Shown here one piece after another: positions 1-64,000 of a DNA stretch of 64,000 nt. The DNA is from an uncultured Alphaproteobacteria bacterium. GTDB taxonomy: Bacteria > Pseudomonadota > Alphaproteobacteria > Caulobacterales > Hyphomonadaceae. Numbering within the stretch: position 1 is the stretch's first letter; each line of letters opens with the position of its first letter. The notes beneath the pieces were generated by a model. It was not told where the DNA came from. It worked only from the letters and a program-made list of their open reading frames with translations, and searched no databases. The stretch lies in NCBI GenBank assembly GCA_903831255.1, contig CAIKWZ010000043.1, forward strand, positions 124,001-188,000. Direction: 5' to 3'. The position numbers and the translations under genes were made by a program.

Positions 1-549
1 ATCGACTGTTCGGGACAGTCTTTCCGGGACTTCTTCGCAGGCCGCCTGCCGGCTCTGCCGGGCGAGCGCCCTGCGATGGAGGATTTCGACGATCACCTGT
101 CGACGATCTTTCCGGAGGTTCGGCTCAAGACGTTTCTGGAGATGCGCGGCGCTGACGCCGGGCCTCAGCCCTTCCTGTGCGCCCTCTCGGCGTTCTGGAC
201 CGGACTTTTTTATGATCAGACCGCCCTCGACGGCGCCATGGACCTGGTCGCCTCCTGGAACGCAGCCGAGCGCGAGGCGATGCGTCGCTGCGCGCCGTCT
301 CTGGGCTTATCGACCCCCGTTCGGAACACGTCGCTGCAAGAGATTGCAATCGAGGCGCTGGCCCTGGCGAAGGGAGGTCTTGCCCGCAGAGGCCGGTATG
401 ACGCCTCGGGCCGGAGTGAGGCGCGTTTCCTCGAGCCGGTTGAAGAGATCGCGCAAAGCGGTCTCAATCAGGCGCAGATCCTGACCTCGCGCTTCGTGAA
501 CGAATGGAGGGGCGATATCTCCCCGGTGTTCGCCGAGCGCCGCTACTGA
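1..549 (+). CDS. gshA: Glutamate-cysteine ligase, C-terminal part (5' end outside window)
   Basis: The reading frame is open from base 1 and ends at 549, giving 182 residues of a C-terminus; the start lies outside the window. The segment runs through a dimer/substrate region with EDFDDHLSTIFPEVRLK and FLEMRGADAG, typical of the plant/alphaproteobacterial type of glutamate-cysteine ligase, which makes gamma-glutamylcysteine, the first step of glutathione synthesis in the cytoplasm. An internal ATG at 76 sits in the middle of conserved sequence and is not a start. The stop is only 6 nt from the stop of the convergent TonB-dependent receptor gene, so the two 3' ends almost touch. Family assignment is by recognition of the conserved block; the catalytic N-terminal part is not visible. 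Confidence 0.85.
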   Translation: MDCSGQSFRDFFAGRLPALPGERPAMEDFDDHLSTIFPEVRLKTFLEMRGADAGPQPFLCALSAFWTGLFYDQTALDGAMDLVASWNAAEREAMRRCAPSLGLSTPVRNTSLQEIAIEALALAKGGLARRGRYDASGRSEARFLEPVEEIAQSGLNQAQILTSRFVNEWRGDISPVFAERRY

Positions 550-555
550 TCCGCC

Positions 556-2736
556 TCAGAAGACGCCGCTGAGGCGGACCTGAAGGTTCGGGCCCGTCTG
601 GGAGAACTGACGCTGGAGTTGTGTGATCGTCCCGGTTGAACGCGGTCCGTTGTAAAGAACGCGATTGTTGACGAAGGACGGGCTCAGAATGTCGCTGTAG
701 GTGGCGCGCAGATTGAGGCCGTAGAACTTGCGCGTCTCGATGAACACGCTGAGTTCTTCGCCCTCACGCTGTCGCTTGGACAGCTCCTTGAGCTTGTAGG
801 ATGTGCCTCCGCCGCTTCCGCCCACGTTGATCCCGTAGCTGAAGCCAAGGTCCTGCACATCCTGACGGAACGCCAGCGTCCAGCGCCGATTGAACTCGTC
901 TGAAAACTCCCGGATGACGCCGGTGACAGGATCGACGACTTCGGAGTTTCCGCTTCGGATGTCGATGTCGAGACGACCGCCCGTAATCCCCAGTCGGGCA
1001 AGAGGAACAGCCGCCTTCATTCCGACCGACCACTTTTCCCCATCGCCGAGATTGCCCGGTCCGTCGAAGGCGGTCGTCAGGCTTCCGCCGAGCGGAATGA
1101 CCGGGACCTGATCCTGCACGTCCTGCACCTTGTCAAACGAGGCCGTCAGGGTCAGCACGCCGTCCCGCCAGAACTTCTGTTCGAACTCCGCCGAAAGGCC
1201 CCAGACTTTTTCTGGCTCCAGGTCGGCGTTTCCACCGGTCACCGTGTCGTTCACGACCTCGACGGCGGACACGAAATCCTTGAAATCAAGCTGCGCAACA
1301 GTTCGGGCCAGCGACAGCCGGAGCTGCTGGGCCTCATTGGCCTGCCACGTCGCAGTCAGGCTGGGCTTAGGGTAGGTGAACTCGCGTTCCGCGAACACGC
1401 TTGAGGTCGACGACAGTCGAGCTTCCTGCTGGATCCGCGAAAACTCGACCTTGAGACCGGCTTCGAGGGTCAGGTTCGGCGCGACCTGCCAGATGTCTGA
1501 GATCTGAGCCTCGCCACGAAGTTCCTCCACGATCGTATCCGATCCAGGCGGGGTAACGTCCGCTCCGGTGTTCAGCAGGACCTGAGCGGTGCTGTCGAGA
1601 AAATTGTAAGCGCCCTCGATACCGGCCTCGATCGTGTGGGCGTCGTTGAGCTTCCAGTTGGTCTGGCCCCTGAGGATGGTCTCCCCGCTGGCTGTTTCAT
1701 TGAGCACCCGGGTCGAGCGGGTCAGCGCTCCCGAGGCCGCGTAGAAGCCAAACAGGCTGTCGCCGCTGCCTTCGCCGCGTTCTTGCAGAACGATCAGCTT
1801 GGTCAGGCCGCCGAGAAAGGGAAACTCGACATCCCCGCCGAGGTCATAACTTAAGCTTTCGCCATCTGACGTCTGTCCCTCGATGCGCGAGAGCGGTCCC
1901 GAAAAGTCAGGGGCGTAGACCTGAAGATAGCGCCAGCCGTCGTAACCAGCATCGTCAAGAGATCCGTTCAGGCGCAGCGTCCCCCAGTCGAACTTCCGTC
2001 TGAAGTCGAAGGCCGGCGAAATGGAGTTGCGAGTGTTGAGGGAGATGCCGTCTCCCTCTTCAGTCTTGACCATCGCCGGGGTGAAATAGGTTCTGTCACC
2101 GGTCGAGCGGGCGCCGCCGCCGGGAGATCCGCCGCCTCCAAATCCGCCGCCATGGTCGACATCGACCGACAAGGTCAGCTGACCGCCAAAGGCCTGTCGG
2201 GTGGTGCTCGCCTCAACTGAACCGGTGGTGCGACCCTTTCTGTAGGCCCGCGCGTTCGCCTGCCAGCTCACGGAGGTATCGACCACGCCTCCCTTGACGA
2301 TGACGTTCGCCACCTTGGTGAGGCCGCGCATGTCGAGCGTCGCCGAGGCGCCTGTGACGATCTCGATCCGCAGGACGTTGGCGACGGGGATGCGGGAGAG
2401 AAGGGTCCGAAGGGAGGTCTTGGTCGAGGGGCGCTCGCCGTTGATCAGGACGTTGGGCGTTGCTCCGCCAAACCCGCGGACAGATTGACCTTCCGCTAGG
2501 GAAAACCCGGGGAGCTGACGAACCATTTCTTCGGCGTTCGCCGGATTGAATCGGGTGAAGTATGCCGGATCGAACACCTCGACGTTGGAATCAGGAGCGG
2601 GCGCCTCGCTGGCCGCCGTTTCGACCGCAGCTGCGGGTCGAACCGGCTGGGGGGCCTCAGTCGGCGACTGCGCATAGGCGACAGGACCAAGGAACAGGGC
2701 GGCCGTTCCAGCCAGCGCGCTCAGGCGAATGATCAT
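556..2736 (-). CDS. TonB-dependent outer-membrane receptor
   Basis: A 726-residue outer-membrane protein. Residues 1-22 form a signal peptide ending AYA. Residues about 55-150 are a plug domain with EEMVRQLPGF, VRGFGGATPNVLINGERP and the run IEIVTGASATLDMRG. The rest is a beta-barrel rich in aromatic, alternating strands and ends in phenylalanine (LSGVF), the usual barrel terminus. The Gly-rich stretch around residues 195-210 is probably an extracellular loop. No STN signalling domain is present, so no sigma/anti-sigma partner is expected. It is transcribed divergently from the POT peptide transporter with 228 nt between the start codons. The substrate cannot be read from sequence; nearby peptide transport only hints at peptides or their metal complexes. 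This barrel class is frequent in Caulobacterales and Sphingomonadales. Confidence 0.85.
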   Translation of the reverse strand: MIIRLSALAGTAALFLGPVAYAQSPTEAPQPVRPAAAVETAASEAPAPDSNVEVFDPAYFTRFNPANAEEMVRQLPGFSLAEGQSVRGFGGATPNVLINGERPSTKTSLRTLLSRIPVANVLRIEIVTGASATLDMRGLTKVANVIVKGGVVDTSVSWQANARAYRKGRTTGSVEASTTRQAFGGQLTLSVDVDHGGGFGGGGSPGGGARSTGDRTYFTPAMVKTEEGDGISLNTRNSISPAFDFRRKFDWGTLRLNGSLDDAGYDGWRYLQVYAPDFSGPLSRIEGQTSDGESLSYDLGGDVEFPFLGGLTKLIVLQERGEGSGDSLFGFYAASGALTRSTRVLNETASGETILRGQTNWKLNDAHTIEAGIEGAYNFLDSTAQVLLNTGADVTPPGSDTIVEELRGEAQISDIWQVAPNLTLEAGLKVEFSRIQQEARLSSTSSVFAEREFTYPKPSLTATWQANEAQQLRLSLARTVAQLDFKDFVSAVEVVNDTVTGGNADLEPEKVWGLSAEFEQKFWRDGVLTLTASFDKVQDVQDQVPVIPLGGSLTTAFDGPGNLGDGEKWSVGMKAAVPLARLGITGGRLDIDIRSGNSEVVDPVTGVIREFSDEFNRRWTLAFRQDVQDLGFSYGINVGGSGGGTSYKLKELSKRQREGEELSVFIETRKFYGLNLRATYSDILSPSFVNNRVLYNGPRSTGTITQLQRQFSQTGPNLQVRLSGVF

Positions 2737-2964
2737 GAAATCAGCTTTCGAGTTGGCCCCGGCGAGGCAATAGAGGGGTTTTAACGCATTGAACAGTCAA
2801 AGCGGTCTCTCGATGACGCACCCGTGATCGCCCGGGTGGACGACGTTCGCGCGTCCCGCGAACCTGAGGAAGGTCTCCCGGCAGTCCATCCAGGCGGCTT
2901 TCCGCTTGAGCCGGACGGACAGGCGTGGTCAAGTTCCGGCGATCGATCTGGGGAACAGCTCCGA

Positions 2965-4785
2965 ATGAACATCGTAATCCTCGCCGGGCTCGTCATCACG
3001 CTTCTGACGTGCATTCCTGTCTTCAATCAGCTGCGCAAGCATCCCAAGGGCCTGCACATCCTCTTCTTCACCGAGATGTGGGAGCGGTTCTCCTATTACG
3101 GCATGAGAACCATTCTCCTGGTCTACATGACCCAGCATTTCCTGTTCGACGATCGGGTCAGTCAGGGTCAGTACGGCGCCTACGCCTCTCTGGTTTACCT
3201 GCTGCCGCTGATCGGGGGCATGCTGGCCGATCGATATCTCGGCACCCGCAAGGCGATCGCCTATGGGGCCCTCCTCCTTGTGGCCGGGCATCTGGCCATG
3301 GCGATCGAACAGGGACCCGCGCGCAACGTGCTGTCCTTCGAGGGGCGGGATTACGAGATCGCGAGCGAGGGCCGTCAGGACCAGCGCCAGGCCTGGATCG
3401 TCGTTGAGGGAGAGCGCTATACCTTCGGCCCGGCCGAGGGGGGCGGCATGAAGATCAATGATCTTCCCGCCACTGCGCCGCTGCCGTCCGTGCTGCCTCA
3501 GGACGGGTATCAGATGCGCGTCGAGGGCCGCGATCCTCTCTTCGTGAACATCTTCTTCGGCGCCATGGCCCTCATCATCATGGGAGTGGGGTTCCTGAAG
3601 CCCAATATCTCCACCATCGTCGGTCAGCTGTACGAAAAGGATGATCCGAGACGGGACGCGGGGTTCACGCTCTATTACTACGGCATCAACCTTGGGGCCT
3701 TCTGGGCTCAGGTTCTGTGCGCCCTCGTCGGCGCTGAGTTCGGCTGGGGCTGGGGTTTCGGTCTTGCCGGGATAGGGATGCTGTTCGGATGGCTGGTTTT
3801 CGTCCGCCAGCGCCTTCTGTTCTTCACACCGGGCCCCGGGCAGCTTCCCGATGAGGTCGGACGTCCGCCCGACCCCGAAGCCCTCAGGAAGCCGGTGCTT
3901 GGTCCCATCAACCGCGAATGGCTGATCTACGGCCTCGGTCTCCTCGGCGTTCTGGTTGTCTGGCAGCTCGTCCAGCGCGAACCTGTTGTGAACATGGCTC
4001 TCACGGCGGCATCCGCCGCCATCCTGCTGTTTTTCATCGTTTACATGATCCGGAAGTGCACCCTTCAGGAATCGATGAGAATGGTCCTCGCCCTCGTTCT
4101 TGTGGCCGGATCCGTGGTCTTCTTCACCCTGTTCGAGCTCGCGGGAAGCGCGCTCAATCAGTTCGCCGAGCGCAGCACTCAGCTGCCCAATGACGGCTTC
4201 ATGACGATTACCTCCGGCCAGACCCAGAGTTTCAACGGGGCCTTCATTCTGCTTCTGGCCCCTGTCTTCGCCTCCCTCTGGACCTGGCTGGAACGACGAA
4301 AGATGGACCCGGGCGATGCAGCCAAGTTCGCACTCGCCCTGATCCAGGTCGGCGGCGGCTTTCTGATCCTTGTCTGGGGCGCCGCCTATGCCGATGAAAG
4401 CGCTAAGGTGCCGCTGATCTTCCTTGCGCTTCTCTATCTTCTTCATACCACAGGCGAACTCTGCCTCTCGCCCGTGGGGCTGTCAGCCATGACCAAGCTC
4501 ACGCCGCCGGCGGTGGGAGCCACGATGATGGCCACGTGGTTCCTTGGCTCCTCCATCGCTCAGGCGGTCGGCGCCCAGATCGCCAAGCTCACCGCACAGG
4601 AAACCGTTGGAGGTCAGGTTCTCGATCCTCAGGCCGCCCTTGCGACCTATGTCGAGGTGTTCTCGATGATCGGCTGGGTATCGATTGCGATCGGAGTGGG
4701 GCTCGGGATCGTCAGTCCGCTCCTGAACCGGCTCGCCGGTCCACGCGCGCCTGCGGTCGTTGAGAGTGAGACTGCAGGCTCATAA
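2965..4785 (+). CDS. POT/PTR-family proton-coupled oligopeptide transporter
   Basis: A 606-residue inner-membrane transporter of the major facilitator fold that imports di- and tripeptides with protons. The ExxER signature of the POT family is at residues 37-41 (TEMWERFSYYGMR), and the second signature lies near FGAMALIIMGVGFLKPNIST and YYGINLGAFWA. About 14 membrane helices can be traced. I chose ATG 2965 because the frame upstream to 2824 has no protein-like sequence and the first helix starts right after this methionine. Residues about 115-191 form a hydrophilic insert between helices, with several charged repeats and the phrase GRDYEIASEG. This makes the protein about 100 residues longer than typical bacterial DtpT. 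It may face the periplasm. Function is well supported; the role of the insert is unknown. Confidence 0.9.
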   Translation: MNIVILAGLVITLLTCIPVFNQLRKHPKGLHILFFTEMWERFSYYGMRTILLVYMTQHFLFDDRVSQGQYGAYASLVYLLPLIGGMLADRYLGTRKAIAYGALLLVAGHLAMAIEQGPARNVLSFEGRDYEIASEGRQDQRQAWIVVEGERYTFGPAEGGGMKINDLPATAPLPSVLPQDGYQMRVEGRDPLFVNIFFGAMALIIMGVGFLKPNISTIVGQLYEKDDPRRDAGFTLYYYGINLGAFWAQVLCALVGAEFGWGWGFGLAGIGMLFGWLVFVRQRLLFFTPGPGQLPDEVGRPPDPEALRKPVLGPINREWLIYGLGLLGVLVVWQLVQREPVVNMALTAASAAILLFFIVYMIRKCTLQESMRMVLALVLVAGSVVFFTLFELAGSALNQFAERSTQLPNDGFMTITSGQTQSFNGAFILLLAPVFASLWTWLERRKMDPGDAAKFALALIQVGGGFLILVWGAAYADESAKVPLIFLALLYLLHTTGELCLSPVGLSAMTKLTPPAVGATMMATWFLGSSIAQAVGAQIAKLTAQETVGGQVLDPQAALATYVEVFSMIGWVSIAIGVGLGIVSPLLNRLAGPRAPAVVESETAGS

Positions 4786-4790
4786 GGTCT

Positions 4791-4830
4791 GGCAGAGGGG
4801 CCGCTTCAGGACGATGAGGCGGTCCCTGCC
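4791..4830. terminator. Stem-loop between convergent genes
   Basis: Arms 4791-4804 (GGCAG...CCGC) and 4819-4830 (GCGG...CTGCC) pair with one G-U and a two-base bulge around a 14-nt loop. It sits between the convergent ends of the POT transporter and rhodanese genes. There is no clean T-run, so it is a candidate bidirectional terminator only. Confidence 0.4.
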
Positions 4831-4862
4831 GGACGGGAGGCCTTCCGGTTTGCTCGCGGCAA

Positions 4863-5336
4863 TCAGCGCTGGGCGGGTGCGTTATCGGACGCCCGTGACC
4901 ATGGGCTGACCGGCTGACCGGCGGCGATCCAGCCGCCTCCCTCCGGCCCGCGCCCCGTCATGCCGTCAGCGACGTTGATGATGCGCGTGAAGCCGGCGGC
5001 CGCGAGCTGGTTGGCTGCGCGCGATGAGCGGCCGCCTGAACGGCAGATCACGGCGACCGGTCGGCTCTTATCGCCCCCGACGCGGGCGATAACGGCCTCT
5101 ACAAAGTCAGGACGGCTGACTGAAATTGTCGCCGCGCCCCTGGGGACGCCCGTCTCACTCCATTCCGCCTCTTCGCGGACGTCGACGATAAGGGTCTCGT
5201 CCTGAAGGGGGGAGTAGGCGGAGCTCATGATGGAGGTGATCGCCGACGGCTCGCTCCGCACAGTCGCCTGTGCGTTCGCGGATGGCGACATCGCCAGCAG
5301 GCAGGCCGCGGCGAGGAGACGGCTGGTGTGGGTCAT
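4863..5336 (-). CDS. Periplasmic rhodanese-domain protein
   Basis: A 157-residue protein with signal peptide MTHTSRLLAAACLLAMSPSANA and one rhodanese domain. DVREEAEW opens the conserved half and the active-site loop CRSGGRS begins at Cys98, matching the CxxGxR/S pattern of sulfurtransferases. A single-domain periplasmic rhodanese could transfer sulfur or handle thiosulfate or cyanide; the real acceptor is unknown. ATG 5336 is chosen because GGAG stands about 8 nt upstream. An alternative ATG at 5369 overlaps the tldD stop as ATGA and would add 11 residues before the same signal peptide, so the gene is probably translated with tldD. Confidence 0.8.
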   Translation of the reverse strand: MTHTSRLLAAACLLAMSPSANAQATVRSEPSAITSIMSSAYSPLQDETLIVDVREEAEWSETGVPRGAATISVSRPDFVEAVIARVGGDKSRPVAVICRSGGRSSRAANQLAAAGFTRIINVADGMTGRGPEGGGWIAAGQPVSPWSRASDNAPAQR

Positions 5337-5365
5337 GACGAAACTCCGGACAGGGCGGATGCCGG

Positions 5366-6784
5366 TCATTGGCCGGCGCCTCCGACAGTGATGGCGTCGA
5401 TCTTGAGCGAGGGTTGTCCGACGCCGACCGGCAGGGACTGGCCGGCCTTTCCGCACACTCCGACCCCGTCATCCATGGCGAAGTCGTTTCCGATCATCGA
5501 GACCTGATTGAGCACGGTGGGGCCATGCCCGATGAGCGTGGCGCCCTTGACCGGGGCGCCGACACGCCCGTTCTCAACCAGATAGGCCTCCGTGCACTGA
5601 AAAACGAACTGTCCGTTGGTGATGTCGACCTGACCACCGCCGAAATCGACCGCCCAGATCCCCTTGCGGATGGAACGCACGATCTCCTCAGGGTCGTGGT
5701 GTCCGCCAAGCATCTGAGTGTTGGTCATGCGCGGCATGGGCTGGTGTGCGTAGCTTTCCCGTCGTCCGTTTCCGGTCGGGGAGACCCCCATCAGCCGGGC
5801 GTTGAGCCGGTCCTGCATGTATCCGACGAGTATCCCATCCTCGATCAGGACAGTGCGCTGGGTCGGCGTGCCCTCGTCGTCGAAGGACAGCGATCCGCGC
5901 CGGTCCGGGATCGAGCCGTCGTCGACGACGGTCACACCCCTGGCGGCGACCTGCTGACCCATCTGTCCCGAATAAATGGAGGATCCCTTGCGGTTGAAAT
6001 CGCCCTCAAGGCCATGCCCGACCGCCTCGTGCAGAAGCACGGCCGGCCATCCCGGGCCAAGCGCCACCTCCATTTCGCCGGCGGGCGCCGGGATGGAATC
6101 AAGGTTGATCTCGGCTTTTCGCATCGCCCTTCGAGCAAGCCCCTTCCAGCGTTCGGGGGTCACCCACTCGTCATAGGCGGCCCGGCCGCCGGCACCCGCC
6201 GATCCGGTTTCCCGTCGTCCGTCCCGTTCCATGGTCACCTGAACGTTCAGGCGCACGAGGGGGCGTGCATCCGAAACGCTCGCGCCGCCGACGCGGATGA
6301 TCTGCACGGTGGTTTTCGATCCCGAGAGCGAGACGGAGACCTGCACGACGCGGGGGTCGGCCGCCCGACACCAGGCGTCGATTTCCGCCATAAGATTGGA
6401 TTTAAAAGAAAAATCATAGCTTTGGGTGGGGTCGAGGTCAGCATAGAGGCGACGGTTGACCGGAGAGGGGGGCAGGGCGAGCACGCCCGACCGGCCACGC
6501 CTTGCGGCGGATGCCGCATCTCCCGCCCGGCGCAGCGCCTCCTCGGAGATCTCGCTGGCGTGCGCATATCCCGTTGTCTCGCCGGAGACCACGCGCAGCC
6601 CGAACCCCTGTCCGCTGTCATAGGAGGCCGACTTCAGCCGTCCGTCATCGAACACGAACCCTTCCGAGCGGGCGGATTCGACGTAGATCTCCGCATCGTC
6701 CGCCCCATGGGCGGCTTCCCCGAGTATCGAGGCGGCCCGCTCGAGGCCCGGACCCAGTTCATCGATCAGATTGCCGTCAGACAT
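5366..6784 (-). CDS. tldD: TldD-type metalloprotease
   Basis: A 472-residue member of the TldD/PmbA family. The family motif HExxxH appears as HEAVGHGLEGD at residues about 252-262, followed by the conserved RKGSS, the block GTPTQRTVLIEDGILVGYM, and the C-terminal VCGKAGQSLPVGVG with the conserved cysteine. With TldE, TldD degrades unfolded peptides and processes modified peptides such as microcin precursors; no tldE is visible here. ATG 6784 gives the usual family N-terminus (MSDGNLIDELG); an upstream ATG at 6832 would add 16 basic, unconserved residues. The gene ends in an overlap with one possible rhodanese start. Confidence 0.92.
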   Translation of the reverse strand: MSDGNLIDELGPGLERAASILGEAAHGADDAEIYVESARSEGFVFDDGRLKSASYDSGQGFGLRVVSGETTGYAHASEISEEALRRAGDAASAARRGRSGVLALPPSPVNRRLYADLDPTQSYDFSFKSNLMAEIDAWCRAADPRVVQVSVSLSGSKTTVQIIRVGGASVSDARPLVRLNVQVTMERDGRRETGSAGAGGRAAYDEWVTPERWKGLARRAMRKAEINLDSIPAPAGEMEVALGPGWPAVLLHEAVGHGLEGDFNRKGSSIYSGQMGQQVAARGVTVVDDGSIPDRRGSLSFDDEGTPTQRTVLIEDGILVGYMQDRLNARLMGVSPTGNGRRESYAHQPMPRMTNTQMLGGHHDPEEIVRSIRKGIWAVDFGGGQVDITNGQFVFQCTEAYLVENGRVGAPVKGATLIGHGPTVLNQVSMIGNDFAMDDGVGVCGKAGQSLPVGVGQPSLKIDAITVGGAGQ

Positions 6785-6889
6785 GGTGTTCCCCGTTTTG
6801 CGGGTCGGGGCTTCGCCCCGACGCCGGCCCATCTGTCCGGCCTCGATAGCGGCCGGTCGACAGCATGTGAATAGGTCGATCCCCGGACG

Positions 6890-7465
6890 TCAGCCCTGAC
6901 GTTCGACGACCGTGAAGCGCTCTAGTTGTCTCGCCGCCTCCGTGAACGCCGGATTGGTCTCCAGAGCGGCACGGTAGTCCCAGTAGGCCGCCTGCAGGTT
7001 CCCCAGGCGCTCATGGGTGAGGCCCCGGTTATAAAACCCGGTGACGCGGGCGTTCAGGTCTTCCGCCCCGATCCCTTCATTGAGCGCTGCGAGAGCCTCC
7101 TCGAACCGGCCGAGATTGTAGAGGGCGGCTCCGAGGTTAACTTTCGCCTCCAGAAGAGCAGGCTCCAGACCAAGGCTGCGTTCAAAGTCCGTGAGTGCGC
7201 GATCGTAGCGGGCCTCGCGCATCTGGAGGATGCCCCGATTGACGTAGGTCGCCGCCCGATTGCGTCGACTGAGCGATTCGTAGGACAGCGCCATGTTGCA
7301 GATTTCGAGAGATTTCTGAGGTGAGACGCGGCGGAACTCGACGGCCTGATAGCAGTCGCTGGCGAGGCCTCCGCCGATCACACTGACGGCGGCCTGCGAA
7401 CCTGGCGTCGCGGTGGCGGTGATCGCAAGAGCAAGGCAAGCACCTGTAAAAAGACGCATTTTCAT
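6890..7465 (-). CDS. Secreted tetratricopeptide-repeat protein
   Basis: A 191-residue protein with signal peptide MKMRLFTGACLALAITATATPGSQA. At least three TPR motifs follow: NRGILQMREARYDRALTDFE, NLGAALYNLGRFEEALAAL and NRGLTHERLGNLQAAYWDY. TPR arrays are protein-protein interaction scaffolds; the partner is unknown. A Shine-Dalgarno-like AAGGAG lies upstream of the start. It is divergent from the cytochrome oxidase operon, with 166 nt between the start codons, and is probably not functionally tied to it. Confidence 0.8.
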   Translation of the reverse strand: MKMRLFTGACLALAITATATPGSQAAVSVIGGGLASDCYQAVEFRRVSPQKSLEICNMALSYESLSRRNRAATYVNRGILQMREARYDRALTDFERSLGLEPALLEAKVNLGAALYNLGRFEEALAALNEGIGAEDLNARVTGFYNRGLTHERLGNLQAAYWDYRAALETNPAFTEAARQLERFTVVERQG

Positions 7466-7631
7466 TGTCTTGAACTCCTTTCGAGTAGCCGCCCGTTGTA
7501 CGGGCGAGGACCCCGACCCCCACCGCCTGCGACACTATGCTACCAGACGGAGAAGCGCGAGTGGTGGATAGGTGCGTCATATCACGCTACAGCGCCCAGA
7601 TCACGCGTCTGTCCGGAGGATGTCGTCAGTC

Positions 7632-8489
7632 ATGCGGTCTCGCAAACGGCTATTTGCAGCTCTTCCCGTCCTGCTTCTGGGCTCTGGCGGGGCGCATGCC
7701 GCTCCGGTCCCGGGTGGGATCAACTTTCAGGCGGCCGCAACCGACACGGCGCAGAGGGTTCACGAGTTTCACGACACGGTTCTGGTGATTATCGCCGCCA
7801 TTACGGTTTTCGTGACCGCTCTGCTCATCTGGGTGATGGTGCGTTACAATCGCCGGGCGAATCCCAAGGCCAGCCAGTTTTCCCATAACACCGTGGTCGA
7901 GGTCCTCTGGACCGTCATTCCCGTGCTGATCCTCGTCTTCATCGCCTATCGGTCGTTTCCGCTCCTCTACGAACAGGACGTTTTCCCCGAGGTTGCCGAG
8001 AACGAGGTTGTCGACGTCAAGGTTTATGGGCGTCAGTGGTTCTGGAGTTACATTTACGGCGAGGGGGACGAAGCCCTCGAGTATGACTCCAACATGGTGC
8101 CTGCCGATGCGCTGGCGGCCGGCCAGGTCGCTCAGCTCTCGGTCGACTATCCGATGGTTGTCCCTGTTGGAAAGCATGTCCGGCTTTCAGTGACCGCGTC
8201 CGATGTCATCCACTCATGGGCGATGCCGGCGTTTGCTCTGAAAACAGACGCGATTCCCGGGCGCCTGAACCAGCTCTGGTTCAAGGTGGACGAGCCTGGC
8301 GTGTTTTACGGGCAGTGTTCAGAACTCTGCGGCCAGCGCCACGCCTACATGCCGATTGAAGTTCGCGTCCTTCCGGAAGACCAGTATCTCGCCTGGCTTG
8401 AGAAATCGAAGGCGTCCGTCGCTGACGGCCGCGCTTACCTCGATGAGGTCCAGCCTCTGGGCGGATCCCAGCTCGCCTCGTCGAACTAG
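7632..8489 (+). CDS. ctaC: Cytochrome c oxidase subunit II (CuA subunit)
   Basis: A 285-residue subunit II of aa3-type cytochrome c oxidase. It has a signal peptide (LFAALPVLLLGSGGAHA), two membrane helices (around TVLVIIAAITVFVTALLIWV and VLWTVIPVLILVFIAY) and a periplasmic cupredoxin domain. The CuA ligands are all present: His194, Cys229, Glu231, Cys233, His237 and Met240 (CSELCGQRHAYM). It accepts electrons from cytochrome c and passes them to heme a of subunit I. ATG 7632 is preferred because GGAGGA (7615-7620) lies upstream at a usable distance; ATG 7620 overlaps that site. It is the first gene of the oxidase operon, 34 nt before ctaD. Confidence 0.95.
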   Translation: MRSRKRLFAALPVLLLGSGGAHAAPVPGGINFQAAATDTAQRVHEFHDTVLVIIAAITVFVTALLIWVMVRYNRRANPKASQFSHNTVVEVLWTVIPVLILVFIAYRSFPLLYEQDVFPEVAENEVVDVKVYGRQWFWSYIYGEGDEALEYDSNMVPADALAAGQVAQLSVDYPMVVPVGKHVRLSVTASDVIHSWAMPAFALKTDAIPGRLNQLWFKVDEPGVFYGQCSELCGQRHAYMPIEVRVLPEDQYLAWLEKSKASVADGRAYLDEVQPLGGSQLASSN

Positions 8490-8523
8490 TTTGTCGAACC
8501 AGAATTCAGGGAGTTAAGACCCG

Positions 8524-10203
8524 ATGTCGACAGAAGCTCATCACGGCGCCGCCGACGATCACGGCCACGCCCATGATCATGGCCATGACGATCACCACGA
8601 TCCGAAGTGGTACAGCCCTTCCCGCTGGTTGTTCTCAACCAACCATAAGGATATCGGGACCCTGTATCTCATCTTCGCCCTGTTCGCGGGCATAGTGGGA
8701 ACGGCCTTCTCCGGGTTTATGCGGGTCGAGCTCATGGAGCCGGGTCTCCAGCTGTTCGATGGCAAGGCGTTCGGCGGCTTCTTCGGTAACGAGCACGATT
8801 ATAACGTGATCACGACCATGCACGGCCTGATCATGATCTTCTTCATGGTCATGCCTGCTTTGATCGGCGGCTTCGGCAACTGGTTCGTGCCCCTGATGAT
8901 CGGCGCGCCTGACATGGCGATGCCGCGAATGAACAATATCTCCTTCTGGCTCCTTCCAGCGTCGTTCTTCCTGCTGGTTCTCTCGATGTTCGTCCCAGCT
9001 CAGGCGACGGGCGATGCGACCGGCTTCGGGGGCGGCTGGGTGCTTTATCCGCCGCTGTCCGGGACGGCCGGCCACAGTGGTCCGGCGATGGACCTCGTGA
9101 TCCTCTCCCTCCACGTCGCAGGCATCTCCTCTATTCTTGGGGCGATCAACTTCATCGTCACCATCCTGAACATGCGCGCTCCGGGCATGACCCTGCACAA
9201 GATGCCTCTGTTCGCCTGGTCGATGCTGGTGACGGCCTTCCTTCTGGTTCTGGCCCTCCCGGTTCTCGCGGGCGCTCTCACCATGCTCCTGACCGACCGG
9301 AACTTCGGATCGAAGTTCTTCGTGCCTGCCGGCGGCGGGGATCCGGTGATGTTCCAGCACCTGTTCTGGTTCTTCGGCCATCCTGAAGTTTACATCATGA
9401 TCCTGCCGGGCTTCGGCATTGTCAGCCACGTGGTCTCGACGTTCTCGCGTAAGCCGGTCTTCGGTTACCTCGCTATGGCGTACGCCATGGCCGCGATCGG
9501 CATCATCGGCTTCATCGTTTGGGCTCACCACATGTACACGGTGGGCATGAACGTGAACCTCAAGGCCTACTTTGTCGCCGCGACAATGGTCATCGCCGTT
9601 CCGACGGGCGTGAAGATCTTCTCGTGGATTGCGACGATGTGGGGCGGCTCGATCGAGTTCAAGGTCCCGATGCTCTGGGCGATCGGCTTCATCTTCCTGT
9701 TCACCGTGGGCGGCGTCACCGGCGTCGTTCTGGCGAACGCCGGCGTCGACCATGCTCTGCACGACACGTACTACGTGGTGGCTCACTTCCACTACGTGCT
9801 GTCGCTCGGAGCGGTCTTCACCCTCTTCTGCGGTTGGTACTACTGGTTCGAGAAGATCTGGGGCGTCAAATACAACGGCGTTCTGGCCGGGCTGCACTTC
9901 TGGTTCATGTTTATCGGCTCGAACATGATCTTCTTCCCGCAGCACTTCCTTGGCCTTCAGGGGATGCCCCGCCGTTATGTCGACTACACGCCCGCTTTCG
10001 AACAGTGGCATTACTGGTCGACCATGGGCTATTTCGTCATGCTGGTAGGGATGGCGTTCTTCTTCCTCTCCCTGGTCGAGGCGGCGATCCGTCGCCGCAA
10101 GGCGGAAGCCAATCCCTGGGGTGAAGGCGCAACCACGCTTGAGTGGACCCTGTCCTCTCCTCCGCCCTTCCACCAGTTCAACGATCTTCCCAGAGTCAGA
10201 TAG
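8524..10203 (+). CDS. ctaD: Cytochrome c oxidase subunit I
   Basis: A 559-residue, 12-helix catalytic subunit. Ligands seen: His100 and His423 for low-spin heme a, His421 for heme a3, and the CuB/Tyr site in the stretch from His279 to Tyr290 (FGHPEVY), where Glu288 and Tyr290 mark it as an A1-type enzyme. The D-channel loop [20 protein letters not shown] and the K-channel lysine in FSRKPVFGY are present. An unusual N-terminal extension (residues 6-25) is made almost only of His, Asp, Gly and Ala before the conserved [15 protein letters not shown]. The ATG follows the ribosome site AGGGAG. The complex couples O2 reduction to proton pumping. Confidence 0.97.
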
Positions 10204-10211
10204 AGCCTGAC

Positions 10212-10236
10212 GGGGCCCTCCTTCGCGGAGGGCTCC
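10212..10236 (+). terminator. GC-rich hairpin between ctaD and ctaB
   Basis: Arms 10212-10221 and 10227-10236 pair over 10 bp (core GCCCTCC/GGAGGGC, one G-U) with a five-base loop TTCGC. No T-run follows, so it is more likely a processing or partial-attenuation stem that lets the three main subunits be made in excess over assembly factors than a full terminator. Confidence 0.5.
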
Positions 10237-10260
10237 GTTCGCGGCCGAGCGGGTTTTGTG

Positions 10261-11211
10261 ATGTCGGACGCCTCCGCTTCCAGCCTTTCACCGGTCGCCG
10301 GTCCCGCGACGGCAATGGACTATGTGCGGCTGATGAAGCCGCGTGTGATGTCGCTGGTGGTGTTCACGGCGCTGGTCGGGCTTGCGGCGGCGCCGACGGA
10401 CATGAACCCTCTGATGGCCGCGATCGCCGTGCTCAGCGTCGCGCTCGGGTCGGGCGCCGCCGGCGCTCTGAACATGTGGTATGACGCCGATATCGATGCC
10501 GTGATGGCCCGGACCGTGACCCGGCCGGTGCCCGCAGGCCTGGTGCCTCCTTCCGAGGCGCTGGCGTTCGGGCTCATTATGTCGGTTGTGTCGGTCGTTC
10601 TGATGCTGCTCGCCGCAAACCTGCTGGCGGCCTCGCTTCTGGCGTTTTCGATCTTCTTCTATGCCGTTGTGTACACCATGTGGCTGAAGCGTTCGACCGC
10701 AGAGAACATTGTGATCGGCGGAGCGGCCGGAGCCTTTCCGCCGGTGATCGGCTGGGCGGCGGCGAGCGGGTCGACGCCTCTGGAGGCTTGGCTCCTCTTC
10801 GGTCTCATCTTTCTCTGGACCCCTCCGCATTTCTGGGCGTTGTCGCTCTGGACATCGAAGGAGTACGAGCGCGCCGGGGTGCCGATGCTGCCGGTGACGC
10901 ACGGCGCTCAGGAAACGCGCCGCCGCATCCTGATCTACACCCTCATCTGCGCGCCCTTCGCTCTTCTGCCGGTGGCCTTCGGACTGGGAGGATGGCTTTA
11001 TCTGGTAACCGCGGTCATCGCTGGCGCAGCGTTCGTAGCGGGGGCTGTGCGCGTGTTTGCAAGTCGGGCGGGCGATCCGTACGGGTTGGCCGACATGGGG
11101 CGGGCGCGACAACTCTTCGCGGTGTCGATCATCTATCTCTTTGTTCTCTTCGCTGCGATCCTGGCGGAACAGACACTTCCGATCCATGTGGCGGTTGGAG
11201 GATTGTCATGA
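10261..11211 (+). CDS. ctaB: Heme O synthase (protoheme IX farnesyltransferase)
   Basis: A 316-residue UbiA-family membrane prenyltransferase that adds a farnesyl group to heme B to make heme O, the precursor of heme A for this oxidase. The prenyl-diphosphate motif NxxxDxxxD is Asn71-Asp75-Asp79 (NMWYDADID), followed by the conserved RTVTRP. The second motif region reads FWALSLWTSKEYERAGVPMLPV. Eight or nine helices can be traced. ATG 10261 is used; the preceding in-frame GTG is also possible. The stop overlaps the next ATG as ATGA. No heme A synthase (ctaA) is in the window. Confidence 0.95.
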   Translation: MSDASASSLSPVAGPATAMDYVRLMKPRVMSLVVFTALVGLAAAPTDMNPLMAAIAVLSVALGSGAAGALNMWYDADIDAVMARTVTRPVPAGLVPPSEALAFGLIMSVVSVVLMLLAANLLAASLLAFSIFFYAVVYTMWLKRSTAENIVIGGAAGAFPPVIGWAAASGSTPLEAWLLFGLIFLWTPPHFWALSLWTSKEYERAGVPMLPVTHGAQETRRRILIYTLICAPFALLPVAFGLGGWLYLVTAVIAGAAFVAGAVRVFASRAGDPYGLADMGRARQLFAVSIIYLFVLFAAILAEQTLPIHVAVGGLS

Positions 11212-11378
11212 GTGAAGCGAGAGATACCGGCGAGCGGGTGACCCTGACGCCTGAGCAGGCCGCCGCCCGCAAACGCAGGGGGCAGTGGATAGCTCTCGCC
11301 CTGTTCGCTTTTGTGATTCTGCTCTTCGTGATCACAATGACGAGGATTGGCGCAGACGTGGTGGTGAGGGACCTATGA
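11208..11378 (+). CDS. Small single-helix membrane protein of the oxidase operon (CoxF-like)
   Basis: A 56-residue protein with a charged N-terminus (RVTLTPEQAAARKRRGQ) and one membrane helix (WIALALFAFVILLFVITM). Its start overlaps the ctaB stop and its own stop overlaps the ctaG start, both as ATGA, so all three are translated as a unit. In other alphaproteobacteria a small protein named CoxF sits in the same place between ctaB and ctaG. I place it there by position, size and layout. The molecular role is not established; help with Cox11/CtaG function or subunit insertion is a guess. Confidence 0.8.
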   Translation: MSEARDTGERVTLTPEQAAARKRRGQWIALALFAFVILLFVITMTRIGADVVVRDL

Positions 11379-11941
11379 ACAGGCGTTCAAGGCTGACCCT
11401 GGTTGGAGTGTCCTCCGTAGCGGCGGCAATGCTGATTCTGAGTTTCGCCGCCGAGCCGCTGTATTCGACGTTCTGCCGCGTGACGGGCTTCGGCGGCACG
11501 ACGCAGGTGGCGGTCAAGGCGCCCGATCGCGTTCTGGATCGCACGGTTCGCGTCCGCTTCGATGCCAACGTGGACCCGGCCGCCCCCCTGGCGTTCACGG
11601 CGGTGGAGCCTTTCATCGAGGCGAAGCTCGGAGAGACGGTTCTGAGTTTTTATGAGGTGACCAACACCTCGGACGGTCCGGTGGCGGCCATGGCGTCTTA
11701 TAATGTCGCTCCGCACAAGGCCGGCGTTTATTTCAACAAGATCGAGTGCTTCTGTTTCAAGAAGAAGATTTTCCAGCCGGGCGCCAGCGAACGCCTTCCG
11801 GTGATTTTCTACGTCTCGCCCGACATGGACAAGGATCGTCTGGCGGATGATGTGCGTTCGATCACGCTTTCCTATACTTATTTTCTTGCCGACGACGTTC
11901 CCCAGACGGCGAGGCTTGAGGACGCATCCGCAGTCTATTAG
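11375..11941 (+). CDS. ctaG: Cytochrome c oxidase assembly protein CtaG/Cox11
   Basis: A 188-residue protein with one N-terminal membrane helix and a periplasmic immunoglobulin-like copper domain. It delivers copper to the CuB site of subunit I. The copper motif CFCF is at Cys125 and Cys127 (IECFCFKK), and the third conserved cysteine is Cys34 (STFCRVTG). The following GASERLPVIFYVSPD is also typical. ATG 11375 overlaps the preceding stop as ATGA; a longer frame upstream overlaps the small protein gene and is not protein-like. Confidence 0.95.
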   Translation: MNRRSRLTLVGVSSVAAAMLILSFAAEPLYSTFCRVTGFGGTTQVAVKAPDRVLDRTVRVRFDANVDPAAPLAFTAVEPFIEAKLGETVLSFYEVTNTSDGPVAAMASYNVAPHKAGVYFNKIECFCFKKKIFQPGASERLPVIFYVSPDMDKDRLADDVRSITLSYTYFLADDVPQTARLEDASAVY

Positions 11942-12017
11942 ACCGGCGGTAGATTTGGATTCATCTGGGCGGGTGACTCAGTCCTGAGCGACCCGCGACA
12001 ACCGAAGGGCTGGACCT

Positions 12018-12926
12018 ATGGCCGACGGCGCCGTGAAACACGACTACCACCTGGTGAAGCCGAGCCCGTGGCCGCTTCTGGGTTCGATCGGCATTCTTCT
12101 GCTCGCTCTGGGCGGGGTGGCCTACATGAAGGGCCTCTTCGGCATCGAGAAGGGGACGATCTGGGCGCCCCTGCCGGGCTTTGTCTTTATCGTCTGGGTC
12201 CTCATCGGCTGGTGGGGGGACGTCATCAAGGAAAGCCGGGGCGGCGACCATAAAGAGGTCGTTCAGATCTCTCTGCGCTACGGCATGGTGCTGTTCATCG
12301 CCTCCGAGGTCATGTTCTTCGTGGCCTGGTTCTGGGGCTTCTTCGAGATGGCGATCTTTCATGATCTCCGCGCCTCGGGTCATTATGACCTCGCCAACCC
12401 GGATCTCGAGGCTCTGAAGGGCTGGGCGACCTGGCCGATCACCCAGATCACGCCTGAGGGTCCAGAGCAGATCCATACGTTTGATCCCTTCCACCTTCCT
12501 CTCATCAACACGCTGATCCTTCTGCTCTCGGGCACGACGGTGACGTGGGCGCACCATGCGCTGCAGGTGGGCGACAGGAAGTCGGCGAAGTGGGGTCTTC
12601 TTCTGACGGTGATACTTGGCGTCTGTTTCACCGCTCTGCAGGTTGTCGAGTATGGCGAGGCTGGGTTCTCCTATGACGGGTCTCTCTATGGATCCGCCTT
12701 CTTCATGGCGACCGGCTTCCACGGCGCGCATGTCGTCATTGGGACGATCTTCCTGGCGGTCTGCCTCTTCCGTCTCATGGCGGGCGGCATGAAGCCTGAG
12801 AAACACCTCGGTTTCGAATTCGCCGCCTGGTACTGGCACTTCGTCGACGTGGTGTGGCTCTTCCTCTTTGCTTTCGTGTACGTCGCCCCCCATGTGATCT
12901 GGCCGGGCGGTGCAGGGGTTCACTGA
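12018..12926 (+). CDS. ctaE: Cytochrome c oxidase subunit III
   Basis: A 302-residue, seven-helix subunit III, which stabilises the proton uptake path of subunit I. Conserved features include HDYHLVKPSPWPLLGS at the N-terminus, the helix-III stretch SEVMFFVAWFWGFFE, Glu211 in QVVEYGEAGF, His235 in ATGFHGAHV and Tyr272-Trp273-His274 in the last helix. The start is preceded by a weak AGG site. A second, degenerate subunit-III-like gene follows 34 nt downstream. Confidence 0.96.
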   Translation: MADGAVKHDYHLVKPSPWPLLGSIGILLLALGGVAYMKGLFGIEKGTIWAPLPGFVFIVWVLIGWWGDVIKESRGGDHKEVVQISLRYGMVLFIASEVMFFVAWFWGFFEMAIFHDLRASGHYDLANPDLEALKGWATWPITQITPEGPEQIHTFDPFHLPLINTLILLLSGTTVTWAHHALQVGDRKSAKWGLLLTVILGVCFTALQVVEYGEAGFSYDGSLYGSAFFMATGFHGAHVVIGTIFLAVCLFRLMAGGMKPEKHLGFEFAAWYWHFVDVVWLFLFAFVYVAPHVIWPGGAGVH

Positions 12927-12960
12927 TCTGTCTTTCCCTGAACGTTGAGGGTCCCTGGTT

Positions 12961-13554
12961 ATGAAGGCATCGCCTTTTCTCTGGGGATTTCTCATCGTGC
13001 AGGCGGCGGTCTTGGGCCTTTGGGCGCCGGTTCTGCTCTCGGCGTTCAGCTCCGATGAACTCGTATCTTCGACGGTACAGATCTGGAGCCGGAGCGGAGA
13101 GGCGCAGGAGGCGGCGCGTCCCTTCAGGCCTTCGGGCGGACTTCTGACAGCGACGCTTTTCAGCCTTGGATCCTGCGCGGCCCTCTTCGTGGGGCGCAAT
13201 GACTTCCGCGCAGGGATGCCGGTGAGAAGTCTCGTCTATCTCGCCATCGCCCTTGTCACCGGCGCGGCCGGGATCGCCTTCATCGCGGCCGAGTGGACGA
13301 ACGCGGTCATGTTTCCCGCAGGCTCGCTCAATGTGGCCATCCTCTACATGGCGACCCGGACCTGGATGATGCAGGTCTTTCTGGCCTACCTGATCCTTCT
13401 CATTTACGCCGCCCTGGTTGCGCTGGGACTTGCGACCCGAGAGCGTTCCTTCGGATGGGAGCTGGCGGTGGTGAACTGGTGGATCTGCGCGGGCGTCTGG
13501 GTCGCGCTCTACGCCTTCGCCTACCTGATCCCCCCAATGCTGACCGGCCCCTGA
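12961..13554 (+). CDS. Degenerate subunit-III-like membrane protein (CtaE paralogue)
   Basis: A 197-residue hydrophobic protein with about five helices (residues 5-28, 60-78, 88-110, 137-158, 168-191). Its residues 91-191 align to CtaE residues 191-291 with no gaps at a constant offset of 100. Shared positions include Glu111/211, Gly-Ser-Leu 121-123, Met-Ala-Thr 130-132, Gly165, Glu167, Trp173, Trp180, Ala185-Phe186, Tyr188 and Pro191, roughly a quarter of positions by eye. The two conserved histidines of CtaE (235 and 274) are tryptophan here (135 and 174). The first two helices of CtaE appear shortened to one. It is not the small DUF983 protein found at this place in some relatives. Most likely a diverged accessory subunit or assembly protein of the oxidase. 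Confidence 0.7.
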   Translation: MKASPFLWGFLIVQAAVLGLWAPVLLSAFSSDELVSSTVQIWSRSGEAQEAARPFRPSGGLLTATLFSLGSCAALFVGRNDFRAGMPVRSLVYLAIALVTGAAGIAFIAAEWTNAVMFPAGSLNVAILYMATRTWMMQVFLAYLILLIYAALVALGLATRERSFGWELAVVNWWICAGVWVALYAFAYLIPPMLTGP

Positions 13555-13696
13555 GACGCCCGGATCGGCGCATCGGGCGCCCGAGCGAGGCGAGATGGCC
13601 GGCTTCGGCGGCAAAACCCGGGAACCAGGAGCGATTCCCCGCTCCGGCGCGCTTCGGGGGCTAGCGCCAGGCGCGTCCCGGCACTAAACGCGTGTC

Positions 13697-14407
13697 ATGG
13701 TCTTTCGTCCGCTTCCGGTTCTGTCCCTTTTTACTCTCCCCCTTCTTGCGGCGCTCATCTGGCTCGGCCTCTGGCAGCTTCAGCGGGCGGAATGGAAGGT
13801 CGGGCTCATTGAGGCCTATGAACGGGCAGCCTCCGCTCCCGCCTCGACGGCCGAAACCGTGCTGTGCGGCGAGCCGCCCGCATCCGGTCTGAGCGTTTCG
13901 CCTCCGTCCGTCGAGCCACGGGCGCTCAGGATCTTCGGCCATGATCTGCAGGGGGCCGCCGGCTGGCGGCTCTTCTCACCGGCCTATGTGTGCGGATCCG
14001 ATCGTCCCCCTGTCCTGGTCGAAGCAGGCTTTGAACCGTTGCCGCTCGGCGGAGAGATCGCCTCGCAGGCGCCCGTGCCGACGAGCCTTCCGGATCGGTT
14101 TTTGACGGATCTCTGGCCCTCGAAGCCGCTGATGGCGGCTGTCAACGCGTCCGATCGAAACGAGTGGTACTGGTTCGATCCCGCGCCGATGGCCGACGCA
14201 TTGGACGTGGCCGAGCTGCGAACAGACATCGTGCTCCTCGCCGCCTCGCAGATGCCGGACTTCCTCACCCGAACCCCTCCCGTTCGGCATATCGGCTATG
14301 CTGTGACGTGGTTCGGTATGGCGATCGCTCTTCTGGCCTTCTATCTGGTCTTTCACCTTCGGGCTGGACGCCTGCGGCTGACAAGAGACGGAAACTCTCC
14401 CTCATGA
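13697..14407 (+). CDS. SURF1-family oxidase assembly protein
   Basis: A 236-residue protein with a helix at each end and a periplasmic domain between, the SURF1 layout. Conserved marks are LGLWQLQRAEWK after helix 1 and the C-terminal RHIGYAVTWFGMAIALLAFYLVF. SURF1 proteins assist heme a insertion into subunit I. The middle region is divergent. The stop overlaps the thrC start as ATGA. A 142-nt gap after the subunit-III-like gene contains no obvious gene. Confidence 0.9.
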   Translation: MVFRPLPVLSLFTLPLLAALIWLGLWQLQRAEWKVGLIEAYERAASAPASTAETVLCGEPPASGLSVSPPSVEPRALRIFGHDLQGAAGWRLFSPAYVCGSDRPPVLVEAGFEPLPLGGEIASQAPVPTSLPDRFLTDLWPSKPLMAAVNASDRNEWYWFDPAPMADALDVAELRTDIVLLAASQMPDFLTRTPPVRHIGYAVTWFGMAIALLAFYLVFHLRAGRLRLTRDGNSPS

Positions 14408-15792
14408 TGTACCGGTCCACACGCGGCGCGCCTTCCCAGATAGACTTCGTCGAAGCCAGCCTCCTCGGGCTGGCGCCCGACGGAGGGCTGTATACGCCGA
14501 TCGTCTATCCGGCCCTGACGCCGGGCGCGTCGCACCTGTCCTATGTGGAGACAGCCGTGAAGGTGATTTCCGCCTTCGCCGGCGCCTCGCTTCCCGAGGA
14601 CGTGATCCGCACCCTTGCTGAAAAGGCTTACGCGCCGTTCGCGCATGCCTCGGTTGCGCCTCTGACGCAGGTCGGGGCCGGCCGTTGGATGCTCGAGCTC
14701 CATCATGGCCCGACGCTCGCGTTCAAGGACGTGGCGATGCGTCTGATCGCGCAGCTCTACGATTATGTCCTGGGTCTGCGCGGCGAGCGCATGACGATCC
14801 TCTGCGCAACCTCCGGAGACACGGGCGGGGCGGCGGCAAGCGCCTTCGCCGGGGCAGAGCATGTCGACATCGTCATCCTTCACCCCTTGAATCGGGTCTC
14901 GCCGACCCAGCGACTGTTCATGACGGCGACCGGCGCCGACAATGTGCACAATCTTGCCCTTGAAGGCGATTTCGACGGGACCCAGGCGATCCTCAAGCAG
15001 CTTCTCTCCGATGAGCCCTTCCGCCGGCGTACGTCGCTGGCGGCGGTCAATTCGATCAACTGGACCCGAGTGGCGGCCCAAAGCGTCTACTTTGCTCAGG
15101 CGCAGGCCCAGCTGGGGGCCGCAACGCCGATCCGCTTCGTGGTGCCGACCGGCAATTTCGGAGATGCGCTCGCCGCGTATGTCGCATACCGCTGCGGGCT
15201 TCTGAACGGTTTCGACTGTGTGGCAGCCGTCAACGCCAATGACGCGATGGCTCGTCTGCTTGCAGGCGAGCCTCTGGTGAGAGGGTACACCCATCCGACG
15301 CTCTCGCCGGCCATGGATATTCAGCTCCCGAGCAACTTTGAGCGTCTGCTGTTTGAGGCGGTCGATCGGGACGGGGCCGCCGTCGCCCGCGCCTATGGAG
15401 ACCTCGCCTCCGACGGCGCCGGTCGTCTGCCGCAGGCGGCTGCAGCGGCATTCCGGACGATGGGTTTTTCCGCAGAGCGCGTCGATGACGCCGAAACGCT
15501 TGAGGAGATGCGGCGCACGTACGCCGAGACCGGCTGGGTCGTGTGCCCGCATACGGCTGTCGGTCTCGCAGCTGCGCGCCGGGGGTCTGAGAGGGAGGGG
15601 GCCATCGTGACCCTTGCGACGGCGCACGCTGCGAAATTCCCGGAGACCGTCGAGCAGGCGCTCGGCATACGACCTGGCCTTCCCGACCGGGTGGGCGATC
15701 TTTACTCCCGGCCCGAACGCTTTGAGGTGGGGCCGATGTCGCTTGCCTTCGTGCAGGACCGGATCGAGAGTGTTGTCAGGGCGAAATCATGA
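14404..15792 (+). CDS. thrC: Threonine synthase
   Basis: A 462-residue PLP enzyme that converts O-phosphohomoserine to threonine in the cytoplasm. The N-terminus MMYRSTRGA and GLAPDGGLYTP are typical. The PLP lysine is Lys108 in LAFKDVAM, preceded by the conserved HHGPT. The phosphate-binding loop is in ATSGDTGGAAASAF, and NSINWTRV and VPTGNFGD follow. ATG 14404 overlaps the SURF1 stop. Its place between SURF1 and an M16 peptidase is a known synteny of this bacterial group, not a functional link to respiration. Confidence 0.95.
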   Translation: MMYRSTRGAPSQIDFVEASLLGLAPDGGLYTPIVYPALTPGASHLSYVETAVKVISAFAGASLPEDVIRTLAEKAYAPFAHASVAPLTQVGAGRWMLELHHGPTLAFKDVAMRLIAQLYDYVLGLRGERMTILCATSGDTGGAAASAFAGAEHVDIVILHPLNRVSPTQRLFMTATGADNVHNLALEGDFDGTQAILKQLLSDEPFRRRTSLAAVNSINWTRVAAQSVYFAQAQAQLGAATPIRFVVPTGNFGDALAAYVAYRCGLLNGFDCVAAVNANDAMARLLAGEPLVRGYTHPTLSPAMDIQLPSNFERLLFEAVDRDGAAVARAYGDLASDGAGRLPQAAAAAFRTMGFSAERVDDAETLEEMRRTYAETGWVVCPHTAVGLAAARRGSEREGAIVTLATAHAAKFPETVEQALGIRPGLPDRVGDLYSRPERFEVGPMSLAFVQDRIESVVRAKS

Positions 15793-17066
15793 CCGCGGGG
15801 GAAGCGACCCGGCGCGTGATCGTCCTCGAGAACGGCGCGCGTATCGCCCTCGATCCGATGCCCCATCTTCGAACCGCTTCGGTCGGCGTGTGGCTGGCCG
15901 CCGGAGCGCGAAACGAACCCCCGGAACGCAACGGTCTCGCTCATTTTCTTGAACACATGGCGTTCAAGGCGGCTGCGGGCCGGGACGCGCGCGAACTTGC
16001 CGAGGCGGTCGAGAGACGCGGCGCCGTGATGAATGCGTCCACAGATCATGAACGCACGAGTTATTATGTCCGCTGCCTGAGCGATGACGCCCCCGATATG
16101 CTGGACGTCGCCCTCTCGCTGGTGTTCGCCCCTGAGCATCCGCCGGCGGAGATCCCGAGAGAAAAGGGGGTTGTGCTTCAGGAGATCGGCGAGGCGGCGG
16201 ATCAGCCTGATGATCTGGTGATGGAGCTGGCGCAGAGCGCGAACTTTCCCGGCCATTCGCTTGGTCGTCCGATCCTTGGCGCGCCCGCGACACTCATGGC
16301 TGTGACCCGTGAGGATCTGTTCGCCTTCGCCGCTGAACACTATACCCCTGAGCGAACGGTCGTCTCCCTCGCCGGCGCATTTGATCACGCCGAGGTTGAG
16401 GCCCGGGCCCGGCGCTGGCTTGAGACGCGGCCCTCAAGGCCCTCTTCGGAGAGTATCCCGCCGTCTCTGCCGGTTTCTGCAGCCAGAACCGCCGAACGCG
16501 ATCTTGAACAGTGCCACCTTGTTCTGTCCCGCACGACCACCAACGCGCGGGCGGCGGACCGTTACGCAGCCCGTCTCCTGGCTGAGATCCTGGGCGGGGG
16601 AATGGCGTCGCGACTGTTTCAGGAAGTCCGGGAGGCTCGCGGTCTCGCCTACACGATTGACGCCTCCTGCGAGCAGTACACCGATGCCGGCCGGCTGAGC
16701 GTCTATGCCGGATGCGCCCCGGAGGATGGGGCGGAAGTCGCGCGGATCACGGCCTCTATCTGGGAGGATCTCGCATCCAAGGGGCCGACCGCTGCCGAAC
16801 TGGCCCGCGCCCAGGCCGTCATGAAGGCCTCTTTTGCGATGTCGTCTGAAGGGCCGGCGGCGCGGGCCGGGTCGTCCGCCCACGAGCTTTTGACCTTCGG
16901 GCGCCTGGTCGAAATCGGGGAGGTGCTCGATCTCGTCGATGCCGTGACGCAGGAGGATGTCAGACAGGCCGCCGAGGCAGCCTGTCTCGGGCCGTCGGTG
17001 GCGGCAGCGGTCGGCCCCCGGGCGGGTCTCGGGGCTGCCGAGATCTTCGCGGCTCAGAGCGCCTGA
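15789..17066 (+). CDS. M16-family zinc peptidase (mitochondrial-processing-peptidase-like)
   Basis: A 425-residue pitrilysin-family protease. The inverted zinc motif HxxEH is His52-Glu55-His56 (HFLEHMAFK), with the distal glutamate expected in the helix after the RGAVMNAST block. The C-terminal half carries the usual glycine-rich loop (LLAEILGGGMASRLFQEVREARGLAY). Single-gene M16B proteins of this type in alphaproteobacteria are the closest bacterial relatives of the mitochondrial processing peptidase. No signal peptide is seen, so it is probably cytoplasmic. The start overlaps thrC as ATGA, so the two are cotranslated. Confidence 0.93.
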   Translation: MTAGEATRRVIVLENGARIALDPMPHLRTASVGVWLAAGARNEPPERNGLAHFLEHMAFKAAAGRDARELAEAVERRGAVMNASTDHERTSYYVRCLSDDAPDMLDVALSLVFAPEHPPAEIPREKGVVLQEIGEAADQPDDLVMELAQSANFPGHSLGRPILGAPATLMAVTREDLFAFAAEHYTPERTVVSLAGAFDHAEVEARARRWLETRPSRPSSESIPPSLPVSAARTAERDLEQCHLVLSRTTTNARAADRYAARLLAEILGGGMASRLFQEVREARGLAYTIDASCEQYTDAGRLSVYAGCAPEDGAEVARITASIWEDLASKGPTAAELARAQAVMKASFAMSSEGPAARAGSSAHELLTFGRLVEIGEVLDLVDAVTQEDVRQAAEAACLGPSVAAAVGPRAGLGAAEIFAAQSA

Positions 17067-17154
17067 AGGAGAGCCTGAGCCGCCTCGATGTCCGGTTCGA
17101 CCGTTCTGCGGGAAGGCCTTGCCAAGACCGGGTCTTGGGGGATGATGGAGCTTC

Positions 17155-17172
17155 GGGGGCCGCAGAGCCCCC
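17155..17172 (+). terminator. Hairpin after the M16 gene
   Basis: GGGGGC (17155-17160) and GCCCCC (17167-17172) flank a six-base loop, 89 nt after the M16 stop and 24 nt before the EAL gene start. It probably ends or attenuates the long ctaC-to-M16 transcript. No T-run follows. Confidence 0.45.
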
Positions 17173-17195
17173 TCCTGAAAGGATGATGGTCGCTT

Positions 17196-18284
17196 ATGCT
17201 CGATCTGAGCGCAGAAACAGCTGTAAGCGCCGCCGGCGCAGCGTTGTGGACGTGGCAGTCTGCAGACGCCTGTCTGTCCATTCGCGCCGAGACCGGGGGG
17301 CCGCTGGCTCATCTGGACGGTCGCTGGGGTCTGGAGGCCTTCACCGACCTGATGGAGACGGGCGCGGCGTCCGCCTCCCTGAGCCGTCTGGCGACAGGGC
17401 GTCTGGGTGAGACGATCGATGCGAGATTGCGCCTGCGCGATGGCCGACGCCTGCGTCTCATCGGCGCTTTCCATGAAGCAGGCCTCGCGCGCGGACTGAT
17501 CGTAACCGGCGAGCGGGCGCAGGCCTCCGGTCTCGATCGCAGTCCCGTCGAGCCGGTGTTCCAGCCGATCCGTCGTCTGACCGATCTGCAGGTGGTGGGC
17601 TTCGAGGCGCTGGCGAGGTTCAGGTCTCCGGAGGGACGTCTCTCGGCGCCGGCCTCTCTCGAGGCGCGTGGGCTCAACGCCGACTGGGCGGCGCTGGCGC
17701 CGACCATGCTCGCCAAATCCGCCTCGGTTCTCGCCTCCCTCCGCGCGGCGGGGCATTCGGTGTTTATGCAGGTCAATCTTTCGGCGGCCGAGATCGCCCA
17801 GCCCCTTCTGGTCGAGCAGATCGCCGACATTATCCGTGAGGCGGAGCTTCCCGACGGGGTGCTGCGGATCGAACTGACCGAACAGGCGGCGCTGAGGGAT
17901 TATGTGGGCGCACTCGGAGCCTTGGCCGCGTTCCGGGCCGCCGGAGCCGGGATCGTCCTGGACGATTTCGGCGCGGGTCACTCCTCCTTCGCCTGGCTGG
18001 CGGAGTTTCCCGCCAACGGGGTGAAGCTGGATCCGCGTCTGGTGCGGATGGCCCGCCAACCCCGCGCCGCCCGGATCGTGGGGGCTCTGACAGCCCTGAT
18101 ACGCGACCTCGGCATGGAGACGACCGCCGAGGGCGTCGAGGATCCGGCCGATGCCGCCGGCCTCATTGAGATCGGTTGCGAGTTCGTGCAGGGCTTCGCC
18201 TACGACATGCCTATGCTGGGTGCGGATCTTCATTACGCCTTCGATCCTCTGGACCTCCCGCCGCAGAGCCGCCCGAACGCCTGA
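17196..18284 (+). CDS. EAL-domain cyclic-di-GMP phosphodiesterase
   Basis: A 362-residue cytoplasmic protein. Residues 1-110 resemble a PAS-like fold without clear cofactor residues. Residues about 118-345 are a full EAL domain. All catalytic residues are visible: Glu137 in FEALARF, Asn in QVNLSAAE, Glu in RIELTE, Asp-Asp in DDFGAGHSS, Lys in VKLD, Glu in AEGVED and Gln in VQGF, so hydrolysis of c-di-GMP is expected. There is no GGDEF partner domain. The gene follows the M16 gene after a hairpin and may have its own promoter. The signal it senses is unknown. Confidence 0.9.
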   Translation: MLDLSAETAVSAAGAALWTWQSADACLSIRAETGGPLAHLDGRWGLEAFTDLMETGAASASLSRLATGRLGETIDARLRLRDGRRLRLIGAFHEAGLARGLIVTGERAQASGLDRSPVEPVFQPIRRLTDLQVVGFEALARFRSPEGRLSAPASLEARGLNADWAALAPTMLAKSASVLASLRAAGHSVFMQVNLSAAEIAQPLLVEQIADIIREAELPDGVLRIELTEQAALRDYVGALGALAAFRAAGAGIVLDDFGAGHSSFAWLAEFPANGVKLDPRLVRMARQPRAARIVGALTALIRDLGMETTAEGVEDPADAAGLIEIGCEFVQGFAYDMPMLGADLHYAFDPLDLPPQSRPNA

Positions 18285-18515
18285 CGGCAGGCTTTGGGAC
18301 GGACCTCTCTGAACCGGCCTTACGGGCGTTTCGGGGCGCGTCCGGAGCGACCACGGTCATCTGGCGGGGTGACGTGCGCCTGCAAATCGGGCAAGAGCTA
18401 CGGATCGGCGACAGGCCGGCTTGATCGGTTCCGTGTTCAGGGGGTCTGAGGACCGCCGGGACGGGCGGGCCGCTTGGGCGTCTGGGCCGGATGGATGGAC
18501 CTGAGGACGGACAGG

Positions 18516-19997
18516 ATGATGCGCACTCCCTATCTCATTGCCGGAGCGACGGGCGACTGGGAGGTTGTGATGGGGCTCGAGGTCCATGCCCAGGTCGCAT
18601 CCCGCTCCAAGCTGTTTTCGGGCGCTTCGACCGCTTTCGGCGCCGACCCTAACACCCACGTCTCTCTGGTCGACGCAGCGCTTCCGGGCATGCTTCCTGT
18701 GCTCAACCGGTTTTGTGTCGAACAGGCGATCCGCACCGGTCTTGGCCTGAATGCGGCCATCAATCTGATGTCGCGTTTCGACCGCAAGAATTACTTCTAT
18801 CCCGATCTCCCGCAGGGCTATCAGATCTCGCAGTACAAGCACCCGATCGTCGGCGAGGGCGCCATCGAGGTTGAGGCGGACGACGGCTATGTTTTCACGG
18901 TCGGCATCGAGCGGCTGCATCTCGAGCAGGACGCCGGGAAGTCCATCCATGATCTCGATCCCAACGCCACCTTCGTCGATCTGAACCGGTCGGGCGTGGC
19001 TCTGATGGAGATCGTCTCGCGCCCCGATATCCGCTCGCCCGCCGAGGCGGCGGCCTATGTCAAGAAGCTCCGTTCGATCCTGATCGCGCTGGGGACGTGC
19101 GATGGAGACATGGAGAAAGGCAATCTCAGGGCCGACGTGAACGTCTCGGTTCGCCGCCCCGGAGCGCCCTACGGAACGCGATGCGAGATCAAGAACGTCA
19201 ACTCCTTCCGCTTCATCATGCAGGCGGCGGAGTATGAAGCGCGACGACAGATCGCGATCCTTGAGGACGGCGGTCAGATCGATCAGGAGACCCGTCTGTA
19301 CAATGCTGAAAAGGGCGAGACCCGGTCGATGCGCTCCAAAGAGGATGCGCACGACTATCGTTACTTCCCCGATCCTGACCTTCTGCCGCTGGTCCTCGAT
19401 GCCGCCTTTGTCGAGAAGATCAGGGCCTCGCTGCCTGAGCTGCCTGACCAGAAGCGCGCCCGTTTTATCGCCCAGTACGGTCTGAAGGACTATGACGCCG
19501 GGGTGATTGCCGCAGATGCGGACAAGTCGGCCTTCTTTGAGAAGGTCGCCGCGGGTCGCGATGCGCGTCTGGCCGCCAACTGGGTCACGCAGGAACTTTT
19601 CGGGTATCTCAACAAGGAAGGTCTCGACCTGTCCGCTTCGCCCGTGAGCGCCGAACAGCTGGGCGGGCTGGTCGATCTCATCGCCAATGCGACCATTTCG
19701 GGAAAGATCGCCAAGGAGGTCTTCGCCCGCATGATCGCAAGCGGAGAGGCGGCTGATGTGATCGTCGAGCGTGAAGGTCTTCGGCAGGTCACCGATACCG
19801 GCGCCATCGAAGCGGTCGTCGACGCCATCATCGCCGCCAATCCTGCGCAGGTGGATCAGGTTCGCGCCCAGCGCGCCCAGGGGCACGAAAAGCCGAAGGC
19901 GCTGGGCTGGTTCGTCGGCCAGATCATGAAGGAATCCGGAGGCAAGGCGAACCCTCAGGCCGTCAACGAGATCCTGCTGAAGAAGCTGGGGCTGTAA
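18516..19997 (+). CDS. gatB: Asp/Glu-tRNA(Asn/Gln) amidotransferase subunit B
   Basis: A 493-residue GatB, the subunit of the GatCAB complex that transamidates Glu-tRNA(Gln) and Asp-tRNA(Asn). Family marks include [51 protein letters not shown], the LHLEQDAGK block and the YqeY-like C-terminal domain. ATG 18516 (tandem ATGATG) has GAGGA at 18503-18507. gatC and gatA are not in the window, as is common in this group. It is flanked by the EAL gene and queA and probably has its own promoter in the 231-nt gap upstream. Confidence 0.96.
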
Positions 19998-20054
19998 CGC
20001 TCGATCCGGCCCTCTCTTGGCGGTGTCGCGAATTGAGGCTATCGGGCCCCTGTC

Positions 20055-21113
20055 ATGCGCGTTTCGGATTTTGACTTCGAACTTCCCGACGACCGGATCG
20101 CCCTGCGTCCGGCTCGACCTCGCGACAGTGCGCGGCTGCTCGTCGTCCGGGGGCCTGAGGGAGCGCTTGAGGATCATCACGTTCGCGACCTCCCGCGCCT
20201 CCTGCGCTCAGGCGACCGCCTGGTCGCAAACGACACGCGCGTTATTTCAGCTGCCCTGAGGGGCAGACGTGAAGCCCGGACGCCGGATGGGGCGGGCTCA
20301 GAGATCGACGTCAATCTTCACCGTCGCGAGGGTCCGGCGGACTGGTCGGCTTTCGCTCGTCCCGCCAAACGTCTGAAGGTCGGCGATCGCGTCGTCTTCA
20401 GTCCCGACCTGGAGGCGCAGGTGACGCGTCGCGGGGAGGGCGGAGAGATCGCGCTGACCTTCAGTCGTGCAGCCGCCGACCTTGATGCGGCGCTTGCGCG
20501 TGTGGGCTCGCCTCCCATTCCTCCCTATATCGCGTCTCGTCGCGCGGTCGACGAACTGGATACGGAAGACTACCAGACCCTGTTCGCCAGCGCTCCGGGA
20601 TCCGTGGCGGCGCCGACGGCTGGACTGCACTTCACGCCAGAGCTCCACGACGCTCTCACGGCCGCGGGCGTCTCACTGTCGCGCCTCACCCTTCACGTCA
20701 ACGCCGGCACCTTTTTGCCCGTGAAGGTCGATCGCACAGAGGACCATGTCATGCATGCCGAGGAGGCGCAGCTCGATGAAGCGACCGCCCGCGAAATTCG
20801 CGAGACGCGAGCAGCAGGCGGTCGTTGCATCGCCATCGGGACGACCGCCCTTCGAACGCTCGAGAGCGCCTCAGCGTCAGGCCGCCTTGAGGCGTTTTCT
20901 GGCGACACCTCGATCTTCATCACGCCCGGCCATGTCTTCCACGGGTGCGATGGGCTCATGACCAATTTTCACCTTCCGCGTTCGACCCTCTTCATGCTGG
21001 TCTGCGCTCTGATGGGGTTGGAGACCATGAAACGCGCTTACGCTCACGCCATCGACCGGGAGTATCGTTTCTATTCCTACGGCGATGCCTGCCTGCTGCT
21101 TCCTCATGGGTGA
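20055..21113 (+). CDS. queA: tRNA preQ1(34) S-adenosylmethionine ribosyltransferase-isomerase
   Basis: A 352-residue QueA, which transfers and isomerises the ribosyl part of SAM onto preQ1 at tRNA position 34 to give epoxyqueuosine. Conserved blocks are [30 protein letters not shown], the long GLHFTPEL segment, [10 protein letters not shown] and the C-terminal [17 protein letters not shown]. Length is normal. It overlaps tgt by 8 nt, so the two queuosine steps are made together. Confidence 0.96.
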
Positions 21114-22230
21114 GTTTCCCTTCCATATCGACGGCCGGGAGGGTGAGGCCCGCACGGGGCGCCTCGAGACCCCACGCGGCGTCATTCGCACCCCGGCCTT
21201 CATGCCTGTAGGCACCGCCGGAACCGTCAAGGCGCTCTATCCCGAGCAGGTCCGCGGCGCAGGCGCAGATATTCTCCTGGGAAACACCTACCATCTGATG
21301 CTTCGGCCAGGAGCCGAACGCGTGCGTCGCCTCGGCGGGCTGCACCGTTTCATGCGCTGGCCTCATCCCATTCTCACCGACAGCGGCGGCTATCAGGTCT
21401 TCTCTCTCTCCGGTCTGCGCAAGATGACCGAGGAGGGCGTATCCTTCGCCTCTCATCTGGACGGCTCGAAGCATCTCCTGACCCCTGAACGCTCCATCGA
21501 GATCCAGGCCGATCTTCTGGGCGCGGATATCTCCATGCAGCTCGACGAGTGCACTCCCTATCCGTGCGAGCCGGAGGCGGCGGCGGCCTCCATGCGTCTG
21601 TCGGCGCGCTGGGGCGAGCGCTCGAAGGCTGCGTTCGGCCAGAGGGAGGCTCAGGCTCTGTTCGGCATTGTTCAGGGATCCGTTTATCCCGATCTGCGGC
21701 GCGAGAGCGTCGAGCGCGTGGTGTCGACGGGATTTGACGGATACGCCATTGGCGGCCTGGCCGTCGGCGAGGGTCATGAGGCGATGTGCGAGACGCTCGA
21801 CCTCACCGCCCCTTTGCTTCCTCAGGCGCGTCCCCGCTATCTGATGGGGGTGGGTAAGCCGATCGATCTTCTCGAAGCGGTGGCCCGCGGCGTCGACATG
21901 TTCGACTGCGTCCTGCCGACGAGATCAGGGCGACATGGTCAGGCATGGACGTGGGCAGGTCCCGTCAATCTCAAGAATGCGCGGTTCGCTGAAGATGAGA
22001 GCCCGCTCGATGAGACCTCAGCCTGTCCGGCTTCCCGCGACTACTCGCGCGCCTATCTCCATCACCTCATCAGGTCTGAAGAATATCTGGGGTCCATGCT
22101 CCTCACCTGGCACAATACCGCCTTCTTCCAGGCGCTGATGGCGAAGATGCGCGCCGCCATCGCCGCGGGAGAATTCAAGGCCTTGCGCGCGGACCTCAGG
22201 GCGGCGTGGTCGCCTCAGTCGGCGCCCTGA
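21106..22230 (+). CDS. tgt: tRNA-guanine transglycosylase with a reduced zinc site
   Basis: A 374-residue Tgt, which swaps guanine 34 for preQ1 in tRNAs with GUN anticodons. Catalytic Asp92 (TDSGGYQVF) and nucleophile Asp267 (MFDCVLPTR) are present, as are the GGLAVGEG loop and the C-terminal YSRAYLHHL. The usual zinc motif CxCxxC...H is altered: the first and third cysteines are Ser305 and Ser310 (SACPAS), while Cys307 and His336 remain. ATG 21106 gives the normal N-terminus; an upstream start at 21085 is unlikely. Its 3' end overlaps the convergent lipoprotein gene by 16 nt. Confidence 0.95.
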
Positions 22231-22844
22231 GCGCGGCGATATTCGATCGTCGGCTCTCGTCTCGAAATCACATTTCTCGAGATCGGAGCCGCCGGCGGCT
22301 CGCACTCCAGCATGGCTCCCAGCCCCTTGAGATAGGCGCGGCGTCTCATCCCGGTCTCATAGGCCGCCCGCAGCTTCTTCTCGTGTGCGCTGGCGCCTGT
22401 GGCCTGACGCACGAGCGAGCGATAGGGAATGAACCCGCTGAGGGTTGAGGCGACCTCGCCGAGGGCGGCGTCGGCCGCTGTATCGCCGGCCTTCTGGTCG
22501 AGGCGATCTTCCGGGGGCGCTTCGGCGTCCGAATCAGGACCCAGAATGAAAGTGAGCGCCGTGACCTGCCGGGCGATTGTCTCACAGGTTTTCGGGCTGA
22601 CCGCCTCATAGGGCGAGGAAAGCGCCTCCAGCAGGGGCGGGATCGGGGTCCTTCTGAGGTTCAGATCGTTGAGCGGAGAGAGGGCGGCGTCGGTCAAACC
22701 CTCTCCTGTTCGGGAGAACGCCCGGTCGAGCCCGCTATCGCCGGGCTGGACCGGCGCTTCAGGCTTCGCCGGGGTGCTGGAGCAAGCCGTCGCCAGCAAG
22801 GCGCACCCTGCGGCGATCAGTCCGACAAGGTTGGTGTTTCGCAT
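22215..22844 (-). CDS. Lipoprotein of unknown function
   Basis: A 209-residue protein with a lipoprotein signal ([21 protein letters not shown], lipid cysteine at 21) followed by a Ser/Pro linker. The body is helical, with [24 protein letters not shown] and [37 protein letters not shown] do not recognise a named family. It resembles small envelope lipoproteins kept next to tgt in some alphaproteobacteria. No catalytic residues are apparent. It overlaps the tgt 3' end in a convergent manner. Confidence 0.75.
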
Positions 22845-22993
22845 GACCCAAACGACCTCCGGATCGGATCTTCAGGGATATATGAAGCAAAGTTGCGGCG
22901 GCATACGGGCGGAGGCGTCGTTTTTCGAAGAAATGTCGAACATCCTTCGTTGACCGGGAGGGAATCGATCACTAGGTTCCGCCGATCTTAAGA

Positions 22994-23069
22994 GAGCCCG
23001 TAGCTCAGTCGGTAGAGCAGTTGACTTTTAATCAACGGGTCACAGGTTCGATTCCTGTCGGGCTCACCA
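22994..23069 (+). tRNA. tRNA-Lys (UUU)
   Basis: A 76-nt cloverleaf with encoded CCA. Acceptor arms GAGCCCG (22994-23000) and CGGGCTC (23059-23065) pair fully. D-arm TAGCTCAGTCGGTAGAGCA, anticodon loop CTTTTAA with anticodon TTT at 23027-23029, and TPsiC loop GTTCGATTC are all normal. It reads UUU for lysine. Its 3' side borders a decayed mobile islet. Confidence 0.97.
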
Positions 23070-23123
23070 ATCGTTTCAATACGATAAAGAGATCAGAAAT
23101 CCCACTGAGCGGGATCATCGGGA

Positions 23124-23458
23124 TCATCGCAGCGCCCTCAGCGTCGCGGTCGCCAATCAGGGCGAGGGTGTTTCCGACACGCTGATACGGCTTTCGGCAA
23201 ACCCGGTCAGCATCACACACGCCCCCTCTCCGCCGGGGTTGGGATCGACGGGTTCGGCTATCTTCACGCGCGTAACGTCAGACCTGGATTTGATCTGACG
23301 CTGCAGGTGTAAATCTGTCCGGTCGATACCCTGAACTGTCGCGCAACCTCGCTGACCAACGCACATGGGGCAAAAGCCGCCGCCAGAAACGCGTCGCGTT
23401 CCTGCCTGCTCCAGCGTCGCGGCCGCTCAGCATCGTTCACAAGCATCACGTCGGTCAT
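23124..23458 (-). pseudogene. IS66-family orfA remnant with truncated orfB start
   Basis: The minus strand starts MTDVMLVNDAERPRRWSRQE, then carries a helix-turn-helix (SEVARQFRVSTGQIYT) as in IS66 OrfA. The frame is lost near 23310 and continues one frame over as RQIKSRSDVTRVKIAEP...RISVSETPSP. A TGA at 23157-23159 interrupts it before LATATLRALR, the usual OrfA end, whose stop overlaps an ATG at 23127-23125 beginning MIPM, as in IS66 OrfB. Nothing of OrfB remains past about 23075. So this is a two-lesion orfA plus the first codons of orfB, inactive. Confidence 0.7.
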
Positions 23459-23775
23459 GACTGGAAGCCTGCTCCGCCCTTTTTGAGGTCCTCACGACAT
23501 CAGAGTCCCGGCAGACTTATTCCTCTGCCGGGCCGGTCTTGAAGGACGCATGCCGCTCGCTCGAATGCTTGCTGCATTCGGCGAGCCATCAGTGGATTGT
23601 CCCGCCTGCAAGTATGCGAGGCGCCCGCTGACGCACGGTTCGGCGCTTGAGTTGTCGCGCCGTCCCGACCATGGGTTCTTTGATCGGGCCGTGGACTTTG
23701 TGATGGACGCCGTCGAAGGAGCTTTTGCTCAGACACAGGCGAAGGGATCGCAGAGCATCCAACGCGCTGAGCCTT
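23459..23775. other. Gene-free stretch in the islet
   Basis: I see no supported gene here. Short open frames exist on both strands but have no recognisable motifs. The stretch lies between the IS66 remnant and the toxin gene and may be decayed mobile-element DNA. No terminal inverted repeat could be picked out by eye. Confidence 0.4.
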
Positions 23776-24204
23776 CTAAGCCTCCCACGGGTTGACAAGC
23801 GTAATGCCGAGTCCAGAAAAATCGCCACTATTGCGTGTCGCCAGGTCAAGTCCGTAGGCGAGCGCGACACCTGCAATCTGCAGGTCTGCGAGCTTGTTGG
23901 GAATTTGGTGGAGACCGAGCCCTTGGACTCGTGCTTGACCGAGCAGCTTCGCCGCTGCTTGCGCAGCCGCCGCGTCGAAGGCGTATACCCGGCTGCCAAA
24001 GCGCCGGATCGTGCGTGTGATGGCGTTCGCCAGGGTATCCTTTCGCCGGCCGGATTCGAGCAGCGCGGCCCCTGCCTCAAGCTCGAAGATCGTTATGCTC
24101 GAGATTGCCGCGTTGGCGTGGTTTGCATTCAACCAGCTCACGACGTTTGGCGAAGGCGCCGGCCTCAGCGCTTCCGAGATCACGTTCGTATCCAGCAGGA
24201 TCAT
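23776..24204 (-). CDS. PIN-domain toxin (FitB/VapC type)
   Basis: A 142-residue PIN-domain ribonuclease toxin. The acidic metal ligands are Asp5 (MILLDTNVISE), Glu41 or Glu43 (FELEAG), Asp107 (LADLQIAG) and Asp128 (NSGDFSGLG), all in place, so it should be active. The C-terminus VNPWEA is typical of the FitB subgroup. These toxins cleave tRNA or rRNA when released from their antitoxin. The start overlaps the antitoxin stop as ATGA. It sits in a decayed islet next to tRNA-Lys, a usual home for such modules. Confidence 0.92.
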   Translation of the reverse strand: MILLDTNVISEALRPAPSPNVVSWLNANHANAAISSITIFELEAGAALLESGRRKDTLANAITRTIRRFGSRVYAFDAAAAQAAAKLLGQARVQGLGLHQIPNKLADLQIAGVALAYGLDLATRNSGDFSGLGITLVNPWEA

Positions 24205-24458
24205 TCCAGATGCGCCGGTCGCACAGGCGCAGACCTGAGCAGGTCCAAGGTTTCATCGAGGTCGAAGCCTGGCCTCGAAATCGCCACCAGCCAGTCGCCA
24301 AACGGCTCTGCGTCGTCGGGCGACTCGGCCTCTTCGCGCGCTAGCTTGTCGAGCGCATCGCGCAAGTCCGCTTCAAGACTCCTGCCGCGCCGCTCAGCCC
24401 GAAGCCGGAGCAGCTCCTTGGTCGCTTCATCGACCTTGCGGATCAGAATGTCGGCCAT
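24201..24458 (-). CDS. FitA-like ribbon-helix-helix antitoxin
   Basis: An 85-residue antitoxin. The N-terminal ADILIRKVDEATKELLRLRA forms a ribbon-helix-helix DNA-binding motif of the FitA type. RGRSLEADLRDALDKLA is the second helix, and the acidic C-terminal tail (SPDDAEPFGDWL, DLDETLDLL) should wrap the toxin. ATG 24458 is chosen over 24488 because the RHH begins right there and GAGGGTCC lies upstream. It is expected to bind the toxin and repress its own operon. Confidence 0.88.
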   Translation of the reverse strand: MADILIRKVDEATKELLRLRAERRGRSLEADLRDALDKLAREEAESPDDAEPFGDWLVAISRPGFDLDETLDLLRSAPVRPAHLE

Positions 24459-24589
24459 GGGACCCTCATTAGAGCCTCTAGATATCATGATAGCAGGACT
24501 CGCTCAAGCACTGGCGGACCGGCTCTGTGATCGGCCCCGCCGGGTGATCCAGGTCGATGGTTAGTTCATCGTCAGCTTGAGACCCGTAG

Positions 24590-24795
24590 TCGGGGCGTGG
24601 CCGGCGGAGCGCTTGGCGCTCGCGGAGCCGCACATGCCCGGCTGACGCCGGCGTGAACACCTGCGCATAAGGTGCGCGACAACCGAGCGATGCATGAGGC
24701 CGCACTGTGTTGAAGTGCCGACGCCAGGCCCCATGAACACGCGAGTTTTTTCGTGCGGCTAGAAGGTCTCGCCGTTGAGACGCTCCCGCGCCCAT
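24590..24795 (-). pseudogene. IS3-family transposase C-terminal remnant
   Basis: The minus strand encodes RRDLLAARKNSRVHGAWRRH followed by FNTVRPHASLGCRAP, the C-terminal end of an IS3-family OrfB integrase core (usual form: WRRHYNTVRPHSSLGYR). Everything upstream, including the DDE acidic residues except possibly the last glutamate region, is missing. It is a fragment, probably left by a deletion or by the insertion of neighbouring sequence. Limits are approximate. Confidence 0.7.
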
Positions 24796-25314
24796 TTTCT
24801 GTTGGTAAAAACGCTTCGCGGACCGTCATGAGCACGTGAGCCCGCCCGACGATGCCGGAGCCGCAGGTGGCAACATCATAGGTCAGGGTGATCATCCTCA
24901 TTATAAAGCTCCCTCAGCGTACGCCCCAGCAGGAGAGGGCGACAGCATTCAACTGGCGGAGGGTCAGCGCGAGGATCCTTCGCCTCATCGTCCAGCCCCC
25001 GCAGAAAGATTGCCTCCTGTGCGGCTGGATGCGCCAGGAAGACAATGATTTCCTTGGGTCGCATTCGACCGCCCTGCTTGATCAGGGCCTCACGAGAGGC
25101 CGCTTAGAGCCGATCAGATTAGACCGGTTCATTCGCCGTAAGATAACGTTTGGCTGCAACGTGCAGGGCAACCGTCCCGGCCATGCCGGCCCCGAAGCAG
25201 GCGCGCACAATGGTCCCGGAGGCGCGAGGGTGCGGATCGATCCGGGCTTGTTCGTTTGGCTGATCCCTCCTAAGCCGGATCCCATCTTGATGGGACGCAC
25301 AGGGAGAAGACGTC
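24796..25314. other. Gene-free stretch before the esterase gene
   Basis: No supported gene. Open frames on either strand lack motifs, and the one reaching into the esterase gene is in the wrong frame there. Composition looks less GC-rich than the genes around it. It probably contains the rest of the decayed islet and, at its right end, the esterase promoter; GGGAGAAG at 25300-25307 serves as the ribosome site for ATG 25315. Confidence 0.4.
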
Positions 25315-27039
25315 ATGTCACGTGGGTTCAGTCTGGTCGGACGTGCTGCGACAGTCTCATGCGTCCTTGTGTCGGCGCTGGCCCTCAGCGCATGCGCGGG
25401 TCTCGGTGTCGCCGGATCTACCGGGGGAGGGGCGTCGGCATCGGACCTGACGGTTTCGACCGCTTATGGATCGGTGACAGGCGTGGATCGCGGCGCGATG
25501 CGATCCTTTTTCGCCATTCCTTATGCCGCGCCGCCTGTAGGCGATCTTCGCTGGCGCCCGCCGGTCCCGCCCAGTCCATGGTCAGTTGCGCGCGCGGAGA
25601 CAGTCTCCGGCGCCTCGTGCCTTCAGACAGGCGGCTCACCGTTTCGTGCGGGCGGAGACAGCGAGGACTGTCTCTATCTGGATGTGCACGCGCCTGAAGG
25701 GAAAGGACCCTTCCCGGTGATGGTGTGGATCCATGGCGGAGCTTTCCAGACGGGAGGCGCATCGGGTTACGCAGACCCCTCCGACCTGACCGCTCGCGGT
25801 GTGATCGTCGTTGCGATCAACTACAGGCTCGGCGCAGCGGGCTTCCTGGCTCATCCTGCCCTGCGCGATGCGGATGGCGATGTCGGCAATTACGGCATGA
25901 TGGATCAGCAGGCCGCCCTGGCCTGGGTCCGATCGAACATAGCCTCGTTCGGGGGCGATCCGTCCAATGTCACGATCTTCGGGGAGTCGGCCGGCGGGTT
26001 CAGCGTGCTGACCCATCTGGCCTCGTCCCGTTCAAAGGGGCTGTTCGACAAGGCGATCATTCAGAGCGGGGCCTATGGCGTCAACGACCAGCTGACCAAG
26101 GCGCAGAACGAGGCGCGCGGAGAGGCGACGCTCGCCAAATCCCAGATGACGGCGGCTCTTGCTGAAGCCTGTCCGTCAGGAGTGACGGCAGAGTGTCTCC
26201 GCGCTCTGCCTGAACCCGTTGTGCGCGGTCCGTTGATGACGGCCTACGCCTCGGCCGTCGCCAATCCGATCCCTTCAGTCGACGGCAAGGTGCTTCCCCG
26301 GTCGATCAAGGAGATCTTCGCATCCGGAGACGATAACCGCGTCCCGGTCGTCAATGGGTCCAATGAGGATGAGAACCTTCTCTTCATGGCGATCACGGAG
26401 CTTGGGCGTCGCACGGCTGCAAATCCCCCCAAACTCGACCCTCAGGATCGGAGTTTCCTGATGTCTGCGGGCGTTTATGTCATGGGCGCCCGCGCCATGA
26501 GCGGCCAGATGGGCGTTCCGGCCGCCGACCTCACGGACACACACTATCCTCTCTCCCGGTTCGGCGCGGACGAGGCGCTTCGTCCGACCCTCGCCATGGC
26601 GGCTGCAGGAACCGACAGCACCTTCTCCTGCAACGGTCTCAACGTGTCGCGCCGCATCGCCTCCCGCGGCGCTCCGGTCTACATGTACGAGTTCAGGGAC
26701 CAGACCGCGCTGCCGATCGTCGGAACGATCGAGGGAAGATATTCGGTGAGCTTTCCCCAGGGGGCGGCGCACGCGGCGGAGCTGCCTTATCTTTTCAACA
26801 TGGCGGATCTGGGTAATGCGGAGCGCGCCAAGCTGAAGCAGGCCATGGTCGGCTACTGGACATCCTTCGCCCGGACCGGAAACCCCAACGAGCGCGGGCT
26901 TCCTGAATGGAAACCCTTTGCGTCAGGCGCGCTCCAGGCGCTCGATGTTGAAAGCGCCGGCGGGGTAGGCTCGATGCCGGTCTCGGAGTTCTCCGCCAGT
27001 CATCTGTGCGACACGGCGTGGTCACGGCTTACTTTCTAG
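25315..27039 (+). CDS. Type-B carboxylesterase lipoprotein
   Basis: A 574-residue alpha/beta-hydrolase of the carboxylesterase type-B family, exported and lipid-anchored (signal ending LALSAC). The catalytic serine is in FGESAGGFS, the acid in SNEDENLLF and the histidine in QGAAHAAELPYLF. EDCLYLDVHAPEG and MVWIHGGAFQTGG (oxyanion hole) are conserved. It hydrolyses carboxylic esters; the physiological substrate is unknown. It faces the beta-propeller phytase tail to tail, 29 nt apart, and another esterase of the same family lies beyond that. A type II secretion locus follows downstream. Confidence 0.9.
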   Translation: MSRGFSLVGRAATVSCVLVSALALSACAGLGVAGSTGGGASASDLTVSTAYGSVTGVDRGAMRSFFAIPYAAPPVGDLRWRPPVPPSPWSVARAETVSGASCLQTGGSPFRAGGDSEDCLYLDVHAPEGKGPFPVMVWIHGGAFQTGGASGYADPSDLTARGVIVVAINYRLGAAGFLAHPALRDADGDVGNYGMMDQQAALAWVRSNIASFGGDPSNVTIFGESAGGFSVLTHLASSRSKGLFDKAIIQSGAYGVNDQLTKAQNEARGEATLAKSQMTAALAEACPSGVTAECLRALPEPVVRGPLMTAYASAVANPIPSVDGKVLPRSIKEIFASGDDNRVPVVNGSNEDENLLFMAITELGRRTAANPPKLDPQDRSFLMSAGVYVMGARAMSGQMGVPAADLTDTHYPLSRFGADEALRPTLAMAAAGTDSTFSCNGLNVSRRIASRGAPVYMYEFRDQTALPIVGTIEGRYSVSFPQGAAHAAELPYLFNMADLGNAERAKLKQAMVGYWTSFARTGNPNERGLPEWKPFASGALQALDVESAGGVGSMPVSEFSASHLCDTAWSRLTF

Positions 27040-27068
27040 AAGCATAGAGTCTTCGCCGCGGCAGGATA

Positions 27069-28226
27069 TCAATCAGGACGAGTGTCCGGCGCTCTGAGGC
27101 TTGGCGGCAATCCGCCAAGTCCCAGTGCGGACGTCACATCTCTCCAGTCGATGAGTTTGAAGTTCTGCTGGCCGGCGAGCGGCCCATCCTCATCATCGTG
27201 GACAGCGATGACGCCATTCGGGAAACGCGAAAAAGCGGTCGACCAGGCTGCGACCCCGTCCGTGCTGCTCACGCCGTCGAAGCGCTCTGAGGCGACGATA
27301 GTAAAGCGGCCCCGATAGATCGGCGCGCCGGCATCGAGCTCAAAGACCGGAAAGGTGCTGTCTCCCTGGCTTGAGACGATCAGGTAGGTCCTCTCGCCAT
27401 CTCTCATGAGAGCCATGCCCTCCGTGTCCGCTCTCAGGCGCACATTATCGACCTCTGCGATGAGCACAGGAGTGTCCACCCCGAGGGAGCGGAGATCAAA
27501 GCTCCACACTCCACGTCCTTCTTCTCCCACATAGAGGCGCTCGGCCCGCTCGTCGATCACGCAGCCTTCGAGCTGGCTGGAAAGACGCAGTGTCCGCGGG
27601 GCGCCGAGGGTGGGCCTGTCTGATCCGAGGATCAGAGGCCAGACGTGCGCCTCGCCCTTTTTGGTGGTGACCACGAGCCGGATAATCCCTTCCGATCCCC
27701 GGCCCATGCAGACGCCATAAGGTTCGAGACCCGGCGTCGGCAAAAATGCATACTCGCGGGTCGCAAGAGTGAGCGGATCTGTAAGAAACAGGTAGATCCC
27801 GAAGCGGCCAGGGCCGTCGCTCGAGGCGCCCACAAGTACCATCCTCTGTCCATCGACCGTGACATCATCGACCAGATCGACGTTGACCAGGGGGCCTACG
27901 GGTAGAAACTGCCGGACGGAGCCGTCGACGCCAAAGACGTATAGGCCAAGTGATTTGTCGGTTCCGAAGATGAGCCCGCGCGACGGATCTGAGGGATCGG
28001 ACCAGAGGGCGGGATCATCTGCATCGACAGCTGGATTATCAGCGACAAAGGTTTCAAGGCGCGAAACCACCGGACGCGGAGGATCGCCCAGGGCTGAGAG
28101 GCCCTGAGTCGGCTCGGGCTCAGCGCTCATGCATCCGCACAACAACGCCAGCCCAAGCGCCATAGGCGAAGGGGCGGACGAAGAGCTCGCAACGCGCTGT
28201 CCCTTATAGCGCTTCTCATTCTCCAT
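27069..28226 (-). CDS. Beta-propeller 3-phytase, lipid-anchored
   Basis: A 385-residue protein with a lipobox at residues 29-32 (LCGC) and a single phytase domain of the six-bladed beta-propeller type. The signature VDADDPALWSDPSDPSRGLIFGTDKSLGLYVF near residues 65-100 is diagnostic, with further calcium-site acids in DLVDDVTV, EPYGVCMG, QLEGCVIDE and ADTEGMAL. It releases phosphate from phytate in a calcium-dependent way, at the cell surface. A Pho-box-like site lies about 200 nt upstream (28428-28445). The N-terminus up to residue 20 is longer than usual before the hydrophobic stretch. Confidence 0.9.
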   Translation of the reverse strand: MENEKRYKGQRVASSSSAPSPMALGLALLCGCMSAEPEPTQGLSALGDPPRPVVSRLETFVADNPAVDADDPALWSDPSDPSRGLIFGTDKSLGLYVFGVDGSVRQFLPVGPLVNVDLVDDVTVDGQRMVLVGASSDGPGRFGIYLFLTDPLTLATREYAFLPTPGLEPYGVCMGRGSEGIIRLVVTTKKGEAHVWPLILGSDRPTLGAPRTLRLSSQLEGCVIDERAERLYVGEEGRGVWSFDLRSLGVDTPVLIAEVDNVRLRADTEGMALMRDGERTYLIVSSQGDSTFPVFELDAGAPIYRGRFTIVASERFDGVSSTDGVAAWSTAFSRFPNGVIAVHDDEDGPLAGQQNFKLIDWRDVTSALGLGGLPPSLRAPDTRPD

Positions 28227-28318
28227 GGGCCCTCGACCGGTTCCTGTCTGCTTGTGGTCACCTCCCCGATCCGGAGAGGTCTAAAGCTCTGAGTGAAGAC
28301 CTGAACCTATTCACGGTC

Positions 28319-28340
28319 CCGATCCATTTTGTCGGATCGG
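28319..28340 (-). terminator. Short hairpin upstream of the phytase gene
   Basis: CCGATCC and GGATCGG pair perfectly around ATTTTGTC. Placed downstream of the minus-strand esterase gene, it could end that transcript or act in the phytase leader. No T-run follows in either direction. Confidence 0.35.
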
Positions 28341-28427
28341 TTCCGATACCTGATCTCGTCCCGCCCCGCGAAGGTCTCAACGCTCGGGAGCGTTATCCAT
28401 AGACTGCGTCAGTGAGTTGATGGTTTT

Positions 28428-28445
28428 GTCGCAGTTTGATGACAT
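28428..28445 (-). promoter_or_regulatory. Pho-box-like site upstream of the phytase
   Basis: On the minus strand, ATGTCAT then CAAA then CTGCGAC have the 7-4-7 layout of a PhoB site (consensus CTGTCAT, four A/T-rich bases, CTGTCAC). One mismatch in the first half and two in the second make it a weak match. It stands about 200 nt before the phytase start. Confidence 0.4.
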
Positions 28446-28549
28446 TCGTGCGGACGACCGGATGGAGCGCCCGTCGTTTCGTCTTCTATTCAATCTTGCG
28501 ACGCCCAAAGCCCGCGCGGGACCGGATCCTCAGACGATCGATATCAACT

Positions 28550-29968
28550 TTACCGGGCGCCAGGCTGGCTGGCGGCGGCTGCGTCCAGGGCTTCCTTGCG
28601 GAAGTTGGTCCGAACGCCGCTGTCGATCCCGAACTCCATCAGCTGATCTCGCGCCGGATCGTATTGGGGCCAGGCCGGTCCGCTCTCACACGCCGGCGCG
28701 CCGGTCTTGGCGAATGCAGTCCAGCAGGAGTGCATCAGGCGAGCCATGGCTCGGTCCTCGTCAGCGCTCGCCGCCTCGCCGCCGGGGCGCATTGCTCCTC
28801 CGAACACATAGCTGATTTCCGAAGCGTGGGCGGCGCCCGGAGACTCAGGGCCGCGCCGTGCGGATCCGACATAGGAGAAGAAGTAGAGCCAGCTCGGTTC
28901 GCCGTCGGCTGACTGGCGGGCTATGAAGCGCGCCGGAGCGCCCGCCATTGAGTTGGTCCAGTCGGTCTGTGCGGCGCGATCCTTGAGTTCAGGACGAAGG
29001 GAGGCTTCGTAGCTGTTCGAGCCGACGATCGTTCTAATGTCCATCGTGCGCTTCCCCGCCATGGCGGAGAAGGAGCTTTCAGTCATGAAACGACCATCGA
29101 CGATCGGAAAACGTGATCCGTTCGCAGCCGCCGCCAGAGCCTCGGCGGATAATGCGCGCATGTCTGCAAGCGATGCGTTCGCCTGGCCGCCGGCTCTCGC
29201 GATGAGGGCTGCGCCATCCTCCTCGGCTTTCGACAGGGTGTCTCCGTCGCCCCACCGGATGTTCGACTGCAGGATCGCCTGATTGAAGAGACCTCTGGAG
29301 GTCTTGAGTCCCAGCAGGGCGTAAATGTCGATGGCGCCTGCCGATTCCCCGAACACCGTCACACGATTTTTGTCGCCGCCGAAGGCTCCGATATTAGCCT
29401 GCACCCACTGGAGGGCCGCTGTCTGATCCATAAGGCCGTAATTTGCCAGCGGAGCATCAGGCGCAGAGGCCTTCGTGATGGCGGGATGGGCGAAGAAACC
29501 GAACGCGCCCATACGATAATTGAGGGTCACCGTTACAACGCCGTCGCGGGCGAACGCGGCCCCGTTATAGATCGATCCGGCGCCGTTGAGGTTGGAGCCG
29601 CCATGGATCCAGACCATGACGGGCGCGTTTTTCGCTCCGACCGGAGCGTAGACGTTGAGATAGAGACAGTCCTCGGAGGCTACCGGTCCGTTGCGGGAGG
29701 CCTGCATGCAGGCGGGTGAGAATTGAAGGGCTTCCCGCTCTCCCGTCCACGAGGCGACCGGCTGCGGCGGCGCCCAGCGTCGCTCTCCGACCGGCGCCGC
29801 GGCGTAGGGAACGCCTTTGTAGCTGGCCACTCCGTCCGTCGCATCGCCGACCAGGATGCCGCTGGCGGTTTGCGTTCGGATCGGTTCGGCGATCGCGGTC
29901 TGAACCGAGGAGCCCAGCACAAGGCCGAATGCCAGAAAGGCGAATGCGCTCCGTCGAATGAAGGTCAT
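28550..29968 (-). CDS. Type-B carboxylesterase, secreted
   Basis: A 472-residue paralogue of the esterase at 25315. Signal peptide MTFIRRSAFAFLAFGLVLGS...TAIA, no lipobox. Triad residues are the serine in FGESAGAID, the glutamate in GSNSYEASL and the histidine in GAAHASEISYVF. SEDCLYLNVYAP and MVWIHGGSNLNG are conserved. ATG 29968 has GAGGGAGAGAG upstream; an upstream in-frame ATG at 30121 would add 51 residues before the signal peptide and is rejected. It lacks the lipid anchor of its paralogue, so it may be a free periplasmic or secreted form. Substrate unknown. Confidence 0.88.
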   Translation of the reverse strand: MTFIRRSAFAFLAFGLVLGSSVQTAIAEPIRTQTASGILVGDATDGVASYKGVPYAAAPVGERRWAPPQPVASWTGEREALQFSPACMQASRNGPVASEDCLYLNVYAPVGAKNAPVMVWIHGGSNLNGAGSIYNGAAFARDGVVTVTLNYRMGAFGFFAHPAITKASAPDAPLANYGLMDQTAALQWVQANIGAFGGDKNRVTVFGESAGAIDIYALLGLKTSRGLFNQAILQSNIRWGDGDTLSKAEEDGAALIARAGGQANASLADMRALSAEALAAAANGSRFPIVDGRFMTESSFSAMAGKRTMDIRTIVGSNSYEASLRPELKDRAAQTDWTNSMAGAPARFIARQSADGEPSWLYFFSYVGSARRGPESPGAAHASEISYVFGGAMRPGGEAASADEDRAMARLMHSCWTAFAKTGAPACESGPAWPQYDPARDQLMEFGIDSGVRTNFRKEALDAAAASQPGAR

Positions 29969-30238
29969 GTCTCTCTCCCTCGAAGCCAGCTGTTCATGTC
30001 CCGGCTTTTCGTAATGATTAGGCGGTCTTTTCCCGCTGACCATGTTTTTTTCCAGAAGCGGACCCGGAATGGGGACTTGCAGGAACACCCGGAGGGCGCA
30101 GCGCTTAATCGTTCGCCTCATGGGATAGGACGGCCATATCTGGATGCGCTGGCCCGCAGGTGAACGTGCCTGGCGCGCGCAAGGGCCATCAGGGTCCGAG
30201 GTTGGAGGCTGAGGACGCCGCTCGTAAAAGCAGTGGTA

Positions 30239-30263
30239 AGCCGGGGCGGGGTGCGCCCCGGCT
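30239..30263 (-). terminator. Strong hairpin after the dienelactone-hydrolase gene
   Basis: Ten-base arms 30239-30248 and 30254-30263 (AGCCGGGGCG/CGCCCCGGCT) pair perfectly around five bases, starting 8 nt beyond the stop of the minus-strand gene. Downstream on that strand is TTACC...CTGCTTTTA, a weak T-rich tail. The best terminator candidate in this part. Confidence 0.7.
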
Positions 30264-30270
30264 CAGAGGA

Positions 30271-31146
30271 TCATGCGAGGGCGGTTTCGAAGAGCGCGAG
30301 CATACGGCTCCACGCCTTCTCGGCGGAGGCTTCATTGTAGACAGCTGAATCGATCGCGCACCAGCCATGCATCGCTCCGGTGTAGACCTCGATCTCCGCA
30401 GGCAGCTTGGCCGCGTCGAAGGCCTCTCGCAGCGTCGTCTTCGCGGCCGGGTCTGACTTATCGTCATTGTCGGCGATTGCGATCAGATAGCTGGCTTTCA
30501 TGGTGGGAACGAGCAGGTGCGGACTGTCGGCGTTCTTGGTTGCAAGTCCGCCGCCGTGGAAGGATCCGCCCGCGCCAATACGGTCGGGGACCGCCGCCGC
30601 AGTTCTCATCGTCATCGGACCGCCCATGCAGTAGCCGGTCGTGCCGATCTTGCGCTTCGTATCGACGGACTTCTGGCTGTCGAGGAATTTGACGAAAGCG
30701 ACGGCATCGGTGCGGTTGGTAGCGGGCGTCAGCGACTGATAAAGCGGCATCAGGACAGCGCGGGTCGCAGGATCCTGGAAGCTCGCGCCTTCGGCTGTGA
30801 CCGGGGCCTGCGCCTTGCGATAATAGGGGTTTACGACGAGCACCGAGTACCCGGACTGGGCAAGCCGCTTGCCCATGATCCTGAAGCCGGTCCGCAGACC
30901 CAGGATATCCGGCCAGACGATGATCGCAGGATGCTTCCCTCCTGCCGGATGAACGAAGTAGCAGTCCGCCACGCCATCGGGCGTCTGAACCTTGACTTCG
31001 GCTTCGACGATCTCCTGCGCGTTTGCCGGGGGCGTGGCGCAGGCGGCCAGCATGGCGGCCGACAGCACGGTGAAGCCGCGACGCGACAGATCGCCGGATG
31101 ATTTCAGAAACTCTTCGTTGTCCTGAACGGTATGTTCATCACACAT
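30271..31146 (-). CDS. Dienelactone-hydrolase-family protein, exported
   Basis: A 291-residue alpha/beta-hydrolase. LSRRGFTVLSAAMLAACA near residues 22-38 looks like a twin-arginine signal, with a possible lipobox cysteine. The DLH nucleophile is cysteine in TTGYCMGGPM, the aspartate is probably in AIADNDDKSD and the histidine in GAMHGWCAID. DLH proteins cleave dienelactone or act as general esterases; here the exact substrate is unknown. ATG 31146 is used, as GGTGGAG lies 7 nt upstream; ATG 31158 is the other choice. It ends at a strong hairpin. A 44-bp palindrome lies in its upstream region. Confidence 0.85.
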   Translation of the reverse strand: MCDEHTVQDNEEFLKSSGDLSRRGFTVLSAAMLAACATPPANAQEIVEAEVKVQTPDGVADCYFVHPAGGKHPAIIVWPDILGLRTGFRIMGKRLAQSGYSVLVVNPYYRKAQAPVTAEGASFQDPATRAVLMPLYQSLTPATNRTDAVAFVKFLDSQKSVDTKRKIGTTGYCMGGPMTMRTAAAVPDRIGAGGSFHGGGLATKNADSPHLLVPTMKASYLIAIADNDDKSDPAAKTTLREAFDAAKLPAEIEVYTGAMHGWCAIDSAVYNEASAEKAWSRMLALFETALA

Positions 31147-31190
31147 GTCGATCTCCACCCTGCTGCATCCGGCGTCGTTGAGCGGCCGGA

Positions 31191-31234
31191 CAATTGCCGT
31201 GAGCCTACACAGGCCCCGTTAGGCTCGGCAATTG
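31191..31234. repeat. Large imperfect palindrome upstream of the dienelactone-hydrolase gene
   Basis: Arm 31191-31207 (CAATTGCCG, two-base bulge TG, AGCCTA) pairs with 31220-31234 (TAGGCT, CGGCAATTG) around a 12-nt loop: 15 bp of pairing with one bulge. It lies about 45 nt upstream of ATG 31146 and downstream of mliC. It may be an operator, a leader stem-loop or a repeat element. I saw no second copy in this window. Confidence 0.6.
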
Positions 31235-31284
31235 AAAATTCGGGTCGTGACAACCTCGTGAGCAGGTCCGCCTCACCCTTCGGT

Positions 31285-31305
31285 CGCCGGAAAACCCATC
31301 CGGCG
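31285..31305 (-). terminator. Hairpin after the mliC-like gene
   Basis: CGCCGG (31285-31290) and CCGGCG (31300-31305) flank a nine-base loop, 9 nt past the stop on the minus strand. The loop holds TTTT on that strand but no T-run follows the stem. A probable end of the gsp-mliC transcript. Confidence 0.5.
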
Positions 31306-31313
31306 GGAGGCGA

Positions 31314-31667
31314 TCAGTGGCTATGCCCGCCGCGGCCGCAGGACAGATGGCGTTCGTGTCCCTCCATCCACATCAGCTGCACTCCGGCGCTCCATACGAG
31401 GGTCCGGGCGCCGTCGCTCCAGGTGATACGCACCGGTCCTGGTTCGAGGGGCTGGATGGGAAGGGCGTGACGTCCGCCCTCGAGGGCGACCACGGCGACG
31501 GAGCCCGCGGCATCGCTTGTGAATGCGATGGCCATCTCTTCCCCGCCCGCGCACTTGAAACGGGAAGCCTCGCGCATGTCGATGTCGGCCCCGGGAGGCG
31601 CGGCGAGGGCTCCGGGCGCCAAGAGGGCGAAGCTAAGCGCTGCGATTTGCAGGCGGGAGAGAGGCAT
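31314..31667 (-). CDS. MliC-like periplasmic protein (possible lysozyme inhibitor)
   Basis: A 117-residue exported protein (signal MPLSRLQIAALSFALLAPGALA). The body has two cysteines (FKCAGG and HLSCGRG) that would form the disulfide of the MliC/PliC fold. The pattern WSDGARTLVWSAGVQLMWMEGH recalls the SGxRY...WxxG motif of inhibitors of c-type lysozyme, although SGxRY reads DGART. It therefore may be a divergent member. The C-terminus ends in HSH. It follows gspN on the same strand after 147 nt and could be cotranscribed. Confidence 0.6.
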   Translation of the reverse strand: MPLSRLQIAALSFALLAPGALAAPPGADIDMREASRFKCAGGEEMAIAFTSDAAGSVAVVALEGGRHALPIQPLEPGPVRITWSDGARTLVWSAGVQLMWMEGHERHLSCGRGGHSH

Positions 31668-31814
31668 GCCGGCAGGTCCTTTCCTGGCAAAGCCGCCTCC
31701 ACCGGGCCTGGGCAGGCTGGCCGGGGCGTCATGTCGACAGAGTTGACCGAAGCGGAAGGTTCGTCAAACCGGATTTATGGAGGGGTGTCCAAGCGGGCGC
31801 TCCGCCCTGACGGT

Positions 31815-32456
31815 TCAGGGGACGAGTGAAGAGAAAAGGGCCTTGAGGGTCGGGTCGTCCGTCTCCGCGGAGATGGACGGCTCTCCACCCGGACCCATGC
31901 GAAACGAAAGCTGCGCGCGCGCCTGCGACCCCTCAAGGCCGGCGTCTGCAACAATCACCCCGTTCAGGCATGCGATCGGGCCGCGAACGGCCCCGGGAAG
32001 CCGCGATCCGTCATCCTCCAGGCGGAATTCGCCACTCGCCTCGAGGCATCCGGTGGACGTGAAACGTCCTGCCCCGCCATTCACCCGGAGAATCAGGCCC
32101 TGAGGAACGTTGGCGAGCAGACCTGACAGGTCGGTCGCGACGGTGACATTCTCGACCAAAGCGCCCTGACCATCGACCCCAACGCGGAATGATCGCACGG
32201 GGCCCGAGGCGGAGACGTTCATCCTGACCGTGCCCTGCAGCAGACTGAGGGGATCGAGTGAGAGTTTCATGTCGCCAAGCGCGATCCCGCCGAGGCTGAC
32301 CGTCGTCAGGGTTCCTGACCAGATGGTTCCGGAGGCGCGGACCACAGACAGCCCGGGGGCCCGCTCCAGGAGAGGCCCGGCCACCAGGCTGAGGGGAGCA
32401 AGGGCGATGCAAAACACGATGAAGGTGACGAGCAGGGCAAGCCAGCGGAGTCCCAT
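31815..32456 (-). CDS. gspN: Type II secretion system protein N
   Basis: A 213-residue protein with one N-terminal membrane helix (LALLVTFIVFCIALAPLSLVAG) and a periplasmic beta domain beginning VVRASGTIWSGTL, the GspN signature. GspN is an accessory inner-membrane part present in only some T2SSs. Its ATG overlaps the gspM stop by one base (TGATG). It is the last gsp gene of the operon. Confidence 0.88.
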   Translation of the reverse strand: MGLRWLALLVTFIVFCIALAPLSLVAGPLLERAPGLSVVRASGTIWSGTLTTVSLGGIALGDMKLSLDPLSLLQGTVRMNVSASGPVRSFRVGVDGQGALVENVTVATDLSGLLANVPQGLILRVNGGAGRFTSTGCLEASGEFRLEDDGSRLPGAVRGPIACLNGVIVADAGLEGSQARAQLSFRMGPGGEPSISAETDDPTLKALFSSLVP

Positions 32457-32938
32457 CAGATAAGTCCTTCACTGAGACGGATGCGGGCGGTCACTCCGGC
32501 GCCGGATGCGCGCTCGATCGTCAGGGCTTCCAGGCTGAGGCCTGTCCGTTCGCCGGCGATCTCGATCCATGCGAGAACGGCCGCTGACGAGGGTGAAGCC
32601 AGCGTGATCGCAAGGCCGGCCTCGTCCCGATCTGCGCCCAGGAGCTGAACGCCCGTCTGTGCGGACACCTCCTGCAGAGTGATGGTCAGCGTCTCGCCGG
32701 CTGCTGAGGCTCTGGCGGCGCGCTGCGCGCGGATCATCGCCGAAAGCGACTGCGCGTCAGCGAGGTCCGAGGCGGCGAGGCGGCTGCGATCCGAGGCGCT
32801 GCGCTCGGCGGCGACCCCTGGAGACCAGAGGCCGTAATACAGCCCCGACGGTATGGCCAGAGCGAGGGCCAAGGCGATGAGGAGCCGTTCGCGCGGACTG
32901 CGCTGCGACCAGCCTTTTTGGATCAGCGAGGACATCAT
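32456..32938 (-). CDS. gspM: Type II secretion system protein M
   Basis: A 160-residue bitopic protein. SPRERLLIALALALAIPSGLYYGLW is the cytoplasmic-end signature and membrane helix, followed by a coiled region and a ferredoxin-like periplasmic domain ending ITLQEVSAQTGV...ARIRLSEGLI. GspM partners GspL on the inner-membrane platform. ATG 32938 overlaps the gspL stop as ATGA; the longer open frame upstream only shadows gspL. Confidence 0.88.
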   Translation of the reverse strand: MMSSLIQKGWSQRSPRERLLIALALALAIPSGLYYGLWSPGVAAERSASDRSRLAASDLADAQSLSAMIRAQRAARASAAGETLTITLQEVSAQTGVQLLGADRDEAGLAITLASPSSAAVLAWIEIAGERTGLSLEALTIERASGAGVTARIRLSEGLI

Positions 32939-34017
32939 GGCGCGCTCCGGACCTGGAATTCCAGAAAGTCGGGGCGCTCGGCGACCGGAGAGACCGGATC
33001 CGTCATCTCGGCGCCGGAAGCTGTAAGAGACGCTCGCAAGCCGGAAAAGTCTGTTCCCGAAGCCGCTTCGAGCCGCACCGTCAGCGCCTCCCCGGCTCGT
33101 CCCTCGAGAGCGATCATGCGCACGGAAGGAAGCTTCCCCAGCTCCGCGATCAGGACCCGGCTCAGCGTCGTCATCCGCTTGCCGTTGAGATGAGAGGTCA
33201 TCTGCTCGGCCAGCTGCGCCCGGGCGTTCACCAGTTTTGCGCCTGTCGGCAGAGTTCCGAGCGCCAGATCTGCCGCGGCCCTGCGAAGGGACGCAGCCTG
33301 CCCATCCTGGCGAATGGCCGAGACCATGGGGATGGCCGCAGTGATCGCCCCGGCGAGGATCAGACCGGCGGCCAGACGCTGCAGGGCGCCAGCGTGCCTC
33401 GAGGCCTCGATCCGGCCGAGGGCCGGATCGAAGTGAAGCTCGGTCAGGAGACGTCCCGAACGTATCGCCTCCCGAACCTCCGTCTCGAGGTCGCGCTCCG
33501 CGACGGTCTGCCCGCTGAACAGGATGCGGGAGAGATCCTCTTCGCAGGCAAAGCCCCGCTCGGATCCTCTTGCAATGAGCCTGTCCTCGCGCAGGGCCGC
33601 TGACCACTCCGATGCGGAGGGCTCCTGTAAAAGAAGACATTCGGGCATGATGCGGTCGGGAACAAAGCCCCGTGCGCGGGCCGCGGCAAGCTGGGCTTCC
33701 AGATCCCGCCTTGAAGCGACGCTGACCAGGGCCATGCCCCCGGTCGCCGGTCCGAGGGCGACAACGCATCCCTCAGGCGGTTCTGCAAGATCGTCGGCCA
33801 GATCGAGGAGTGCGGCGGCTCTTTGCTGCGCCGGCGTCTCCCCGCGAAGCGTCATCCGACGGACCGGGCATGTCTCTCCGGGCGCCACGAGAATGCACAG
33901 GCGCCCTTTTCCTGCAGGGGGTCGTTCTGCATGCTGGACTGTTCCTGATGCGGTCGACCAGACATAGCGCCATGCGCCGCCTGCGACCGGGGGGAGGGCG
34001 AGACAGACTGGCGTCAT
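32935..34017 (-). CDS. gspL: Type II secretion system protein L
   Basis: A 360-residue protein with an actin-like cytoplasmic domain (residues 1-230), a membrane helix (LAAGLILAGAITAAIPMVSAI) and a periplasmic domain with TTLSRVLIAELGKLPSVRM. It recruits the GspE ATPase to the membrane. ATG 34017 overlaps the gspK stop as ATGA; ATG 34032 is a less likely alternative. Confidence 0.88.
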   Translation of the reverse strand: MTPVCLALPPVAGGAWRYVWSTASGTVQHAERPPAGKGRLCILVAPGETCPVRRMTLRGETPAQQRAAALLDLADDLAEPPEGCVVALGPATGGMALVSVASRRDLEAQLAAARARGFVPDRIMPECLLLQEPSASEWSAALREDRLIARGSERGFACEEDLSRILFSGQTVAERDLETEVREAIRSGRLLTELHFDPALGRIEASRHAGALQRLAAGLILAGAITAAIPMVSAIRQDGQAASLRRAAADLALGTLPTGAKLVNARAQLAEQMTSHLNGKRMTTLSRVLIAELGKLPSVRMIALEGRAGEALTVRLEAASGTDFSGLRASLTASGAEMTDPVSPVAERPDFLEFQVRSAP

Positions 34018-35003
34018 GGCGCATCGCTCCATCGTCGTGCAATCGGCCGCGCGGCGCCGTCTCTAAGGTCCAGGATTTCGCTCATCACGATGTCGGCGTC
34101 CAGATGGGTGATCTCCGCCGTCAGTTCGATGAACCGGGTCTTCAGACTCAGGGCTTCCATCGCTTCCTGTGGGAGTTCCATACTCCTGAGTTCGCGATGA
34201 GCGAAGAACTCTCCAAGACTTTTCCAGCCCTCGGCGGGACGGCTCCTGAGCACTTCCTCCGCTGCGCCTTCAGACAGTCTCCCCAGAAGCGCAGCGGACA
34301 GGATCCTCGCCTGATCAGGGCTCAGAGTATTGATGCTGAGGGGCGAGGGGCCGGTGACGGGAAGGGTGCAGATATAGGGGCGCAGGAGCGCATAGATCTC
34401 TGGCGTGAACCCACGGATCGCCCGCAGTTCGGAGAGCTCGGAAAGGGGTTCTCCGCCGGTCAGGTATCGTCCGGCGCTCTGACGATAGGCGATATCGTCT
34501 CCCGTGACCGCCGAACTCGAAGAGGCCGTATCCATCCACGCTCCGAGCGCCGCCACCAGCTCCTCGGCCTGGACGCTGGAGATGCCGAGGCCGGTCATCA
34601 GTTCGCGCACCTGCGCCGATCCGGTGGGATTGATCGCGTAGATATCGCCCGCGCCGGAGACCACGCTGTTGAGGTTGATGCATGAGCCGCCATCAACAGC
34701 CGATATCCTCATCAGGCCCTGATCCAGCGGGAAGGCCGCCTGCAGGGGGCCGGCCGCCAGAAGCGCCGTGAGTTCACCGGATCGTTCAAGGCGCTGGGCG
34801 GATGAGCGGGCATAGGCGTCGGCTCCTATGGCCAGCCATTGCGCCTGCATCTGGCTGGACAGGTTGGCGTCGAGACGCTGCGTTCGTCTCATGGTCTCCA
34901 TCATCAGGGCGGCGAGCGAGGCGAGGGCGGCGACGATCACCAGCGCGGTCAGTAGGGCCGCTCCGCTTTGGGACGTGGACGGAAGTGTTCGTGTCGACCT
35001 CAT
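34014..35003 (-). CDS. gspK: Type II secretion system minor pseudopilin K
   Basis: A 329-residue large pseudopilin. The leader ends SQSG, followed by AALLTALVIVAALASL. As usual for GspK, there is no glutamate at position 5 of the mature form. The large globular domain includes LNSVVSGAGDIYAINPTGS and helix-hairpin-like ALLGRLSEGAAEEVL. It caps the pseudopilus tip with GspI and GspJ. Overlaps gspJ and gspL by 4 nt each. Confidence 0.92.
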   Translation of the reverse strand: MRSTRTLPSTSQSGAALLTALVIVAALASLAALMMETMRRTQRLDANLSSQMQAQWLAIGADAYARSSAQRLERSGELTALLAAGPLQAAFPLDQGLMRISAVDGGSCINLNSVVSGAGDIYAINPTGSAQVRELMTGLGISSVQAEELVAALGAWMDTASSSSAVTGDDIAYRQSAGRYLTGGEPLSELSELRAIRGFTPEIYALLRPYICTLPVTGPSPLSINTLSPDQARILSAALLGRLSEGAAEEVLRSRPAEGWKSLGEFFAHRELRSMELPQEAMEALSLKTRFIELTAEITHLDADIVMSEILDLRDGAARPIARRWSDAP

Positions 35004-35587
35004 GCGCCGCCCCCGGGAATGAGGAAGAGCTGATCGAAGTCGCCGTCAGGCCCGAGATCGATCCGCAGACGCACAGCCCGTGGAAGGGGCCGTTCAGGAG
35101 AGCCTGGCCATCCTGAGACCCATTCATCTCCTTCCAGATAGCTGAGGGTCACAGCCCGAACTCCTGTCAGGAGAGGCTGGGTGGAGGCGGGCGGCGCGCC
35201 GTCGACGAACCGGCGGGACCGTCGCTCGATCACGCCTGCCTCGATGCGGTACTCGACGCTCTGCACGTCCGGTCGATCGTCCGCAACCAGACCATTTGCG
35301 CCGCGTCGCACGAGCGAGAGGAAAGCCCCCTCACCCTGAAGGCTCCGTCCCTGGAGGGCGGTCTGTGGCTTGCTCCCGTCCTCGGCCCGGGCTCGCCGGC
35401 TGGCCGCCTGGGTGAGGTCGAAGGAGAGCGCCGCCTGCAGACGCACCAGCTCGCCTGTGCGCAGCTCCCGCGTTTCAATCGTCTCCCGCGCATCCATGGC
35501 GTAGCCCGTCAGAAAGACGGATCCGACCGCCAGCAGCGACAGTGCGGCCATGGCGACAAGCAGTTCGACGAGCGAAAATCCTTTCAT
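35000..35587 (-). CDS. gspJ: Type II secretion system minor pseudopilin J
   Basis: A 195-residue pseudopilin with the short leader MKG and cleavage before FSLVELLVAMAALSLLAVGS, which has the conserved glutamate at position 5. The body holds VEYRIEAGVIERRSRRF and the C-terminal LRIDLGPDGDFDQLFLIPG. It forms part of the pseudopilus tip. Its start overlaps the gspI stop as ATGA. Confidence 0.92.
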   Translation of the reverse strand: MKGFSLVELLVAMAALSLLAVGSVFLTGYAMDARETIETRELRTGELVRLQAALSFDLTQAASRRARAEDGSKPQTALQGRSLQGEGAFLSLVRRGANGLVADDRPDVQSVEYRIEAGVIERRSRRFVDGAPPASTQPLLTGVRAVTLSYLEGDEWVSGWPGSPERPLPRAVRLRIDLGPDGDFDQLFLIPGGGA

Positions 35588-35985
35588 GGAAGGGCCATGA
35601 AGCTGGTCAGATTGAAGACGACCTGGCCCCGGGCCTCGGCCCGAACCTCGATATCAACCCTCAGCATGCCGGCGCCTGGGGCGGGCGAGACGGTCTGGGT
35701 CCATTCGAAGTCCTGATTGAGCGCGCTCTCGCGCCCCTGTGTCCGCCCTTGCGGCGGAGGGGAAAGACGCGCCAGAGTCTCCACCATCCGGTTCTGTGCG
35801 ACAAGGCGCGCCAGCACCCGTTCTGAAGCGGCGCCCTGCGCGCGTGCGCCGCCTTCGATCGCGTTGATCATCGCCGCCGCCGCCAGCGCGACGACAGTAA
35901 TCGCCACCATGACTTCCAGGAGAGAGAAACCTCTGTCTGCTGCGGGTCTGTCACTCACCGACCGCCTCCCGGAGGATGCGGCCAT
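35584..35985 (-). CDS. gspI: Type II secretion system minor pseudopilin I
   Basis: A 133-residue pseudopilin. The cleavage site is RG before FSLLEVMVAITVVALAAAAM with Glu5. The leader before the cleavage is 19 residues and starts inside the 3' end of gspH (35-nt overlap). A shorter start is possible, but no in-frame ATG lies nearer. The C-terminus RVDIEVRAEARGQVVFNLTS is typical. Confidence 0.9.
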   Translation of the reverse strand: MAASSGRRSVSDRPAADRGFSLLEVMVAITVVALAAAAMINAIEGGARAQGAASERVLARLVAQNRMVETLARLSPPPQGRTQGRESALNQDFEWTQTVSPAPGAGMLRVDIEVRAEARGQVVFNLTSFMALP

Positions 35986-36457
35986 CGCCGGTGACGGTAA
36001 GGTCGTAGGCGCGCCCGTCTCTGAACAGGGTCAGCCGGGCTCCTTCGGTGAGCCCGGTCGCATCAAACACGATCGCCCCCTCCGGTCCGCTCTCGCCGAT
36101 CTGAAGCGATGAACCGGTAACCCAGGGCGTCGCGGTTCCGGACGGATCGAGGGCCGTCCACCCGGATCGCGTCCTGACCTTGCGCTCATAGCCTTCTGAG
36201 GAGAACAGGACCTGGACCGCCCGGTTCCGGATGAGCGCGGCGTCTCGCGCCCCTGAGATCGAGGCGGCGAGGCGATCGACCTCGCGCCCCAGCGTCTCGC
36301 GGGGGCCGCCCAGGGTCAGCATCGCGCCGGCGGTGATGAGGCCCATGATAAACAGCGCCGTCATCATCTCGACGAGAGAGAAGCCTGCGTCCGCTCTGCG
36401 CGGAGTGTCCCTGTCAGGATCGGCGTCTGCGACGAACAGGCTCGGCATGGCGATCAA
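35951..36457 (-). CDS. gspH: Type II secretion system minor pseudopilin H
   Basis: A 168-residue pseudopilin. The cleavage site is AG before FSLVEMMTALFIMGLITAGAM with Glu5. The leader is long (about 25 residues, acidic, starting MIAMPSL). The body carries LAASISGARDAALIRNRAVQ and the C-terminal FRDGRAYDLTVTGDGRI, typical of GspH. The start overlaps the gspG stop. Confidence 0.9.
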   Translation of the reverse strand: MIAMPSLFVADADPDRDTPRRADAGFSLVEMMTALFIMGLITAGAMLTLGGPRETLGREVDRLAASISGARDAALIRNRAVQVLFSSEGYERKVRTRSGWTALDPSGTATPWVTGSSLQIGESGPEGAIVFDATGLTEGARLTLFRDGRAYDLTVTGDGRILREAVGE

Positions 36458-36942
36458 TCAGGCGATCCAGCAGGTCCGATGTCGGCATCAAGCCCCGATC
36501 CGCCTTCAAGTCCGTCGGCGCCCAGCGAACGGATCTCGAACGCCCCGTTTCGTCCTGGGGCCGCATAAACATAGGGCTGCCCCCACGGGTCGTCCGGAAG
36601 TCGACGAATGTATCCGCCTTCCCGATAGAGTTCCGGGCGGCGAAGATCTCCCGGGGCTGTCACCAGAGCTTCAAGACCCTGTGCGGTCGTCGGGTAGGAG
36701 AACATGTCGAGACGAAAGCTTTCGATCGCCTGCTCGAGAATCGCAATATCTGTCCGAGCCTTTTCCACCATCGCCTTATCCCGGCTCGGCAGGACATTAA
36801 TCAGGACAATCGTCGACAGAAGGCCGATGATGACGATGGTCACCATCAGCTCGATGAGACTGAAACCCGCTTGACGGCTCAGACGGCGCCGAGCGTGTTG
36901 ATCTGCAGGATCGGAAGCAGGATGGACAGGATCACAAGGCAT
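36454..36942 (-). CDS. gspG: Type II secretion system major pseudopilin G
   Basis: A 162-residue major pseudopilin. Cleavage before FSLIELMVTIVIIGLLSTIV with Glu5; calcium-site/loop part WGQPYVYAAPGRNG and C-terminal LGADGLEGGSGLDADI are typical. ATG 36942 lies 63 nt inside gspF and gives a 26-residue leader; GGGAGG stands about 6 nt upstream, which supports it. A CTG at 36882 overlapping the gspF stop would give a 6-residue leader and the usual 142-residue length, but lacks a ribosome site. Confidence 0.92.
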   Translation of the reverse strand: MPCDPVHPASDPADQHARRRLSRQAGFSLIELMVTIVIIGLLSTIVLINVLPSRDKAMVEKARTDIAILEQAIESFRLDMFSYPTTAQGLEALVTAPGDLRRPELYREGGYIRRLPDDPWGQPYVYAAPGRNGAFEIRSLGADGLEGGSGLDADIGPAGSPD

Positions 36943-38090
36943 ACGACGCCTCCCATGATAACGATGATTGCAGGTTCTAGCAGGCTGAGACCGACCGCGG
37001 TCGCCGTCCGGAATTCGCGTTCGAGATAGTCCGCCGCTCTCTCGAGCATCGCCTCCAGGCGGCCGCTCGTCTCGCCGCTCGCGGTCAGATAGACCAGGAG
37101 CGGCGGAAAGACCCCGGTGCGCTTCATGGCGGCCGACAATCCTGAACCCTCGCGCACTGAAGTCGCCATCTGCGCCGCCGCCTGCCGCAGAACGGCGTTT
37201 CCGTTGGCGCGGCCGGCAAGTTCGAGGGCTTCGAGAACAGGCAGGCCGCTGGCGATCATCGTTGCAAGTGACCGCGACAGGTGGGCGGCTTCCACCTGTC
37301 GCAGAAGCGGGCCGATGAGAGGGAGCGACAGTGCGATCCCATCCGCCTTAAGTCTGATCGCCGGACGCGACAGGGCCCATGCCCCGGTGACGATGGTCAG
37401 GATGATGACGATGGCGAGAAGCCATCCCCAGTCGACCAGAAATCGCGAGAGGCCGATGATTGCAAGGGTGAGGCCAGGGAGCTCCTGTCCTGAGACGTTG
37501 AACTGGTCGACGACCCTGGGAACGACGAAGGTCATGAGGGCGGTAATCACCGCCATCGCCACCACAGCGAGGACAATGGGATAGACCAGAGCGGTCGTGA
37601 TCTTCGAACGGATCTCCTGCTGGGCTTCCAGAAGATCGGCGAGCCGTTCAAGGATGACCGGCAGCGAGCCGGAGGCTTCTCCTGCCGAGACCATAGCCCG
37701 ATAGGTCGCCGGAAAGGCCCGGCCCGAGCGCGTCATGGCGTCCGAGAGGCGCAGGCCCTCGAGAACGCCTGCATGGGTGAGAGCGAGGACCCTGCGCGAC
37801 CTGATGTCGGCGGTCTGCTCGGCGAGGGTCCGAAGCGCCTCTTCCAGAGGCGCGACGCTTGCGAGCGTCGAGAGCTGGCGTGTGATCAGAGCAAGGGATT
37901 TCGCCGACAGGGCGGGACCGCCGCCCTGAGCGGCGGCTTCGGATCCCGTCCTCGAAACGGCGTGAATGGTGCTGAGTAGAAGACCCTGAGACTGCAGCAG
38001 AGCGCGCAGGGCATCGACATCCGCCGCCGTCAACCTCCGGCGACGGGTCCGGCCCTCACGGTCGATGACGGAGCATTCATAGGTCCGCAT
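36879..38090 (-). CDS. gspF: Type II secretion system inner-membrane protein F
   Basis: A 403-residue polytopic platform protein. Two cytoplasmic GspF domains are visible: the first near LALITRQLSTLASVAPLEEAL, the second near LSRSLATMIASGLPVLEALEL. Helices include IVLAVVAMAVITALMTFVVP, WGWLLAIVIILTIVTGAWAL and the last one LEPAIIVIMGGVVCLVILSIL. It couples the GspE motor to pseudopilus assembly. It overlaps gspE by 14 nt. Confidence 0.95.
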   Translation of the reverse strand: MRTYECSVIDREGRTRRRRLTAADVDALRALLQSQGLLLSTIHAVSRTGSEAAAQGGGPALSAKSLALITRQLSTLASVAPLEEALRTLAEQTADIRSRRVLALTHAGVLEGLRLSDAMTRSGRAFPATYRAMVSAGEASGSLPVILERLADLLEAQQEIRSKITTALVYPIVLAVVAMAVITALMTFVVPRVVDQFNVSGQELPGLTLAIIGLSRFLVDWGWLLAIVIILTIVTGAWALSRPAIRLKADGIALSLPLIGPLLRQVEAAHLSRSLATMIASGLPVLEALELAGRANGNAVLRQAAAQMATSVREGSGLSAAMKRTGVFPPLLVYLTASGETSGRLEAMLERAADYLEREFRTATAVGLSLLEPAIIVIMGGVVCLVILSILLPILQINTLGAV

Positions 38091-39564
38091 GGGCGTCCGC
38101 CTCCCGCCGCATCAGGCGCGCCGCTTCTTCGGGGCTGGTGACGCCTTCAGTCACCAGAACTCGTGCGCTGTCCGAGAGCCGGGCTGAGTCTGCAAATGCA
38201 TGAGCCGCCATCTCGGTTTCCGTCGCATTGGCCCCGATAAGCTGGCGCATTGTCTCGTCAATCCGCACCGCCTCATAGACCCCCGTCCGGCCAATGAACC
38301 CGGTGTGCCCGCATTTCGCGCATCCGCTGGCCCGCCAGACCGGCGCATCTTCTGCAAGACCGATCAGGCGACCGACAGCCGCTCCAACAGGTTCGCAGCG
38401 CCGGCAGGACGGGCACAGCCGTCGAACCAGTCTTTGAGCAAGAACCATTCGCAGTGTCGAGGCGAGCAGGAAAGGCTCAACTCCCATATCTCTCAAACGC
38501 GTGACGGCGCCGATAGCGTCGTTCGTATGGACGGTCGAAAGCACGAGGTGCCCCGTCAGGCTGGCCTGCACGGCGATCTGAGCGGTTTCGGAATCGCGGA
38601 CCTCGCCGACCAGGACAATATCCGGATCCTGTCGGAGGATGGCTCTCAGACCGGCCGCGAAGGTCAGGCCGACCTTGGTGTTCACCTGGGTCTGGCCGAC
38701 GCCGTCGACCGCGTATTCAACCGGATCCTCGATCGTCAGAATGGACCGGGCGCCGTCATTGAGCCGGCGAAGTCCGGCATAGAGCGTGGTGGTCTTTCCA
38801 GACCCGGTCGGTCCTGTGACCAGAACAATTCCATTGGGATCCGCAAGAGACGCCTCGAACGCTTCGCGGATCGCCGTCGGCATGCCGAGATCATCGAGGC
38901 CGAGGCCCGCCTTATCCCGGTCCAGAAGTCGCATCACCACCCTCTCGCCGACGCGTGAGGGCAGGGTTGAGACCCGCACATCGAGCGCGCGTCCGCCGAG
39001 GGTCAGGGAGATACGTCCATCCTGCGGAAGGCGGCGCTCTGCGATATCCAGCCTCGCCATCACCTTGACACGAGAGACCAGCAACGGACCGAGCCGCGCC
39101 GTCAGCCTGGCGGCTTCACGCAGGACCCCGTCGGTACGCAGACGAACGACGAGGTGGCTCTCATAGGGTTCGATATGTATGTCCGACGCTCCAAGGCGCG
39201 CGGCCTCCGCGATCAGACCGTTGATCAGGCGGATGATCGGGGCGTCGTCGTTTGTATCCAGAAGATCGGCGATCGCGGGCATGTCCCCCAGAAGATCCGA
39301 CAGCCCGCCGGCAAGTCCGGCCGCCTCAGCGTCCTCTATCCCCAGATCGCCTGCAGAATAATGCTCGGACAGCCGCGCTTCGAAGGCCGCTGCATCGAGC
39401 ATGCTGACCGCAAGTGGTCCGCGGCTCGCGCGTCGGACCTCGAGCAGCGACATCGGGTCAGCGCCTTCTCGCACGAAGACCTGAGCGGCCTCCTCGCCGG
39501 GCAGCGCAATCATCCCGTTGCGGCGGGCGAACGCGTAGGGAAGAAGAGTTCCGGAACGGGTCAT
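38077..39564 (-). CDS. gspE: Type II secretion system ATPase E
   Basis: A 495-residue hexameric ATPase. Walker A is GPTGSGKTTTLYAGL around residues 249-256, with the Asp box IEDPVEYAVDGVGQTQ, Walker B DIVLVGEVRDSETAQIA and a His box GHLVLSTVHTNDA. A zinc-type tetracysteine element follows (CPSC...CAKC), as in GspE but not pilT-type motors. The N-terminal domain is shorter than in enterobacteria. It drives pseudopilus growth. The start overlaps the gspD stop as ATGA. Confidence 0.96.
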   Translation of the reverse strand: MTRSGTLLPYAFARRNGMIALPGEEAAQVFVREGADPMSLLEVRRASRGPLAVSMLDAAAFEARLSEHYSAGDLGIEDAEAAGLAGGLSDLLGDMPAIADLLDTNDDAPIIRLINGLIAEAARLGASDIHIEPYESHLVVRLRTDGVLREAARLTARLGPLLVSRVKVMARLDIAERRLPQDGRISLTLGGRALDVRVSTLPSRVGERVVMRLLDRDKAGLGLDDLGMPTAIREAFEASLADPNGIVLVTGPTGSGKTTTLYAGLRRLNDGARSILTIEDPVEYAVDGVGQTQVNTKVGLTFAAGLRAILRQDPDIVLVGEVRDSETAQIAVQASLTGHLVLSTVHTNDAIGAVTRLRDMGVEPFLLASTLRMVLAQRLVRRLCPSCRRCEPVGAAVGRLIGLAEDAPVWRASGCAKCGHTGFIGRTGVYEAVRIDETMRQLIGANATETEMAAHAFADSARLSDSARVLVTEGVTSPEEAARLMRREADAHADL

Positions 39565-41531
39565 GGACGGCTCGCCTGCGCCCCCGGCGAGGGGGCGCCC
39601 AGCGCTTCTGTCAGGCTGGCCGTTCCGCTGGCCTCCGTTTGACGACGGACCATGTCGTCGATCTTCGGCGAGGTCGCAGCCCGGGCGTCTCCGGGAGATT
39701 TCAGAATAAGAGGACGGATGAACACCATCAGATTGGTCCGGGTCTCATCGCGGGATTCGGAGCGGAACAGGCCTCCGACAACGGGAATGTCTCCCAGCAC
39801 CGGGACTTTTTCCACTCCGAGGCTTTCTCCGCGGTCAAGCAGTCCGCCCAGCACGACCACCTCGCCATTATCGACCATCACCGTGGTCTCGATTTCGCGC
39901 TTGTTGAAAATGAGTTCCTGGCCGGGAGACAAAGGCGGCACGACGCTCGAGACTTCCTGCTTGAGGAAGAGCGTGATCGCGCCGTCCGCATTGATCTGCG
40001 GTCGCACGCGCAGCTTCACGCCGACATCCTGCCGCTCAATGGTGCGGAAGGGATTGGAGTTATTCTCCCCCAGAACCTCTCCGGTCGTGACGGGAACCTC
40101 CTGGCCGACCAGGATCGAGGCCTCACGATTATTGAGTGTCAGGATCGAGGGGGTCGACAGAAGATTGGATCCGCTGTCTCGCCGGACGGCATTGATGATC
40201 ATGCCAAAAAGGCCGTCGCCGGAGAGGTCGTCGGCGACGCCGGCGACCGCACCGGTCGCGCGCGAAATCGATCCGGCCGCCGCTGTCTGAAGATCCTTGA
40301 GGAGGGAGGAGTCCTCAGGCAGGGAGCGTCCCGCCGTTGCGGCGCCGGCGACGGTGAGCAGATTGGGCCGTGCGCCGCTGTAGGCGGTGGCGAAGAACGG
40401 GATCGAGGCGCCATCCTGCCCTGAGAGAAGGAACTGTACGCCTAGGTCTTTGGCGACGCCGTCTGAGACCTCAACCACGATCGCCTGGACAAGAACCTGT
40501 TCGCTGCGCTTGTCGATCTGGCGGACGATTGTCTCGATCTCTGACTGAACGGTGGGCTCGGCCCGCACGACGATGGCGTTGGCGCCTTCAAACAGTGCGA
40601 CGCTGCCCTTTCCCCCGGGGCGCGGAGCGCCCTGCGCGGTTCCGGTTTGCTGGCTGCTGTCCGCCCCCTGACCGAGAAGGGTCCTGACGAGATCGAGAAC
40701 TGCCGCCGCATCCGTGTTCTGCAGGAAGATTACCCGTGTATCGCCGCTCGGCTGAGCCTGGTCGTCGAGCTGCGTGGTGATCTCACGCAGCCGGCTTACC
40801 GTATCCGAAGGGCCACGAATGACGAGGGAATTGGATGCCTCGACCGCTGTAAAGCTGGCGGACGACAGCGACTTGGACGGATCGGCGCCCGCCCCGGTGA
40901 TCTCGCGAAGCGCCTCGACCAGGACGCTCGGGCTTGAGTTCTTGAGCCTTACGATTTCGATGACATCCGTATCCCGGTCGAGATCGGTCACGAGCGAGGC
41001 GAGCCGGCGGACATTGTCTGCGAAATCGGTGATGACGATGGCGTTCGCGCGCGGAGCTGCGCTGACCTGTCCGCCTTTGCCGACCAGTCGTTCGATAACG
41101 GGCAGGATGGAGGCGGGATCTCGGGACTTCAGCCGCACCACCTGGGTCACGAAGCGTTCGGCCCCGGGGCCGGAGGGCTGGGTTGCCCCGTCCTCTCCGG
41201 GGGTGATCCGGATCGCTCCCGAGGCGGTGGGCACAGCGATGTATCCGTGCGCCCGGAGAGTGGCGAGAAAAACCTCATACATCTGCTCAGAAGAGAGCGC
41301 TGCTCCTGAGGCGATGGTGACATTCCCCTGAACGCGGGGATCGATGACGAACGTCTTGCCGGTCATGCGGGAGACGTCCTGGATCAGGGCCCGGATGTCG
41401 GCGCTCTGGACATTGAGGGTCTGCTTACCGTTTTCCTGAGTTCCCGCCATGGGGGCTGTCGACAGGATCAGCGCCGTCGCGGCGGCGGCCTGCAGGAGAG
41501 AGCGCGCCAGGGTCCAGGTCCGCTTCGTCAT
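39561..41531 (-). CDS. gspD: Type II secretion system secretin D
   Basis: A 656-residue outer-membrane secretin with signal peptide (LLQAAAATALILSTAPMAG). N0 starts LNVQSADIRALIQDVSRMTG; N1-N3 repeats follow (IEIVRLKNSSPSVLVEAL, VIFLQNTDAAAVLDLV). The secretin core shows LLSTPSILTLNNREASILVGQ, VPVTTGEV and VPVLGDIPVVGGLFRSE. There is no clear lipid-type S-domain at the C-terminus, which is short and Ser/Ala rich, so a pilotin such as GspS may not be used; none is found here. The channel lets folded cargo leave the cell. Confidence 0.96.
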   Translation of the reverse strand: MTKRTWTLARSLLQAAAATALILSTAPMAGTQENGKQTLNVQSADIRALIQDVSRMTGKTFVIDPRVQGNVTIASGAALSSEQMYEVFLATLRAHGYIAVPTASGAIRITPGEDGATQPSGPGAERFVTQVVRLKSRDPASILPVIERLVGKGGQVSAAPRANAIVITDFADNVRRLASLVTDLDRDTDVIEIVRLKNSSPSVLVEALREITGAGADPSKSLSSASFTAVEASNSLVIRGPSDTVSRLREITTQLDDQAQPSGDTRVIFLQNTDAAAVLDLVRTLLGQGADSSQQTGTAQGAPRPGGKGSVALFEGANAIVVRAEPTVQSEIETIVRQIDKRSEQVLVQAIVVEVSDGVAKDLGVQFLLSGQDGASIPFFATAYSGARPNLLTVAGAATAGRSLPEDSSLLKDLQTAAAGSISRATGAVAGVADDLSGDGLFGMIINAVRRDSGSNLLSTPSILTLNNREASILVGQEVPVTTGEVLGENNSNPFRTIERQDVGVKLRVRPQINADGAITLFLKQEVSSVVPPLSPGQELIFNKREIETTVMVDNGEVVVLGGLLDRGESLGVEKVPVLGDIPVVGGLFRSESRDETRTNLMVFIRPLILKSPGDARAATSPKIDDMVRRQTEASGTASLTEALGAPSPGAQASRP

Positions 41532-42274
41532 GGTCGGCTCCTTGAGGTATGGGTGATCATGGCCTGGCCGGCCCGCTCGAAACGGATCTCAACAGGGGAG
41601 GCGGCCATGAGTGCGCGCTCGAAATCCGCTTGCTCGAGGCTGGAGGCCGACTTCCGGTCGATTTGCGTAATGATATCGCCGTCGCGAAGGCCGGTCCCGC
41701 CGAGCGTCGAGGTCTCGCCCGACAGGACAATCCGGAGGCCTTGAGATCCGCCCGACGTTTCCGTCGGCAGGAGGCTCAGCCCCGCTATGGTCAGAGCCGG
41801 CGACTCGGTTGGGGCAGAGAACGCGGTGACCATCGACGCTTGAGGAAACGCGATCGTCACCCGACCCGATGGTCCTTCGAGGATGACATGATCGGGAGCG
41901 ATCGATACCAGCCGCAGGCCGGGCGCCGCTTCCTCTCCCAGTAGCACCAGCCTTTGGGCGCCTCCGGGAGGCGCAAGAATGGCTGACCCGCCGTCCGCGC
42001 CCGTTCTCACAGCCTGCAGAGTAAAGCCGGATGCGTTCGCAGCGGGCGCCATCGGCACGGCGCCTCGGTTGAATGGATCGTCCGCCAGGGGAGCTGACGG
42101 CGCCGTCACAGAGGCCATGACGGTTCTTGATGGACGAAAAATCGGGACAGGAGCGAGGGCGGCCCACACCATCATGGCGCCGGCTGCCGACAAAGACACG
42201 ATCCAGAATGCATCAAGCGCGACGGCAAGGCCGTCGCGCCGAACGCGCTCCGCTAGAGGCTCAAACCGCTTCAT
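41528..42274 (-). CDS. gspC: Type II secretion system protein C
   Basis: A 248-residue protein with one helix (LDAFWIVSLSAAGAMMVWAALA), an HR domain (residues about 80-150, LVLLGEEAAPGLRLVSIAPDHVILEGPSG) and a PDZ-like C-terminal domain (GLRDGDIITQIDRKSASSLEQADFERAL). It links the inner platform to the secretin and takes part in cargo choice. ATG 42274 has AAGGG upstream; ATG 42334 is possible but its extra 20 residues fall in a hairpin. It is the first gsp gene after the TonB-dependent receptor. Confidence 0.88.
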   Translation of the reverse strand: MKRFEPLAERVRRDGLAVALDAFWIVSLSAAGAMMVWAALAPVPIFRPSRTVMASVTAPSAPLADDPFNRGAVPMAPAANASGFTLQAVRTGADGGSAILAPPGGAQRLVLLGEEAAPGLRLVSIAPDHVILEGPSGRVTIAFPQASMVTAFSAPTESPALTIAGLSLLPTETSGGSQGLRIVLSGETSTLGGTGLRDGDIITQIDRKSASSLEQADFERALMAASPVEIRFERAGQAMITHTSRSRP

Positions 42275-42285
42275 CACACCCTTCG

Positions 42286-42317
42286 TCGCTTCCTCTCCTC
42301 TATAGAGGAGGGAGCGA
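42286..42317 (-). promoter_or_regulatory. Inverted repeat between the receptor gene and gspC
   Basis: TCGCT...CCTCTA (42286-42302) and TAGAGG...AGCGA (42303-42317) form an almost perfect inverted repeat directly before the gspC ribosome site. As RNA it is a stem-loop between two cistrons. Probable roles are mRNA processing or attenuation. Confidence 0.55.
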
Positions 42318-42330
42318 CGTTCGCTATAGG

Positions 42331-44997
42331 TCAATAGGCCGTGGAAAGTCCGAAGCTGATGGATCGGCCAAGATCATACTGATTGATGATGATCTCGCCC
42401 CCGCCAAACGACTGACGCTCCACATAGTTCTCGTTGAGAAGATTGCCGGCCTTGACGCTTGCCGACACCTCTCGCCCTCCGATTTCGAAGGTCTTACGGT
42501 AAACAAGATCAAGGATGACCCCCGGCTCCTGAATGTAATCGGGCTCGCCCGGTCGACCCCGCGCTGAGGATCTCTCAGACACATAGGTGGCGATGAGGGT
42601 CGCCTGGGAATTCGCAGCGTCGTCCTCATATCCAAGCTGAAGATTGACCACGTGCTCAGACTGACCCTGAAGGCGGGAACCGTCGACGATGTAGAGTGTG
42701 GCGTCAGCGGGATCTCCGCCCTCGCTGATGGGGTAGACCACATCGCCAGCCTCAGCGGTCACCTCAGAGTTTGAATAAGTGTAATTCCCCTGAATGAGGA
42801 AGCTCTTTCCCTTGAGTAGGGCGTTGTCCGGGAAGGGATCGTCGAAGATGGACTTGAGCTCGATTTCAGCCCCGTAGAGGCGCGCCTCCGGAGCGTTTAG
42901 ATAGCTTTGCTGGATCGTGGCTCCCTGCTCGACGACAACCGACTCGATGGGGTTGGTGATCGTCTTGTAGAAGGCGCCGAGCGTGAAATACTGCTGATCG
43001 TCGAAGAAGAACTCGTAACGGCTGTCAAGATTGAGCAGCTCGCTGTCCTTGAGGTAGGGGTTGCCCACAAACAGCCGGTCGCTGTCCGGGTCGAGATACT
43101 GCTGCGGCGCCAGTTCCCGGAACTGGGGACGGGCGATCGTCTGCGACGCCCCGAAGCGGATCTGCTGATCCGGAGCGAAGTTCCAGGTCAGCGTCGCCGC
43201 CGGAAGGAGATAATCCTTCTCAAGGGCAGGGGGCTGATCCGGCGTCCCCTCCACAGAGAAGAGGTTACGGGGCGAGACAAACTGCCGCCCCGACTCGGCC
43301 CGAAGGCCCAGCGCAGCCCTTACATAAGTGATCGGCTCGAAGTCCGCCTTGATGTAGGCCGATGACACCTCAAGCCCGGCGTCGTATGCGGCTGCGCCGT
43401 CCGACGCCGACGTCTCCCGAATGACAAGGCGATCCGGATTGATGTTGTAGTCAGCGAACAGGTAGTCGACGCGCGTCTGCTGAACGGCCAGCGGGAGGCC
43501 TTCGGCCACAAAGCGGAATGAGCGTGCCTCTGAGGACCGCGTATTGTCCGAGTAGTCGAGTCCGCCGGAAATGACGGTATCCTTCGCACCTGCCCGCGGG
43601 ATGGCGTAGGCAAGGTCGATGCCGAAGTTCTGAACCTTGTCCGAGAGCTCGCTGAACGAAAGCCGGTTGGGCGCGCGCGAGGTATCGTGAAGATAACGGT
43701 CGATGGAATCGTCGAAAAGGTAGCGGATCTGACGCTCATAGGGCGCGTTTCGCGATGTCTCGGCAAGCGCCGCGCGCCAGCTCAGCGTGAGCGGCTCAAA
43801 ATCATGGCTGCCGCGGAGCTGTGTCGACAGAAGCTCCCGCTCATACCAGGCGGTGCGGTCGTCCCGTACATCTTCACCCGCCAGTTCATCGAAGCCAAAG
43901 CGGACATAGGTCTGCTTGGTCGTGCGGCGGATCCACAGATTGGTCCAGTCGATCGTGTGGCGGCCAAACTCGACGCCCGCTCCGAAGAGACCATCCCAGC
44001 CGACCTTGTTGTCTGTCGAGGTGTAGTTGTAGTCAGACTTAGGCGTGATCACGCCTCCATCGATCCGGCCTTCCTGCTGGATCCCGTCCTGCGTCTCCCA
44101 GTCATTGGCGTAGCCGAGCACTCCGATGACGCCGATGCTGGCGCCGCCGACATCCCAGCGATACCCGCCGCTGAGGTCCGCACTCCCGTTGGCGGGAATG
44201 GAATGATTGACCTGGACAAGATTGGTCTTTGCATTCTCGAAGCTCTGTCCGATGCGCTGCAGCTGCGCAGGTGTGAAATTCGAGCCATTGATACGCTTGC
44301 CAGTAGCAAGTGCTTCGCGCAGCTGACCCGGCATCTTGCGAACACCGTCGTCGAACCCGAAGCGGTCCGCTTCGCCGCCATTATAGGTGTAGCCTGTCTC
44401 GAAACTCGTTTCCGAGTTGGCGCTGACGCCGACACCAACCTCGAGGAAGGGGTAATCAGGAAGGTTGAGCGTGGAAAGCTCGATAACCCCTCCGCCGAAC
44501 TCCCCCGGAAACTCGGCTGAGTAGGACTTCTGGACCATCACCCCCTGAAGGATGCTGCTCGGAAACAGATCCAGCGGAACCACGCGCTGGAGCGGCTCCG
44601 GGCTGGGCAGGGGAGACCCGTTGAGGATCGCTGACGAGTATCGCTCGCCAAGTCCGCGGACATAGACGAACTTTCCTTCCGCGATGCTGAGACCCGTAAC
44701 GCGCGTCAGGGCCTCGGCGGCGTTAGAATCGCCCTGTCGTTCAAGATCGAGATTGCTGAGAAACTGAGCGACCTCAGAGGTCTCCTGAAGTGGCTCAGGG
44801 ATGTAGGATCCGAGAACCCGGATGACGTCCCCTCCCTCGGAGTCGGTTGCCGATGCTTCGGGCGTATCGGCCTGCGCGGACGCCGCCGGAGCCGGAGGAA
44901 CCGCTTCCTGAGCGAAGGCCTGGCCGCCGGTCAGCGCAGAGGTCGCGAGCAGAAGAGCGCTCAGGGAGAAGCTGTAAGCAGTCATGGACAACACCAT
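42331..44997 (-). CDS. TonB-dependent receptor linked to the T2SS operon
   Basis: An 888-residue outer-membrane receptor. Signal peptide ends AFA; plug domain around residues 75-170 (AEALTRVTGLSIAEGKFVYV, RGLGERYSSAILNGSPLPSP, FPGEFGGGVIELST). The barrel has long loops and ends LGRSISFGLSTAY. No N-terminal STN or carboxypeptidase-like domain is seen. It lies between the proline-rich lipoprotein and gspC on the same strand with only 61 and 56 nt between them, so it should be cotranscribed and under the same Pho-box control. An internal ATG at 44985 is an alternative start. It probably imports a ligand gathered by the lipoprotein; the ligand may be phosphate-containing, which is inference. Confidence 0.9.
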   Translation of the reverse strand: MVLSMTAYSFSLSALLLATSALTGGQAFAQEAVPPAPAASAQADTPEASATDSEGGDVIRVLGSYIPEPLQETSEVAQFLSNLDLERQGDSNAAEALTRVTGLSIAEGKFVYVRGLGERYSSAILNGSPLPSPEPLQRVVPLDLFPSSILQGVMVQKSYSAEFPGEFGGGVIELSTLNLPDYPFLEVGVGVSANSETSFETGYTYNGGEADRFGFDDGVRKMPGQLREALATGKRINGSNFTPAQLQRIGQSFENAKTNLVQVNHSIPANGSADLSGGYRWDVGGASIGVIGVLGYANDWETQDGIQQEGRIDGGVITPKSDYNYTSTDNKVGWDGLFGAGVEFGRHTIDWTNLWIRRTTKQTYVRFGFDELAGEDVRDDRTAWYERELLSTQLRGSHDFEPLTLSWRAALAETSRNAPYERQIRYLFDDSIDRYLHDTSRAPNRLSFSELSDKVQNFGIDLAYAIPRAGAKDTVISGGLDYSDNTRSSEARSFRFVAEGLPLAVQQTRVDYLFADYNINPDRLVIRETSASDGAAAYDAGLEVSSAYIKADFEPITYVRAALGLRAESGRQFVSPRNLFSVEGTPDQPPALEKDYLLPAATLTWNFAPDQQIRFGASQTIARPQFRELAPQQYLDPDSDRLFVGNPYLKDSELLNLDSRYEFFFDDQQYFTLGAFYKTITNPIESVVVEQGATIQQSYLNAPEARLYGAEIELKSIFDDPFPDNALLKGKSFLIQGNYTYSNSEVTAEAGDVVYPISEGGDPADATLYIVDGSRLQGQSEHVVNLQLGYEDDAANSQATLIATYVSERSSARGRPGEPDYIQEPGVILDLVYRKTFEIGGREVSASVKAGNLLNENYVERQSFGGGEIIINQYDLGRSISFGLSTAY

Positions 44998-45023
44998 CCG
45001 GATCCAAGTGTGCAGAAGGGAGT

Positions 45024-45051
45024 GGGGCGAGCGCCTGTGAGCGCTCGCCCC
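45024..45051 (-). promoter_or_regulatory. Strong stem-loop between lipoprotein and receptor genes
   Basis: Perfect 11-bp arms 45024-45034 and 45041-45051 (GGGGCGAGCGC/GCGCTCGCCCC) around a six-base loop, 7 nt past the lipoprotein stop and 27 nt before the receptor start. No T-run follows. It probably slows or stops part of the transcript, so more lipoprotein than receptor is made. Confidence 0.65.
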
Positions 45052-45058
45052 GGGATCA

Positions 45059-46552
45059 TCAGCAGGAGGTCCCGCCGGTCAGGCCGCAACTCCAGGTCTT
45101 GTACCAGCTCACCGCACTGTCGCTGACCGCACCGATCTTGGTCGGCGCTGTCAGGAAGGTGGATCCGGCGTGGTTGACCGGCGTGGTGACCGTCACTGCG
45201 TTCTCGTTGGTTCCGTTGATGAAGGTACCCGAGAGGCTCGAGGTTCCAGCCGAGGTGTTGTTCGCTCCGGCGTTGAACACCGTCGTGGTCTCGGTGAGGT
45301 TGCCGTCATCGCGGAAGGGCGAGGTGCAGCTGAAGAAGACCGAGTTGAAGGTCGGAGCTGCGGTGATGGTGTCTGCATCGTCGATGTCGAGACAGGCGCT
45401 GGTTCCGGTCTTCACCACGATCGAGTTCCAGAGCTTGATCCCATTGCCCGAGTTGATGACCATCGCATCGGAGGTTGAGGAGCGTCCGATGATTGTCGCA
45501 TTCGAGATGCGGGGGATGGTGTTCAGCGAGAAACCGCCGGTGACGGGGGTTCGGGTTCCCGCAGAGCTGAACTCAAATCCACGATCGCCGCCGTTGGCGC
45601 GCTGCACGATCAGCACGTTCTGGACGGCTCCGCGCCAGCCGGTGTCGACATCAAGACTGTCGTCATCATTGCCGGTCAGGATGATGTTCCGCAGGTTGAC
45701 CGTACCGCCGAAGAGCTCGATCCCGTCGTCGGAGGAGTTATGGACCTGAACGTTTTCGATCGTGGTTCCGTTTCCAACCCCGGCGAGCGTGATGCCGTTG
45801 AGCTCGTTATTCGGAAGGATCTCGAAGCCCGAGTGCTGAACCCGCACAAAGCTCAGACGGCCGCTGTTATCCGACGGCGTATTGCCGCCGTAGAAGGCGT
45901 TGGTGCCCTCGACCTGAGACACGCAGGCGATATTCGGCGGAGTGACCCCGGTAGGGCATCCCGCTGAGGTCGGTGCGCGGCCCAGGACCACGAGGCCGCC
46001 CCACTGTCCGATCGAGTCGACGGTCGTCGATCCCTCGATGCTCTGCCGGCTGGTGAAGATAACCGGATCGGCGACCGTGCCGACGGCGAAGATCTGCGAG
46101 CCACGGTTGACCACGATGTAGTCAAGGCCGCCCGAGCCGAAAATGCGGACGCCCGGGTCGACGGTCAGAATGCCCTGGCTGCCGCCCGCGGCGGGAGAAG
46201 AGGGGTCTGCGCCGAGATCGACGCCCACGTTCACGCGGCCGCTGATCGAGTAGATCGTGCCGTCGCGCTTGGGGATCACGAAGTTGCCGGTGATGGTGCT
46301 CGGCAGCTGACAATTGCGGAGGTTGGAGATCACGCCGACATTGTTGAAGCCTGAGGGGCAATCAGCTGCAGGGCCGGCGGGCGGCGAGGGCGGCGGAGGC
46401 GGCGGGGGGGAAGGCGGGGGCGAGGGAGGAGGGGAAGGAATGAAGACGCCTTCTCCAGGGGAGGCGACGCCGTCGCTCCCGGAGCAGGCTGCGGCGCCGG
46501 TGACGGCGAGGCAGGCCAGTAGGGCCGCCCGGACGGCTTGGTTCGATGACAT
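45059..46552 (-). CDS. Proline-rich surface lipoprotein with a beta-helix body (ElpS-like by context)
   Basis: A 497-residue exported lipoprotein. The signal peptide (MSSNQAVRAALLACLAVTGA) ends in AAAC with Cys23 as lipid site. A linker of Pro and Ser repeats (about residues 36-58) follows. The body is repetitive, with Asn/Gly/Thr-rich turns such as NGITLAGVGNGTTIENVQVHN and DDGIELFGGTVNLRNIILTGN, as expected of a right-handed beta-helix. ATG 46552 has GAGGGAGAG upstream. A Pho box lies about 106 nt upstream. Caulobacter crescentus has a T2SS-secreted, phosphate-starvation lipoprotein ElpS in a similar locus; homology was not tested here. The beta-helix may bind or process a polymer; no catalytic motif is seen. 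Confidence 0.8.
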   Translation of the reverse strand: MSSNQAVRAALLACLAVTGAAACSGSDGVASPGEGVFIPSPPPSPPPSPPPPPPPSPPAGPAADCPSGFNNVGVISNLRNCQLPSTITGNFVIPKRDGTIYSISGRVNVGVDLGADPSSPAAGGSQGILTVDPGVRIFGSGGLDYIVVNRGSQIFAVGTVADPVIFTSRQSIEGSTTVDSIGQWGGLVVLGRAPTSAGCPTGVTPPNIACVSQVEGTNAFYGGNTPSDNSGRLSFVRVQHSGFEILPNNELNGITLAGVGNGTTIENVQVHNSSDDGIELFGGTVNLRNIILTGNDDDSLDVDTGWRGAVQNVLIVQRANGGDRGFEFSSAGTRTPVTGGFSLNTIPRISNATIIGRSSTSDAMVINSGNGIKLWNSIVVKTGTSACLDIDDADTITAAPTFNSVFFSCTSPFRDDGNLTETTTVFNAGANNTSAGTSSLSGTFINGTNENAVTVTTPVNHAGSTFLTAPTKIGAVSDSAVSWYKTWSCGLTGGTSC

Positions 46553-46657
46553 GGGTCTCTCCCTCGGAACATGGTCCGACCAGGAAGGAGACGCCCTTGT
46601 GTCAGGTCGCCCTCGCTGGTCCATGGGAAGTCGTTAACGTCTTTTGACGACGCTCTT

Positions 46658-46686
46658 TTGACAGTTGTATGACAGTTTTGTTTCAG
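46658..46686 (-). promoter_or_regulatory. Pho box (PhoB site) upstream of the lipoprotein-receptor-gsp operon
   Basis: On the minus strand three 7-base repeats occur with an 11-nt period: CTGAAAC (46686-46680), CTGTCAT (46675-46669) and CTGTCAA (46664-46658), separated by AAAA and ACAA. The last two match the classic PhoB consensus CTGTCAT, 4 nt, CTGTCA almost exactly. The site overlaps the 3' end of the prepilin peptidase gene and lies about 106 nt before ATG 46552. It should activate the operon when phosphate is low. Confidence 0.8.
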
Positions 46687-47237
46687 TTGTAGGGAAGGCC
46701 GGTCAGCCAGAGGATCCAGATTCCGGCTGCGAGAAATGGCCCAAAGGGAAGAGCCGCCTGTGGTTCCCAGCGCCTATAAATTATTGATTTAATGATAAAA
46801 AACAGGATCCCGGCGAGGGCTGCGATCAGGCAGATGAGGGGCAGGGCGCTCCAGCCCAGCCAGGCGCCGCCCGCGGCGGCAAGTTTTGCATCCCCCCGGC
46901 CGAGTCCCTCACGGCCTCGTATGTGACGATAGAGCGCCTCGAGAGAGGCCAGCGCCAGGTATCCTGCGACACCGCCGATGATCCGCGTGATCAGGGAAGG
47001 TTCGACGCCGAGCGCGCCCAGTCCCAGCCCGAAAATCACGAGGCCGATGGTCAGCTCGTCAGGAAGAATCATCCGGTCGATATCGACGAAGGCGGCCCAG
47101 GCGAGGCCGAAGGCAAGGATAGCGCCCGCCGGAGCAAGTCCTTGAGGGCCAAGAACGAGCCCGCTCAGGGCGGCGAGCGCGCCGACGCCTATGGCGGCGA
47201 GTGCGAGCCTCGGGGGCAGGGCCAGAGACCCTTTCAT
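46683..47237 (-). CDS. gspO: Prepilin peptidase, A24 catalytic domain only
   Basis: A 184-residue polytopic aspartic peptidase that cuts the leaders of GspG-K. Catalytic aspartates are Asp54 (or Asp52) in FVDIDRMILPDEL and Asp116 in GLGRGDAKL. The N-terminal methyltransferase domain with its cysteine zinc motif, found in PilD, is missing, so pseudopilins may be cut but not methylated by this protein. ATG 47237 has GAGGGGAG six bases upstream; ATG 47261 is less likely. The Pho box of the next gene covers its stop codon. Confidence 0.88.
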   Translation of the reverse strand: MKGSLALPPRLALAAIGVGALAALSGLVLGPQGLAPAGAILAFGLAWAAFVDIDRMILPDELTIGLVIFGLGLGALGVEPSLITRIIGGVAGYLALASLEALYRHIRGREGLGRGDAKLAAAGGAWLGWSALPLICLIAALAGILFFIIKSIIYRRWEPQAALPFGPFLAAGIWILWLTGLPYN

Positions 47238-47356
47238 GTGATTCTCCCCTCGTTTCGACACTCTGGAGCGTGTGCGGGCGTCCTTGTCACCTCCAGTCAG
47301 CCGAGACTAGCATTGGCGTGCTGCGGACGCAGCGGCGTCTGAGGAGATTCGGCGGT

Positions 47357-49582
47357 ATGCGACTGACGATTTTGGCGGCTGTGGCGGTCGGACTCGCCGG
47401 GCTTTTTCCGGCCCATGCGGACAGGTTGACCCTCGACCGGGCGTTTTCCGACCCGCCGCTCTCGGGCCCGGTGGCGAGAGGGGTTCAGACCTCTCCGGAT
47501 GGCCGCTTCGTGACCTGGATACGTCCTCAGGAGGGTCGTAGCCGCACAACGGATCTCTGGCTTCTCGAGACAGCCTCTGGGCAGTCACGTCGTCTGATCG
47601 ATGCAGGCGCTCTGATCGAGGCGGGTCGCGAGTTGTCGGAGGAAGAAAAAAGTCGGCGCGAGCGACAGGGCGTCCAGACGTCCGGCGTGGTGGACTATCA
47701 GTGGGATGAGGAAGGTCGGTTTATTCTCGCGCCCGTTGAAGGCGATTTGTTCCTCTATGAGATGGCGGGTTCAAAGCTTCGTCGTCTGACCGAGACCTCT
47801 GCCGACGAGATCGACGCCAAGGTGTCGCCCAGGGGGCGGTTTGTCTCCTTCGTGCGAGAGGATGATCTCGTCATTATGCCTTCGGGCGGCGGCGCGGAAC
47901 GCGCGCTGACGGAGGGCGGCTCGACCGACCTCAGCTGGGGAACGGCCGAGTTCATCGCTCAGGAGGAGATGGGGCGCAGCACGGGTTATTGGTGGTCGCC
48001 CGATGAAAGCCGTATCGCCGTCACCAGGGTGGATCAGACAGGCGTAGATATCGTTCCGCGTCCGGACGTGAACGCCTCCGGGGCCGTGATCGTCAATCAG
48101 CGCTATCCCCGGGTCGGTCGACCCAATGCGCGTGTCGAGCTCCATGTCGTATCCGTCTCAAACGGGGCGAAGGTTCGCGTCGATCTTGGCGCCGACAGCG
48201 ACGTTTATCTGGCGAGGGTCGCCTGGGCGCGTGATGGGCGTATCCTCTATGTTCAGCGCCAGTCGCGCGACCAGAAGCGCCTCGATCTCCTGGCGGTCGA
48301 TCCCTCCTCCGGACGATCCCGGGTGATCCTTACGGAGGAAAGCCCGCACTGGGTGGAGATCACCGACGATTTCCGGCCGCTCAAGACGGGTAATTTCCTC
48401 TGGTCGTCGGAACGCAGCGGACATCGTCATCTTTACCTCTACCGCGCGGACGGCGAGCTCATTCGTCAGGTGACCTTCGGCGACTGGCCTGTCGACGCCG
48501 TGATCGGGGTCGATGAGGCGTCCCGTACGGTCTTTTTCGGGGCCAGTCGCGATACGCCGATCGAACGGAGGCTTTATTCGGAAAGCTATGGTCGTCCCGC
48601 AGGGGTGAAGGCTCTGACCGCAGCAGGCGGCTGGTGGTCCGGCGAAGTGGCGAGTAACGGAAAGGCGTTCGTCGGCTCCTATCAGGATCCGTCGACCCCG
48701 CCGCGCACCGGCGTCTACGCGCTTGATGGCCGTCTGATCCGCTGGATCGAGGAAAATCCTCTTACCGCCTCTCATCCCTACTTTCCCTTTGTCGGGAGGC
48801 ATCGAGTTGCTGAGTTTGGAACTCTTAAGGCATCCGACGGCCAGGACATGCACTGGATGATGCGCACCCCGCCGGGCTTTGATCCGAACAAGAAGTATCC
48901 CGTGATCGTCACTGTCTACGGAGGTCCCGCCAGCGCGCTGGTGGCCCGTCGCTGGATGTCGCCGACCGATCAGCTTTATCTTGAGGCGGGATACATCCTG
49001 TTCACGCTCGATAATCGCGGCACGCCAAATCGTTCGACGGCGTTCAAGACGGCCATACATCGGCGGATGGGAATTCCCGAGACGGCCGACCAGATCGTCG
49101 GCGCGCGCTTCCTCGCCGGGCTGCCCTATGTCGACGCTTCGCGTATCGGCGCCACGGGCTGGTCGAACGGAGGGTTCATGACCCTGCTCATGCTGACCGA
49201 GCCGGGCTCTCCCTATGCGGCTGGCGTCGCCGGCGCGCCTCCGACGGACTTCCGTCTGTACGACACGCACTACACCGAACGCTTCATGGAGACCGATGCG
49301 AACAATCACGACAACTATGAGGCCTCCGATGTCGTCAACCGGATCGACGCGCTGCGATCTGGCGCGCTTATGCTCATCCACGGCATGGCCGACGACAACG
49401 TGACCTTCGACAACTCGACGCGTCTGATGGCCGCTCTTCAGGCGCGTGGAACGGCCTTTGAGACCATGCTCTATCCTGGCCTGCGTCATCGCGCAGGCTG
49501 GACCCAGGCCCATCTCAGGCATCGCATGGAAGCCACGCTTGATTTCTTCAACCGCAAGCTGAAGCCGGAGGCTGCGCCGTGA
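47357..49582 (+). CDS. Dipeptidyl-peptidase-IV-like S9 serine peptidase, secreted
   Basis: A 741-residue prolyl-oligopeptidase-family enzyme with signal peptide MRLTILAAVAVGLAGLFPAHA. An eight-bladed propeller is followed by an alpha/beta-hydrolase. The DPP IV double glutamate is Glu203-Glu204 (AQEEMGRSTGYWW). Catalytic Ser603 is in GWSNGGF, Asp679 in GMADDNV and His711 in YPGLRHRAGW. It removes X-Pro or similar dipeptides from peptide N-termini. ATG 47357 has GAGGAG upstream. It overlaps the M28 gene as GTGA. It fits the peptide-import theme of the window. Confidence 0.93.
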   Translation: MRLTILAAVAVGLAGLFPAHADRLTLDRAFSDPPLSGPVARGVQTSPDGRFVTWIRPQEGRSRTTDLWLLETASGQSRRLIDAGALIEAGRELSEEEKSRRERQGVQTSGVVDYQWDEEGRFILAPVEGDLFLYEMAGSKLRRLTETSADEIDAKVSPRGRFVSFVREDDLVIMPSGGGAERALTEGGSTDLSWGTAEFIAQEEMGRSTGYWWSPDESRIAVTRVDQTGVDIVPRPDVNASGAVIVNQRYPRVGRPNARVELHVVSVSNGAKVRVDLGADSDVYLARVAWARDGRILYVQRQSRDQKRLDLLAVDPSSGRSRVILTEESPHWVEITDDFRPLKTGNFLWSSERSGHRHLYLYRADGELIRQVTFGDWPVDAVIGVDEASRTVFFGASRDTPIERRLYSESYGRPAGVKALTAAGGWWSGEVASNGKAFVGSYQDPSTPPRTGVYALDGRLIRWIEENPLTASHPYFPFVGRHRVAEFGTLKASDGQDMHWMMRTPPGFDPNKKYPVIVTVYGGPASALVARRWMSPTDQLYLEAGYILFTLDNRGTPNRSTAFKTAIHRRMGIPETADQIVGARFLAGLPYVDASRIGATGWSNGGFMTLLMLTEPGSPYAAGVAGAPPTDFRLYDTHYTERFMETDANNHDNYEASDVVNRIDALRSGALMLIHGMADDNVTFDNSTRLMAALQARGTAFETMLYPGLRHRAGWTQAHLRHRMEATLDFFNRKLKPEAAP

Positions 49583-50988
49583 TCTCACGTTCGCTCATCA
49601 CCCTCGCCCTCCTCGGCGTTTTCTCGGCGTGCGAGTCCCGCCCCCCTGAAAAGCCGCCGGAGAGCGTGTCCGCGGCGTCTATGACGAGCGTATCGGCCGA
49701 CCGATGCCCTGTGGGCGCGCTGATGGCGGAGGTTGATCCGACCCGGCTGCGCTCAGACATCGCGACAATGGTCTCCTTTGGGACCCGCCACACGCTTTCG
49801 GACACCGTTTCGACGACGAGAGGTATCGGCGCGGCGCGCCGGTGGGTCGAAAGCGAGTTCCGGCGCATGTCGCAGGACTGCGGCCAGTGTCTGGAGATCG
49901 CCACGCCTTCCGACGACGTGCGGGCGCCTCGCAACCCGGAAGGCGTTCCGGTGGTCAATGTGCTGGCCATTCAGAAGGGGCGTCGTGATCCGGGCCGGGT
50001 AATCATCATCTCGGGTCACCTGGACAGCCGCGTCAGCGATGTCATGGATGCGACCTCCGACGCTCCGGGCGCCAACGATGACGCCTCGGGAACCGCAGCC
50101 GTGATCGAGGCGGCGCGTATTCTCTCACGCCGATCCTTCGACGCCACTCTGGTCTATGCCGCCCTCAGCGGCGAGGAGCAGGGCCTTCTGGGAGGCAAGA
50201 TCCTCGCCGATTATGCGAGACGCAGAGGCTGGAAGGTTGAGGCTGTCCTCAATAACGACATCATCGGCAACACCGGGGGCAGCTCAGGGGAGCGTGTGGA
50301 CGGGCGCGTTAGGGTCTTCACTGAGGGCGTGCGCAGTCTCGAGACGCAGGCCATGGCGGATGCGAGAACTTCGAATGGAGGCGAGGTGGACAGCCCTTCG
50401 CGGAATCTCGCCCGTTTCATTGATGGCGTCGCTGACGATTGTCTTGAGGCCTTTGACGTCATGATGATCTACCGCCGGGACCGTTTTGGGCGGGGCGGCG
50501 ATCAGGTGCGCATGCTTGAGGCGGGGTTCCCGTCCGTGCGGGTCACGGAAGGCGCGGAGAACTATACGCGCCAGCACCAGGATCTTCGTGTGGAGAACGG
50601 GATCAACTATGGCGACACGCTCGAAGGCGTCGACTTTCCTTATCTTGCCCGGGTCGTGTCGCTGAATGTGGCCTCTCTCGCAATCCTCGCCTCGGCGCCG
50701 CCTCCTCCGACGGAGGTTCGCATTGAAGGAGCGGTATCTCCCGACACGGTCGTCAGCTGGTCAAAGGTCGAGGGCGCAACCGGGTATCGGATCTGGCGGC
50801 GGCCGACGACTGAGGCGGTCTGGACTTTGAGCGTCGAGACCGGCCCGAACGAAACGTCGCTTCGCCTGCCTGGCGTGATCATTGACGACTGGTTCTTCGG
50901 GGTCGCAGCCCTGGGAGCGGATGGATTGTCCTCACCTGTTCAGTTCGCCGGGCCTGTCGGGGCGTTTTTCCCTCCGCCGACAGACTGA
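49579..50988 (+). CDS. M28-family zinc aminopeptidase lipoprotein with fibronectin-like tail
   Basis: A 469-residue lipoprotein (signal LALLGVFSAC). It starts at GTG 49579, overlapping the previous stop. Zinc ligands of the M28 fold are visible: His in SGHLDS, Asp in GANDDASG, Glu-Glu in LSGEEQGLLG, Asp in LNNDIIGN and His in RQHQDLRV. Residues about 375-455 form a fibronectin-III-like domain (VVSWSKVEGATGYRIWRRP). It would remove N-terminal residues from peptides at the cell surface, and with the DPP forms a two-gene peptide-degrading unit. Confidence 0.92.
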   Translation: MISRSLITLALLGVFSACESRPPEKPPESVSAASMTSVSADRCPVGALMAEVDPTRLRSDIATMVSFGTRHTLSDTVSTTRGIGAARRWVESEFRRMSQDCGQCLEIATPSDDVRAPRNPEGVPVVNVLAIQKGRRDPGRVIIISGHLDSRVSDVMDATSDAPGANDDASGTAAVIEAARILSRRSFDATLVYAALSGEEQGLLGGKILADYARRRGWKVEAVLNNDIIGNTGGSSGERVDGRVRVFTEGVRSLETQAMADARTSNGGEVDSPSRNLARFIDGVADDCLEAFDVMMIYRRDRFGRGGDQVRMLEAGFPSVRVTEGAENYTRQHQDLRVENGINYGDTLEGVDFPYLARVVSLNVASLAILASAPPPPTEVRIEGAVSPDTVVSWSKVEGATGYRIWRRPTTEAVWTLSVETGPNETSLRLPGVIIDDWFFGVAALGADGLSSPVQFAGPVGAFFPPPTD

Positions 50989-51140
50989 CACGCGGCTCCT
51001 GACGCGCGGCTCGCACGAAACGCTGCGTCCCCGGAAGGAGAACGGGGCTTCCGAGGCGTATCGTCTGTGAGACTCCATCGATCGGCGTCATTGATCTGCT
51101 CGACGAACGGGATCAGGTCGCCGGCAGGGCAGGTGAAGCT

Positions 51141-52232
51141 TCAGTCAAAGCAGGCTTTCCGGATCGTCTCCCACTCTTCCTGAGACAGTGACGGGGCAAA
51201 GCCCCTGTCTCCGAAGGCGCGCGCTCGCTCAATCCTCCTCGCGGTATCGGGATGAGAACTCAGCCATTCCGGCAACTCGATCTCAACGGGGCCGGTCTCC
51301 TCCTTCCCGGCGGTCCATGCCTGCATGCGCTCGAAGGCATGGGCGAGGGCCGTGGGATTGATCTGCGAGGCGTCCAGCTGGCGCAGAGCATCTTCATCCG
51401 CGCGCGCCTCCTGAGCGCGCGTATATTGCAGACTGGTTGCCTGCCCGGCCAGCAGGATGATCTGCTGGCCCAGTCCCGAACCCCCTGTGACCAGGTCCAG
51501 CAGGAGACCAAGGCCCGCGGATCGGTAAAGGCCTGTCAGAGCGTCTCGATTGCGGACATGGGCGATCTCGTGAGCCATCACGGCCGCAAACTGGTCGGGG
51601 TGATCAAGCGTCTCGATCAGGCCTCTGGTCGCCATCACATACCCGCCGGGAAGCGCCATGGCGTTGGGAATGGGGGTGTCCACAAACTGGAATGACAGTT
51701 CGAAAGGTTCGGACTGGCTGTCATACAGACGATCAAGAAGCGGTCGCGCCGCCTGCTCCGCGGCCTGGGCCCTCGGCCCTTCGCAACGCGGATAGATCAG
51801 CGAAAGCTGTCCGGAGACGTTGGCCCCGAGGGTCGCCTCCGCCGCCGGCGGAGTGATCAGGGTCAGGGGTCCCGCCGCGAGTGGAACACCCACAAACAGG
51901 AACGCGCCGATCGCCGCCGCACCGGCGGTCAGGGCGAGGATCAGAGCGAGTTGGCCGCGATTTTTCTCGCCAGAGGAAAAGACCTTAGGCGCAGCCCGAA
52001 AGAGCTGGTCGCTGAGGGCATTTGAAAGTCTCAGTCGGCAGTCTGCGTCTGTTGTTGATCGAAGGCGCAGGCCGTTGCCGCGATCAAGAATCTCGAGGGA
52101 GGAATACGGCCAACTACGGACATCCTCTCCAGGGGAGCGTATAAGGAGAGACTGTCCGGAGAACTCAACTTCAACGACTCGCGCGCCGGCGGAGCGACCG
52201 TCGAAGAGAAGAGCGTCGTCGCCGCCCGACAT
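51141..52232 (-). CDS. M48-family membrane metallopeptidase
   Basis: A 363-residue protein with an N-terminal PH-like domain (residues 8-80), one strong helix (LALILALTAGAAAIGAFLFVGVPLAAG) and a periplasmic M48 zinc protease domain. The zinc motif is His221-Glu222-...His225 (VMAHEIAHVRNRD), with the third ligand in AREARADEDAL-like text (RAQEARADEDALRQ). Members with this layout degrade envelope proteins. Its ATG overlaps the stop of the DUF898 gene (TGATG), a pair often found together. Confidence 0.9.
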   Translation of the reverse strand: MSGGDDALLFDGRSAGARVVEVEFSGQSLLIRSPGEDVRSWPYSSLEILDRGNGLRLRSTTDADCRLRLSNALSDQLFRAAPKVFSSGEKNRGQLALILALTAGAAAIGAFLFVGVPLAAGPLTLITPPAAEATLGANVSGQLSLIYPRCEGPRAQAAEQAARPLLDRLYDSQSEPFELSFQFVDTPIPNAMALPGGYVMATRGLIETLDHPDQFAAVMAHEIAHVRNRDALTGLYRSAGLGLLLDLVTGGSGLGQQIILLAGQATSLQYTRAQEARADEDALRQLDASQINPTALAHAFERMQAWTAGKEETGPVEIELPEWLSSHPDTARRIERARAFGDRGFAPSLSQEEWETIRKACFD

Positions 52233-53305
52233 CAGAAAGCGCCCCCAAGGTCTAGCGCATCCGCCATCCCTTCGCCGCTGGCCGGGCCTTTCGAGGACGC
52301 CTGGGAGATTTTAGAGTAGTCTAGGGCGCCTTCAGTACGCAGACGCAGCGCGGACTTTCTCCAGACCCGCATCTGGGCGGCCATGCCGCCGAACCCGAGC
52401 GTCAGGATGACAAGAGCGATGTTCCCGAAGATGAGGCTCAGCTGATCCTTTGCGCTCATGGCTGAAGACAGCTTGAGATCGCCGACGCTCAGACATCTCG
52501 CAATACGTCTTTGCATGACCGCCTCGTGCCAGGCTCCCAGCAGAAGAGCTGGCGGGAGAGAGAGGAAGAGCACGAGATAGATGAGGACGATGAAGCCTGT
52601 TGGGTCTGTTGAAGCCGCCATGTCCGCTCCAGCGGCGCTGGAAATTCCGAGAGCGACCAGAGGGATCAGGGACCCGAACCACGACAGGGCGAAACTCGTC
52701 CAGACCGGATCGCTGCTCGAACGTCGGCTTTCGTCCCAGACGAAGGGCGTGTCTCCAAAACTTGCTTCGCTCCACATCCTCCTGGCGAGACGCAGGCGCA
52801 TCACGGGAGCATACCATCCAAGTGTGATGAAGGTGAGGAACAGATAGCCCAGCGTGGCCGTGCCGTAACCCAGAGGAGAGCCGGACTGAGAGAAGCGCAC
52901 CCCTCGCCAGAGTGTTCTCGATAGCTGGTATCTCCGGGCAAGATAAACTGCGGTTCCAATGAGAAGAAACAGGCCGATATAGATCAGAAGCACGATTGCG
53001 ATCAGGAGCGGAGGAGAGCCCACGAGCACCTGAACGGCAAGAAGTGCGACGGCAAGGGGAAGGCTGACCGTGACGGTTCCGATCAGGAAGCCGATGAAAA
53101 GTTCGGAGCCTTTGCCAGTGTATTCCAGAGGCTCGCCGTCCACGAGGGTGTCGGCCCACAGTCTGCGCCGCATCTGCGTGCGTCCCCAGAAACGAAACAG
53201 GGTCAGCGTCGGAATGGAAAGGAGGGCGGTGTAAAAGCCCATCCAGACAAAGGATCCGATCCGGGATCGCTGGTCCACGTTTATGGAGTTCTCAGCGCTC
53301 ATCAT
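52232..53305 (-). CDS. DUF898/YjgN-family membrane protein
   Basis: A 357-residue membrane protein with about six helices. The N-terminal GFYTALLSIPTLTLFRFWGRTQMRRRLWADTLVDGEPLEYTG is the repeated YjgN motif, and a second copy occurs as LFLTFITLGWYAPVMRLRLARRMW with FVWDESRRS. The function of the family is unknown. Tandem ATGs at 53305 and 53302 begin the protein, with GGGGG upstream. Cotranslated with the M48 protease, which may be its partner. Confidence 0.88.
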   Translation of the reverse strand: MMSAENSINVDQRSRIGSFVWMGFYTALLSIPTLTLFRFWGRTQMRRRLWADTLVDGEPLEYTGKGSELFIGFLIGTVTVSLPLAVALLAVQVLVGSPPLLIAIVLLIYIGLFLLIGTAVYLARRYQLSRTLWRGVRFSQSGSPLGYGTATLGYLFLTFITLGWYAPVMRLRLARRMWSEASFGDTPFVWDESRRSSSDPVWTSFALSWFGSLIPLVALGISSAAGADMAASTDPTGFIVLIYLVLFLSLPPALLLGAWHEAVMQRRIARCLSVGDLKLSSAMSAKDQLSLIFGNIALVILTLGFGGMAAQMRVWRKSALRLRTEGALDYSKISQASSKGPASGEGMADALDLGGAF

Positions 53306-53896
53306 TTTATCCCCCGTCCGAATTCGCTCACGAGAACCCGATAACAAGCCTAGAGGCGTCCGTGTTCGCCAGTCAACGGGCGTCGGCTCGCTGATCATCG
53401 GCCACATAGAAATAGAGGTCTCGAGCCGCCGCTCGCGTAAGTCTCTCGCCAAGGGAGATGTTGTTGCTCAATCAATCTGGGACCTCGGGGGGCTCTGCGG
53501 CCGTGAAGCTTGGCCATCCTGGTCTTCGGACGCCGAAACGTTCGTCTCTGAGCATTCGGACTTCATAGCCCTGGAGCCCGCGGCAGTCGTTCATAGACCT
53601 GCGCTGCTGCAATCTGCGCATCCATAGGTGGTCGTTTACATGGTCCAACCCGCGACGTCAGGGGTGTCGGTCGAGGGCGAGAGATATCTCCCGATGCCGG
53701 GCGCATGTGATTGCGCCGGAGGAGGAGACCTGCGGCGCGGCCCGAAAGAGCTTATCGCTAGGGGAATGTGACAGTCTGAGCCGACAGTCCGAACAGCTGG
53801 TCTCCGAGGCAGGAGACTTGAGGGCCGCCTGCGCGCAACCGGATGATGCGCCTGCGGGTGGCCAAGGGCTCGGGGCGCACCATGCCGCATGAGCGG
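53306..53896. other. Gene-poor stretch with a decayed protease fragment
   Basis: No complete gene. The only recognised part is a fragment resembling the M48 gene (53709-53800). The rest has short frames without motifs and presumably holds the DUF898 promoter. Confidence 0.5.
53709..53800 (-). pseudogene. Fragment duplicating part of the M48 peptidase gene
   Basis: The minus strand encodes ETSCSDCRLRLSHSPSDKLF followed by RAAPQVSSSG. The M48 protein has TTDADCRLRLSNALSDQLF followed by RAAPKVFSSG at the corresponding place, with clear DNA similarity between 51970-52045 and 53709-53788. Nothing of the protease domain is present and no start codon fits. It is a leftover of a duplication or recombination. 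Confidence 0.65.
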
Positions 53897-54997
53897 TTAA
53901 AGCGTCTCCAGCCTTTCACCGATAGCCCGCAGCGTTTCAGGGAGGAGCTCGATCCATTCCCGGAATTGCGGGCTGAACTGATAGGCGAGAGCGCCCGCGC
54001 CAATCATGACGATCAGGGTGATGAAGCTGTCGGAGAGGCCTCCGGCGAGACGATAGCCGCTGGCGGCGGCGTAGGCGGCGCGGCGGAGATAGGCGAGCGG
54101 GGTCGATATGGCGCCGTAGACGATCAGCACGATGATGACAGCGAGCCAGATCGGAACATCCGCAGGAGGCGCCCATCCGAGGACGGCGCCGACATTAATC
54201 AGAGCGAAGACAGCGATGAGGAGCGCGATCAGAAGCGCTGCGCTGATCAGGCTGAGGACGAAGCCGACGATCCCGGACAGAATGCGTGTCAGATAGCCGA
54301 CCGGCGCAGGTGGCGTGACCAGCGGGGGACCTGAGTCCCAGTGGGTCCAGGCCTGACGACGGCGCTCTCGTCTTTGTGCGCGTCTCTGGGTCCGCATGGA
54401 GCGCCGCCAGCTTCGCGACATGTTTTCAGCCATGGAGCGATACTCGCGCTGAGCCTGCTCGATGATCTTCTGAGTATTGAACGCCATTCCGTGAGCGGCC
54501 GCCCATTCCGCGCTCGTCTGGGCGGACGGGATGATGAACATGGCGATGAGATAGATCAGGAACGCCCAACCGCCGGTGATGAAACCGAGGATGACGGCAG
54601 CCAGTCGGACGATGACGACATCGATGTCCAGATAGGCGCTCAGCCCTGTGCAGATACCAGCGATCCAGGCGCGGTCGCGGATTCTGTAGAGACGCTTGAG
54701 CGGCGGATCGGTCGCCTCCGGGTTCTCCGGCTGGCTGTCCTGCTCTCCCATCACGGGGCCCATCTCTTCGAGAACCTGCGTCATCTCCGGGCCTGTCACG
54801 ACGCTCTTGTGAGAGGACAGATGGGTCGAGGACTTCTCCGCGATCGCCTGTTCGAGGTCGCGCAGGATCTCGGATTTATCCGGATTGGCGGCCAGCGCCG
54901 CCTCCGCGCGGTCGAGATAGGCGCGCAGAGCCTCGTAGGCAGGCTCTTCGAGAGAGTAGGAGTTGCCGTTCAGATTGACGGTGACGACGCGTTCCAT
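53897..54997 (-). CDS. PspC-domain envelope protein
   Basis: A 366-residue protein. Residues 1-95 are a soluble N-terminal domain (LEEPAYEALRAYLDRAEAAL, EQAIAEKSS). Residues about 97-155 form a PspC domain (KRLYRIRDRAWIAGICTGLSAYLDIDVVIVRL). A basic stretch follows (MRTQRRAQRRERRRQAW), then about four helices to the C-terminus. PspC proteins respond to envelope stress, but this fused form is of unknown role. It begins 2 nt after the PadR stop and is surely cotranscribed with that repressor. Confidence 0.88.
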   Translation of the reverse strand: MERVVTVNLNGNSYSLEEPAYEALRAYLDRAEAALAANPDKSEILRDLEQAIAEKSSTHLSSHKSVVTGPEMTQVLEEMGPVMGEQDSQPENPEATDPPLKRLYRIRDRAWIAGICTGLSAYLDIDVVIVRLAAVILGFITGGWAFLIYLIAMFIIPSAQTSAEWAAAHGMAFNTQKIIEQAQREYRSMAENMSRSWRRSMRTQRRAQRRERRRQAWTHWDSGPPLVTPPAPVGYLTRILSGIVGFVLSLISAALLIALLIAVFALINVGAVLGWAPPADVPIWLAVIIVLIVYGAISTPLAYLRRAAYAAASGYRLAGGLSDSFITLIVMIGAGALAYQFSPQFREWIELLPETLRAIGERLETL

Positions 54998-54999
54998 GA

Positions 55000-55323
55000 C
55001 TAGCGCCCCAGCTGTTCAAGAGTGGTGGTCAGAAGGCGCCAGTAGGCGCCCAGGTCTTCGAGCCGCGCGCGGCCCTTTTCGGTCAGCGAGTAGTATTTCC
55101 GGGGCGGCCCGGCGTCGGATTCCACCCATTCATACTGAACGACCTCATCGCGCCTCATTCTGGAGAGGAGAGGGTAGAGCGTGCCTTCCTGCGTGGCGAA
55201 CGGGGTCGGCGCGAGGCGCGCCAGAATGTCGGCGACATAGACCCGTTTGGCCCCGATCAGGGTCAGGAGGGCGAACTCCAGTAGGCCTTTGCGGATCCCG
55301 GTGAATTGCTCGTCTTGAATCAT
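55000..55323 (-). CDS. PadR-family transcriptional regulator
   Basis: A 107-residue winged-helix repressor. The core reads LLEFALLTLIGAKRVYVADIL, then ATQEGTLYPLLSRMRRDEVV (recognition helix) and the wing RKYYSLTEKGRARLEDLG. PadR proteins usually repress their own operon and a neighbouring membrane gene. ATG 55323 is chosen; ATG 55353 lies inside the operator. It is the first gene of the padR-pspC unit. Confidence 0.92.
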   Translation of the reverse strand: MIQDEQFTGIRKGLLEFALLTLIGAKRVYVADILARLAPTPFATQEGTLYPLLSRMRRDEVVQYEWVESDAGPPRKYYSLTEKGRARLEDLGAYWRLLTTTLEQLGR

Positions 55324-55329
55324 TGAAGA

Positions 55330-55372
55330 TACCTTTATAAAAAAAGGTACCAATTTAAGAAAAGGTCGTCAA
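55330..55372 (-). promoter_or_regulatory. padR-pspC promoter with perfect inverted-repeat operator
   Basis: TACCTTT (55330-55336) and AAAGGTA (55343-55349) form a perfect 7-6-7 inverted repeat. On the minus strand, TTGACG (55372-55367) is a good -35 and, 17 nt on, TACCTT (55349-55344) serves as -10, within the right arm. Repressor binding would block RNA polymerase directly. The expected RNA start is near 55337, giving a very short leader. Confidence 0.65.
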
Positions 55373-55651
55373 GGGGCCCCGACGGCTTCGTTTGGGATGC
55401 AGGTCTCGAAAGTCTCGGGTTGAGATCGACGCCTCGGCTCAGTCCCGCCCCCTCGGGGAGCGCCTGAAAGGGATCTGTGTAACGGGTTTGGGACGCATCG
55501 GCCCCGAGGCCTCAGTTGATCCGTCATGGCCTGCAGAATGGAGCCGATGAAGAGCTCTCAGGGCCGACGGAGCAGGCCTTGAGGCGTGACATGGGGCGAA
55601 GGAGGCATGCCGCTCACAGGCGCACGGAGCTTTTGGGCCGAGGGGGGGGCG
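55373..55651. other. Gap between padR promoter and Sel1 gene
   Basis: Together with the padR leader this exceeds 300 bases without a gene. I see no gene, RNA or clear hairpin. A poly-G run occurs just before the Sel1 gene stop. Confidence 0.4.
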
Positions 55652-56434
55652 TTATTCGTCGCGCGCCTCGAGCCAGGCGTCCGCTTCTGCGGATGCCTTC
55701 TCCACTTGCTCCTCGCTCAGCGTTCCATCTTCCAGAAGGCTTTCCAGAAAGAAGAATGCTTCCTCATCTCCGGCGTTTCCGGCCAGGAGGAGCCATTTGG
55801 CCGCCTGCACCATGTCTTTCGCCACGCCGACGCCCGCCATGTACAGCTCGGCGAGAAGACTCTGAGCGCTGGGGATATTCTGCTCGGCTGCGAGACGATA
55901 AAGGCGCGCGGCTTCTCTCTCGTCTTTAGGAACGCCGGTTCCGTCCAGATACATGGAGCCGAGATTTTGCTGACCTATGCCATAGCCGCGATCGGCCGCC
56001 AGGCGAAACCAGCGAGCCGCCTCCGCCGGGTCCGCAGTCACGCCATTGCCGTCGGCGAACATCACGCCCAGAAGGTTTTCAGCTTCGGGAACTTTCTTCC
56101 GCGCGGCCTGACGCAGCCACTTCAGGGCCTCCTGCGCGCTCTCTTCACCGCCCTCGCCGTTCAGATACATCATGCCGAGATAAAACTGCGCGTCGCCATT
56201 TCCGCCTCGTGCAGCCGTCTCAAAGAAGCCGCGCGCATCCTTCCAGCGAAGCAGTTCATAAGCCTGCATGCCTTTCTCGAATGTCGTGCCTTCATAAACG
56301 GGCGCGTTGTTTCCAAGGCTTCCCGCGACCGCCAGAAAATCGTCCACCTCCTTCGAGACCTGTCCGAGGGCCGACTGCATGGGGGCGATGAGCAAGCCGG
56401 CAGACAACAGAGCCAGGCGTGTGAACCGGTTCAT
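55652..56434 (-). CDS. Sel1-repeat periplasmic protein
   Basis: A 260-residue protein with signal peptide (LALLSAGLLIAPMQSALG) and four or five Sel1-like repeats, for example AQFYLGMMYLNGEGGEESAQEA, LLGVMFADGNGVTADPAEAARW and NLGSMYLDGTGVPKDEREAARL (each shown in part). These TPR-like solenoids hold protein partners. ATG 56434 begins the signal peptide; a longer frame to 56533 adds nothing protein-like. Partner unknown. Confidence 0.88.
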   Translation of the reverse strand: MNRFTRLALLSAGLLIAPMQSALGQVSKEVDDFLAVAGSLGNNAPVYEGTTFEKGMQAYELLRWKDARGFFETAARGGNGDAQFYLGMMYLNGEGGEESAQEALKWLRQAARKKVPEAENLLGVMFADGNGVTADPAEAARWFRLAADRGYGIGQQNLGSMYLDGTGVPKDEREAARLYRLAAEQNIPSAQSLLAELYMAGVGVAKDMVQAAKWLLLAGNAGDEEAFFFLESLLEDGTLSEEQVEKASAEADAWLEARDE

Positions 56435-56643
56435 GAGGTCGCCCTGTTCAAGCGTTGAGAGTTCAGCGCCCGTGAGCGGGCCTGGGGTCAGACAATCGCA
56501 GTCAGCCGCGTTTCGCAAGGACGTCGGCCGCATCTTCTGTCCGACAGACCCCTGAATGCTTCGCCAGAGCTTTGCCCGTCGAGGCCGTCACGGCCCTCTC
56601 GACGTCCAGAGTGAGAGATCGGCCCCGCTCGTTTCAAAAATCT
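56435..56643. other. Divergent spacer upstream of the Sel1 gene
   Basis: Intergenic DNA between the divergent Sel1 and XRE genes. No gene is seen. With the repeat array at 56644-56692 it makes a 298-nt spacer. The half nearest the XRE gene is AT-rich compared with the rest of the window. Confidence 0.4.
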
Positions 56644-56692
56644 TGTCATGTTGTCTTGACAGATGTCCAGCAAACCTGACATTTAGACATGT
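56644..56692 (+). promoter_or_regulatory. TGTC/GACA half-site array before the XRE gene
   Basis: Repeated half-sites: TGTCAT (56644), the palindrome TGTC-TT-GACA (56652-56661), ATGTC (56663-56667), GACAT (56678-56682) and GACAT (56686-56690). ATGTC and the first GACAT form an inverted pair 10 nt apart. TTGACA at 56656-56661 also looks like a -35, and TATATAAA at 56702-56709 like a -10. This is a candidate self-control region for the small XRE regulator. Confidence 0.5.
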
Positions 56693-56732
56693 ACTAGCGA
56701 CTATATAAACAAGCAGGAGGGTTTGGGCGCTG

Positions 56733-56936
56733 ATGAAGAACCGACTACGGGTCTTGAGAGCCGAAAGGGGCTGGAGCCAGGCCGAGCTGGCCGGACGCAT
56801 CCAGGCGTCCCGACAGGCAGTGAATGCGATCGAGACCGGCAAGCACGATCCTTCCTTATCCCTCGCGTTTCGCATCGCCGAGGAATTCGGCCTGTCCATC
56901 GAACAGGTGTTTCAACCGGAGACGAAGCATGACTGA
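56733..56936 (+). CDS. Small XRE-family DNA-binding protein
   Basis: A 67-residue protein made of one helix-turn-helix of the Cro/CI type: LRAERGWSQAELAGRIQAS is the first part and RQAVNAIETGKHDPSLSLAF contains the recognition helix. This YozG-like size class lacks any sensor domain. AGGAGGG at 56715-56721 is the ribosome site. It overlaps the next gene, a four-helix membrane protein, by 8 nt. Small XRE plus membrane protein pairs are common, with the membrane protein thought to pass a signal to the regulator. Confidence 0.92.
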   Translation: MKNRLRVLRAERGWSQAELAGRIQASRQAVNAIETGKHDPSLSLAFRIAEEFGLSIEQVFQPETKHD

Positions 56937-57357
56937 TAGTGTGAAAAGGAACGAGACATCCCCTCTCAGCGGTGAAGACCGCCTGCGGGCCCGCCAGAGG
57001 GTCGTCTTTATGAGTGCCGTGATCTTGAGTTTTGCCGGGTTCGTCACTGGGCTCATGACCGGCTTTATCGGTTTCGAGAGCATGCCGGCCTGGATGGCGA
57101 TCGGTCTCAGCCTTGCCCTCGTGATCGTCGTTCTCGGGGTAAGCTGGATCTATTTCAGGAATTCGGACGAACTCGAGCTTCAGGACAATCTCTTCGCGGC
57201 CGCCGGCGGCCTCACCGCCTACGCCCTGGGATATCCGATCTGGACCCTGCTCGCGATGACCGCTGTCCTTCCTCCTGTCGACCACAATCTGCTTTTTATC
57301 GGCGTGATGTCGGTCGCGGGGCTCGTCTACCTCGCGCGCAAGATCATTCACGCCTGA
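56929..57357 (+). CDS. Four-helix membrane protein paired with the XRE regulator
   Basis: A 142-residue inner-membrane protein with about four helices (VVFMSAVILSFAGFVTGLM, AWMAIGLSLALVIVVLGVS, LFAAAGGLTAYALGYPIW, LLFIGVMSVAGLVYLA). The cytoplasmic N-terminus is charged. No named family is recognised. ATG 56929 overlaps the XRE stop, so the pair is cotranslated. Possibly a sensor or sequestering partner of the regulator. Confidence 0.85.
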   Translation: MTDSVKRNETSPLSGEDRLRARQRVVFMSAVILSFAGFVTGLMTGFIGFESMPAWMAIGLSLALVIVVLGVSWIYFRNSDELELQDNLFAAAGGLTAYALGYPIWTLLAMTAVLPPVDHNLLFIGVMSVAGLVYLARKIIHA

Positions 57358-57386
57358 CGCGCCGCTTCTCAGAAGGGAACATAGTT

Positions 57387-58289
57387 ATGAACCGTCAGTT
57401 CGCCGCGCGCCTCAGCGCTTGCTGCCTCGTCGCTTTGTGTGGGGGAGGAGCGTTCGCGCAGAACCCGGCCCCGAAGCTTGACGCAGACCCCGTGCTTTAT
57501 GTCGTCCGCGACAGCGACACCACGATCTACCTTTTTGGAACCGCGCATCTCCTTCCCCCGAATCTCGACTGGTTCAACGATGAGGTGAAGAGGGCGTTCG
57601 ACGACAGTCAGGAACTCTATCTCGAAATCATCCAGCCCGGGGATCCATCCGAGCTGGCGCCCTTGATGTCGAAGCTCGCCATCGACCCGGACGGTCGCAA
57701 GCTCTCCGGTCAGCTCGATAAGCAGCAACGGAAGATCGTCTCCGAGGGTCTCAGAGAATTCGGTATGAGGCTGGAGCAGATCGATCCGCTCGAACCCTGG
57801 GCCGCGGGAATTCAGGTCGCAGTGCTCCTCGCTGTGTCTGCAGGTCTTGATCCGGAAACCGGCGCTGAGACCGTCCTCGAAGCCCAGGCTGAGGGACAGG
57901 GAAAGACAATCCTGGCGTTCGAAACTGTCGAGGAGCAGATGACAATCCTCGACGGCCTGCCGAAGGACGAGCAGATCTCTTCCCTGGTTGAGACACTGCG
58001 CGATGTCGATCAGGCGAAGAAGGATCTCTCCGATCTTATCGTGAGCTGGGCGGAAGGTGATCCTGAGCGCACCGCTGCGCTGATGAACAAGGGCCTGGAG
58101 CAGACCCCAGAGACGGCGCGCATGCTTCTATTCGACCGCAATGAACGATGGGCGGCGAAGATCTCTGAACGCATGAACCAGCCCGGAACGGTGTTCGTCG
58201 CCGTGGGGGCCGGGCACCTCGACGGCAAGGGCGGTCTCAATGAGAAGCTGGCCCAAAGAGGGTCGGCGCCTATGCGGGTCCTCGAGTGA
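57387..58289 (+). CDS. TraB/GumN-family exported protein
   Basis: A 300-residue protein with signal peptide (ending AFA). The family marks are VRDSDTTIYLFGTAHLLP at the N-terminus and the C-terminal TVFVAVGAGHLDGKGGL. GxxH and GxxH-type motifs are thought to bind metal, as in the Tiki proteases. Function in bacteria is open. AAGGGAA lies upstream of the start. It may be cotranscribed with the XRE pair (29 nt gap). Confidence 0.88.
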   Translation: MNRQFAARLSACCLVALCGGGAFAQNPAPKLDADPVLYVVRDSDTTIYLFGTAHLLPPNLDWFNDEVKRAFDDSQELYLEIIQPGDPSELAPLMSKLAIDPDGRKLSGQLDKQQRKIVSEGLREFGMRLEQIDPLEPWAAGIQVAVLLAVSAGLDPETGAETVLEAQAEGQGKTILAFETVEEQMTILDGLPKDEQISSLVETLRDVDQAKKDLSDLIVSWAEGDPERTAALMNKGLEQTPETARMLLFDRNERWAAKISERMNQPGTVFVAVGAGHLDGKGGLNEKLAQRGSAPMRVLE

Positions 58290-58363
58290 TCGTCTCACGC
58301 GTCGCAGGCCGCGTCTGTCCCCTCCGGGCGCGCGTGCGGCTGGAGCCTCCCGCCCTGGGACCT

Positions 58364-59755
58364 TCAGTCGGGCGCGCGCGTTCCCGGAGAGGCTGCCGAG
58401 CCCGCAGCCGCGAGGCTGGAGTTGGTGGCGGCGAAATACCGGATGTAGGATCGCAGTCTCTGGGTTTTCGCGCGGATGACTGCGATTTCGGCGAAGGCGG
58501 CGAGCCTCTGCGCCGTGATCACCTCAGGAAGCTGGCCTGCGCCCAGCTCATAGGTTTTGCGCTCCAGCCGAAGCGTTTCAACCGCGAGGTCGCGGGCCCG
58601 CTCCTGCCGGCGTAGATCCTCCTGCGCCGTCTCGATCGCCGAGAGAGCGTCTGCGGCCTCGGCGAAGGCCCGCAGAACCGCCGCCTGCAGGCGTGCGTCG
58701 GCCTTGTCGATCTCGGCCTCGGCGCGCCGGACATCGGCGTGCAGACCCTTTCGGTTGAACACCGGCAGGGTCAGGCTGGGTCCGAAGCTCCAGCCGGTGG
58801 CTGAATAGCCGAAGAGATCTTCAGGGTTGAGAGCGGTCTGGACGCTTCGCGCTCCGATCCGGATGCGGGGATAAAGAGCGGATGCGCGCAATGCGCGGTC
58901 TGCGTCCGCCGCCATCAGAGCGGCCTCGGCGGCCCTGATGTCGGGGCGGGCCCGCAGGACGTCGCCGGTCGCCTCGACCGGCACATGGGTGAGCGCGCTG
59001 AAGTCGACAAGCGACAGGTCGGGCCCCTCACCCGGTCTCGCCTGCGCCCCTGCGAGCATGGCGAGCGCATGACGCGCCGACGCCTCCCTCCCGAGAAGAC
59101 CCGGCAACAGGGCTTCGTCCTGGGCGATCAGCGAACGCACGCGCGTGCGATCGATCTCGCCGCTGGCGCCGGCGGCGATGGATCGTTCGACCAGATTGAG
59201 AGTGGTTGTTCCGCCTTCGAGGATGCGTTGCAGCATCTCGCGTTCGGCGCGTGCGCCTGCGAGATCGACGGCCCTGGCGGCGATCTCAGCGGCGAGCATC
59301 AGCCGGGCCGCATCGAGGCGGTACGCCTCGGCGTCGATCCGCGCCGATGCCCCGGCGCGAACGGCGTCAGTCTCTCCGAAAAGGTCGAGATCGTAGGATG
59401 CTGAGCCGCCGAACGAGTAGCGCGTGAGCGTGCGGCTCGGAAATCCCTTGAACCCGAATGAGGTCCCGTTGATGCGACCGCGATTGAGGTCGCCTTCGAG
59501 CATGACCGATACGCCTGTTGACGCCTCAGCGGCTTCGCCTATCGCCCGCATGGCTTCGAGACTGGCGTCCGCCTCGCGCAGGGACGGGTTGGCCTCAAGG
59601 CCGCGGACGATCAGCGCCTCGAGGGTGCGCGATCCGAGGTCCTTGGTCCACGCCGGAGGGGTCGGCGGTTCGGGCGTCTGCGTCGCAACGGGGGCGCTGG
59701 AGGCGCATCCGGCTGCAAGGAGCAGCATGACTGAGGCGAGCCTAATCGACTGCAT
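58364..59755 (-). CDS. NodT-family outer-membrane efflux lipoprotein
   Basis: A 463-residue TolC-like outer-membrane channel. The lipobox is LLAAGC, and the body shows two homologous coiled repeats such as GLEANPSLREADASLEAMRA and ARPDIRAAEAALMAADADRAL, with the end QLPEVITAQRLAAFAEIAVIRA. ATG 59755 is preferred, with GAGGA about 10 nt upstream, over ATG 59764. It overlaps the 3' end of the MFS gene and forms the outer part of a three-part drug exporter. Confidence 0.9.
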   Translation of the reverse strand: MQSIRLASVMLLLAAGCASSAPVATQTPEPPTPPAWTKDLGSRTLEALIVRGLEANPSLREADASLEAMRAIGEAAEASTGVSVMLEGDLNRGRINGTSFGFKGFPSRTLTRYSFGGSASYDLDLFGETDAVRAGASARIDAEAYRLDAARLMLAAEIAARAVDLAGARAEREMLQRILEGGTTTLNLVERSIAAGASGEIDRTRVRSLIAQDEALLPGLLGREASARHALAMLAGAQARPGEGPDLSLVDFSALTHVPVEATGDVLRARPDIRAAEAALMAADADRALRASALYPRIRIGARSVQTALNPEDLFGYSATGWSFGPSLTLPVFNRKGLHADVRRAEAEIDKADARLQAAVLRAFAEAADALSAIETAQEDLRRQERARDLAVETLRLERKTYELGAGQLPEVITAQRLAAFAEIAVIRAKTQRLRSYIRYFAATNSSLAAAGSAASPGTRAPD

Positions 59756-61262
59756 GGATCTCATTCCTCGGGGGTGGAGCGGCAGGCCGGCGCATGAAGG
59801 CGACGAGCGGAAGAAGGATGAGCGTCAGAAACATGGCCACGCGGAAATCGTTGACGTACGAGATCATCGCCGACTGCCGGGCCGCCTCGGAGATCCATGG
59901 CGCGAGGGTCTCCATCCCGCCGCCGGCCCCGCCGGGCAGGTTCGGATTGTCAGGTCGAACATTCTCGATCAGGCGGCCATAGGTCGACTGGGAGTTCGAG
60001 ATGAAGAGCGCCTGCATCCCCGAAATGCCGATCGCCGATCCCATTGAGCGAACCAGGGTGAAGATAGCGGATGCATCGGTTCGTTGCTCCGAGCCGATAC
60101 TGGCGAAAGCGAGCGTATTGGACGGGACGAACACCAGGCCGAGGCCGAACCCCTGAACCAGGCCGGAGACAGTGATCGGCATCGGACCCATGTCGAGCGT
60201 GAACAGGCTCATCTGCCAGAGGGAGAGAGCATTGATGAGAAATCCCGAGACAAGAAGGTATCGGGGATCGATACGCGAGGCGAGGCGTCCGGCGACGACC
60301 ATGGAGAGGACCATCCCGATCCCTCGCGGCATCGTCACGAGACCCGTAGTCACGATCGGATATCCCATGAGGTTCTGCATCATGGGAGGAAGCAGCGCGA
60401 GGCTTGAGAACATCAGGACCCCGGTCAGAAGGCCCACCGCGCACCCCAGCATGAAATTCGAGTCGGCAAAGAGGCTGCGGGCGAAGAAGGGGCGTCGCGC
60501 CGAAAGCGTTCGCCAGATGAAGTAGTAGAGACCCGAGGCGCACAGAAGGCCGTAGAGGCGGATTTCGTTGGAGGCGAACCACTCCTCGCCCGGGCCCCGG
60601 TCAAAGATCATCTGGAGCGAGACGATAAACAGGGCGAGGGAGGCGAAGCCGGAGAAGTCGAAGGGTTGCTTTTCCGCGGCGGTCTTTTCGGGGAGAAAGG
60701 TCATCACCCCGAGAAAGGCGAGAATGCCCACAGGCAGATTGATCAGAAACACCCAGCGCCAGTTGAGGCTTTCGGTAATCCACCCCCCAAGGGCCGGTCC
60801 CAGAATAGGCGCGAGAACGACCCCGGCGCCGAAGATGGACATGGCCTCAGCGAACTTTTCCGGAGGGTTGATGTCGAACAGGATCGCCTGGGCGAGAGGA
60901 ACGAACGCCGCGCCGGACAGGCCCTGAACGATACGATAGAGGATCATCTGCTCGATGGTGATCGCCGTTCCGCACGCGAGCGAAGACAGGGTGAAGGCCG
61001 CGATAGCGGTGAGCATCACCCGCTTCCGGCCGAAACGTCCGGCGAACCAGCCCACAAGCGGCGTGCCGATCGCCTGAGCGACGATGAAGGATGTCAGAAC
61101 CCAGGTGATCTGGTCGATCCCGGCGGACAGCCCCCCCTGCATGTGAGGCAGAGCCACGTTGGCGATGGTGCCGTCGAGGGTATACATCGTCGTCGCCAGC
61201 ATGACCGAAAGGGTCAGCGGGCCGCGGGCGATGCGCGGGGAGGCCGCCTCAGTCACGGTCAC
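59742..61262 (-). CDS. emrB: DHA2-family (EmrB/QacA) drug efflux transporter
   Basis: A 506-residue, 14-helix major-facilitator pump. Motif A GWFAGRFGRKRVM and the helix-1 motif TLDGTIANVALPHM are typical of the EmrB/QacA drug:proton exporters; motif C reads GPALGGWI. It works with the membrane-fusion protein upstream and the NodT channel downstream. Its start overlaps the stop of the fusion protein gene as ATGA. Substrates are probably hydrophobic drugs or organic acids, unproven. Confidence 0.93.
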   Translation of the reverse strand: MTVTEAASPRIARGPLTLSVMLATTMYTLDGTIANVALPHMQGGLSAGIDQITWVLTSFIVAQAIGTPLVGWFAGRFGRKRVMLTAIAAFTLSSLACGTAITIEQMILYRIVQGLSGAAFVPLAQAILFDINPPEKFAEAMSIFGAGVVLAPILGPALGGWITESLNWRWVFLINLPVGILAFLGVMTFLPEKTAAEKQPFDFSGFASLALFIVSLQMIFDRGPGEEWFASNEIRLYGLLCASGLYYFIWRTLSARRPFFARSLFADSNFMLGCAVGLLTGVLMFSSLALLPPMMQNLMGYPIVTTGLVTMPRGIGMVLSMVVAGRLASRIDPRYLLVSGFLINALSLWQMSLFTLDMGPMPITVSGLVQGFGLGLVFVPSNTLAFASIGSEQRTDASAIFTLVRSMGSAIGISGMQALFISNSQSTYGRLIENVRPDNPNLPGGAGGGMETLAPWISEAARQSAMISYVNDFRVAMFLTLILLPLVAFMRRPAAPPPRNEIHAVD

Positions 61263-62308
61263 TCTCCGGGGGCGGTGGTGTCGACGCGGACATGAGCGGA
61301 CAGACCCGCCGTCAGGCGCGCATCGGCGGGCGGATCGACGAACTCAAGCCTGACCGGCACGCGCTGAACGACCTTGACCCAGTTGCCTGAGGCGTTCTGC
61401 GCGGGCAGGGCCGCAAAGACGGCGCCGGTGCCCGGGCTGAACGAGGCGATGCGGGCCTTGAGGGGCTGGTTTCCGAGGGCGTCCAGACGGATGTCCGCGC
61501 TCTGGCCGTCGCGCATCCGGGCGATCTGATCTTCCTTGAAGTTCGCCTCCACCCAGGGATCGCCCGAGACCAGCCAGAACAGGCTCTGACCAGGATTGAC
61601 GAAGGATCCGGGCTGGACCTGCTCGACACGCGTGACGATCCCCGCCGAGGGGGCGAGGATCGCGGTGTGTGAGAGGGCGATCCGGGTGCGTGTCAGGCGC
61701 GCCTGAGCTTCAAGCACAGCCGGGTGCTGATCGATGGGGATCGACGGATCTCCGCCATTGGCGCGCGCCGCCGCCACAGCCTGACGCGCCGAGGCCAGAG
61801 AGGAGAGGGCCTCGCTCACGGCGTGATCGGCTGACTCCATCTTCTGACGCGATGTAAGACCTTCAGCGCCCAGCGCGTCGGCGCGCGTCTTTTCCGCCCG
61901 CGCATATTCCAGACGGTCCTCAGCCGCAGACACGGCGAGGACCCTGAGCCGGTAATCCTCCCTCAGCGCCGATACGCGTTCGCGGGCGGACTTAAGCTGA
62001 GCGTCCGCCTGGGCGAGGTCGGCCTCGAACGAAGCGGCATCCAGAGAAATCAGTCTCTCTCCGGCTTCGACCCGCTGGTTCTCCTTCACATGAACCGCGA
62101 TGATCCGGGCGCCCAGCGCCGCGCTGATCGCGGTTCGCGAAGCCTGGACATAGGCGTTGTCCGTTTCCTGATAGCGATGAGGCGAAAGAGCGTACCAGGC
62201 GAACGCTCCCAGCGCTGCGATCGGAAGGGCGAGCAGTATCCCGGTTCGTATGCGGCTCGCCGGAGTTGTGCGTGCGGTCTTCGACGAGAGATCGGATGAT
62301 CCGTCCAT
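61259..62308 (-). CDS. emrA: EmrA/HlyD-family membrane-fusion protein
   Basis: A 349-residue periplasmic adaptor with one N-terminal helix (ILLALPIAALGAFAWYAL). A biotinyl-lipoyl-like half-domain (YVQASRTAISAALGARIIAV, VEAGERLISLDA), a long coiled-coil hairpin (residues 85-180) and the second half (APSAGIVTRVEQVQPGSFV) follow. It bridges the EmrB pump and the NodT channel. The start overlaps the marR stop by one base. Confidence 0.93.
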   Translation of the reverse strand: MDGSSDLSSKTARTTPASRIRTGILLALPIAALGAFAWYALSPHRYQETDNAYVQASRTAISAALGARIIAVHVKENQRVEAGERLISLDAASFEADLAQADAQLKSARERVSALREDYRLRVLAVSAAEDRLEYARAEKTRADALGAEGLTSRQKMESADHAVSEALSSLASARQAVAAARANGGDPSIPIDQHPAVLEAQARLTRTRIALSHTAILAPSAGIVTRVEQVQPGSFVNPGQSLFWLVSGDPWVEANFKEDQIARMRDGQSADIRLDALGNQPLKARIASFSPGTGAVFAALPAQNASGNWVKVVQRVPVRLEFVDPPADARLTAGLSAHVRVDTTAPGE

Positions 62309-62781
62309 CAGCAGGGGTCCTCTTCGAGGTCGTGAGCCGGTGCGGTCTCCATGGCCGACAGTCGGGCGTGGAGCGTCTCCAGGGTAGATTTGAGTTGGGC
62401 GATTGTTGTTTCGTCCATGCCGGCGAAGCAGCGGGCCTGGAACTCCTGGGCCCGGCGGCGAAGCGCGGGCATGCGCTCCCAGGCCGACGGCGTCAGATAG
62501 ATACGCCAGGCTCTGCGATCGGCGGCGTCGGCGCGCCGTATCACCCAGCCGTCGCGCTCGAGCCGATCGATCATTTCACCGACGGCGACGCGGGAGACGG
62601 CGAGGCCGCGGGCAAGGGCCGCCTGGGTTTGTCCGTCTTCACGCACGAGAAGACCCAGAGCGCGCCAGGAAGCGCCGGAGAGGCCGTCGGAGGCGACGTC
62701 GGCGTCGAACCTCATCCGCGCAAGGCGGGTCACATCTCCCAGCAGAAAGCTGGTCTCGGCGATGAGGGCGGACTGAGACAC
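62308..62781 (-). CDS. MarR-family regulator of the efflux operon
   Basis: A 157-residue winged-helix regulator. The core reads LSGASWRALGLLVREDGQTQ, then AALARGLAVSRVAVGEMIDR (recognition helix) and the wing LERDGWVIRRADAADRRAW, typical of MarR. It is the first gene of the efflux operon and should repress it until a drug binds. A palindromic site lies directly upstream (62794-62824). Confidence 0.93.
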   Translation of the reverse strand: MSQSALIAETSFLLGDVTRLARMRFDADVASDGLSGASWRALGLLVREDGQTQAALARGLAVSRVAVGEMIDRLERDGWVIRRADAADRRAWRIYLTPSAWERMPALRRRAQEFQARCFAGMDETTIAQLKSTLETLHARLSAMETAPAHDLEEDPC

Positions 62782-62793
62782 GGCGACACGAAC

Positions 62794-62824
62794 ACAAACG
62801 AACTGTAATGCCCGTTACGTTTGT
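62794..62824 (-). promoter_or_regulatory. Candidate MarR operator
   Basis: ACAAACG (62794-62800) and CGTTTGT (62818-62824) are perfect inverted arms 17 nt apart. Inside is a 6-2-6 inverted pair with one mismatch: GTAATG (62805-62810), CC, CGTTAC (62813-62818). It ends 13 nt before the marR start codon. The next upstream TTGAC sequences (62831-62840 area) could be the -35. Confidence 0.6.
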
Positions 62825-62835
62825 CGCCGGTCAAT

Positions 62836-62864
62836 TGTCAAGGGCCTTACAATAAGGCGCCTTG
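62836..62864 (-). terminator. Palindrome between the M61 gene and marR
   Basis: GCCTTA (62844-62849) and TAAGGC (62853-62858) are perfect arms around CAA, extended outward by CAAGG and CCTTG with one extra base. Placed between the M61 stop and the marR promoter. It is likely a terminator for the M61 gene, though no T-run follows; it could be a second regulator site. Confidence 0.5.
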
Positions 62865-62898
62865 TCATTGAGGGTCTTAGCCGTTCGCCGGCGATCGG

Positions 62899-64000
62899 TC
62901 AGTCCTTTCTCGGGGCCAGAATATCGTCGAGGTGCGCGGGGGTTCCTTCGATGCGTTCAAGATGCGGATAACGAGCGCCTCCGGCGTAAGCGAGCGTCAC
63001 CGTCCGGAACGCCTCTCCGGTCCGCAGCAGGAGCTGAACGGGAGCGCCGGCCGATGTGGCCGCCACCGCCTCGCGCAGGCGCGATGGGCTGAAGGCCTCC
63101 CCATTGACCGCCGTGACGGTCGAAAGGGTCGTCAGGCCCGCCTCGAAGGCCGGACCGCCCCAGTTGACCGCGGTGATCTTGCCGTTGCCGTCGACCGCCA
63201 GCCCGATCGAGTAGGTGAGGTTGGCGCCCCGCGACCGGGCTTCTGTCGCCTGAAAATACGCGTTGGGGGTTGGCCTGAAAACGAGGCGATAGCCTCCGCG
63301 GGCCAGTCCTTCGAGCGGCGCATTGACCGCCACTGTCTCAACGCGGGTCTTGAAGAAGGCGTCCCAGTCATAGGGTTGAACCCGGTTCAGGGTCGCAACC
63401 ACATCCTTGTAGGTATAGGTGAGCTGGCCCCAGTCCCCGTCATCGACCCCGAAGAACGCAGCGGCGAAATCATCGAGCGAGCGCTCACCCTTCGAGAGAT
63501 CCCGGATCAGCGTGTCGGCGTCGAGCCAGATGAGCTGACCTTCGGAGTAGTAATCTTCGCTTCGCTGCCAGCTTCCCCAGGGCAGAGACCGTCGGGCCGC
63601 GATGATCGGGTCGTTGGTCGTATCGAGGAGCGGGCGCCAGGACCGACCCGGCCGGCCCTCTCCGTAAAGCGCGGCGACGCCTGCGAGCACATCGAGCGCC
63701 TCCTGACGCGTGTAGAAGCCGGCCCGGGCGGCGAGGACGGTGCCCCAGTACTGCGTCTGTCCCTCATAGACCCACATCAGGGAGTTGCGCATGGGCGTGT
63801 TGAGCGTGGGCGTCCAGAGATCAGCTGGACGCCTGTATTTGCCGTTCCAGGAGTGGACGTATTCATGGGCGAGCAGGTCGCGGCTGATATAGCCGGTATC
63901 CCAGTCCCGGAAAAAACCGCTCGAGACCCCGTTATCGCTTGACCGGGCGTGTTCGATGCCGGCCCCTGAGAGCCGGTCGCTGACCGAGAGCAGGAAGTCA
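62899..64000 (-). CDS. M61-family glycyl aminopeptidase with PDZ domain (5' end outside window)
   Basis: The frame is open from base 64000 to the stop at 62899: 366 residues of a larger protein whose N-terminus is missing. The zinc motif HExxH is HEYVH at 63853-63867 (LLAHEYVHSWNGKYRRP), followed by TPMRNSLMWVYEGQTQYWG with the third-ligand glutamate. The C-terminal 100 residues are a PDZ domain (TYSIGLAVDGNGKITAVNWGG in part, ALTTLS-like end). M61 enzymes prefer Gly/Ala N-termini. The ATG at 63792 is internal. Location is probably periplasmic. Confidence 0.92.
   Translation of the reverse strand, partial: DFLLSVSDRLSGAGIEHARSSDNGVSSGFFRDWDTGYISRDLLAHEYVHSWNGKYRRPADLWTPTLNTPMRNSLMWVYEGQTQYWGTVLAARAGFYTRQEALDVLAGVAALYGEGRPGRSWRPLLDTTNDPIIAARRSLPWGSWQRSEDYYSEGQLIWLDADTLIRDLSKGERSLDDFAAAFFGVDDGDWGQLTYTYKDVVATLNRVQPYDWDAFFKTRVETVAVNAPLEGLARGGYRLVFRPTPNAYFQATEARSRGANLTYSIGLAVDGNGKITAVNWGGPAFEAGLTTLSTVTAVNGEAFSPSRLREAVAATSAGAPVQLLLRTGEAFRTVTLAYAGGARYPHLERIEGTPAHLDDILAPRKD

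Follow-up and report, generated by a model that had tools for sequence, protein, structure and literature searches.

Does phosphate limitation switch on a whole type II secretion system (T2SS), together with a surface lipoprotein and a TonB-dependent receptor (TBDR), as a single transcription unit? The question is raised by a locus within the 64,000-nt stretch of DNA analyzed here (the window), which belongs to a genome placed near uncultured Hyphomonadaceae; the nearest record that bears a name, a MAG, shares 99% receptor identity. The lipoprotein gene elpS, the receptor gene and gspC-N are adjacent on one strand, in the order of the Caulobacter elpS locus. The gaps measure about 61 nt (elpS stop codon to TBDR ATG) and 56 nt (TBDR stop codon to gspC ATG), confirming the shared strand and the 56-61-nt spacing described in the original prediction (Table 1). 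The receptor starts at 44985 or 44997, and its score against TIGR01782 was below the cut-off. The gspC-N block is likely to be translationally coupled.

Table 1. Features of the elpS-TBDR-gsp locus, listed in the direction of transcription (window coordinates)
Feature	Position	Strand	Remarks
gspO, prepilin peptidase	46683..47261	-	PF01478; upstream of box
Three strong PhoB half-sites, 11-bp phased	46658..46686	-	CTGAAAC / CTGTCAT / CTGTCAA; score 33.1
Degenerate fourth unit, in register with box	46643..46653	-	GCGTCGTCAAA (GCGTCGT)
-10-like hexamer	46632..46637	-	TTAACG; TA on positions 7-8 of the 11-mer following the box
elpS orthologue, surface lipoprotein	45059..46552	-	Lipobox Cys23
GC hairpin directly after elpS stop codon	45024..45051	-	GGGGCGAGCGC-TCACAG-GCGCTCGCCCC; without U-tract
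TBDR, CC0171 orthologue	42331..44985	-	PF00593 and PF07715
Hairpin filling the 56-nt TBDR-gspC gap	42284..42319	-	No Pho box in gap
gspC-D-E-F-G-H-I-J-K-L-M-N	31815..42274	-	Genes overlapping or abutting

The window locus is the orthologue of the Caulobacter elpS-CC0171-gspC-N locus, and gene set and order are common to it and to C. crescentus, where elpS is CC0170/CCNA_00169. The two differ in gspO, which lies beyond gspN in the opposite orientation in C. crescentus (PMC2996285) and directly upstream of the box in the window. Loci of the elpS type have also been named in Xanthomonas campestris, Sphingomonas alaskensis and Hyphomonas neptunium (PMC2996285). Both the gene order and the hairpin after elpS recur in Hyphomonas-type Alphaproteobacteria and in Xanthomonadales (Luteimonas, Lysobacter and Pseudoxanthomonas). 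Genome G099 (L047/L078) carries elpS and the receptor without neighboring gsp genes, and no gspD was present within the fetched flank of several Brevundimonas and Asticcacaulis loci. A phosphate-switched locus of this kind is not a new idea, since the PhoB dependence of Caulobacter elpS and the membership of the T2SS in the PhoB regulon are both published: phosphate starvation induces the elpS promoter of C. crescentus (P169) in a PhoB-dependent manner (PMC5172544), and the 47-gene PhoB regulon of this species includes the T2SS, TonB-dependent receptors and a phytase (PMC11208175).

The lipobox cysteine of ElpS is invariant in all 39 of the 39 aligned proteins. No Pfam or NCBIfam family matched ElpS, and a search of its sequence against solved structures gave no match. 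The structural model is beta-rich (mean pLDDT 87) and its fold is predicted to resemble parallel beta-helix proteins; matches of this type among solved structures (enzymes and tailspikes) were weak, with none at E ≤ 0.001. ElpS had been regarded as phosphate-induced T2SS cargo. The phosphate induction stands, but the description as plain cargo does not, since in C. crescentus the protein reaches the surface independently of the T2SS and its release alone requires the system (PMC2996285). Proteins of ~950 aa with two tandem ElpS-like domains (for example, G033:C1:1515361-1518138) are widespread in the family beside the single-domain ElpS.

The CTG repeats with an 11-nt period that had been proposed upstream of the lipoprotein gene are present, and CTGAAACAAAACTGTCATACAACTGTCA is read at 46686-46659 (-). 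Scored with half-site weights that were set by hand from the consensus of E. coli, the elpS box (33.1) ranked far above all other sites of its genome in a scan that took in the window and the loci, about 301,000 positions over the two strands; the next locus reached 16.7. Three CTGnnA units with an 11-nt period and at most one mismatch gave a single match in the window, compared with 0.11 expected from dinucleotide shuffles, and CTGTCATAWAACTGTCA with at most three mismatches matched in two overlapping registers, all at the elpS box, against 0.03 expected. In genome-wide scans, which were pattern matching with the background taken from the loci, the elpS box was the sole match to the PhoB consensus within one mismatch; among the best two-unit sites (n = 14), two, those of elpS and pstC, were clearly positioned ahead of Pho-related genes.

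The first unit of the box contains the stop codon of gspO. Where the window has the degenerate fourth unit, genus relatives have a full CTGTCAT unit in the alignment; the strong units of the window box lie one turn further upstream, and the degenerate unit adjoins the -10-like hexamer, with transcription predicted to start near 46625. The verified sequence of E. coli phoA has a similar layout, in which two 11-bp units are followed by a -10 element with TA in the phase of the window. However, the window has more units, the last of them degenerate, and elpS does not encode a phosphatase.

This promoter architecture recurs ahead of elpS orthologues, both in Hyphomonadaceae and Caulobacter and among some gammaproteobacteria; what recurs above all is the fixed phase of the -10 element. 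Measured from the start of elpS, the box lies near -130 in genus relatives and near -150 in the neighboring genus. A scan of public genomes that used the receptor yielded 70 loci; in 45 of them the highest-scoring three-unit site ahead of elpS exceeded dinucleotide shuffles at P ≤ 0.05, and 34 passed P ≤ 0.01. Sites of at least 8 bits at 11-bp sense spacing were found in 26 of the 57 dereplicated elpS promoters, compared with 4 to 11 at other spacings and at most 14 in antisense. In 30 of these 57 promoters the TA of the -10 element fell on positions 7-8 of the 11-mer that follows the box, whereas the expectation was about 4 (binomial P about 2e-19, without correction for relatedness); the relatives are not independent, and the P values for conservation are therefore too small. 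The C. vibrioides locus L104 carries the phased repeats GTGTCACAAAACTTTGGGCTGACTGTCTT at -141, about the distance seen in the window, whose box is nearer to the consensus. A bare CTGnnAn triple does occur once more in the whole genome, but a chance repeat without function is extremely improbable in view of the conservation, the spacing control and the -10 phase in relatives.

Direct repeats of 11 bp are typical of OmpR/PhoB-family regulators as a whole, and the genome encodes several further regulators of the OmpR type, one of which might bind the repeats in place of PhoB. This is nevertheless very unlikely, since the units match the PhoB consensus and are the same as those of the pstC promoter, and since the Caulobacter elpS promoter requires PhoB (PMC5172544). 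With the box and the -10 phase conserved and the units following the PhoB consensus, chance and non-Pho regulators were both set aside. The phoB/pst system is present in the genome of the window. PhoB very probably controls the elpS promoter of this organism: the box and -10 geometry are conserved, the pst/phoB operon bears its own box, and the orthologous elpS promoter of C. crescentus is a phosphate-induced, PhoB-dependent lipoprotein promoter. Pho control of the lipoprotein, the first part of the original prediction, is thus well supported.

Among the Pho-like sites of the window, the one that ranks second (16.7 bits; 28445-28417, minus strand) lies about 190 nt upstream of a beta-propeller phytase gene (PF02333; 27069-28226, minus strand). 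No such site was present upstream of the phytases of genus relatives, and it is therefore a candidate only; the phytase is plausibly a phosphate-induced secreted enzyme. Elsewhere in the same genome, tandem repeats of the TGTCAC/TGACA type precede another TonB-dependent receptor (L063, around 720-840, G000:C1), a possible further Pho target.

Neither intergenic hairpin of the locus had been mentioned in the original prediction. All 18 of the 18 family loci have a hairpin 3' of the elpS stop codon, as do nearly all of the 76 loci compared. The median score over the 76 loci was 32.75, versus 15.0 for segments drawn at random from these loci, and the hairpin lies above the 99th percentile of this null in 41. 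Its sequence varies across loci, with pairing maintained. With loops of unequal length and a poor alignment, RNAalifold recovered only five pairs of the elpS hairpin; the per-locus scan is the better evidence. T-rich stretches stand behind the elpS hairpin in several Hyphomonas-type loci but not in the window, where the hairpin is for this reason more likely to stabilize or attenuate than to act as a complete terminator.

Roughly one T2SS-linked locus in two has a second box in the TBDR-gspC gap, and many relatives carry 11-bp-phased repeats of their own there, such as CTGTCACACAACTGTAACGATATCGTCAC (L127) and TTGTCATCATACTGTCGTCAAACTGTCGC (L134). Sites of at least 8 bits at 11-bp sense spacing were found in 21 of 53 dereplicated TBDR-gspC gaps, compared with at most 5 at other spacings and 2 for antisense 11-bp spacing; the -10 phase behind these boxes is less uniform than behind the elpS boxes. 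Both regions were readable in 54 of the T2SS-linked loci. When boxes were called at P ≤ 0.05, 20 of these had both boxes, 17 the elpS box only, nine the gspC box only and eight neither, the last a point against the model proposed below; single assignments (for example, that of L105) are uncertain. In many Hyphomonas-type and Xanthomonadales loci the second box lies directly before gspC. In contrast, a convincing box was absent from the TBDR-gspC gap of the window, of its sister and of the C. vibrioides group, and L104 of that group combines, like the window, a hairpin after elpS with a boxless gspC. This comparative pattern, one box or two with the elpS hairpin retained, is the new aspect of the analysis: no description of it was found in the open-access literature, nor any paper there on regulation of the Xcs T2SS by phosphate or on gspC-proximal Pho boxes.

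These observations bear on the main part of the original prediction, read as a single Pho operon that takes in elpS, the receptor and the entire T2SS and is induced strongly and evenly. The common strand, the short gaps, the overlapping gspC-N genes and a single box, with no internal Pho box in the window, are what such an operon would look like, and the T2SS does belong to the Caulobacter PhoB regulon (PMC11208175). However, strong hairpins occupy both gaps, the first of them kept in nearly all relatives, and many relatives have the second box before gspC. Moreover, cc0171 was constitutive by RT-PCR in C. crescentus (given as data not shown), and in the work of Le Blastier et al. gspE and gspL of this species increased only 1.7-fold in poor medium (PMC2996285). 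The elpS promoter of the proposal stands and phosphate control of the T2SS machine in the window is plausible, but the single, uniformly induced unit is quite improbable.

Constitutive expression of the Caulobacter receptor (PMC2996285) would agree with separate units, in which PhoB acts on elpS alone, the elpS hairpin is a terminator, and receptor and T2SS are transcribed from a phosphate-independent promoter; the T-rich stretches of several Hyphomonas-type loci point the same way. Nevertheless, this arrangement is unlikely for the window, whose hairpin has no U-tract and whose elpS-receptor gap leaves scant space for a promoter, and it conflicts with the place of the T2SS in the Caulobacter PhoB regulon (PMC11208175).

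From the observed box, its conservation and geometry, the hairpins and the synteny, we infer that the locus is probably organized as a PhoB-driven elpS promoter with attenuated readthrough into the receptor and gsp genes. Under phosphate limitation, PhoB~P would bind the 11-bp repeats, the box would replace the -35 element with TTAACG in fixed phase behind it, and elpS would be strongly transcribed. The hairpin after elpS would limit onward transcription, with the upstream message stabilized or part of the transcripts ended, and the receptor and gspC-N would receive a smaller phosphate-dependent share by readthrough. Because the TBDR-gspC junction spans 56 nt and holds a hairpin and no box, the machine of the window would probably rely on readthrough from the elpS promoter together with any unrecognized basal promoter; an alphaproteobacterial promoter that escaped recognition may lie ahead of the receptor gene or of gspC. 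On balance, control of the window organism's T2SS by readthrough is mildly favored. The C. crescentus T2SS, which lies in the PhoB regulon and has no gspC box, fits readthrough, with an indirect effect also possible, whereas the constitutive cc0171 and the 1.7-fold change of gspE and gspL in that species (PMC2996285) disfavor strong readthrough. In P. aeruginosa, the machine of the Hxc T2SS with LapA/LapB accumulates under phosphate limitation (PMC9769906); no elpS-receptor pair has been described there, and lineage and cargo differ from those of the window.

Phosphate control of elpS-linked T2SSs could also be old and widely kept, with two alternative wirings, a PhoB box at gspC or a boxless junction with readthrough, a suggestion that we make tentatively. 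The gspC box would serve many alpha- and gammaproteobacteria and the boxless junction the window organism and C. vibrioides, and how much ElpS is made relative to receptor and machine would be set by the conserved hairpins.

The elpS locus of this uncultured Hyphomonadaceae genome now stands on a firm regulatory footing. The comparison reveals a phoA-like PhoB promoter geometry conserved before elpS and a Pho-type box before gspC in many relatives. Whether the machine is driven by its own box or by elpS readthrough, and whether the hairpin governs the dose, is a question whose answer would reconcile a constitutive receptor with the presence of the T2SS in the Caulobacter PhoB regulon.
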